Positions 1 to 33,796 of a stretch of DNA of 33,796 nucleotides are shown piece after piece (within the stretch, counting starts at the first letter, position 1; each line of letters starts with the position of its first letter). Source of the DNA: Candidatus Acidulidesulfobacter diazotrophicus. GTDB lineage: Bacteria; SZUA-79; Acidulodesulfobacterales; Acidulodesulfobacteraceae. Under the pieces are notes generated by a model, which was given only the letters and a program-made list of their open reading frames with translations, was not told the origin of the DNA and did no database searches. Where the stretch lies: assembly GCA_004195025.1 (NCBI GenBank), contig SGBB01000023.1:1-33796 (forward strand). The letters run 5' to 3'. The position numbers and the translations under genes were made by a program.

Positions 1-1
1 T

Positions 2-175
2 AAAGTTATTGATTTTATAAATAATTTTAATAATTTAGATTCAACCGGCGGTGTTAGTCAAAATTTTTATAAATCATTTAAAATCGGAAATATAATTAAA
101 TGTTTTGATCTCGACGTTTTAATCGCAAGCTCAGTAGGGAATAAGCAAATAAATAAATCTGGCACCTTTAATTAA
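2..175 (+). pseudogene. C-terminal end of an unidentified gene, possibly truncated by a repeat
   Basis: Reading frame 2 is open from the window edge to a TAA at 173-175 and encodes 57 residues. I do not recognise the family. The last residues (about QINKSGTFN) and the stop lie inside the dispersed repeat at 145-174, so the original gene may have been cut short when the repeat arrived. No start is visible because the frame runs off the left edge. It could also be chance open frame; the low confidence reflects that. Confidence 0.3.
145..174 (+). repeat. Dispersed repeat, copy 1
   Basis: The 26 bases at 145-170 recur at 886-911 in the same orientation with two mismatches. The 20 bases at 151-170 (aaataaatctggcaccttta) recur exactly, as the reverse complement, at 12154-12173. 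This copy supplies the stop of the left-edge reading frame and lies just downstream of the brnTA pair. Confidence 0.75.
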
Positions 176-210
176 ATATAATTAATAAATTTCTCCCGTT
201 TATGCAAATA

Positions 211-468
211 CTATCTTGCGCCTTTTTCCTGCTTTATTCTTTCATAAAGCCAGATTTTAACCAACGCACCCCTATCTACTCCTATTTTCATTCTTATGTC
301 GTCTATTTCACGAACTAAAGACTCCGATATGTCTATTGTAAGGCGGACTTTTTTGCCTCCGCGCTTTATAGCGGCCTTAGAAATATCGATAAGGTCGGTA
401 ACGTCTTCTCCTTCGTCGAAACGACGGTCGAATTCTTCCGCGGTTTTAGCTAAAATATTTTTCTTCAT
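211..468 (-). CDS. brnA: BrnA-like/CopG-family antitoxin
   Basis: An 85-residue protein that would bind and neutralise the BrnT toxin encoded just upstream and repress the shared promoter. The second half (about residues 40-80, VRLTIDISESLVREIDDIR and onward) looks like a ribbon-helix-helix DNA-binding fold: a short beta strand followed by two helices, with GVDRGALVKIWLYERI as the second helix region. The N-terminal half is charged and probably contacts the toxin. The start at 468 has a GAGGT Shine-Dalgarno about 8 bases upstream. The gene overlaps the 3' end of brnT by 23 bases, the usual toxin-first order of brnTA operons. The assignment rests on the RHH pattern plus the BrnT partner; the exact antitoxin subfamily (BrnA or general CopG) is uncertain. 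Confidence 0.85.
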   Translation of the reverse strand: MKKNILAKTAEEFDRRFDEGEDVTDLIDISKAAIKRGGKKVRLTIDISESLVREIDDIRMKIGVDRGALVKIWLYERIKQEKGAR

Positions 469-718
469 ATAATTTTACCTCTTTTTTTCTTGAACGTCTT
501 GCCGAAATAATTCTTATGGCGTCTCCCCTTATTGTAAAAATAACAGTCCATAATTTTCCGTTAAGTTTTCCTATACAGATAAATCTATTTTCTATAGGAT
601 ATGGGGCGATAATTTCAATACGGTTTTCATCTAAAAATATATTTTTTGCAGTTTCAAAATCGATACCATGCTTACTTTTATTTGAATTGCTTTTAGACTC
701 GTCCCATTCGAAATTCAT
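446..718 (-). CDS. brnT: BrnT-family ribonuclease toxin
   Basis: A 90-residue protein with the BrnT pattern: FEWDESK at residues 3-9, KHGIDF at 16-21, a central ENRFICIG, and the C-terminal strand IRIISARRS at 68-76. BrnT proteins are RelE-fold ribonucleases that block translation when not bound by BrnA. Length matches the family. I start at ATG 718 because family members begin with M-x-F-E-W-D; an in-frame ATG at 745 would add nine atypical residues, and neither has a strong Shine-Dalgarno. It is the first gene of a two-gene operon with the antitoxin. The pair sits between two direct copies of a 26-bp repeat, next to a transposase remnant, so it is probably a mobile or acquired module unrelated to glycan synthesis. 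Confidence 0.9.
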   Translation of the reverse strand: MNFEWDESKSNSNKSKHGIDFETAKNIFLDENRIEIIAPYPIENRFICIGKLNGKLWTVIFTIRGDAIRIISARRSRKKEVKLYEEKYFS

Positions 719-885
719 AGTATCATTTTTACATATTTTATACAAATATGCAACAATATCTGATTATAAAAAATTGCTCCTAAAAATTGCTCCTGATTTA
801 TTTACTATTAGAAAATGAACAAATAAAGGCAAAGCATGTTTGGCACGGGCAGGAGCGGTTTGTCCGCAAACTCAATTGGCAGTTA

Positions 886-913
886 GCAAATAAATAAATC
901 TGACCCCTTTATT
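886..913 (+). repeat. Dispersed repeat, copy 2
   Basis: Matches copy 1 (145-170) over 26 bases with two mismatches and in the same orientation. It ends about 15 bases from the stop of the truncated transposase at 927, and a small hairpin (GTTTG...CAAAC, about 857-870) precedes it. Copies 1 and 2 bracket brnTA as direct repeats. Confidence 0.7.
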
Positions 914-926
914 TCTTTATTTTCCT

Positions 927-1079
927 TTATTCTCTTTTAGGTCTCGCAAGATATTTATCCGCAAGTTCCGTTAAACCCATAGCACGGTTATATTCTGCAA
1001 AAATAGACAGTCCCGCTTTAGAAGTTAATTTATCTTCGGTCATTTCTAACTTGAAAGGAAATATTTTTTGTTGTATCAT
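927..1079 (-). pseudogene. IS1380-like transposase, N-terminal remnant
   Basis: A 50-codon reading frame starting ATG at 1079. It encodes FPFKLEMTEDKLTSKAGLSI and then AEYNRAMGLTELADKYLARP, which resembles the first residues of IS1380-family (DDE group 1) transposases. Full-length members exceed 400 residues. Here the frame stops at 927-929, immediately after the conserved KYL-x-RP segment, so the DDE catalytic core is missing and the protein cannot transpose. The break lies next to repeat copy 2, which suggests that the deletion and the repeat are connected. Family assignment is from pattern memory over a short stretch; a different DDE family is possible. Confidence 0.6.
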
Positions 1080-1086
1080 TATTAAT

Positions 1087-1180
1087 AACCCCTTATTTTT
1101 TTTCTATAGTTTGTGAAACCTTTTTGGTTGGAGATTTCAGTGATTATTATATCACGTAAGCATAGAAAAAATAAGGGGTT
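1087..1180. repeat. Inverted repeat upstream of the transposase remnant
   Basis: The left arm 1087-1106 (AACCCCTTATTTTTTTTCTA) and the right arm 1163-1180 (TAGAAAAAATAAGGGGTT) are inverted copies differing by two T residues, separated by 56 bases. The position, just 5' of the transposase start, fits a terminal or subterminal repeat of the insertion sequence. The right arm followed by T-rich sequence (1179-1196) could also act as a rho-independent terminator for plus-strand transcripts, although the loop is long. Confidence 0.55.
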
Positions 1181-1254
1181 TTTTATTATTTTTTTGTATA
1201 TTATACAGTTCTAAATCGGGATTAGGGGTTATATAAAACAGGGGGTGAATTTTA

Positions 1255-1283
1255 TTGACAAAGCTGGGGTAATATTGTATATT
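1255..1283 (+). promoter_or_regulatory. Sigma70-type promoter of the glycan operon
   Basis: A perfect -35 box TTGACA at 1255-1260 is followed by a 17-base spacer and the -10 box TATATT at 1278-1283 (five of six consensus positions). Transcription should start near 1290, leaving a leader of about 124 bases before wzz. This is the best promoter match I found and it points into the plus-strand glycan genes. The wider stretch 1080-1413 has no gene and holds only the IS inverted repeat, this promoter and the leader. Confidence 0.7.
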
Positions 1284-1327
1284 TATTATCGAATATTTAA
1301 TATGTAGTAAATAAATAGAATGTTATG

Positions 1328-1363
1328 CGCTTTATCGATATATTGCGTAAACGGCATAAAGCG
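1328..1363 (+). other. Leader hairpin before wzz
   Basis: Within the untranslated leader, CGCTTTAT (1328-1335) pairs with ATAAAGCG (1356-1363) as a perfect 8-bp stem with a 20-base loop. No T-run follows, so it is not an intrinsic terminator. It could stabilise the mRNA or be regulatory. I saw no JUMPStart/ops element in the leader. Confidence 0.35.
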
Positions 1364-1413
1364 TAAATTACCAAGTAGCTTAAATAGAGACGAAAAATAA
1401 ATGGAGAAGTGCA

Positions 1414-2370
1414 GTGGAAGAATCCGAAAAAGAGAAAGATAAAGAGGCAGCGAAAGAATCGGAAAAAACTTACGTTTCGGACGACGACGAAATCGACCTT
1501 TATGAACTTGGAATGGTTTTGGCAAGAAGGTGGAAGTTGATTATCGGCATATTCGTAGCCGCCCTCATAATCTCCGCCGCCGTATCGCTTTTTCTGCTGA
1601 AGCCGGTTTATAAATCTTCAATGCTTATTAAAAGCAATGCTGATGCAATTAATAATATAAAGTCATATCAGCCTTCAATATTATTAAACAATCCTAATGC
1701 GAACCAAAATATCAAAACATATCAGGAATTTCAGATTCTTACACAATATATCAATGATATCAATTCTAACCTTTCAAGCGGCAATTACGCTTTAATTTCC
1801 AAACAGTTCGGCATTCCGGTAAACTATGTTAAACATTTAAATTCTCTGTCCGTCAGGCAGGTTAAAAACTCAGGTTTGATTTCGGTTACAATATACGTTC
1901 ATAAAACTAAAGGATTTAAATCTACAGCGAAAGGTATATTAAAAGGAATTAACGATTCTAAATATTTTACTGCTCTCAGTCTTAAAAACAAAAAATATCT
2001 GCTCTATAAAAAAGCTCTATTAATTAAAGAATTAGATAAAATGAATTATATAATGGATAATTTGAATATGCTTGTTAAAGGTACGGGAGAAAATGGAAAA
2101 CTTCTGTCTATTTATGTTCATCCGAAGTCTTTTTTACTAGAGGTTGGTGCTTTAAAAACCGAAATTTATAAAGTAGATTACGACTTAAAGCACCGTTTGT
2201 ATTTGCCGTTCAGCTTAGTTTCCGAGCCCTTAGCTCCGAGAGTGCCGTTTAAACCCAATAAAAAGCTCATCGTAGCCGTATCCGGAATTTCGGCATTGTT
2301 TTTTGGTATTTTTCTTGCGTTTTTTATTGAATTTATTGAAAAGAACAAAAACAGGCATAATAATAAATAA
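1414..2370 (+). CDS. wzz: Wzz-type polysaccharide chain-length determinant
   Basis: A 318-residue inner-membrane protein with the polysaccharide co-polymerase layout. It has an acidic, lysine-rich cytoplasmic N-terminus (1-38), a first membrane helix at about 41-62, a long periplasmic domain, then a Pro-rich PRVPFKP segment (about 275-281) leading into a second helix at about 285-306 and a basic tail. It has no C-terminal tyrosine-kinase domain, so it resembles O-antigen Wzz more than the Wzc proteins of capsule systems. It should set the length of chains made by the Wzy-like polymerase of this locus. The start is GTG 1414 with GGAG at 1403-1406; the ATG at 1401 is out of frame and soon stops. 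It is the first gene behind the 1255 promoter, with 70 bases before gmd. Confidence 0.85.
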   Translation: MEESEKEKDKEAAKESEKTYVSDDDEIDLYELGMVLARRWKLIIGIFVAALIISAAVSLFLLKPVYKSSMLIKSNADAINNIKSYQPSILLNNPNANQNIKTYQEFQILTQYINDINSNLSSGNYALISKQFGIPVNYVKHLNSLSVRQVKNSGLISVTIYVHKTKGFKSTAKGILKGINDSKYFTALSLKNKKYLLYKKALLIKELDKMNYIMDNLNMLVKGTGENGKLLSIYVHPKSFLLEVGALKTEIYKVDYDLKHRLYLPFSLVSEPLAPRVPFKPNKKLIVAVSGISALFFGIFLAFFIEFIEKNKNRHNNK

Positions 2371-2428
2371 TATAATAAATAATTATATCAATTATTAATT
2401 AATTAATTCATAATCTTATCGTATTTTT

Positions 2429-2434
2429 GGAGGT
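2429..2434 (+). promoter_or_regulatory. Ribosome binding site deciding the TTG start of gmd
   Basis: GGAGGT at 2429-2434 lies six bases before TTG 2441. The protein's nucleotide-binding motif begins at residue 6, so no later start is possible. Confidence 0.8.
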
Positions 2435-2440
2435 TTAAGT

Positions 2441-3595
2441 TTGCAGAAAGCTCTTATTACAGGCATAACGGGTCAGGACGGCTCGTATCTTGCGGAGTAC
2501 CTTTTGTCCAAAGGCTACGAAGTCCACGGGATAATAAGAAGGGCGTCGGCCTTTAACACCCACAGGATAGACCACCTTTACGTTGACCCGCACGATAAAA
2601 ACGCGCGCCTCTTTCTGCATTACGGCGATATATCTGATTCGTCCCGTCTCGCCAATCTTCTTTACGGCATTAATCCCGACGAGATATACCACTTAGCCGC
2701 CCAGAGCCATGTGCGCGTCGCTTTCGACATACCGGAATATACGGCCGACGTTACAGGACTCGGAACGGTGCGCCTTCTCGAAGCGGTAAGAACTACCGGC
2801 GTTAAGTCTAAAATTTATAACGCCGCTACTTCGGAACTCTTTGGCTCTACTCCTCCGCCTCAGAACGAGACTTCCACGTTTTATCCCAGAAGCCCCTATG
2901 CCGCTGCCAAGCTTTACTCCTACTGGATAACTGTTAATTACAGGGAAGCATATAACATCTTTGCCTGTAACGGAATACTATTTAACCATGAAAGCCCGCG
3001 CAGGGGAGAGACCTTTGTAACGAGAAAAATAACTATGGCTTTAGCCAATATACTGACCGGAAATCAGAAAAAAATATACCTTGGCAACTTAAACGCAAAA
3101 AGAGACTGGGGCTTTGCTCCGGAATATACCGAGATGATGCACCTCATTCTTTCGCAGGACAAGCCTTCGGATTACGCCGTAGGAACCGGCGATAGTCATA
3201 CCGTCCGTGATTTCTTAAACACCGCCTTTAATTATGCGGGTATTGAGATTGAATGGCAGGGCGCAGGCATAGACGAAAAAGGAATAATAAAAAGTTTCGA
3301 CAAGAAATACAATGCCGTTTTAAAAGCCGGCGAAACCGTTATAGAAGTTGACCCGAAGTATTTTCGTCCTACCGAGGTCGAGTTTTTGCAGGCAGATATT
3401 TCTAAAGCTATTAAAGAACTTAACTGGTCTCCGAAGGTAACATTTACGGAACTTGTCAAGATTATGGTTGACTACGATATGAAGCTTAAAGATATTGCTC
3501 CCAAAGGCGAAGGCATAGAAGTTTCACGCCTTAAAGGCTTTAATTATACTAACCACGACTATTCTTTCCACGAGAAGCTCAGAGAAGGTTGCTGA
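2441..3595 (+). CDS. gmd: GDP-mannose 4,6-dehydratase
   Basis: A 384-residue cytoplasmic short-chain dehydrogenase that converts GDP-D-mannose to GDP-4-keto-6-deoxy-D-mannose using bound NADP. The Rossmann motif GITGQDG is at 8-14. The active-site set Thr130/Glu132 (AATSELFG) and Tyr153/Lys157 (SPYAAAK) lines up with the known Gmd residues. [20 protein letters not shown] (178-197) is a Gmd hallmark. It is slightly longer than common forms (about 345-373 residues) because of a loop around residues 265-305. The TTG start is set by GGAGGT. Its stop overlaps the fcl start by one base (TGATG), so the two are translationally coupled. Its product can feed both Fcl and the aminotransferase at 8068. 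Base composition is clearly less AT-rich than the cassette from 7.5 kb on. Confidence 0.97.
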
Positions 3596-4653
3596 TGGAT
3601 AGAAATTTCAAAGTATATTTAGCGGGACATACCGGTTTAGTCGGTTCTTCTATTCTTAGGAAACTTACCCAAGACGGTTTTAATAATCTTATATATAAAA
3701 GAAGCAGTGAGCTTGACCTAAGAAGGCAGAAGAATACCGAAGAATTCTTTTTTTCCGAAAAACCGGACTACGTCTTTCTATCCGCCGCCAAAGCCGGAGG
3801 CATACTAGCCAACAGCACTTACTCCGCCGAGTTTATCTACAACAACCTATCCATCGCCATAAACGTCATACATTCTGCTTACAAATCCGGAGTTAAAAAA
3901 CTTCTTAACTTAGGCTCTTCCTGCATATACCCCAAGCTTGCTCCCCAGCCCATGAAAGAAGAATACCTTTTATCCGGCAGTCTCGAACCTACCAACGAGG
4001 CTTATGCCGTCGCCAAGATATCGGCCATTAAACTATGCAGGTATTACAACGAGCAGTACGGCACTAACTTTATCTCCGTTATGCCCACAAACCTTTACGG
4101 ACCCAACGACAATTTTAACCTCGAAACCGCCCACGTCATACCGGCGCTTTTAAGGAAGTTTCATCTCGGAAAACTTCTTCAAAAAAAAGATTTTGAACTT
4201 ATAATAAAAGATATTAAAACCCGCCCTTTAGGCTTCAACTTAGATAATGAAATAAATCTTGAAGACGAAAAATCCATTGAGCATATTTTAAATAAAGCAG
4301 GCATATTTAAAGACCATATCCTTCTTTGGGGAACGGGAGAGGTTTACAGGGAGTTTCTTTACGTTGACGATTTATCGGACGCCTGTTTGTTTCTTATGAA
4401 CAATTACGATTATAAAGACATAGGGGAGCTTATCAATATAGGAACCGGCGAAGATATTAAACTTAAAGACTTAGCGCTTGTGATTAAGGATGTAACCGGA
4501 TACGAAGGCGGCATAAAGCACGATACCTCTAAACCGGACGGCACGCCGAGAAAGCTCTTGGACGTCGGCAGATTAAAGGCGCTTGGGTGGGAGGCGAAAA
4601 TCTACTTAAACGAAGGGATAAGGAAGTCATATGATTGGTATAAATCAAATTAA
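3595..4653 (+). CDS. fcl: GDP-L-fucose synthase
   Basis: A 352-residue bifunctional epimerase/reductase that makes GDP-L-fucose from Gmd's product with NADPH. The Rossmann motif GHTGLVG is at 11-17. The catalytic residues are visible in family context: Ser108 and Cys110 in LGSSCIYPK, Tyr137 and Lys141 in YAVAK, and His180 in the AHVIPAL motif. EFLYVDDL follows. I chose ATG 3595, which overlaps the gmd stop and has AGAAGG at 3583-3588; an in-frame TTG at 3589 would add two residues. The protein is about 30 residues longer than the classical 321-residue enzyme because of an insertion at about 196-243, between LLRKFH and LLWGTG, which I recall from other bacterial Fcl proteins. It overlaps cysC by 23 bases. 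Confidence 0.95.
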   Translation: MDRNFKVYLAGHTGLVGSSILRKLTQDGFNNLIYKRSSELDLRRQKNTEEFFFSEKPDYVFLSAAKAGGILANSTYSAEFIYNNLSIAINVIHSAYKSGVKKLLNLGSSCIYPKLAPQPMKEEYLLSGSLEPTNEAYAVAKISAIKLCRYYNEQYGTNFISVMPTNLYGPNDNFNLETAHVIPALLRKFHLGKLLQKKDFELIIKDIKTRPLGFNLDNEINLEDEKSIEHILNKAGIFKDHILLWGTGEVYREFLYVDDLSDACLFLMNNYDYKDIGELINIGTGEDIKLKDLALVIKDVTGYEGGIKHDTSKPDGTPRKLLDVGRLKALGWEAKIYLNEGIRKSYDWYKSN

Positions 4654-5266
4654 TACTAAATCCGCAGACATCGTATGGCAGAAGACGGATATAGGTAAAG
4701 CAGAAAGGTGCATAGTAAAAAATCATAAGCCGTGCGTCATATGGTTTACCGGCCTTAACTGTTCCGGCAAATCTACCATAGCTAACGCATTGGAACTCAG
4801 GTTAAATAAACTTAACTATCATACGTATCTTTTAGACGGTGACAATATCAGGCACGGTTTAAATAAAGACTTGGGGTTTAGTCCAAAAGACAGAACCGAG
4901 AATATGAGAAGGGTCGGAGAAGTCGCAAAACTATTCGTAGATGCGGGCATTATAACCCTTTGCGCATTTATTTCTCCTTTCAAAGATACCAGAAAAGCAA
5001 TCAGGAATTTATTTGAAAAAGAAGAATTTATCGAGGTTTACGTCGATACACCTTTAGAAGTTTGCAAGCAAAGAGACGTTAAGGGGCATTATAAAAAAGC
5101 TCTTCTTGGAGAAATCAAAGGATTTACCGGAATAGATTCGCCTTACGAGCCGCCGGAAAATCCAGAAATCGAAATTAAAACGGCAGAATGCCGCATTGAC
5201 GATGCCGTCGATAAAATATTGACTTATTTAAAAGAAAGGGAAGTTATTAACAACTGTACTCTATAA
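4631..5266 (+). CDS. cysC: Adenylylsulfate (APS) kinase
   Basis: A 211-residue kinase that phosphorylates APS to PAPS, the universal sulfate donor. The P-loop GLNCSGKST is at 41-49, where most homologues have GLSGSGKST or GLSGAGKST. DGDNIRHGLNKDLGF (69-83) and DRTENMRR (87-94) bind APS, and ISPF is at 114-117. The C-terminal pattern GFTGIDSPYEPPENPE (164-179) is diagnostic. It has no fused ATP-sulfurylase domain, and no sat or cysDN gene is in the window, so APS must come from elsewhere. The gene overlaps the end of fcl by 23 bases and has AGGAAG at 4621-4626. Its place between fucose synthesis and cysQ, in an operon with a sulfotransferase, argues that the PAPS serves glycan sulfation rather than assimilation. 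Confidence 0.95.
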   Translation: MIGINQINTKSADIVWQKTDIGKAERCIVKNHKPCVIWFTGLNCSGKSTIANALELRLNKLNYHTYLLDGDNIRHGLNKDLGFSPKDRTENMRRVGEVAKLFVDAGIITLCAFISPFKDTRKAIRNLFEKEEFIEVYVDTPLEVCKQRDVKGHYKKALLGEIKGFTGIDSPYEPPENPEIEIKTAECRIDDAVDKILTYLKEREVINNCTL

Positions 5267-5294
5267 ATTATCATAACTTATTTCACTTTACAAA

Positions 5295-6095
5295 ATGAAT
5301 ATTAAAATCCATGATATTATAAACATTGCCGTAAAAGCGGGCGACGCTATTATGGAAATATACAAAAAGGATTTTAGCGTAGTTTACAAAAACGATAATT
5401 CGCCTTTAACGGAAGCTGATAAAAAATCTAACGACATAATATGCTCCCGATTAAAAGAAACATATCCTGAGATACCCATTATTTCCGAAGAAAATAAAGA
5501 AGTACCTTATGATACCAGAAAAAGCTGGGAATATTACTGGCTGATAGACCCGCTTGACGGCACAAAGGAATTCATTAAAAAAAATGGAGAATTTTCGGTA
5601 AATATAGCTTTAATTAAAAAAAATAGACCTATAATAAGCGTAATATATGCCCCTGCGCTAAATTTATTGTATTATGCCGAAGAAGGAAATGGCGCTTTTA
5701 AAATAGACGATAAAGGCCAAAAATATAAGTTGCCGCTATATGATAATAAATCTGAAAACTTAATTAAGGTAGTCTCAAGCAAATCTCATTCTAATGTTGA
5801 AACGGAAAGATTTATAGATAATCTGCGCAATCATTATAAAAATGTCGAATTGCTTTCAAAAGGCAGTTCTTTAAAGATTTGTCTTGTAGCGGAAGGTATT
5901 GCGGATATTTATCCGAGACTTGGTCAGACTATGGAGTGGGATATAGCCGCAGGTGATATTATAGCTTCAGAAGCCGGCAAGAAATTGTATAAGTATGAAG
6001 ACGGAAAAATTGAAGACCGCTTTACATATAACAAAGAAAATTTAGTTAATAGCTGGTTTGTGGTTAAAGATAAAGATTTAACAATATATTATTAG
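5295..6095 (+). CDS. cysQ: 3'(2'),5'-bisphosphate nucleotidase (PAP phosphatase)
   Basis: A 266-residue Mg-dependent phosphatase of the inositol-monophosphatase superfamily. Metal ligands are visible as Glu65-Glu66 (SEEN), the signature DPLDGTKEF at 85-93 and EWDIAAGD at 214-221; TEADKKSND (39-47) is the CysQ N-terminal motif. CysQ hydrolyses 3'-phosphoadenosine 5'-phosphate, the inhibitory by-product of PAPS-dependent sulfotransferases. It follows cysC by 28 bases, and its length is typical. The DPLDGTKEF form favours CysQ over inositol monophosphatase. Together with cysC and the sulfotransferase at 11235 it completes a sulfation cycle. Confidence 0.92.
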   Translation: MNIKIHDIINIAVKAGDAIMEIYKKDFSVVYKNDNSPLTEADKKSNDIICSRLKETYPEIPIISEENKEVPYDTRKSWEYYWLIDPLDGTKEFIKKNGEFSVNIALIKKNRPIISVIYAPALNLLYYAEEGNGAFKIDDKGQKYKLPLYDNKSENLIKVVSSKSHSNVETERFIDNLRNHYKNVELLSKGSSLKICLVAEGIADIYPRLGQTMEWDIAAGDIIASEAGKKLYKYEDGKIEDRFTYNKENLVNSWFVVKDKDLTIYY

Positions 6096-6122
6096 TTAAA
6101 CGTCATACAATATAAATAAAAA

Positions 6123-7508
6123 ATGTTAAAAAAGTTCAAAAATAAAATAAACGGTGATTTACATCTGAAAGAACTTCTTAAAGGTTCCAGCATTTCATTT
6201 GCTTTTAAAATAATAGGAATGGGATTCGGCTATATTTTTACTATTTTATTAACAAGAAATTACGGCACCAAAGTTATGGGAATATATGCATTATCGTTAG
6301 TTGTTTTGCAGGTTGGAACTATCATCGGACGCCTCGGAATGGATACCGCCGTTTTAAGATTTGTTGCAGAATATAATTCACAAAATAAAAAAGATATAGT
6401 TAATGAGATTTATAAAAAGATTATAAAACTTGTCATTCCGATTTCTCTTGCAATCAGCATAGCTATATTCTTTTTATCGCCTTATATATCCCATTATTTT
6501 TTTCATAAGAATTATCTTTCAAATTATTTCAGAATAATCGCTATAGGAATTGTTCCTTACGTTTTATTTATTATAAATTCGGAAAGCCTACGAGGGTTAA
6601 AAAAAATAAAAGAATATGCATTCCTTCAAAATATGGGAATTTCTTTTGTTGCTTCAATAATGTTAGGATTATCGTTATTTATAGTAAAAAATAATTATAT
6701 TCCAGTTACAATTTATATAATATCCATGTTCCTGATGTCGTTATTATCGTTTTTTCTCTGGTTTAAAAAATTTAATCTTAGCTCAAATATAAATATATCC
6801 GAACCTTTAAAATTATCATTAAATCCCGATAATCTATCTTTGGGTAATAAATCACATGAAATTTCTTATAAAAATATTTTATCAATTTCTACGCCTATGC
6901 TTATTTCAGGATCTTTGAGTTTTTTTTTAGGTTTAATAGATATAATTATATTAGGTATATTTAAGACAAGTGCGGAAGTTGGAATTTATAGTGTAGCAAT
7001 TAAGCTTTCTTCGATAGTTGTTTTATCTCTTTTAACAATAAACACAATAGCCGCTCCAAAATTTGCTGAATTTTGGGTTAAAGGCGACAAAAAGGGGTTA
7101 TTGAAAATAGCTCGCCAATCTACTAAAATTGTATTCTGGGTATCGTTTCCTATTTTGCTTTTAATGGTAATTTTTTCTAATTATATACTTGGTTTTTTTG
7201 GGCAAGGGTTTAGAATGGGTGAAATAGCGCTAATAATGTTGACTTTAGGTCAATTTATAAACGCTATTAGCGGTTCGGTTGGATACATACTGGAAATGAC
7301 AGGATTCCAAATTTTTACGCAAAATATTATGATAGCTTCAGTTATTATAAATATTATATTAAATTTATTACTAGTTCCTAAATACGGCATTGACGGTGCG
7401 GCATTTGCAAGCATGATAACTTTAATCTTCTGGAATTTAACAATGGGGGCAAAAGTAAGCAATATTTTAGGTGGTTGGATATTTTATAAACCTTTTTATT
7501 TGCATTAA
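6123..7508 (+). CDS. wzx: Wzx-type polysaccharide flippase (flippase 1)
   Basis: A 461-residue integral membrane protein with about twelve to fourteen hydrophobic segments, resembling the polysaccharide-transport (MOP/PST) superfamily. The N-terminus KGSSISFAFKIIGMGFGYIF, followed by LLTRNYGTKVMGIYALSL, is the usual first-helix pattern of Wzx proteins. The C-terminal half has LVPKYGIDGAAFASM, another common element. It should flip undecaprenyl-linked repeat units across the inner membrane. It follows cysQ by 27 bases and is followed by 135 very AT-rich bases. A second protein of the same type is encoded at 24268. The division of labour between them cannot be read from sequence. Confidence 0.88.
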   Translation: MLKKFKNKINGDLHLKELLKGSSISFAFKIIGMGFGYIFTILLTRNYGTKVMGIYALSLVVLQVGTIIGRLGMDTAVLRFVAEYNSQNKKDIVNEIYKKIIKLVIPISLAISIAIFFLSPYISHYFFHKNYLSNYFRIIAIGIVPYVLFIINSESLRGLKKIKEYAFLQNMGISFVASIMLGLSLFIVKNNYIPVTIYIISMFLMSLLSFFLWFKKFNLSSNINISEPLKLSLNPDNLSLGNKSHEISYKNILSISTPMLISGSLSFFLGLIDIIILGIFKTSAEVGIYSVAIKLSSIVVLSLLTINTIAAPKFAEFWVKGDKKGLLKIARQSTKIVFWVSFPILLLMVIFSNYILGFFGQGFRMGEIALIMLTLGQFINAISGSVGYILEMTGFQIFTQNIMIASVIINIILNLLLVPKYGIDGAAFASMITLIFWNLTMGAKVSNILGGWIFYKPFYLH

Positions 7509-7643
7509 AATTTTTGAAATTTATGTTATATGTTAAATAAATTTATTTTAAAATATAGTAAAAAAAGTTTATTGTTTTGAAATTAATTAATTTTTTAAAT
7601 TTTATTAAATATTTGTAAAATCATTATAAGGACGCTAAATAAA

Positions 7644-8078
7644 ATGGAAAGCTTAATAGAGAAAATAATTCATAATGGTAATTTGTTATCAATAATAATT
7701 AGAGCAAATTTTAAAAAAAGTGGGATAACTTTTTTTACTCCTTTAGATTTTTCGCAGCAATTAGGTTATATGTCTCACCCTAAGGGAAAAATAATAGAAC
7801 CGCATATTCACAATGTTGTGAAAAGAGAAATACATTATACTAAAGAAGTATTGATTATAAAAAAAGGCAAGCTTAAAGTTAATTTTTACTCTGAAGATAA
7901 AAACTTTATTGAAAGTAAGTTTCTTTATGAGGGTGATGTTATTTTGCTTGCTGAAGGCGGTCACGGTTTTGAAGTGATAGAAGATATAGAGATGATCGAA
8001 GTTAAGCAGGGTCCCTACTGTGGTGAAGCTGATAAAACAAGATTTATACCAAAAGAGGATGATAATAATGGAAAATAA
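7644..8078 (+). CDS. Cupin-domain protein of sugar loci
   Basis: A 144-residue single-domain cupin. The two conserved motifs are visible: PHIH (53-56) with Glu68 in KEVLIIKKGK, and GDVILLAEGGHGFEV (97-111) with His107, so the metal site would be His54, His56, Glu68 and His107. Similar short cupins are common in polysaccharide clusters, but their reaction is generally unknown; isomerase, epimerase or binding roles are possible. Its last 11 bases overlap the next gene, and it is the first gene of a tight three-gene set (cupin, aminotransferase, methyltransferase), so it probably acts on the same nucleotide sugar. The start codon follows a weak AAGG. It marks the beginning of the most AT-rich part of the locus. 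Confidence 0.75.
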   Translation: MESLIEKIIHNGNLLSIIIRANFKKSGITFFTPLDFSQQLGYMSHPKGKIIEPHIHNVVKREIHYTKEVLIIKKGKLKVNFYSEDKNFIESKFLYEGDVILLAEGGHGFEVIEDIEMIEVKQGPYCGEADKTRFIPKEDDNNGK

Positions 8079-9198
8079 ATTTATTCCGGTATGTGAGCCT
8101 TTATTAGAAGGAAATGAGTTAAAATATGTATCCGAAGCAATTAAAACTGGATGGATATCTTCGAATGGAAAATTTGTTAAACTTTTTGAAGAAAAATTTG
8201 CTGAATATTGTGGGGTAAAATATGCCGTATCAACCTGCAATGGAACCGTCGCCTTACATTTGGCTTTAATAAGTTTGGGTATAGGCAAAGGTGATGAGGT
8301 TATTATTCCATGTTTTACAATGATAGCTTCAGCTTTTTCTATTTGTTATACAGGGGCAATGCCTGTTTTTGTAGATGTGGATAAAGATACATGGAATATA
8401 AACCCCAATTTGATAGAAGAAAAGATAACAGCGAGAACAAAAGCTATTATGCCTGTTTCTATTTTTGGATATCCTTGTGAAATGGATAAAATTAGAAAAA
8501 TTGCAAAAAAACATAATTTGTTTATCATTGAAGATGCAGCAGAATCTCACGGAGCGGAATATAAAGGTGTTAAAACAGGAAATCTTGCCGATATAACAGC
8601 TTTCAGTTTTTATGCTAATAAAAATTTAACGACTGGGGAAGGCGGTATGGTTGTAACCAATAGCGAAAATTTTTATAAAAACGCTTTATATTATAAAAAT
8701 TTATGTTTTCCTTTGGATGGTTCAAGAAATTATATTCACGACGATATAGGTTTTAATTATCGCATGTCTAATATTCACGCTGCAATTGGTTTAGCTCAGG
8801 TTGAAAAAGCCGACTATTATCGTGAAAAAAGAATATTAAATGGTAAGATGTATAGAGAATTACTAAAAGATGTTCCTGGTGTCTTTTTTCAGAAAGATAT
8901 AGATTATGTCTTAAATGTTTACTGGATGAATGGCTTGTTTATTGATCCTAAAATTTATGGAAAAACAAGAAACGATTTAATATTTTTTTTAAAAAATAAA
9001 AGAGTTGATACAAGGTTATTTTTTACAGGTATGCATAAACAGGAATCTTTAAAAAAATACGGTTGTGATATGAAAGGTGATTATCCAGTTACAGACAATC
9101 TTGCAACGAATGGATTTTATCTGCCTTCTTCATCATCGCTAAAGCCTGAAGAAATAGAGCATGTTTGTCAATTAATCAAGGAGTATGCCAAAAATTGA
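8068..9198 (+). CDS. per: DegT/DnrJ/EryC1/StrS aminotransferase, GDP-perosamine synthase-like
   Basis: A 376-residue PLP-dependent sugar aminotransferase. SSNGKFVKLFEEKFAEYCGV and NGTVALHLALISLGIGKGDE (58-77) are family hallmarks. EDAAESHGAEYKG includes the PLP-contacting Asp156, and FSFYANKNLTTGEGGMVVTN carries the Schiff-base Lys185. The pattern, including ITARTKAIMPV and HDDIGFNYRMSNIHAAIGLA, follows GDP-perosamine synthases (RfbE/Per), which transaminate GDP-4-keto-6-deoxymannose, the product of Gmd in this operon. ATG 8068 lies nine bases after AGAGG (8054-8058). Upstream in-frame starts would extend further into the cupin gene, and ATG 8059 touches the Shine-Dalgarno. The aminotransferase class is near certain; the perosamine assignment is inference, with other 4-keto sugars possible. 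Confidence 0.75.
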   Translation: MENKFIPVCEPLLEGNELKYVSEAIKTGWISSNGKFVKLFEEKFAEYCGVKYAVSTCNGTVALHLALISLGIGKGDEVIIPCFTMIASAFSICYTGAMPVFVDVDKDTWNINPNLIEEKITARTKAIMPVSIFGYPCEMDKIRKIAKKHNLFIIEDAAESHGAEYKGVKTGNLADITAFSFYANKNLTTGEGGMVVTNSENFYKNALYYKNLCFPLDGSRNYIHDDIGFNYRMSNIHAAIGLAQVEKADYYREKRILNGKMYRELLKDVPGVFFQKDIDYVLNVYWMNGLFIDPKIYGKTRNDLIFFLKNKRVDTRLFFTGMHKQESLKKYGCDMKGDYPVTDNLATNGFYLPSSSSLKPEEIEHVCQLIKEYAKN

Positions 9199-9959
9199 AA
9201 GTATTTGATATGTATGCTGAATATTATAATCTGCTTTATGCGGAAAAAAAATATGAAGAAGAGGTTGGTTATATTGATTCCTTGATAAAACGTTATACAA
9301 AGAAATCTCCGGCTAAAGGAAGGCTATTAGATATTGGATGCGGCACAGGGAAGCATGCTAGTTTGTTTCTCAATAAATCATATTCGTGTGTAATTGGCAT
9401 AGATATTTCAGAAAAAATGATAAATGAGGCTAAAAAATTAGAACATAATAAATTGAAATTTTATGTTAAAGACGGAAAGAGTTTTGATTTTGATTTAAAA
9501 TTTGATGTCATTACCTCTCTTTTTCATGTAGTTAGTTATCAAAATACAAATAAAGACATTTCACAATTTTTTTCAAATGTTTCTAATCACCTAAATAATA
9601 ATGGAATTTTCATATTTGATTTTTGGTATGGACCGGCTGTTCTTACGGATAAACCATCAATCAGAGTAAAAAGGTATGAAAATAAAAATATTAAATTAAC
9701 GAGGATTGCAGAGCCAGTAATTATATCTAATAAAAATTTAGTTGAAGTAAATTATGAAATATTAATACAAAATAAGTTGGACAATGGCTTATCTAAATTA
9801 AATGAAAAACATATAATGAGATATTTTTTTATACCCGAATTAGAATTTTTAATTAAGGGCAACAATATGAAAATTATGGGTAGTTTTGAATGGATGACCT
9901 TAAAAGAACCTAACTTTAACAGTTGGTATGTAGTAATGATCGCTAAAAAAATAATTTAA
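9195..9959 (+). CDS. SAM-dependent methyltransferase, amino-sugar N-methyltransferase-like
   Basis: A 254-residue class I methyltransferase. The SAM-binding motif LLDIGCGTGKH is at 44-54, and the acidic loop GIDISEKMINEAKK and FDVITSLFHVVSY follow in the usual order. The order and spacing recall TylM1/DesVI, which N,N-dimethylate nucleotide-linked amino sugars; this is resemblance by eye only. I start at TTG 9195, which overlaps the aminotransferase stop (TTGA) and has AAGGAG at 9178-9183. It gives the N-terminus MKVFDMYAEYYNLLY, the form I expect for this family; ATG 9210 is the alternative. Tight coupling to the aminotransferase supports the same substrate. An O-methyltransferase remains possible. 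Confidence 0.75.
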   Translation: MKVFDMYAEYYNLLYAEKKYEEEVGYIDSLIKRYTKKSPAKGRLLDIGCGTGKHASLFLNKSYSCVIGIDISEKMINEAKKLEHNKLKFYVKDGKSFDFDLKFDVITSLFHVVSYQNTNKDISQFFSNVSNHLNNNGIFIFDFWYGPAVLTDKPSIRVKRYENKNIKLTRIAEPVIISNKNLVEVNYEILIQNKLDNGLSKLNEKHIMRYFFIPELEFLIKGNNMKIMGSFEWMTLKEPNFNSWYVVMIAKKII

Positions 9960-9973
9960 TAGGTTACTAATTA

Positions 9974-11173
9974 ATGAAAATATGTGTTTTTTTTGGGGCC
10001 AATATTAAAACTGGCGGAGGTTTTCAGTATAATTCCAAGATTATTAATATTTTAAAGAGCATAAACAATGATAATTTTGAATTTATATATTTTGCAGATA
10101 AAAAAGTGGTTGATTCGTATAAAGATCTTGAAATAAAAGTTGAGGCGATTAAATTAAATTATTTAGATAAGCTAAGTTTAAGGATAAGAAAATTTTTAAA
10201 AATATATTTAAAGAAGTTCGATTTTTTAGATAAACTTTTTAAAAATAAAATAGAAACTATTTTTAAAAAGTTTGATATCGATCTTATTTATTTTTTAGAA
10301 CCAACATCAATTGCTCTTTACATAGAGAATATCAATTATATATTCACAGTTTGGGATATTGCTCACAGAGATTTCATGGAATTCCCTGAGGTTAGGTCTA
10401 ATTTTGAATTTGAAATAAGAGAAAAAATTTATATTAATTCTCTTAAAAAAGCTATTGCCGTATTGAGTGAATCTTATTTAGGAAAACAGAATATTATAAG
10501 AAGATATGGTATAGATGAGAAAAGAGTGTACGTTGCACAGTTTACTCCTACTCTGCAATCAATTGGAGAGCAAAAATTCATAGATATTAAAAATAAGTTT
10601 AATATAAAAAATGATTATATATATTACCCAGCACAATTTTGGCCGCACAAAAATCATGTTTACATTTTAGATGCTATGAAAATTCTAAAAGAGACATTTA
10701 ATATAATTATTGATGTTGTTTTTACTGGATTTAACTATGGAAATCTAAATTATATATTAGATTATTCAAAAAAAATTGGCATAAGGGAACAAATTCACTA
10801 TTTAGGTTTTGTCGATAAAGAACTAATTCCTAATTTATATAAGCAATCCTTAGCCCTTGTAATGCCGACATATTTTGGACCAACAAATTTACCGCCGTTA
10901 GAAGCTTTTTCTTTAGGAGTGCCAGTATTTTATTCCGATTTAGAAGGATTAAGAGAGCAAGTTGGTAATGCTGCAATACTTATTAATATTAATGATCCAC
11001 AAGATTTAGCTTTTAAATTAATAAAATTAATAAAAGGTGAAATTTCTAAAGATAAATTAATCGAACATGGAAAAAAGAAATTGAGAGAATGGACAAATAA
11101 TGATTTTGCAAATATTATTATTGATATATTAAATAATTATAAAATTAAATTAAAATGTTGGAAAGATATTTAG
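9974..11173 (+). CDS. GT4-family glycosyltransferase
   Basis: A 399-residue cytoplasmic glycosyltransferase of the GT-B fold. The N-terminal domain begins MKICVFFGANIKTGGGFQ. The C-terminal donor-binding domain shows YPAQFWPHKNH (the position of the usual phosphate-binding Lys/His segment), HYLGFVDKELIPNLYKQS and MPTYFGPTNLPPLEAFSLG. In the last motif the first Glu of the common E-x7-E pair is replaced within the FGPTNLPPLE form, a known variant. Donor and acceptor sugars cannot be told. It starts 14 bases after the methyltransferase and is followed by a 61-base gap containing a palindrome. Codon use is extremely AT-rich. Confidence 0.85.
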   Translation: MKICVFFGANIKTGGGFQYNSKIINILKSINNDNFEFIYFADKKVVDSYKDLEIKVEAIKLNYLDKLSLRIRKFLKIYLKKFDFLDKLFKNKIETIFKKFDIDLIYFLEPTSIALYIENINYIFTVWDIAHRDFMEFPEVRSNFEFEIREKIYINSLKKAIAVLSESYLGKQNIIRRYGIDEKRVYVAQFTPTLQSIGEQKFIDIKNKFNIKNDYIYYPAQFWPHKNHVYILDAMKILKETFNIIIDVVFTGFNYGNLNYILDYSKKIGIREQIHYLGFVDKELIPNLYKQSLALVMPTYFGPTNLPPLEAFSLGVPVFYSDLEGLREQVGNAAILININDPQDLAFKLIKLIKGEISKDKLIEHGKKKLREWTNNDFANIIIDILNNYKIKLKCWKDI

Positions 11174-11184
11174 TTTAACTTACC

Positions 11185-11206
11185 TTTATATGTCTTGACA
11201 TATAAA
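11185..11206. repeat. Perfect short palindrome before the sulfotransferase gene
   Basis: TTTATATGTC (11185-11194) and GACATATAAA (11197-11206) are exact inverted copies separated by two bases. The right half contains TTGACA (11195-11200), a consensus -35 box, but the best -10 candidate (TATAGA, 11216-11221) is only 15 bases away, so promoter status is weak. It could be an operator-like site or an mRNA hairpin between the GT4 and sulfotransferase genes. Confidence 0.4.
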
Positions 11207-11234
11207 TATATTTGTTATAGAGGTTTAAAATTAG

Positions 11235-12095
11235 ATGAACGTAAAAAAAATATTAAATTTTTTGAAATTAATTCCAAATAAATTAAGAGGCTATATTAAT
11301 TTTAGTATTTATCAAATGGAGTTGCCTAAAAATCCATTATTTGAAGATATTTATATTGTCGAATTTCCAAAAAGTGGGATAACTTGGCTAAGTTTTATTA
11401 TAGCAAATATTCATAATCAGCTGGAAAATAATCAATATATTTATCCAACATATTTTAATATTGATAGTATAGTTACCGATGTGCATAATGTTAAAGGTCT
11501 TTCGATAAGTGAACAAAGTAGAATAAGATTTATTAAAAGTCACAGTAAATATAATCCACATTATAATTTTGTTATTTATTTATTAAGAAATCCTTTTGAC
11601 GTAATGGTAAGTTATTATAATTTTTCAATAGCGCAGTTTGAATATAAGCAAAGTTTTGAAAGATTTATTAAAGATAAAAATTACGGTATTACAAGTTGGA
11701 CAAATCATGTCGATAGCTGGTTAAATTATAGTAATAAGTCTCAGATGATTCACTTATTAAAATATGAGGATTTAATACACAATACTTTTAATGAAATTAA
11801 GGAATTATATAATAATTTAGGCATACTTATTACCGATGAAACAATCCAAAACGCTATTAATCTGTCATCATTAGAAAATATGCGTAATTCAGAAGAAATA
11901 TATAGAAAACATAATCCTTTTTATATATTATCATTTGTTGGAAAAAAAGATAAAATAAAAAAAAATAAACTTTTAACTAGAGAAAATTTTTTATTTATCA
12001 AAAAAAGATCTGAATCTATTTTAAAAAAGTTTTATCCTGATTTATTAAATAAAGATTATATTGAAATTATTACAGATAAAGAGAAAAATAATTGA
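11235..12095 (+). CDS. PAPS-dependent sulfotransferase
   Basis: A 286-residue protein of the sulfotransferase superfamily that would transfer sulfate from PAPS to a sugar hydroxyl. The 5'-phosphosulfate-binding loop FPKSGITW is at 44-51, with the conserved Lys46. The 3'-phosphate-binding motif YLLRNPFDVMVSYYNF at 115-130 carries Arg118 and Ser126. KSHSKY (101-106) is at the place of the usual catalytic-His segment, and KYEDL follows later. The length matches bacterial cytosolic carbohydrate sulfotransferases, and I see no membrane anchor. GAGG at 11220-11223 is 11 bases before the ATG. With cysC and cysQ upstream in the same operon, sulfation of the glycan or its precursor is the natural reading; the acceptor is unknown. 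Confidence 0.9.
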   Translation: MNVKKILNFLKLIPNKLRGYINFSIYQMELPKNPLFEDIYIVEFPKSGITWLSFIIANIHNQLENNQYIYPTYFNIDSIVTDVHNVKGLSISEQSRIRFIKSHSKYNPHYNFVIYLLRNPFDVMVSYYNFSIAQFEYKQSFERFIKDKNYGITSWTNHVDSWLNYSNKSQMIHLLKYEDLIHNTFNEIKELYNNLGILITDETIQNAINLSSLENMRNSEEIYRKHNPFYILSFVGKKDKIKKNKLLTRENFLFIKKRSESILKKFYPDLLNKDYIEIITDKEKNN

Positions 12096-12153
12096 TAGCG
12101 TAAAATATTTTGTAAATTTTAATTGGTAAGAACAGGCTATAAATGTATGTAAA

Positions 12154-12173
12154 TAAAGGTGCCAGATTTATTT
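12154..12173 (-). repeat. Dispersed repeat, copy 3 (inverted)
   Basis: These 20 bases are the exact reverse complement of 151-170. The copy lies in the 120-base gap between the sulfotransferase and the insertion-bearing GT2 gene. A 20-base identity over 12 kb, in a position next to an atypical gene, is unlikely to be chance even in AT-rich DNA because the core (ctggcacc) is not AT-rich. Confidence 0.75.
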
Positions 12174-12215
12174 TAATAATTTCATTTTAATTTTAAAAGA
12201 ACGTTTGGATTGCAA

Positions 12216-13499
12216 ATGAATACAAATAATTTCAGCACTACGATACTGTTTTCACATGATAAGCCTGTGATTGCAAACGGACAGTTCGACAAATTTGAAA
12301 CATTATTGTTTTTGCCGCCAAACCAAGACAGGATAGCTGAAGGCGGATTAAGGAAAAAAGGAAACTTCAAGCATAGTTATAAATATATTGTTAATAATGA
12401 TTGTTTGAGTGCAAGCTGCAATTCATCATTTGAGGCGTCGGAGGGCAAAAATAAATCAACGGCAGGCGTTCTTTATTCAAGTGTAACCGCAACGGCTTAT
12501 GACAACACCGATTATGCTGAATCTAAAAAAAATAAAATTGATTCGGATTGCAAAACCGTTACCGGCAAATGGTATATATGCGATCCTGCCGGTAATCCCA
12601 TAAAACCTGCTCCTGTGGAAATTCAAGAAAAAATAGAAGGATATATTAAGAGCCTTCAAGATAATATAAATTGCTATGTTGAAGAAAGTATCGATAAAAA
12701 TGAAGATGCTTTGCAAAGGCCTATTACATTTCTTCCGTTAATAACTGTAATAACGGTTGTTTTTAACGGAGTAAAAACCCTTGAGGAAACTATTAAAAGC
12801 GTAGTAAATCAAACATATCCTAATGTTGAATACTTAATTATAGATGGCGGCAGCACGGATGGAACGCTTGATATAATAAAAAAATACGAGGATGTTATTG
12901 ACTACTGGGTAAGCGAGCCGGATAACGGAATTTACGATGCAATGAATAAAGGCATAATCCTAATATTTGGAACATGGGTTTATTTTTTGAATAGCGGAGA
13001 TTTAATTTTTAATAGTAATGTTTTTAAAGATATTCTTATAAATATAAGCAATGATTTTGATTTTATTTATGGCAATGTATTTATAAAGCCTATACATAAT
13101 AAAATTTATGATGGTTTATTTAGCACATATAAATTAATAACAAAAAACATAAATCATCAAGCTATATTTTATAAGAAAAAACTATTCACACAATATGGTT
13201 TTTATAACACTAAATATTATCCAAGCGCCGATCATGAATTTAATTTAAAAATATTTAAAAATTCTAAAAAAAAATATATCGATCATGTTATAGCAATTTA
13301 TAATGAACAAGGATATAGCAGTATTAATATTGATTATAAATTTTTAAATGATTTAGGCTTTATAGTAAAGACGAATTTGGGTCTAAAATTTTTTATATTA
13401 TTTAAGATGAGAAGATTTTTAGTAAAGCTCTTAACATTGCTGAGAATAAATATATTAATTAAAAAATTTATTCAATTTTACAGATCTTATATTAAATAG
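12216..13499 (+). CDS. GT2-family glycosyltransferase with split N-terminal motif
   Basis: A 427-residue GT-A glycosyltransferase of the WcaA-like GT2 group. The catalytic domain begins at about residue 175 (LPLITVITVVFNGVKTLEET) and has the nucleotide-binding IIDGGSTDGTLDII (208-221) and SEPDNGIYDAMNKG. Upstream, residues 31-55 carry LFLPPNQDR and EGGLRKKGNFK, a motif that in relatives directly precedes the catalytic domain. Here about 115 residues (57-172, bases 12384-12731) separate the two. They contain several Cys residues and a segment with GKWYICDPAGNPIKPAP that I do not recognise. I start at ATG 12216, six bases after a weak GGA; TTG 12210 adds two residues. The front third looks less AT-rich than the back, and repeat copy 3 lies just upstream, so an insertion or fusion event is likely. 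Confidence 0.8.
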   Translation: MNTNNFSTTILFSHDKPVIANGQFDKFETLLFLPPNQDRIAEGGLRKKGNFKHSYKYIVNNDCLSASCNSSFEASEGKNKSTAGVLYSSVTATAYDNTDYAESKKNKIDSDCKTVTGKWYICDPAGNPIKPAPVEIQEKIEGYIKSLQDNINCYVEESIDKNEDALQRPITFLPLITVITVVFNGVKTLEETIKSVVNQTYPNVEYLIIDGGSTDGTLDIIKKYEDVIDYWVSEPDNGIYDAMNKGIILIFGTWVYFLNSGDLIFNSNVFKDILINISNDFDFIYGNVFIKPIHNKIYDGLFSTYKLITKNINHQAIFYKKKLFTQYGFYNTKYYPSADHEFNLKIFKNSKKKYIDHVIAIYNEQGYSSINIDYKFLNDLGFIVKTNLGLKFFILFKMRRFLVKLLTLLRINILIKKFIQFYRSYIK

Positions 13500-13566
13500 T
13501 AAAAAAATAAACTATAACTAATAGCATAATATTATAGAGTTAATCAATTTATATAATTATATAATT

Positions 13567-14634
13567 ATGTATAACAATTTAAATAAAAATGACAATAAGA
13601 AATGGATCAATGATTATTTAGAGATACTTGAATTATGTCCAGTTTGCGGGAGTAAAGAAAAGACTTTACTTTACAAAGGGTTAAAGGATTTATTATGTTA
13701 TGTTCCAGGGGAATGGACGCTATATAAATGTCTAGTTTGCGATTCCGCTTTTATTAATCCTCGTCCAAATAAAAGAAATATTTTGCATGCTTATAAAGAT
13801 TATTATACCCACGAATCTTCCTTAAACATTACAATTAAAAAAAATGGTTTATTAAGATTTTTTCGTCGGGCTTTTGCCAATGGTTACAGAAACTATATGT
13901 TTAAGACAAATTTACGCCCAAGTATTTTTTTAGGTATAATTCTTGTATTATTTCCATTAGAACGCAATACAATACAGTCTTCATGTCGTAATCTTAGTAT
14001 AAATTTTCCTTCTGCTCAAAGATTATTAGATATAGGCTGTGGAAACGGTGATTTTTTATATTTTGCAAAAAAAACAGGAAGAGAAGTAGTAGGAATTGAT
14101 TTAGATGAGAAAGCTGTTTTAGTTGCAAGAGAAAAGGGCTTAGATGTTAGATTAGGGGATATAGATGTTTTAAATAGAGAAGAAAAATTTGACATTATTA
14201 CATTAAGCCATGTTTTAGAACATGTTCACGATCCTTATTATTTACTTCAAAAATGTTACAACTTACTCGATAAAAATGGTTACATTTGGATTGATACACC
14301 TAACCTAAGTAGTGAAGGACATAAAATTTACCGCGAAAATTGGAGAGGTTTAGAACCGCCAAGACACCTTGTTTTGTTTTCTTATTATTCTTTATTAAAT
14401 ACTTTAAAAAAAATAGGCTTTTCTAAAATAGAAGATATGCCATACAGACCTCTTTGCAAGGATATATTTAAATCATCGGATTTGATATATAAAAGAAAAT
14501 TACATTATAATAAAAAAAATTCAATTAATTTCAATTTTTTAAAAAGTTTAGATATTATAAAAAATGCTGAAATTATAGAACGTAAGGAACCGTCTAAACG
14601 TGAATTTATTACGTTAAAAGCATGGCGAAGCTAA
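13567..14634 (+). CDS. Class I methyltransferase with N-terminal zinc-ribbon-like motif
   Basis: A 355-residue protein. CPVC (24-27) and CLVC (55-58), the latter followed by FINPRP, form the paired Cys motif found in many methyltransferases of sugar loci and probably bind zinc. The SAM-binding core follows: LLDIGCGNGDF at 153-163, VVGIDLD at 174-180, ITLSHVLEHVHDP at 211-223 and the post-core PRHLVLFS. A hydrophobic stretch at about 117-131 lies between the two parts. A small-molecule or glycan O-methyltransferase is most likely; some relatives act on nucleotide sugars. It starts 67 bases after the GT2 gene, without a clear Shine-Dalgarno, and ends before a 179-base gap. Confidence 0.82.
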   Translation: MYNNLNKNDNKKWINDYLEILELCPVCGSKEKTLLYKGLKDLLCYVPGEWTLYKCLVCDSAFINPRPNKRNILHAYKDYYTHESSLNITIKKNGLLRFFRRAFANGYRNYMFKTNLRPSIFLGIILVLFPLERNTIQSSCRNLSINFPSAQRLLDIGCGNGDFLYFAKKTGREVVGIDLDEKAVLVAREKGLDVRLGDIDVLNREEKFDIITLSHVLEHVHDPYYLLQKCYNLLDKNGYIWIDTPNLSSEGHKIYRENWRGLEPPRHLVLFSYYSLLNTLKKIGFSKIEDMPYRPLCKDIFKSSDLIYKRKLHYNKKNSINFNFLKSLDIIKNAEIIERKEPSKREFITLKAWRS

Positions 14635-14670
14635 TAAGATAAATATTAAATACGCCTTAATTATAATATG

Positions 14671-14714
14671 ACACTGCTTTTAATTTAAAATACTATAAAT
14701 TAAAAAGATAGTGT
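14671..14714. repeat. Imperfect inverted repeat in the 14635-14813 gap
   Basis: ACACTGCTTTTAATTTA (14671-14687) pairs with TAAATTAAAAAGATAGTGT (14696-14714), leaving an eight-base loop and a small bulge. No T-run follows, so it is a poor intrinsic terminator. It may be a processing or stabilising hairpin in the operon mRNA. The rest of the gap is featureless AT-rich DNA. Confidence 0.45.
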
Positions 14715-14799
14715 AATTGAATTGCATTTAATTTTTAAATTATAAAAATTATTATATTTATATAATATGATTAAAATGAATAACAAAATATTGTTTTAT

Positions 14800-14806
14800 A
14801 AGGAGG
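14800..14806 (+). promoter_or_regulatory. Strong ribosome binding site deciding a TTG start
   Basis: AAGGAGG at 14800-14806 is the strongest Shine-Dalgarno in the AT-rich cassette and lies seven bases before TTG 14814. No ATG is available in frame before the conserved part of the protein. Confidence 0.8.
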
Positions 14807-14813
14807 ATTTTAA

Positions 14814-15749
14814 TTGAGTCAAATAAAAATAATAAATCCATATGTGGATAGAATTTCAATTTATAAAAAAATTTTTTATAAATTGAAATTTAATAAATTA
14901 ACTGGAAGATATTTTAATAACGATAAGTTAATGAGCTGGCTGGTATTAATTGGTTCAAATATAAAAGGCTATGAATTGAAAAAAAAGATTAAAAAATTTT
15001 ATAACAAGGAGAAATTTAATTTATCATATCCTAAATTTATAGAAATTGAAACAATTAATAAGTGCAACATGTCTTGCAGTTTCTGTCCGACAAACAAAAA
15101 GAATGATATTAGAAAATTTACCATTATGGATGAAAAACTTTTTAAAAAGATAATCGAAGAAATTTCATATATAGACAACGAGGTATTGGTATATTTTCAT
15201 TCTAATAATGAGCCGTTATTGGATCAAAGAATTCCTGAATTTATACAATATGCAAAAGAAAATCTTTCAAACACAAAAGCAATATTAGGAATGTCTACAA
15301 ATGGAACTTTACTTTCAGAGGAGATATTTTTAAAATTAACTCAATATCTTGATATCTTGATTATTAATAATTATAGTGAAAATATGCAACTAATAAAAAC
15401 AGTTAAAAATATATATAAACGTTACCGTTATAATGAATTTACAGCTGATATAACAATTAACCTTAGGAATGTAAAAGAGGTAATTAAAAACGTAGGAGGA
15501 AATAGTCCAAATTATAGTTACAATAAACCCATTAATATACAATGTTTATTGCCTTTTGAGCAGATGGTGATTCGCCCAGATGGTAAAATAAGTTTATGTT
15601 GCAAGGATGTTTATGGTCAATATACTTTAGGCGATATCAGATATGAAACAATATCATCAATATGGAACAATGATATCTACAATAATTTAAGAAAAAAAAT
15701 GAGATTAGGAAGAAACAATATTCAATTGTGTTCTAACTGTAATTTTTAA
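14814..15749 (+). CDS. Radical SAM protein with SPASM-like C-terminus
   Basis: A 311-residue radical SAM enzyme. The 4Fe-4S-binding motif CNMSCSFC (Cys84, Cys88, Cys91) follows FIEIETINK. SNNEPLLDQRIPEFIQYAKE and GMSTNGTLLS are typical barrel elements. The C-terminal part, CLLPFEQMVIRPDGKISLCC followed by YTLGDI and the final CSNC (306-309), is a reduced SPASM-type Cys cluster that could hold an auxiliary Fe-S centre. The first 75 residues form a basic, hydrophobic extension. Radical SAM/SPASM proteins recur in surface-glycan loci, where most are uncharacterised; sugar dehydrogenation, epimerisation or C-methylation are possible. The TTG start behind AAGGAGG is secure. It ends 22 bases before the GT9 gene. 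Confidence 0.85.
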   Translation: MSQIKIINPYVDRISIYKKIFYKLKFNKLTGRYFNNDKLMSWLVLIGSNIKGYELKKKIKKFYNKEKFNLSYPKFIEIETINKCNMSCSFCPTNKKNDIRKFTIMDEKLFKKIIEEISYIDNEVLVYFHSNNEPLLDQRIPEFIQYAKENLSNTKAILGMSTNGTLLSEEIFLKLTQYLDILIINNYSENMQLIKTVKNIYKRYRYNEFTADITINLRNVKEVIKNVGGNSPNYSYNKPINIQCLLPFEQMVIRPDGKISLCCKDVYGQYTLGDIRYETISSIWNNDIYNNLRKKMRLGRNNIQLCSNCNF

Positions 15750-15771
15750 AAATATGTTTATACCTTAATTT

Positions 15772-16980
15772 ATGTATAATTATATAAAAAAATATAAATT
15801 TCCTGTTTATAATGTAAGAAAAAAAAAATGGAAGTTTTTATTATTTTTTATTGATTTTTTTCTTTATATTTTTATTAAGAAAACTAAAAATAATAATTTT
15901 TACAGTTCCAATCTCTCACATAGTAAAAGTGTAAAAAAAATACTTCTATGCAACGGTGCCCACATAGGTGATGTGCTAATATCTGCAAATGTAATACCTT
16001 TGCTACAACATAATAACCCGAATATTGAAATTGGATTCTTAGGGGGGTCATGGTCTGTAAATGCTTTAAATGAATATGATAATATAAAACATGTTCATAT
16101 AGTTGACCATTGGATGTTAAACAGATCTAATTTATCAATTTTTAAAAAAATAAAACAATATTATAATACTAGAAAAAAAGTTATTAAAGAAATAAAAAAT
16201 ATTGGATACGACGCCGCTGTAGATATGTATTATTTTATGCCTAATAATGCTATGTTGATATGGCAGGCTGGTATTCCAATGAGGATAAGTTATGACAGCG
16301 CAGGATTTTCTTCTTTTCTTACGGATGTTGTTAAGTGGGAAGAAAAAAAACAGCACATTGTTAACTATAATTTAACTTTGTTCAAAAAACTTTCGTTTAA
16401 TTTACCTGAAAGAATTACTGCGTATAATAAATTATTTATTTCTTCTCAAGATATAAATAATATAAAAATAATATTAGATAATTTTAATATAAATTTTGGA
16501 GATTATATTGTTGTTCATCCTGGTACAGGTTTAAAAGCTAAAAAATGGATTTTTGCAAAATGGATTTCTTTAATTCAACGTTTAATTGAAAAAAAAGAAA
16601 ATATTGTTATCACTGGTTATGGTAAAAATGAATGCATTGAAACAGCCGAAATTGCATCAAAAGTTAGAGGACATGTTATAAATTTATGTGATAATATTAG
16701 TTTTCAAGATTTTGTTGCCCTTGTGTCAAAAGCAAAAGCAATTATTAGCGTTGATTCTGTAGCTTCTCATATAGGTGCAATGACAAATATTCCTACCGTT
16801 TGTATATTTAGTGGTATCCCTAATTATTTTTTTTGGTCGCCTATTGGAGAAAAAACTAAAGTGATACATTTAGATATTCCTTGTTCACCATGTTATAAAC
16901 GTGAAGGCTGTGAAAAAATGGACTGTTTGAATAATATAAACGTTAATTTAGTTATTGATACTCTTTATAATATATTATAG
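15772..16980 (+). CDS. GT9-family (heptosyltransferase-like) glycosyltransferase
   Basis: A 402-residue GT-B glycosyltransferase of the ADP-heptose:LPS heptosyltransferase family. The N-terminal domain has ILLCNGAHIGDVLISANVIP (57-76), with the GD-x-L motif. The donor domain has VHPGTGLKAKKW and SVDSVASHIGAMTNIPTVCI with the nucleotide-binding Asp/His positions. The C-terminus carries CSPCYKREGCEKMDC, a four-Cys pattern seen in many GT9 proteins. The first 52 residues are an added basic and hydrophobic segment (about 20-36), perhaps a membrane association element. The sugar is not necessarily heptose, since GT9 proteins in glycan loci vary. The gene is extremely AT-rich, unlike the GT9 genes at the right end. 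Confidence 0.85.
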   Translation: MYNYIKKYKFPVYNVRKKKWKFLLFFIDFFLYIFIKKTKNNNFYSSNLSHSKSVKKILLCNGAHIGDVLISANVIPLLQHNNPNIEIGFLGGSWSVNALNEYDNIKHVHIVDHWMLNRSNLSIFKKIKQYYNTRKKVIKEIKNIGYDAAVDMYYFMPNNAMLIWQAGIPMRISYDSAGFSSFLTDVVKWEEKKQHIVNYNLTLFKKLSFNLPERITAYNKLFISSQDINNIKIILDNFNINFGDYIVVHPGTGLKAKKWIFAKWISLIQRLIEKKENIVITGYGKNECIETAEIASKVRGHVINLCDNISFQDFVALVSKAKAIISVDSVASHIGAMTNIPTVCIFSGIPNYFFWSPIGEKTKVIHLDIPCSPCYKREGCEKMDCLNNINVNLVIDTLYNIL

Positions 16981-17014
16981 ATATATATAGCAATTTAATT
17001 ATTTATTAAAAACT

Positions 17015-17998
17015 ATGAATAATCCTAATAGTATTGAATTTAATTCACCAGTATTGTTTATAATATTTAATAGAATTGATTATGTAAAAAAAGTTTTCAA
17101 TTCTATAAAGAAAGTAAAACCTAATAAACTTTATATAGCATCAGATGGTGCTCGTACATATATAGATAATGAAAACATAACAGTCAAATACGTTAGAGAT
17201 TATGTAATTAGCAATATAGACTGGGAGTGCAAGGTATCAACGCTGTTTAAAGAAAATAATTTATCTCCAAAAAAATTTATAAGTTCTGCTATAACATGGT
17301 TTTTTGAAAATGAAGAATACGGAATCATAATTGAGGAAGATTGTTTACCGCATGAGCATTTTTTTAGATTTTGCGAAGAATTATTGATTAAATATAAAGA
17401 CGATGAGAGAATAATGATGATATCTGGTCAAAATAATGAGATAAATAGTGAAAAAAGAATTAAAGAAAGTTATTTTTTTTATAAATACACAGATATTTGG
17501 GGATGGGCTAGTTGGAGACGCTCTTGGAAATATTATGATTTAAATATGAAAGGCTGGGAGCAATTAAAGAAAAAAGGTCTTTATAGAACTGTAAGTGATA
17601 TTAAAGGTTTTCAAAAATATGTCAAATATGTATTTGATCAATTAATTGAAGACAACATAGAAACATGGGATACTCAATGGTCATATGCTTGTCTTGCAAA
17701 TAATGGACTATGTATTATTCCCGTTCATAATCTTGTATCAAATATTGGTATCTTTGGAGTAAACACTTATAGGAAAACAAAAGGACATTATATGCCAACT
17801 ATACCTATCAACTTTCCAATAATACATCCAAGTTTTGTATTTCCAGACCCTGCTTATAACGATTTTATGTATAAACATAAATTGAAAAAAATTAAGAATA
17901 GACGATTTTTTGCTAAAATTTTAAAATTTTTTGGTTTATATTGGTTTCTTAGAAAGTTTTATAAAAAGCTAATTAATTTATTAACTAAAAATCAATAA
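17015..17998 (+). CDS. HlpA-like nucleotide-diphospho-sugar transferase
   Basis: A 327-residue protein of the GT-A/GT2-like group often labelled sugar transferase or HlpA-like. SPVLFIIFNRIDYVKKVF opens the domain, YIASDGAR follows, and IIIEEDCLPHEHFFRFCEEL carries the acidic metal-binding motif. GWASWRRSWKYYD and ETWDTQWSYACL are typical later blocks. It probably adds a sugar to the lipid-linked unit on the cytoplasmic side; donor and acceptor are unknown. It starts 34 bases after the GT9 gene and ends 18 bases before the polymerase-like gene. The C-terminal 40 residues are strongly basic and may touch the membrane. Confidence 0.8.
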   Translation: MNNPNSIEFNSPVLFIIFNRIDYVKKVFNSIKKVKPNKLYIASDGARTYIDNENITVKYVRDYVISNIDWECKVSTLFKENNLSPKKFISSAITWFFENEEYGIIIEEDCLPHEHFFRFCEELLIKYKDDERIMMISGQNNEINSEKRIKESYFFYKYTDIWGWASWRRSWKYYDLNMKGWEQLKKKGLYRTVSDIKGFQKYVKYVFDQLIEDNIETWDTQWSYACLANNGLCIIPVHNLVSNIGIFGVNTYRKTKGHYMPTIPINFPIIHPSFVFPDPAYNDFMYKHKLKKIKNRRFFAKILKFFGLYWFLRKFYKKLINLLTKNQ

Positions 17999-18016
17999 TA
18001 AGTTTATTGATGAATC

Positions 18017-19075
18017 ATGTATAAAAAAATTGATAAAACATCTTTTATATTTATAATTGTTGGCATCGCATTATTTCTAATAACGGCATTAGGTCCAATA
18101 AAAGGTGATTTCTTAGGCTTAGTTCCATTTATTAGGTATTATGTCCACAGAAATAAAATTAGATTGCTTGTTGAACCCTCTTTTTGGGTAATTGTTTTTA
18201 TTTCTGTTTTTATTTCTAAATATATAACTATAAGTTCAGTCAGATTGTTGATAATTTTTTACGGTATATTAGGGGTATTTTTAAATCTTTATGCGATTAG
18301 AAAACTTTCGTATTTTCCAATATTAGCTCTAATAGTATATATTGGAGTTTCGTATAATTTACACCAGCTCCAAGAAGCTAGAGAAGGCATAGCTTCGGCG
18401 ATATTTATGCTGGCTATTCCAGATATAGTTAATAAAAAAAATAAATCATATTTATTAAAAACTGTCCTTGCTACATTATTTCATTATTCAGCATTTGTAA
18501 TGATATTTGCATATTTTGTTAACCCAAAAAAAACTAAAATCTTTGAATCTTTATTTTATTTAATTTTACCTTTTATAGGAATAGAATTTTATTTTATGAA
18601 TATTGGTAAATTAATAATAATGCATATTTTACCGTATCTTCCAATATTTATTCAAAGTAAATTAAATTCCTATATATTAGCTTTTAAGTTTCATAAATAT
18701 AATAATTTTGATATGCATGGTATTACTATTTTAGGTTTTATTGTCATATATTATTTTTTTTTGCTAAATATTAAAAAAATAAAAAAGCCTTTAGATAAAG
18801 TTTTAGTAAAGTTGTTAGGTTGGTTAATTTTTATCTTTTTTACATTTGCTTTTTTACCTGTAATATCAGGAAGAATGATAACTCAATTTGGATTTGGAGC
18901 TATAGTAATTTTATTATGGCCTGAATTAGCATATATAATCAAAGAAAAAAAAATTGCATATGCATTGGTTATTTTGTATTCCGTTCTTATTTTTATAGAT
19001 TATGCAATAATAGGTAAAAATGGGAGTCAATATAACCTACATTCTATAATGGCATATTTCAAAAATGCTTTATAA
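18017..19075 (+). CDS. EpsG-family polysaccharide polymerase-like membrane protein
   Basis: A 352-residue integral membrane protein with roughly nine to eleven hydrophobic segments. The block LHQLQEAREGIASAIFMLAI followed by TLFHYSAFVMIFAYF matches the conserved centre of EpsG proteins, where a Gln/Arg-rich turn precedes a helix and an FH-S pair. EpsG proteins act as Wzy-type polymerases, joining lipid-linked repeat units on the periplasmic face. It overlaps the following GT4 gene by 11 bases. It is the last of the extremely AT-rich genes. A second polymerase or ligase candidate is encoded at 22781-24205 on the other strand. Confidence 0.78.
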   Translation: MYKKIDKTSFIFIIVGIALFLITALGPIKGDFLGLVPFIRYYVHRNKIRLLVEPSFWVIVFISVFISKYITISSVRLLIIFYGILGVFLNLYAIRKLSYFPILALIVYIGVSYNLHQLQEAREGIASAIFMLAIPDIVNKKNKSYLLKTVLATLFHYSAFVMIFAYFVNPKKTKIFESLFYLILPFIGIEFYFMNIGKLIIMHILPYLPIFIQSKLNSYILAFKFHKYNNFDMHGITILGFIVIYYFFLLNIKKIKKPLDKVLVKLLGWLIFIFFTFAFLPVISGRMITQFGFGAIVILLWPELAYIIKEKKIAYALVILYSVLIFIDYAIIGKNGSQYNLHSIMAYFKNAL

Positions 19076-20189
19076 ATTTAATATATACATAGACGGTCTT
19101 TTCTTTAAAGGTTCGGGTATCGGCAGATATTACGAATCTTTGGTTAAAGAAATGTCTTTAAAAGGCATTAAAATATATACCTGTGTGCCGATTTGGTTAA
19201 AAGACGATTTTGAAGAATGTTTTAAAAATTATAGAAATATTGAAGCAATATATGTAAATTATTCAAAGTATTCTTTGAAAGGCTTCGCTATGCAGTCGGC
19301 TATACTTATAAAACTAGAAAAAAAAGTCGATTTATTTTTTTATCCGCATATCAATCTGCCTATGTACATTCCCAAAAATACAATTATTACAGTGCATGAC
19401 TTGACGCAGTTTACTAAGTTTTGGGATAGGAATGTTTTTAAAAAAAAATATTATAAATTTATTTTTGAAAGGGCGATAAACCAATGTAAAGGAATTATAG
19501 TAATTTCAGAGGCTACTAAAAAAGACCTTATTAAGTTTGATAAAACTGTGGAATCTAAAATAAAAGTTATTTATGAATTCATAGATGATAAATTCATTAA
19601 ATCAGGTATGATTGGCAGTTTTCAAAGCAAGCCGTTAATTACCTGCAATTATATACTTTTTATCGGTAATAGAAAAAAACATAAAAATTTAGAAAGACTT
19701 ATATATGCCTTTAATAAAATAAAAAATCAATTAAAATATAAATTGGTTATTACCGGCAGCAAGGATAAAAATAATGGATTAAAAGACGGTATAGATTTAT
19801 TAATCCAAAAATTAGGTTTGAGAAATGAAATTATCGAATTAATATCGCCTGACGATAAAACTATAATTAATTTATATAAAAATGCTCAATTGTTCGTGTT
19901 ACCTTCATTATATGAAGGTTTTGGACTGCCGCCCTTAGAAGCTATGGCTTGCGGATGCCCGGTAGCGGTTTCCGATTTGTCTGTTTTAAAAGAAGTCTGC
20001 GGAGATGCCGCGATTTATTTTAATTCCGAATCGGAAGAAGATATGGCGGCGAAAATAATTAATATTTGTGAAGATAATGAATTAAGACAATCCCTTATAT
20101 CAAAAGGTAAAGAAAGATTAAAATTTTTTGATAAAAATAATATAATTGAAGAGTATTTGAAATATTTTAAAGCTATTAATTTTGAATAA
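19065..20189 (+). CDS. GT4-family glycosyltransferase
   Basis: A 374-residue GT-B glycosyltransferase. The N-terminal domain opens NIYIDGLFFKGSGIGRYYES, the glycine-rich loop of this family, and TVHDLTQFTKFWDR follows. The donor domain has LFIGNRKKHKNLERLI and the catalytic E-x7-E in EGFGLPPLE (284-292), then GCPVAVSDLSVLKEVCGDAA. This pattern is common among mannosyl- and rhamnosyltransferases of O-antigen loci, but the donor cannot be fixed. ATG 19065 lies inside the end of the EpsG-like gene, so the two are coupled. From here on base composition becomes less AT-rich than in the preceding 11 kb. Confidence 0.88.
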   Translation: MLYKFNIYIDGLFFKGSGIGRYYESLVKEMSLKGIKIYTCVPIWLKDDFEECFKNYRNIEAIYVNYSKYSLKGFAMQSAILIKLEKKVDLFFYPHINLPMYIPKNTIITVHDLTQFTKFWDRNVFKKKYYKFIFERAINQCKGIIVISEATKKDLIKFDKTVESKIKVIYEFIDDKFIKSGMIGSFQSKPLITCNYILFIGNRKKHKNLERLIYAFNKIKNQLKYKLVITGSKDKNNGLKDGIDLLIQKLGLRNEIIELISPDDKTIINLYKNAQLFVLPSLYEGFGLPPLEAMACGCPVAVSDLSVLKEVCGDAAIYFNSESEEDMAAKIINICEDNELRQSLISKGKERLKFFDKNNIIEEYLKYFKAINFE

Positions 20190-20216
20190 TTATAAATAAT
20201 ATAGGTTAATTTATAA

Positions 20217-21332
20217 ATGAAAATAGCCCTGGTGCATGATTGGTTCAATGAATACGCAGGCTCTGAACGTGTTGTGGAACAAATTTTAGAATGTTATCCT
20301 GAAGCCGATGTTTTTAGCATTGTTAATTTTTTACCTAAAGAGCAACAGTTTTTTTTAAAAAATAAAAAAATCCATACTTCATTTATACAAAATCTTCCTT
20401 TTGCAAGAAAGGCATTTAGAAAATATTTATTATTAATGCCGTTTGCAGTAGAACAGTTTGATTTAACGGATTACGATTTAGTTATATCAAGTTCGCACGC
20501 TTTTGCAAAAGGCGTAATTACGCATTCCAATCAACTTCATATAAGTTATGTACATACGCCAATTCGTTATGCTTGGGATTTTCAATTTCAATATTTGAAA
20601 AATTCTAACTTAGAACAGGGACTTAAAAGTATAATTGCAAAATATATGTTGCATAAAATCAGGTTATGGGATTATAGAACGGCTAACGGAGTTGATTTTT
20701 TTATAGCAAATTCAAAATATGTTTCTTTAAGAATTTGGAAGACGTATAGAAGAGAATCCGAAGTTATTTATCCGCCGGTAAACATTGATGTTTATAATTC
20801 CAATTCTAAAAAAGATAATTTTTATTTAACGGTATCAAGAATGGTTCCCTACAAAAGAGTTGACTTAGTTGTAAAGGCATTTTCTCAAATGCCCGACAAA
20901 AAACTTGTTGTAATAGGCGATGGTCCAGAATTAAATAATGTAAGGAAGTTAGCTGCTAAAAATATCGAAATTTTAGGATACCAAACTTCTTCTATTGTTA
21001 AAGAATATATGGAAAAAGCTAAATGTTTCGTATTTGCCGCAGAAGAGGATTTTGGGATAGTTTCTGTAGAGGCTCAAGCTTGCGGTACTCCTGTTATAGC
21101 TTATGGAAGGGGGGGCGCAACAGAATCTGTTATTAACAATGAAACAGGCATATTCTTTAAAAATCAAAATGTTGAAGATATAATCAATGCCGTCAAATAT
21201 TTCGAAATAAATTATGAGAATTTCAATCCTATAAATATAAGACGTACCGTTGAAAGATTTAGTGTAAATAATTTTAAAAAAAAGTTTAAGAACTTTGTTG
21301 ACTTAAAATTTAAAGAAAAATTTAATTTTTGA
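20217..21332 (+). CDS. GT4-family glycosyltransferase, WbaZ-like
   Basis: A 371-residue GT-B glycosyltransferase. MKIALVHDWFNEYAGSERVV and SSSHAFAKGV are typical of a GT4 subgroup that often neighbours WbaP-type initiating transferases. HISYVHTPIRYAWDFQFQYL, IANSKYVSLRIWKTY and VIYPPVN follow. The donor domain has SRMVPYKRVDLVV and the E-x7-E pair Glu277/Glu285 in EEDFGIVSVEAQACGTPVIA. It sits only three bases before the initiating transferase gene, so it may add the second sugar. The WbaZ likeness is by overall pattern; the specific linkage is unknown. Confidence 0.85.
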   Translation: MKIALVHDWFNEYAGSERVVEQILECYPEADVFSIVNFLPKEQQFFLKNKKIHTSFIQNLPFARKAFRKYLLLMPFAVEQFDLTDYDLVISSSHAFAKGVITHSNQLHISYVHTPIRYAWDFQFQYLKNSNLEQGLKSIIAKYMLHKIRLWDYRTANGVDFFIANSKYVSLRIWKTYRRESEVIYPPVNIDVYNSNSKKDNFYLTVSRMVPYKRVDLVVKAFSQMPDKKLVVIGDGPELNNVRKLAAKNIEILGYQTSSIVKEYMEKAKCFVFAAEEDFGIVSVEAQACGTPVIAYGRGGATESVINNETGIFFKNQNVEDIINAVKYFEINYENFNPINIRRTVERFSVNNFKKKFKNFVDLKFKEKFNF

Positions 21333-21335
21333 ATT

Positions 21336-22784
21336 ATGGTAAAGTATAAAAATACATTCTTAATTCTATCTTTAATATTAACCGACCTCCTTGTTTTCTT
21401 TGCGTCTTTTACTGCGGCGATTTATATACGAATTTTGATTTCTTTTGTTTATCCTCGGCTGCCGCAATTTAATCCGCATATCGGCATGTTAGTCGATAAA
21501 GTATGGTGGATGCCTTTTATATTGATTTTTTTTATTAATTACGAAGGGCTTTACGTTAGAAGGCTGCCTTACTGGGAAGAAGCAAAAGAGCTGATAAAGG
21601 CTATTATACTTTTTGGTATTTTAAGCTATGCAATTGTATCTATAGCAAAATTGAGCGACAGCGTTTCAAGGCTTGTTGTAGGAATGACCGCACTATTTTT
21701 ATTTTTTGCAATTCCGTTTATAAGATTATGGGCAAAGAGATTTCTTTATAAGTTGGGATTATGGAAAGAAAATACGATAATTATAGGAACTGGCGAGATT
21801 GCCGTTATTGCGGCCGAAGGTTTAGGTAAAGAAGATTATTTAGGATATAACGTTATCGGTTTTTTAGACGACGATATAGAAAAAGCAAGTAAAGAAATTA
21901 GTATAGGGTGCAGAAAATATAAGATTTTCGGAAGCGTTAAGTATTTAAAAAAGTTTATCGGCACAATGCACATTTCCACGGTAATTATCGCACAGCCGTC
22001 TTTTTCTAAGGAAAAATTAGCAGAATTTGTAGCGACGATTCAAAAAAATGCTAAAAATATAATAATTATACCTGATTTAAGAGGTATGCCTTTATTTAAT
22101 TCGGAAATGAATTATCTTATCGCAAATCATTTAATTTTTTTAAACACTAAAAATAATTTAAAATTCTCTTTTAATATTTTCATAAAAAGAGTGTTTGACA
22201 TTATAGTCTCTATTCTGTTATTCCCTTTAATCTTACTGGCTATTATAATTATAGGTATATTAATTAAAATTGATTCAAAAGGACCTGTTTTTTATTCTCA
22301 TAAAAGAATAGGTAAAAACGGCAAAATTATCGGTGTTTATAAGTTCAGGAGCATGTATAAGGATGCCGACGACAGATTAAAAGAAATACTTAAATACGAT
22401 GAAAATGCACGAAAAGAATGGGGCACATATTTTAAACTAAAAAACGACCCCAGAATTACAAAAGTCGGCAATTTTTTGAGAAAAACTTCTTTAGACGAAC
22501 TGCCGCAAATATTTAACGTTTTTAAAGGCGATATGAGTCTTGTAGGTCCTAGACCGGTTTTAAAAAAAGAAATCGACGAATATTATAGGGAAAATTCGCA
22601 ATATTACTTAATGGTTAAGCCAGGGATTACCGGTTTATGGCAGGTGAGCGGAAGAAACGATACGAGTTATGATTTCAGAGTAAAATTAGATACATGGTAT
22701 GTAGTAAACTGGTCTTTATGGTTAGATATCATAATATTATTTAAAACCTTTAAGGCTGTTATAAGAAAAGAAGGGTCGTATTAG
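21336..22784 (+). CDS. wbaP: Undecaprenyl-phosphate sugar phosphotransferase (WbaP type)
   Basis: A 482-residue membrane enzyme that starts repeat-unit synthesis by transferring a hexose-1-phosphate, usually Gal or Glc, to undecaprenyl phosphate. The N-terminal part has four or five hydrophobic segments (within 7-35, 56-72, 85-105, 112-130), then a soluble Rossmann-like domain with IIIGTGEIAVIAA (148-160). The C-terminal transferase domain begins near 281 with a membrane segment (about 287-312) and has KFRSM (336-340), the catalytic SLDELPQIFNVFKGDMSLVG with Asp387-Glu388, GPRP (404-407) and KPGITGLWQVSGR. The length is typical of WbaP/WcaJ enzymes. Its stop overlaps the stop of the convergent minus-strand gene by four bases. 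Confidence 0.93.
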   Translation: MVKYKNTFLILSLILTDLLVFFASFTAAIYIRILISFVYPRLPQFNPHIGMLVDKVWWMPFILIFFINYEGLYVRRLPYWEEAKELIKAIILFGILSYAIVSIAKLSDSVSRLVVGMTALFLFFAIPFIRLWAKRFLYKLGLWKENTIIIGTGEIAVIAAEGLGKEDYLGYNVIGFLDDDIEKASKEISIGCRKYKIFGSVKYLKKFIGTMHISTVIIAQPSFSKEKLAEFVATIQKNAKNIIIIPDLRGMPLFNSEMNYLIANHLIFLNTKNNLKFSFNIFIKRVFDIIVSILLFPLILLAIIIIGILIKIDSKGPVFYSHKRIGKNGKIIGVYKFRSMYKDADDRLKEILKYDENARKEWGTYFKLKNDPRITKVGNFLRKTSLDELPQIFNVFKGDMSLVGPRPVLKKEIDEYYRENSQYYLMVKPGITGLWQVSGRNDTSYDFRVKLDTWYVVNWSLWLDIIILFKTFKAVIRKEGSY

Positions 22785-24205
22785 TTTATTTTACTTTGAT
22801 TGGTTTTATTATATGCAATTAAAACTATGAAAGCGGGTATCACAGCATAGATATTATACAGTGAATTAAAATTATCGAACATAAACATAGCCGGAAGTGT
22901 AGCAAATATAGTTAAGACATAGGCGTAGAAGTAAAATTGGCTTTCCGGAATTACGGTGAATAATTTTAAAAGCAATTTCCATATATATATAAATAAAGCC
23001 AAAAAAAATACTAAAGAAATAATGCCGTTGTATAAAATAATCTGCAAATAAGTATTATCGAATAAGAATAGAGACGGTTTTAAATGAAGAAGTTCTGGAA
23101 TATTAGGTCTCCAAGGCGCTACTTTTGCTAACCCGTATTCTATGATTCCGTGACCAAAAAATAAATTGAATATATTGCCGTTTAATATAAATTTATCCGC
23201 CATAAATTGCCATTCGTGAAGTCGTTCATAAAGACTAGTTGAACTATTAATAGCCTTGTTTCCATGTATATGTATAAAAACAATAAACAATATTAATAAA
23301 ACAGTAAAAGCCAAATTTATTGCGGGCAATGTATATATGATGAATTTATAAATTTTATTTTTATTGCCGTATTTTTTATAAAAATATATTAGCAATATAG
23401 AAAAGATTGCTAAAGTTAAGCCGAGATAGTCAGTTCTAAGATATGTCCAGTATATGGTAGCTATCGTCGCCAATAATCCGACAACCAAAATAATTTTGGC
23501 AGGTATTTTTGTTTTAAAGAATAATAATATTGAAAGCATTATTACCGCAATACTTACACAATAAGTATTGTTGATAAAAATAATGACCGTGTGTCCAAAT
23601 CTTCCGATAATATTAAAGTTTAATAATGGAAGAATATTCTTATCGTAAATTTCGTTATAAAAATGTTGTCCTATATTTAATAGCAGGATAATCGGCGACA
23701 GGCTTAATAAAACGATGAACCATAGTTTGAATAATTTTTTGGAAAGAATTTCGTCATAATAGCTATTCTGACCGTCTTTGTCGCTGCTTATTTTTAGCGA
23801 CGAAACTAAAAGTATCACTACCGGAAGATTATAAAACCTATAAAACAAATAAACCGAATATTTTAAAGGGTATCCAAGGTAAAGTTTATCGAAGATAATC
23901 GATATAAAGCCGTAGCATATATATGCAATATATATAATTATCAGTTTTTTGTCATAGTTTATTTTTAGCGATAATCCAAAAAAAGCAAGCGATAATATTA
24001 CTACGATTACTAAGGATTTAAAGTACAATATGCTTAAATGAAGCGGTTTATGATAAATCAGTAGCAAAAAATCTACAAAAAATGTATTATAAATAATTAA
24101 AAACAGAAGTCCTATAACTAAAACGTAAAGCGATAAAGACAGTATTTTAAAGGATTTTTTTTCGACTGATTCGTTAGTTTTCATTGTTTGCAGAAATTTT
24201 AACAT
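22781..24205 (-). CDS. O-antigen ligase/Wzy polymerase-family membrane protein
   Basis: A 474-residue integral membrane protein with about twelve hydrophobic segments. The large loop near the C-terminus containing LYERLHEWQFMADKFILNG, LFFGHGIIEYG and DNTYLQIILYNGIISLVFFL fits the O-antigen ligase/polymerase (Wzy_C) family. It may polymerise repeat units, or ligate the finished glycan to lipid A-core as WaaL does; the two cannot be separated by eye. It is the only minus-strand gene between two plus-strand runs, ending in a four-base overlap with wbaP and facing flippase 2 across a 62-base gap. I start at ATG 24205; ATG 24184 (residue 8) is an alternative, and neither has a strong Shine-Dalgarno. 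Confidence 0.8.
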   Translation of the reverse strand: MLKFLQTMKTNESVEKKSFKILSLSLYVLVIGLLFLIIYNTFFVDFLLLIYHKPLHLSILYFKSLVIVVILSLAFFGLSLKINYDKKLIIIYIAYICYGFISIIFDKLYLGYPLKYSVYLFYRFYNLPVVILLVSSLKISSDKDGQNSYYDEILSKKLFKLWFIVLLSLSPIILLLNIGQHFYNEIYDKNILPLLNFNIIGRFGHTVIIFINNTYCVSIAVIMLSILLFFKTKIPAKIILVVGLLATIATIYWTYLRTDYLGLTLAIFSILLIYFYKKYGNKNKIYKFIIYTLPAINLAFTVLLILFIVFIHIHGNKAINSSTSLYERLHEWQFMADKFILNGNIFNLFFGHGIIEYGLAKVAPWRPNIPELLHLKPSLFLFDNTYLQIILYNGIISLVFFLALFIYIWKLLLKLFTVIPESQFYFYAYVLTIFATLPAMFMFDNFNSLYNIYAVIPAFIVLIAYNKTNQSKIN

Positions 24206-24267
24206 ATATATATTGAATTTGCAAATAAAAAGCTTGTTAATTAAAGCCTTTATGATTATTTAAATAA

Positions 24268-25740
24268 ATGGAGACAGCCCAGCTCACTTACAAGCAAAGG
24301 TTTATAAAAAATTTAAGCCTGTTGTATCTTGCTACACTTATTTCCAAAATTTTTGCTCTTATTATAAATATACTTCTTGTCAGAAAGCTTGGGGCTTCAA
24401 TATACGGTGAATACGGTTTTGCGCTCACGCTTGTTACATATTTTACGTTAATAGCGGATTCTGGCCTATCTTCGTACGGGGAAACAACAATTGCTAAAGA
24501 TAGGATTAAAGCTAAAAAAACTGCCGGAGATATTTTTTCGTTCAATCTTATTTTGTCGTTAGCTTCCTTCTTTATATTGCTTTTTTTGGCGATTAAAGTT
24601 TTAAGGTTTGGAAAAATTCAAACCAATATGCTTTTATTGATTTCAATTTTGCCGTTAATTGAAATTTTTAGTTTCAATTATGTCATAAAAGCGCTTGAAA
24701 AAAACCAAATAATGGCTTTTTCTGTTTTTTTCGGACGGCTGATTTATTTTTTAGGAATAATTGTATTCGTCGAGAATAAAAGCGATTATTTGTTCGCTAT
24801 ATTATTTTTTATCGTCGGAGCATTTCTGACGTCAATTATTCAATTCGGGTTTGTTATTAGGCTTATCGGAAAGATAAAGTTAAATTTTAGTTTTAAAAAT
24901 TTTAAATATCTTGCGGTAAACGGAATGCCTTTCGGGATAGTGTCCGCACTCCTTATTTTATACGGAAGCCTGCCGGTATTATTTTTAAAAGTTTTCAGCA
25001 CGGATAAAAACATAGGATATTATTATATGGCGGGCAGATTGGTTTTTTTTGTTTCGTCTTTTATAGGTTTGATTATGGGGGCGTTTATTCCTATAATTTC
25101 GGAGGCGATAAAGAACAACGATTTTAAGAAGCAGTCTTCAATAATCAGCGAACTTTTAAGATTTAACTATACGTTTCTTATACCCATTTGTTTCGGCGGC
25201 GTTGTCTTAAGCAGACAAATAATTTCCGTATTTTTCGGTTCGAAGTATATGTTAAGTGCGCAACTTTTGGATATTATGATATGGTCGATTTTGTTTATGG
25301 GCATATCCTCTGTATTCGGCGGGTACTTGACGTCTTTGCAGGACAGAAAGAGTTTGATCTTATCGTTTTTAGTCATTTGTATCGTAGGCGTTTTAACAGT
25401 ACCGGTTTTAATTAAACTTTTTGGGGTATATGGCGCTGCAATTTCCAGTTTGTTTAATGAGTTTATTATGGTAGTATCGTTAATAATATTTTCTTCAAGA
25501 AGAAACAAAAATAAAAATATATACGATAGGATAAATATTAAGGTAAACGCATTAAATTTAATAAAGGTATTGTTAATATCGGCAATAATGGCGTATATCG
25601 TATGGTTTTTCAGCGTCGTTTTATATTTTAATATAGCGTTATCTATAACTGCCGGTATTTTTATCTATTTTGTTTTGTCGGTAATATTAAAAACTTTGAG
25701 TATTAAAGATTTGTCGGAAATTAAAGGAACTATACGCTAA
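24268..25740 (+). CDS. Wzx-type polysaccharide flippase (flippase 2)
   Basis: A 490-residue membrane protein with about fourteen hydrophobic segments. The start, RFIKNLSLLYLATLISKIFA followed by LLVRKLGASIYGEYGFALTL, is the first-helix pattern of the MOP flippase superfamily. LIKLFGVYGAAISSLFNEF in the C-terminal half is a second familiar block. It should export lipid-linked units or a different lipid-linked glycan. It is divergent from the ligase-like gene and followed 12 bases later by a GT4 gene, so the pair 24268-26985 looks like its own transcription unit. Base composition is less AT-rich than flippase 1, and the two proteins show little obvious similarity beyond the family pattern. Confidence 0.87.
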   Translation: METAQLTYKQRFIKNLSLLYLATLISKIFALIINILLVRKLGASIYGEYGFALTLVTYFTLIADSGLSSYGETTIAKDRIKAKKTAGDIFSFNLILSLASFFILLFLAIKVLRFGKIQTNMLLLISILPLIEIFSFNYVIKALEKNQIMAFSVFFGRLIYFLGIIVFVENKSDYLFAILFFIVGAFLTSIIQFGFVIRLIGKIKLNFSFKNFKYLAVNGMPFGIVSALLILYGSLPVLFLKVFSTDKNIGYYYMAGRLVFFVSSFIGLIMGAFIPIISEAIKNNDFKKQSSIISELLRFNYTFLIPICFGGVVLSRQIISVFFGSKYMLSAQLLDIMIWSILFMGISSVFGGYLTSLQDRKSLILSFLVICIVGVLTVPVLIKLFGVYGAAISSLFNEFIMVVSLIIFSSRRNKNKNIYDRINIKVNALNLIKVLLISAIMAYIVWFFSVVLYFNIALSITAGIFIYFVLSVILKTLSIKDLSEIKGTIR

Positions 25741-25752
25741 AATTAAAAAAAT

Positions 25753-26985
25753 ATGAAAATTCTTACAGTTGTTAATAGTTTATCTAAAGGAGGTACGGAA
25801 AGGGTAGCCCAGAATTTTTCAGAAGCATATCAAGATTTGGGAAATGACGTTAGAGTTCTTGCCCTTTATTCGGGAGGACCAAGAAAAAAAGAATTAGAAA
25901 ATAAAAAAATTAAAGTTTATATTAATCTTGATAATAATAAAACTGAGTTGATTTCATGGGGTCCCGAACTAATACACATACATTCCGGTGCTTGCATTGA
26001 AGATGCTCCATATTTATACAAATTAACAGAGTGGTTTACAAGCGCAAAATTTGTAGAGACGAGCGTATTTTCAAAAGTTTCTCTTATCGAAAATAATCTA
26101 ACCGCAATTTTCCAACTTTCTAAATGGTGTGATTACTTGTATAGAACAAGAGGAGGCGATATAAGAAAAAGTTATATTATTCCAAATCCTATAAAAATAA
26201 ATACAATGTACAAACCCTCCGTTGACGATATAAGTAATTTTAAAAAAAAATACGGCATACCTCAAAATTCATTTATTATGGGCAGAATAGGACAGGCTGC
26301 CGAAACTAAATGGTCATTATTTTTAATAGATATATTCGAAAAATTTTTTAATAATGTTGATAAAAATACATGTCTCATTTTGTGTAATCCTCCCGACAAT
26401 ATTATTTCTTATGCTTATGACAAAAAATATCTAAAAGACAATATAGTTGTAATTGACCAGATTATAGGGGATGAAGAATTACGTTGTTTTTACGGTTCTA
26501 TGGATATAATGGTTCATATAGCAGAGGGTGGCGAAAGTTTTGGAATGGTAATAGCCGAATCTCTTTTATGCGAAACGCCGGTTTTGACTTTAAACACGCC
26601 TTGGGCTGATAATTCACAGTGTGAAGTCGTCGGCAATAATATCGGCGGCTGGTGTGTGAATGAAGTTGAAGAAATATATGATAAATTAGTTTATTTGTAT
26701 AAAAATAAAAATTTACTAAAAGAAGCAGGATTAAATGGCAGAAAATATATAATCGAAAAATATGAAATGCACAAAATTGCATACGACGCACTTTGTACTA
26801 TAATCAATAATGACAATAAAATCACAACTATTGAAAATAAAAATGGTTTTGACATTAATAGTCTATCGTGCAGTTTTAAAAATAATTTTTTGATTAAAAC
26901 TTTATTGAGATTAAAATTAATTATTAAAATCAATTTTTTCCATAAAGTTATTAACAAAACTCTAAAAAAAATCATTTATTCATGA
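25753..26985 (+). CDS. GT4-family glycosyltransferase
   Basis: A 410-residue GT-B glycosyltransferase. MKILTVVNSLSKGGTERVAQ is the typical N-terminal glycine-rich loop. The acceptor domain is shorter than usual (LIHIHSGACIEDAPYLY). The donor domain has MGRIGQAAETKWSLFLIDIF, and the E-x7-E pair Glu261/Glu269 lies in EGGESFGMVIAESLLCETPV. The last 50 residues are basic and hydrophobic and may contact the membrane. It is probably cotranscribed with flippase 2 (12-base gap). Its end overlaps the end of the convergent GT2 gene by ten bases. Sugar specificity is unknown. Confidence 0.85.
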   Translation: MKILTVVNSLSKGGTERVAQNFSEAYQDLGNDVRVLALYSGGPRKKELENKKIKVYINLDNNKTELISWGPELIHIHSGACIEDAPYLYKLTEWFTSAKFVETSVFSKVSLIENNLTAIFQLSKWCDYLYRTRGGDIRKSYIIPNPIKINTMYKPSVDDISNFKKKYGIPQNSFIMGRIGQAAETKWSLFLIDIFEKFFNNVDKNTCLILCNPPDNIISYAYDKKYLKDNIVVIDQIIGDEELRCFYGSMDIMVHIAEGGESFGMVIAESLLCETPVLTLNTPWADNSQCEVVGNNIGGWCVNEVEEIYDKLVYLYKNKNLLKEAGLNGRKYIIEKYEMHKIAYDALCTIINNDNKITTIENKNGFDINSLSCSFKNNFLIKTLLRLKLIIKINFFHKVINKTLKKIIYS

Positions 26986-27830
26986 TTTTTATATTCATTT
27001 AAAATCTCTTCTGCTTTTTTTTTATATTCCTCAATTATTTTATATTTAGGATTTGAAGAATTATATTTCTTCATTAAATTAAATTTTAAATAAGAAGAAA
27101 TATAATAAGAAGTCATTAAAATTGAAAGAGAGAAACCGTATTTTTCGTCTTTGTAGCCTTTTTGAATAAATAATCTTTTTATAAAATCTTTAAAAATCTT
27201 TTTCAACAATTTTGTAAAAGTCATTTCGCTTTTAATTCCTTCAAACATATTTTTGGCTTCTATAGTTGTATATCTATTTGACTTTTCTAAAAAATGTTCA
27301 ACATCAATATAGTTAAAGTGAATAAAACCCTCTTCATGATTTTTTATATAATATTTTCTTGCATCGTGCGATATATCAAATATATCATGAACTTTACCTG
27401 TCATCTTTACAAATGCTTTTTTAAATAATCTTGGCTGAAAATCTTGTAAAGCTCCCCATCCGCTTCCAATAAGAAGTTTTCCAAAAAAGTAATTATTGCG
27501 TGGGAAATATACTATATCTGCTAAATTATTTTCTATTATGTCTTTTATTCGATTATACATTTTATATGAAACTAATTCATCGGCATCTATTATAAGAACC
27601 CATTCGGAATTAGCTATATCCACGGCAAACTGTCTAGCAGGGTCGGCATAACCGCACTTTTCGAAAAAATAAATTTTATCCGTAAATTCTTTTGCTATTT
27701 CTACTGTTTTATCATCGCTATACATATCGACTATTATAATTTCATCAGCCCATTTGACAGATTCTAAGCAATTACGGATATTTTTTTCTTCGTTAAGAGT
27801 ATTAATTAAAACTGAGATTTTTGTTTGCAT
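26976..27830 (-). CDS. GT2-family glycosyltransferase, WaaE/KdtX-like
   Basis: A 284-residue GT-A glycosyltransferase. ISVLINTLNEEKNIRNCLES and WADEIIIVDMYSDDKTVEIA (27-46) form the nucleotide-binding part. WVLIIDADE (77-85) carries the acidic DxD-type motif. FFGKLLIGSGWGALQDFQPR and VHDIF follow as in WaaE/KdtX lipopolysaccharide-core glucosyltransferases and related beta-glycosyltransferases. The second half is basic with a possible membrane-associated helix. The start at 27830 lies 25 bases inside the end of the upstream GT2 gene, so the two form a coupled minus-strand pair. Its stop overlaps the convergent GT4 gene by ten bases. A core-assembly role is inference from likeness. Confidence 0.85.
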   Translation of the reverse strand: MQTKISVLINTLNEEKNIRNCLESVKWADEIIIVDMYSDDKTVEIAKEFTDKIYFFEKCGYADPARQFAVDIANSEWVLIIDADELVSYKMYNRIKDIIENNLADIVYFPRNNYFFGKLLIGSGWGALQDFQPRLFKKAFVKMTGKVHDIFDISHDARKYYIKNHEEGFIHFNYIDVEHFLEKSNRYTTIEAKNMFEGIKSEMTFTKLLKKIFKDFIKRLFIQKGYKDEKYGFSLSILMTSYYISSYLKFNLMKKYNSSNPKYKIIEEYKKKAEEILNEYKNHE

Positions 27831-28789
27831 AAAATTTTATTAATATTATTCATATGTTCATAATGTTCGTTTTCAAGCTTTTTTTTCCATTTTTGTATGA
27901 ATTTTTCTTTATTGACTTGACCGTCATCGGGCTTGTATTTTTTGTAAGTGATATTTTCGTAATGAATAACGACAGAGGAGGGGAGATAAACTACTTTATA
28001 GCCTCTTTTTCTTACTTCAAACGCAAGGTCGGCGTCTTCATAATAGGCAGGAGCATATCTTTCGTCAAACCCGCCTATTTCATAAAATAATTCTTTTTTT
28101 ATAATTATACAGGCGCCGGAAATAAAGTCCGTTTCTCTTGAGTAATTATATTCAGGTCTGTCAGGATTATCGAACATACCGTATTGCCATGATTCTCCGT
28201 CTTTCCATATTATGCAGCCTGCTTCTAGAAGTACCCCGTTAGGGTATATAAATTTAGGCCCTGCTATTCCTATTTTATCGTCGCTTTCCATTAATTGCAA
28301 AAGGTTTTTTAGCCAGACTTTTTGGACTTCCGTGTCGTTATTTAAAAACAGAATATATTTGCCAGAGGCGTGTTTGGCGGCGTTGTTGCAATTTCTTAAA
28401 AAGCCGAGATTATTTTTATTTCTGATAATTTTAACATTTTTTACGTATTTTTCTATATTTACGGTTTCGTCGGAAGAATTGTCGTCGGCTATGATTACTT
28501 CGTAAGAAATTACTTTAGTGTTTTTCAATATAGATTTTAAGCACAAGTATGTATAATCCCATTGATTATAAACGGGAATAATGATTGAAACGGAAACTTC
28601 GCCGGAAAAATTAGAATTATTTAGTTCTGGAAAAATTAAAGGTTTTTTTTCTATTTTTTTCACGATAGATTTATAATTACCGTTCAGCCGGTTTAAAAGA
28701 GATAAACGAAATATATTGAAAAATACGTTAATCCTTCCTTTTTTTAAATAGTACCATATTTTTTTAAATCTGTTTTTGGAAATTAACAT
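27806..28789 (-). CDS. GT2-family glycosyltransferase
   Basis: A 327-residue GT-A glycosyltransferase. After a basic N-terminal extension of about 65 residues, the domain opens VSIIIPVYNQWDYTYLCLKS. ADDNSSDETV (101-110) binds nucleotide, NLGFLRNCN contacts the donor and FLNNDTEV (148-155) has the metal-binding acid. Further on come DFISGACIIIKKELF, GGFDERYAPAYYEDADLAFE with the putative catalytic acids, and VVIHYEN. This order is typical of rhamnosyl- and other O-antigen GT2 enzymes. It is the first gene of a minus-strand pair transcribed away from the GT-C-like gene, behind a 215-base intergenic region. Specificity is unknown. Confidence 0.87.
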   Translation of the reverse strand: MLISKNRFKKIWYYLKKGRINVFFNIFRLSLLNRLNGNYKSIVKKIEKKPLIFPELNNSNFSGEVSVSIIIPVYNQWDYTYLCLKSILKNTKVISYEVIIADDNSSDETVNIEKYVKNVKIIRNKNNLGFLRNCNNAAKHASGKYILFLNNDTEVQKVWLKNLLQLMESDDKIGIAGPKFIYPNGVLLEAGCIIWKDGESWQYGMFDNPDRPEYNYSRETDFISGACIIIKKELFYEIGGFDERYAPAYYEDADLAFEVRKRGYKVVYLPSSVVIHYENITYKKYKPDDGQVNKEKFIQKWKKKLENEHYEHMNNINKILCKQKSQF

Positions 28790-29004
28790 TTATGATGTTT
28801 TAAAAGTTTAAATATTGGAATATATTTCAAATTTATTATTAATAAATAATTTTACTATAATTTCGGCATGATTTCATCAAATATTTATTGTATTAATTTA
28901 TCTAAAATTTTATTGTATAATATTCGGTAAGATTTTACGCTATTACTATTTTCTAACATACATTTTAAAATTCAATTATGTTATTATAGATAAAATAAAT
29001 TTAA
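28790..29004. promoter_or_regulatory. Divergent promoter region
   Basis: This 215-base AT-rich gap separates the start of the minus-strand GT2 pair from the start of the plus-strand GT-C-like gene, so it must hold promoters in both directions or none. On the plus strand a perfect -10 hexamer TATAAT lies at 28916-28921, with no convincing -35. On the minus strand TTGATG and a TATAGT-like box 15 bases apart are a weak candidate around 28850-28880. I see no operator or small RNA signal. Confidence 0.35.
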
Positions 29005-30726
29005 ATGAGTTTAGTTAAAAATTTTTTTAGGGAAAATATTTTTTTAGGATTTTTAATTTTTGCGTTTTATTTGTTTTTATCTGCATTTTATATAAATTTC
29101 TATAAGCATAATTTTTTTTCGTCAATGTTCAGTCCTGGCGGAGACCAGAGTTATTTTTTATTTTTTTTAAAATGGTGGCCGTGGGCAATTACTCATAACG
29201 TTAATCCTTTTAAAACTAATTATCTGACGTATCCCAGATTTTATAATACTGCTTGGCTTACATCCGTTCCTATCTTGTCTTTAATTGCATCGCCTATTAC
29301 ATATTATTTTGGAGTGATTTTTTCTTGGAATATATTAATATTATTAGCTCCTGTTACCGCTGCCTTCTCCGCTTATCTTCTTTTTAGATATTTAAAATTG
29401 AATTATTTTTCTTCATTTATCGGCGGTTATATTTTTGGCTTTTCAACTTATGAAATGTCGGAATTGGGCGGACATATTCATATGGTGTATATTTTTCCTG
29501 TTCCGGTAATTATTCTTTTATTATTGAAACGTTTCTCGAAGCAGATAAGCAGAAAAAGTTTTATAATATCTACGGCTTTCCTTATGGTTTTTTTATTTGG
29601 AATAACCACGGAAATTATGACAACATTTGTAGTATTTTTATTTTTATCGGCAATTGTTTCTATATTATATAATTTAAAAAATAAAAAAATTTTAAGTCGC
29701 ATATATAGATTGTCTTTTGAAACATTTTTTGCAGGTTTAACGGCTCTTGTCATATCCTTTCCGGTTGTTTATTATTTAGTCAAGGGGTTGAAAAATGGTA
29801 TTAATAAACCTATACTTTTTTCCGCAAAATGGAATTCTGCCGATTTACTTAATTTTATAATCCCTGCTAATTTTACAAAAATAGGCGGAGATTTTTGCAG
29901 CCGATTTTTTCATTTCTGGAAAGGAAACGACTATATAGGCATTGGCTTACTTATTATTATTATTTTTTCTATGCGTAATTTATTGAAAAAAGAAAAAGAA
30001 GAGATAGAGGGCGATAGTCAATTTATATGGGTAAAACCTCTAATTTTTATTACTTTTATGATTCTTATTTTTTCTCTAGGCCCTTATTTGCATATAGACG
30101 GCATTATTACGATGATACCGATGCCTGGACACTTGTTTATTTTTCCGCCTTTAAATAATGCCGCTCCAAATAGATTTATAATGTATGTATTTTTATTAAT
30201 AGGGTTTTGGGTCGCGGTATGGGTATGCAATATAAAAGAAAATACATTAAAATCCGAAAAATATAAAATATATGGGCGTTATGCTTTGTTGGTCTTAAGT
30301 TTGTTGCTTATAGTTCCAAATTATACTGCATATGTATGGGGAAAGCCTAATTTTAATAGAAAAGCGATAAAAAAATTTGTTCCTAAAGAAAGCGATATAC
30401 TCCCTATACCTTTTTCTCCTTATCCTTACGGGCAAGGAGCGCTCTGGGTTGCCGGATCTAATTTTAAAATACATATGACTGGGCCGAACTGGGGATTTCA
30501 GGTTTATAGACATAACGGTCGAGTATATAAAATGCTTAACGATAATAAAGTTTCCGGCAATTTTAAGCGGCTTATAACCGGTTATTGCCTTAAACACGGC
30601 ATTAAATATATATTGATTTCTGAAAAAGCACATAAAAAAACCATGTGGGAATCTGCTTTCAATAAGATGGGCTGGAAGAGTAAAATCGGCTACGGTATTA
30701 TAATATATAAAGTGATTTTAAGATAA
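29005..30726 (+). CDS. Polytopic membrane protein, GT-C glycosyltransferase-like
   Basis: A 573-residue protein with about eleven to thirteen hydrophobic segments over the first 450 residues and a soluble C-terminal domain of about 120 residues, presumably periplasmic. The first extracytoplasmic loop has SPGGDQSYFLFFLKWWPWAI with Asp47, the position where GT-C glycosyltransferases keep a catalytic acid. That would make it a polyprenyl-phosphate-sugar-dependent transferase, decorating a glycan or lipid on the periplasmic side. I cannot assign it to a named family with certainty. It stands alone between a divergent gap and a convergent GT9 gene nine bases from its stop. Confidence 0.6.
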   Translation: MSLVKNFFRENIFLGFLIFAFYLFLSAFYINFYKHNFFSSMFSPGGDQSYFLFFLKWWPWAITHNVNPFKTNYLTYPRFYNTAWLTSVPILSLIASPITYYFGVIFSWNILILLAPVTAAFSAYLLFRYLKLNYFSSFIGGYIFGFSTYEMSELGGHIHMVYIFPVPVIILLLLKRFSKQISRKSFIISTAFLMVFLFGITTEIMTTFVVFLFLSAIVSILYNLKNKKILSRIYRLSFETFFAGLTALVISFPVVYYLVKGLKNGINKPILFSAKWNSADLLNFIIPANFTKIGGDFCSRFFHFWKGNDYIGIGLLIIIIFSMRNLLKKEKEEIEGDSQFIWVKPLIFITFMILIFSLGPYLHIDGIITMIPMPGHLFIFPPLNNAAPNRFIMYVFLLIGFWVAVWVCNIKENTLKSEKYKIYGRYALLVLSLLLIVPNYTAYVWGKPNFNRKAIKKFVPKESDILPIPFSPYPYGQGALWVAGSNFKIHMTGPNWGFQVYRHNGRVYKMLNDNKVSGNFKRLITGYCLKHGIKYILISEKAHKKTMWESAFNKMGWKSKIGYGIIIYKVILR

Positions 30727-30735
30727 GATAATAAA

Positions 30736-32205
30736 TTATTTTTGCAATATTTCGTCTATTTTATCCAAAACAGCTCTTACGGTTATTTCTGAAATATCGA
30801 ACCTGTCGTCGTAGCCTCGTCCTAATGTTGAAGTGATATAGTCATATTCTTTAAGGTTTTGTTCTATATAAGGGTGAAAAACGGCGGCATAATTGTTATT
30901 TCCTATCTGCCCAGGATAAGGAACGAAATGTCCGTATGACGCTTCGCCAGTGGAGATTACGATTACGGCGGGTTTAGGGGTTGGAGCTGAGGTTGGAGAC
31001 GGAGAGCCGGACGGTATATTGGGAGCGTCAGGCGCGGATGTTGCGGAGGAAATTTGGTTTGTTCGACTTGTGTTTATAATACCTGCGTTTGCAAGCGCCA
31101 TTGCGATATGAGGCGCCATAGTTTCGTTGGAGATAACCAAAGAGGCGTCTTTGACGATATAGAGCAGTTCTATGAGCGAGATTTTTCCTACGGCGTCGTT
31201 AAACGAGGCGTTGTCTGCAAGGTCGGACGGAAAATGTTTTTTAAATTCTGCGGCGTCGTTTAATTCGCTTTTTCCGCCGCACAAGACTATGTGAAAGCCG
31301 TATTTTGTATGGAGGTAGCGCGCAGTTTCGGCAAAGTATTCGGGCGGCCATTTTCTATGCTTAACGCTTGCGCCGATAAAAAACGCGGCGTAAGGAGAGG
31401 AAATTCCAAGTTTTGATTTTAAACCTGCAATGTCCGAAAGAGCAGGGGTTGGAGCTGAGTCGGCGGCGGAGACAGGGGCAGGAGCGACAGAGACAGTAGT
31501 CGCCGCCTGACGCGCCGGCAGATTTATAAAAGGTCCGTTTAAACTTATTCCGGCGCTTATTTTTTCGACTGCGGTTTCAGAAAGCAGTTTTTCAAAGAAA
31601 TTTTTATTTTTATAAAATTCAAACCGGACGTTTTCTGCATCGGGGATTAATTCGTTATAAATTTTTTCGAGGATTTTATTTTTATACGGTTTTGTAAAGC
31701 GGGGGAGCCTGATACTTCCGATTTTTTTGTCGGCTTTTATAAGAAAAGCTAAATCGTTATCGGCGTTAAAAAATTCCCTGCTGAAAGGATGAATAAGTAT
31801 GTCGTATTTAACGGCGGTTATTTCCTTGAATTTTTTATATCTGTAAAAGAAATCCACCGTAAAACTTTTTTTGTCGAGCCAGATAAATTCGTCTATATAG
31901 TCTTTATCCAAAAATTCCGCAAGGTCTTTCCATGCGGAATTGCCGAGCAGCGTTATTTTATAGCTAGCGAATCGGGGGCTTTTTTTTAATACTTCGAAGA
32001 AGTTTCTGAACAGTACGTAATCGCCTATGCCGTCGTGCCGGAATATTATTAGGCTTTTGCTTTTTTCTGAACGAAAAACGCCGCGTACGCCGCGTAAAAG
32101 ATTGCGAAAATAAATCAGTATATCGACCGGCAGGTATATAAAAAGCTTGTTGTATAATTTATACGAACGCCTTTTTATTTTATTTATTTTTTGTCTTAAC
32201 ATCAT
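30736..32205 (-). CDS. GT9-family glycosyltransferase with two Pro/Ala/Ser-rich inserts
   Basis: A 489-residue heptosyltransferase-like GT-B protein. LIIFRHDGIGDYVLFRNFFE (52-71) has the family GD motif. FFIGASVKHRKWPPEYFAET and VISNETMAPHIAMALANAG (357-375) are the donor-side blocks. Two low-complexity inserts interrupt it: residues 229-258 (bases 31432-31521), before the donor domain, and 376-412 (bases 30970-31080), right after the MAPHIAMALANAG helix. Both are rich in Ala, Pro, Ser and Thr, both contain SAPTP in the same frame, and both share a 16-bp DNA repeat. The four-Cys C-terminal pattern of the other GT9 proteins here is absent. It overlaps the upstream GT9 gene by four bases (ATGA). 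Sugar specificity is unknown. Confidence 0.82.
   Translation of the reverse strand: MMLRQKINKIKRRSYKLYNKLFIYLPVDILIYFRNLLRGVRGVFRSEKSKSLIIFRHDGIGDYVLFRNFFEVLKKSPRFASYKITLLGNSAWKDLAEFLDKDYIDEFIWLDKKSFTVDFFYRYKKFKEITAVKYDILIHPFSREFFNADNDLAFLIKADKKIGSIRLPRFTKPYKNKILEKIYNELIPDAENVRFEFYKNKNFFEKLLSETAVEKISAGISLNGPFINLPARQAATTVSVAPAPVSAADSAPTPALSDIAGLKSKLGISSPYAAFFIGASVKHRKWPPEYFAETARYLHTKYGFHIVLCGGKSELNDAAEFKKHFPSDLADNASFNDAVGKISLIELLYIVKDASLVISNETMAPHIAMALANAGIINTSRTNQISSATSAPDAPNIPSGSPSPTSAPTPKPAVIVISTGEASYGHFVPYPGQIGNNNYAAVFHPYIEQNLKEYDYITSTLGRGYDDRFDISEITVRAVLDKIDEILQK
30976..30991. repeat. 16-bp in-gene direct repeat, copy A
   Basis: AGGGGTTGGAGCTGAG at 30976-30991 is identical to 31444-31459. 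On the coding (minus) strand it encodes SAPTP in the second low-complexity insert of the GT9 gene. Confidence 0.85.
31444..31459. repeat. 16-bp in-gene direct repeat, copy B
   Basis: Identical to 30976-30991 and read in the same frame (SAPTP) within the first low-complexity insert of the GT9 gene. The surrounding DNA is clearly G/C-richer than the flanking gene. Confidence 0.85.
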
Positions 32206-33512
32206 TTGTCTAATATTTGCATTTCGTTTATACTCTTTATTATATCTATAGGTTCAATCGAATTCATGCATTCTGGGGCGCTAAGCCCTCTTGGACAGTT
32301 TTCCATCCAGTCGTCGGTACTCCACCAGCAGTTTCCGCACAAGCTTGGGGTGACGGTTATATAGTTTGGAAACCGTGAATAAGAACAGTAGTCGGCATTA
32401 GTCGGACCGAAAAGAACGGCGCAGGGAGTTCTAAGTGAAACGGCAATATGCACGAGTCCGGAGTCGGTGTCGATGTGCAGGGAAGATGCCGCAAGAAGAG
32501 AGGCGGCTTCCTTCAGGGTCGTTTTTCCCCTTAAGTTTAAGTCGATGCCTGTAATGTCGGAGCCGTTGCCGAGGCCGCCGAGCTGAACGACCGTATAGTC
32601 GGGTAATTCATGCTTAAGCATATTTACTAGTTCCTGCCATTTTTGCGGCGGATAAGATTTTGTCGACGAGCCGGTTTTTGTTTTAGTATTTTCGTCCCAT
32701 CCGTCGTGAACGGTGATAAATTTTACTCCTTGCAAATTAAATTTTGCCGTTATCGTCGGTAGCGAATATATATCGATATTTATTTTAAGCGTATCGGCAG
32801 GGGTTGCTATTCCGCCAGTATTGTTAAGGTAAATCGCGCGTGAAAGCCCCATAGCAGTTACGGCGTCAGATAATATGCCTTCGCTGAAAGGACGGGTTTT
32901 AATATATTTTTCGAGATTAGACCGGTTGGTTTTAATGTTTTCGATAATTTTTAAAATAGACGGAAATTTATCCGATATTTTTTTGCGGCTTAATTCATTA
33001 TCATTAATTTCTTCTTTAATGAAAAAAGTATTTAATTTTAAGTCTATATCGTAAAATTTACGCATAAGCGTATAATCCGGCAGGTTTAAAACCCTTCTTA
33101 CGTTAGGCAGAGCCGCCGTAATAAACTTTATGGAGTCGGGCGACCTGTAGAAAACGTCGAAGACTAAATGTCCGTTCGTGTCTTTCGATACGAAGCCGGC
33201 AAAATCCCTTAAAAATCTTATCGCCATGATAGCGTCGCCTATGCCGGCGTTGCCTATGTTGACGGCTATATAACATGTATCGTTCGTTCCGTTTCCAAAG
33301 TATTTCTTTTTAATCGCTTTGCTTTTTAAATTGGTTTTTATTTTTGCGATAGGTATTATGAATAAGTAGAAAAAAGTATATTTAATAAATCTGCCGAACG
33401 GCATGCCGTATTTTAAAAGATATACGATTTTCTTTATCTTTCTTTTAAGAGGCGAGGCGGCAAGCTTTTCAATTTCGGTTTTTCTTATAGATTTTATTTT
33501 TTCTAATTCCAT
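32202..33512 (-). CDS. GT9-family (heptosyltransferase-like) glycosyltransferase
   Basis: A 436-residue GT-B glycosyltransferase. The N-terminal domain has a basic, partly hydrophobic lead (about 28-55), then VNIGNAGIGDAIMAIRFLRD (84-103) with the GD motif. The donor domain has FITVHDGWDENTKTKTGSST, KSYPPQKWQELV, and ASSLHIDTDSGLVHIAVSLR with the conserved Asp/His positions, then CAVLFGPTN. The C-terminus has four Cys in CGNCWWSTDDWMENC and PECM, a pattern shared with other GT9 proteins here and possibly metal-binding. It lies 41 bases after the partial GT9 gene and overlaps the next GT9 start by four bases, so the three form one minus-strand operon. LPS-core or O-chain assembly is the likely role. 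Confidence 0.87.
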   Translation of the reverse strand: MELEKIKSIRKTEIEKLAASPLKRKIKKIVYLLKYGMPFGRFIKYTFFYLFIIPIAKIKTNLKSKAIKKKYFGNGTNDTCYIAVNIGNAGIGDAIMAIRFLRDFAGFVSKDTNGHLVFDVFYRSPDSIKFITAALPNVRRVLNLPDYTLMRKFYDIDLKLNTFFIKEEINDNELSRKKISDKFPSILKIIENIKTNRSNLEKYIKTRPFSEGILSDAVTAMGLSRAIYLNNTGGIATPADTLKINIDIYSLPTITAKFNLQGVKFITVHDGWDENTKTKTGSSTKSYPPQKWQELVNMLKHELPDYTVVQLGGLGNGSDITGIDLNLRGKTTLKEAASLLAASSLHIDTDSGLVHIAVSLRTPCAVLFGPTNADYCSYSRFPNYITVTPSLCGNCWWSTDDWMENCPRGLSAPECMNSIEPIDIIKSINEMQILDK

Positions 33513-33553
33513 ATTATCATATTATATTTAATTTAATTTTTAATTTAATGAAC

Positions 33554-33796
33554 TTAGCTATTGAGCGATTGTTTGGTTCGAAGCGAAGACCAAGTAAGTA
33601 AATCGCCTATTATCTTCTTAGGGTCTATTTTTTTCATACATTTCAAGGTTTTACATCCGCTTATTTTATAAAACGAGCATGGAGCGCAGTCTATATCTGC
33701 CGCAAAATAACCTATATTGTTAAACGGCAAAGAATTTAAAGGGCTTGAATATCCGAAAAGACAGTAAGTATTTGGATTGACTAAAGAAGATATGTG
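33554..33796 (-). CDS. GT9-family glycosyltransferase, C-terminal part (runs off window)
   Basis: The last 80 codons of a minus-strand gene whose start lies beyond the right edge; the stop is at 33554-33556. The visible part reads CLFGYSSPLNSLPF, then DIDCAPCSFYKISGCKTLKC, CMKKIDPKKIIGDLL and a short Ser-rich tail. The position and spacing of the four Cys after a FGYSSP block match the ends of GT9 heptosyltransferase-like proteins, including the one at 15772. It is the first visible gene of the minus-strand GT9 run and lies 41 bases upstream of the next. Nothing can be said about its N-terminal domain. Confidence 0.75.
   Translation of the reverse strand, partial: HISSLVNPNTYCLFGYSSPLNSLPFNNIGYFAADIDCAPCSFYKISGCKTLKCMKKIDPKKIIGDLLTWSSLRTKQSLNS

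Follow-up and report, generated by a model that had tools for sequence, protein, structure and literature searches.

Why should an otherwise ordinary glycosyltransferase of an acid-mine bacterium be interrupted by two long, in-frame inserts that share an identical stretch of 16 bp? The question is raised by a gene near the end of the window, i.e., the whole stretch of 33,796 nucleotides analyzed here, which belongs to a MAG (G000) of 2,459,539 bases in 47 contigs. Gene calls throughout are longest-ORF calls, and all family genomes compared are MAGs. The gene (30736–32205, − strand) encodes a protein of 489 amino acids, and its reading frame passes through both inserts without a stop codon. Residues 258–372 match the Pfam family Glyco_transf_9 (PF01075; E = 3.2e-12; 46.7 bits against a gathering score of 22), and the predicted structure (mean pLDDT 68.3) takes the GT-B fold of known GT9 enzymes, the best PDB matches being 3tov and WaaC 2h1h (TM by target, 0.77 and 0.76, respectively). 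Judged from sequence and predicted fold, the product is an otherwise ordinary, putatively heptosyltransferase-like GT9 enzyme; it shares family and fold with the GT9 heptosyltransferases WaaC of E. coli and 3tov of Veillonella, but differs from them by the two long inserts. An adjacent GT9 gene (32202–33512, − strand; 436 amino acids; Pfam E = 2.9e-12) is also GC-rich (GC 0.40) and is devoid of low-complexity inserts. With these two genes ends a long polysaccharide cluster that comprises Wzz, sugar-nucleotide enzymes, flippases, glycosyltransferases, and a sugar-phosphate transferase. By the measure used, the other ORFs of the window between 1414 and 30726 are free of low-complexity inserts, unlike the genome sample described below, with the sole exception of the ORF at 1414–2370, which has an N-terminal charged low-complexity stretch; these ORFs are perhaps a recent acquisition.

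Insert 1 (31426–31518, − strand; residues 230–260, PARQAATT...ALSDIA), delimited as a low-complexity segment, links the N-terminal domain to the C-terminal one. Insert 2 (30973–31089, − strand; residues 373–411), delimited by alignment, occupies the loop that leads from the helix after the conserved NETMAPHIAMA motif to the next strand, and its low-complexity core spans residues 385–413. Both are rich in Ala, Pro, Ser, and Thr, and their G+C content in 120-bp windows is 0.53–0.58, against 0.30 in the 400-kb genome sample. When mapped onto the structure model, both fall in low-confidence loops, with pLDDT below 50 at residues 233–258 and 378–409, a level also found elsewhere in the model, e.g., at the N-terminus. 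The open frame, the Pfam match, and the local base composition thus bear out the initial annotation, in which two in-frame stretches rich in these four residues had been described as interrupting a GT9 enzyme within locally G/C-rich DNA. Its further proposals, that the inserts might be a self-similar coding insertion that spreads or a phase-variable linker, are considered below.

The most probable reading, in our judgment, is that the inserts are fast-evolving, probably disordered loops, constituting one instance of a genus-wide habit of insertion, maintained through turnover by slippage and duplication that goes uncorrected. Slippage and small in-frame duplications, left uncorrected, would generate such inserts, which would drift quickly and persist because they project from surface loops. 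Homologues of the gene are consistent with this reading. A protein search with the GT9 query gave matches in 40 of 61 genomes, G000 included, many of which are distant GT9 enzymes only, and 11 loci in named contigs, several of which are the same records. Twelve homologous genes were extracted, of which 10 were measured and two are cut by contig ends, and 15 sequences, including that of the window, were aligned. The alignment has two fixed insert places, conserved in position within the group, at which length differs between relatives: the first region measures 56, 56, 42, 42, 43, 52, 65, 23, 31, and 31 amino acids in the 10 genes, and the second, in the same order, 61, 62, 61, 59, 59, 62, 38, 23, 41, and 96 (the last in L012). 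The inserts of L008, L038, and L012 differ from those of the window gene. L010, from the same genus, has short loops with almost no insert, as do the distant homologues L040, L014, and L041 (28–33% identity); in these four, the remark that family members have short loops here was correct. Furthermore, pN/pS is 0.52 in the inserts against 0.24 in the rest of the gene (L003 versus L004) and 0.60 against 0.20 (L003 versus L005), from small counts; amino-acid replacement, scaled to silent change, is thus 2–3 times higher in the inserts than elsewhere in the gene.

The same comparisons bear on the strongest competing explanation, in which the inserts are selected functional linkers that provide, for instance, reach to a membrane surface, or stability or binding at low pH. 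Insert pN/pS values below 1 and insert places that are conserved within the group speak for such linkers; by contrast, sequence, length, and composition are not conserved, L010 manages with almost none in the same genus, and the same habit occurs in enzymes of unrelated roles. This explanation is considered rather unlikely.

Exchange of the gene within the family is likely: in all six relatives for which the genome was sampled (L004, L005, L038, L008, L010, and L012), the gene has a higher GC content than that sample. In the alignment, insert 1 is common to L004 and the window gene, and a C-terminal stretch to L004 and L005; this mosaic pattern suggests mixing of alleles within the family. Recent transfer from a GC-rich outsider was rejected as the source of the inserts, since all homologues reached above approximately 50% identity belong to the family. 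Two copies of the GT9 gene occur in one genome (G013:C33 and G013:C121), 89% and 78% identical to the query, and in L012 (G025:C54), a third linker, at the N-terminal side, contains a perfect tandem repeat of 36 bp in 2.4 copies at 1403–1490, (VSASAPVSPSTQ)n.

The broader finding is on firmer ground: in the sampled stretches, the genus Ca. Acididesulfobacter carries mostly internal Asn-rich inserts in many conserved enzymes. Windows with at least nine Asn in 24 residues were counted in ORFs of at least 150 amino acids. In the G000 sample (400 kb, 16% of the genome, 214 ORFs), such windows occur in 34 of the 214 ORFs and cover 2.40% of residues, 7.8-fold more than in shuffled proteins, and 43 of the 50 segments are internal, lying at least 30 residues from both ends. 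In smaller samples from other members of the genus, Asn-rich ORFs number 18/119 (G004), 10/124 (G002), 3/26 (G003), and 0/15 (G001), and in two other genera of the same family, 5/126 (g6) and 0/55 (g4). The controls gave 1/160 in G050 (GC 0.297), the sole GC-matched control genome, and 0/200 in G039 (GC 0.348); outsiders gave 0/28 (SAR86), 0/49 (G037), 0/7 (an Acholeplasmataceae record), and 0/164 (five GC-rich genomes). These counts leave out G030 (10 kb), G048 (12 kb), and two contigs of G061, each about 2 kb long; polar low complexity occurs in 1 of 7 ORFs of G030 and in 0 of 12 of G048. A residue-neutral measure of low complexity picks out 42 of the 214 G000 ORFs, with 2.83% of residues (8.7-fold over shuffled proteins), compared with 0.85% in G050 (4.5-fold), 1.00% in G039 (5.1-fold), 2.02% in SAR86 (4.2-fold), and 2.45% in the GC-rich set; the contrast between genus and controls is thus weaker by this measure. 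The stricter measures supersede a looser count (148 of 214 ORFs) that takes in membrane segments.

Composition alone, i.e., an AT-driven genome of 30% GC that uses many Asn codons and hence looks low in complexity, might be held to account for these segments. Asn indeed makes up 8.3% of residues in the G000 sample, and segment composition tracks the GC3 of the gene: among 211 low-complexity segments in the family samples, Spearman correlations between segment content and GC3, the latter taken over the gene outside the segment, are +0.49 for A+P+G and −0.45 for N, with p-values that overstate certainty because segments of one genome or gene are not independent. Nevertheless, shuffled proteins of the same composition fall short by the factor given above, G050 has almost no Asn-rich ORFs at a comparable GC content, and composition of this kind leaves the Ala/Pro/Ser/Thr inserts of the GT9 gene unaccounted for, all of which makes this explanation improbable. 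Internal, Asn-dominated inserts in conserved enzymes exceed both composition and the one GC-matched control in this 16% sample. Since residue content follows gene GC, Ala, Pro, Ser, and Thr are expected in the GC-richer GT9 gene, whose GC3 is 0.40 outside the inserts and about 0.41–0.42 overall; in the G000 sample, GC3 averages 0.27 and is 0.41 or higher in 10 of 214 genes.

Twenty of the 34 Asn-rich ORFs were searched against NCBIfam, and 10 exceeded a curated cut-off: RecD2, CbiD, LeuRS, a CRISPR-associated primase-polymerase, Mfd, CysRS, CbiE/CbiT, HolA, MnmA, and an enzyme of the MiaB/RimO family. One ORF (L057:3706–6999), with two Asn-rich stretches, matches both the CRISPR-associated primase-polymerase and, below cut-off, a group II intron-type reverse transcriptase model. 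Among six other GT9 ORFs of G000, four (L064, L066, L068, and L070) have Asn-rich inserts by eye; L065 and the neighboring gene at 32202–33512 have none. In L064 (G000:C6:44177–44944 region), a long alternating Asn–Ala run, (NA)n, occupies the C-terminal part.

LeuRS, compared in 31 genomes, has three insert sites (A, B, and C) in the genus. In the seven genus members, the site A region measures 66, 67, 55, 7, 7, 7, and 7 residues, i.e., four of the seven are as short as the control, and sites B and C measure 27–52 and 20–56. In 23 other family members, the ranges are 8–29 (A), 10–26 (B), and 16–17 (C; the partial G020 lacks this site), and G050 has 7, 20, and 16. The pN/pS of the LeuRS inserts is 0.45 against 0.15 in the rest (G000 versus G006, small counts); as insert values in the two genes lie between 0.45 and 0.60 and not at 1, some constraint may remain. 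At the DNA level, runs of seven Asn codons, (AAY)7, are present in 7/7 genus genomes, 6/23 other family genomes, and 15/212 others, and in-frame tandem repeats in coding DNA exceed those of codon-shuffled genes 8.1-, 8.0-, and 7.1-fold in three genus genomes, 4.7-fold in g6, 2.9-fold in g4, and 2.4- and 3.4-fold in two controls. G122, an unrelated genome (GC about 0.47) with many Asn runs and, in several proteins, poly-Asn linkers close to the N-terminus, was rejected as a second case, the stretches all lying in the first 120 residues and not reflecting the same habit; its Asn-rich ORFs number 1/50 on contigs not picked by a hit and 6/57 on contigs picked by one.

The feature that made the locus conspicuous is the 16-mer AGGGGTTGGAGCTGAG. 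A repeat search located both copies reported in the initial annotation, at 30976–30991 in insert 2 and 31444–31459 in insert 1 (given on the + strand), 468 bp (156 codons) apart and encoding SAPTP in the same frame on the − strand; of the two direct-repeat families of at least 12 nt in the gene, it is the sole exact one. A common 16-mer arose in 0 of 5000 trials when codon order was shuffled within the inserts and in 1 of 5000 when synonymous codons were dealt anew with the protein kept, and a common pentapeptide arose in 72 of 5000 when residues were shuffled. The repeat is thus improbable under codon and synonymous shuffling, and the SAPTP peptide less so, in tests that are after-the-fact, the feature having been picked because it was conspicuous. 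Among pairs of low-complexity segments sampled from three genus genomes, exact sharing of at least 16 bp is rare yet not unknown (1/106 pairs within a gene and 21/6041 between genes). Copying within genes was rejected as a frequent origin of shared stretches, the excess in the mean longest shared stretch being only marginal (8.15 bp versus 7.78 bp; p = 0.02). The closest relative, L004, has the identical stretch in insert 1 only, and its insert 2 reads TCAGCCCCAGCCCCA; insert 2 of L005 reads TCAGCCCCAACCCCA, two silent bases away from the window copy. Across the relatives with 86–90% identical proteins, the 16-mer occurs once in L004 and not at all in L005, L006, and L007, the latter two being partial genes at contig ends, so that among the genes read, identity of the two copies is confined to the window gene. 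On the turnover reading, the repeat would be a leftover, due either to a short stretch copied from one loop to the other or to chance combined with shared codon preference.

Glycosyltransferases are common targets of phase switching, and a phase-variable or antigenic switch, by which the enzyme and hence the surface polysaccharide would be turned on and off through the repeat pair or the inserts, gains some appeal from this background and from the large polysaccharide cluster adjoining the gene. However, no tandem array was detected in the inserts at a TRF score of 30, and with copies 468 bp apart and no microsatellite, the phase-variable linker is unsupported and slippage of a repeat was rejected as its basis; were the two copies to recombine, the conserved C-terminal domain would lose 156 codons with the frame intact, so that a useful switch is unlikely, and the deleted form is absent from the 15 aligned sequences. 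Such a switch is therefore regarded as very improbable.

Rickettsia palindromic elements provide the precedent for in-frame DNA within coding genes, but a comparable selfish element that inserted twice in the GT9 gene and spreads, as the identical 16-mer in two in-frame inserts might suggest, is scarcely credible, because no further copy of the 16-mer exists in the 2.46-Mb genome with up to two mismatches allowed, relatives have one copy or none and different sequence at the same places, and the two inserts, unlike those elements, have neither dispersed copies, nor a common direct repeat of at least 12 nt beyond the 16-mer, nor an inverted repeat or palindrome within either. One 13-nt inverted pair has its arms 469 nt apart, one in each insert. 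The expectation of further inserts elsewhere in the genome held in part: other low-complexity inserts do occur, with a different composition and lacking the 16-mer.

A possible reason why slippage and duplication might go uncorrected is suggested by the repair genes. MutS gave no match in any of the 30 family genomes, whereas 30 of 31 outsiders had one, exceeding the cut-off in 28; MutL exceeded its cut-off (180 bits) in 0/30 family genomes and 28/31 outsiders, and 11 of the 30 gave weak, partial MutL matches that did not go beyond about 32 bits. NucS was not found in the seven genus genomes, and partial matches just over cut-off occur in 2 of 19 family genomes searched. By gene content, the lineage thus appears to be deficient in mismatch repair, having no MutS, MutL, or NucS. 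The family-wide absence of MutS and MutL may have helped the inserts to expand, and this is the least certain step of the proposed mechanism. All 15 outside genomes with (AAY)7 runs keep MutS, which contradicts MutS loss as a necessary cause of Asn runs; together with g4, which lacks MutS and yet has no Asn-rich ORFs among 55, they indicate that the loss is neither necessary nor sufficient. Furthermore, loss in one clade counts as one event, and neighboring Asn codons are no purer than chance (same codon in 0.688 of Asn–Asn neighbors versus 0.675 expected), so that fresh triplet slippage is not visible. Given g4, the MutS-bearing outsiders, and codon purity, lost repair as a cause is attractive but unproven, and is taken as a contributing possibility only. 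Accordingly, the broader proposal, namely that the genus has a malaria-parasite-like proteome whose turning-over loops mirror local base composition owing to a family-wide loss of mismatch repair, with the GT9 inserts as its GC-rich face, is offered tentatively, as the less likely extension of the turnover reading.

Debate over why some genomes fill proteins with low-complexity inserts has mostly drawn on eukaryotes such as Plasmodium and Dictyostelium, and this kind of feature is already known. In PMC7534687, the AT-rich genome of Plasmodium falciparum is described as having pervasive low-complexity regions in which Asn prevails, with short Asn runs depleted inside protein domains. By this description alone, the parasite resembles the genus in combining AT-richness with Asn-prevalent low complexity, many of the Asn-rich segments of the genus lying in conserved enzymes; the genus differs in being bacterial and in having segments richer in Ala, Pro, Ser, and Thr where the gene is GC-richer. 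Two surveys place such segments in many prokaryotes, as in the genus (PMC6821194; PMC1524752). One reports Asn to be heavily under-represented in prokaryotic low-complexity regions (PMC6821194), whereas Asn is the commonest low-complexity residue in the G000 sample and its Asn-rich segments are mostly internal; the other reports Asn to be abundant in simple-sequence proteins of low-GC species only and compares these proteins with P. falciparum (PMC1524752). The text of PMC6776010 contains no mention of mismatch repair, mutS, low-complexity, or asparagine, and the extent of inserts in conserved enzymes of the genus was not found in print among the matches listed in the open-licence literature.

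Annotation should also allow for inserts that break up family matches in this group, as happened when GT9 and LeuRS were searched. More broadly, a comparative system for weighing mutation bias, lost repair, and selection against one another would be available in a family without MutS or MutL, in which one genus with small genomes has such inserts in its repair enzymes and aminoacyl-tRNA synthetases and its sister genera have few.
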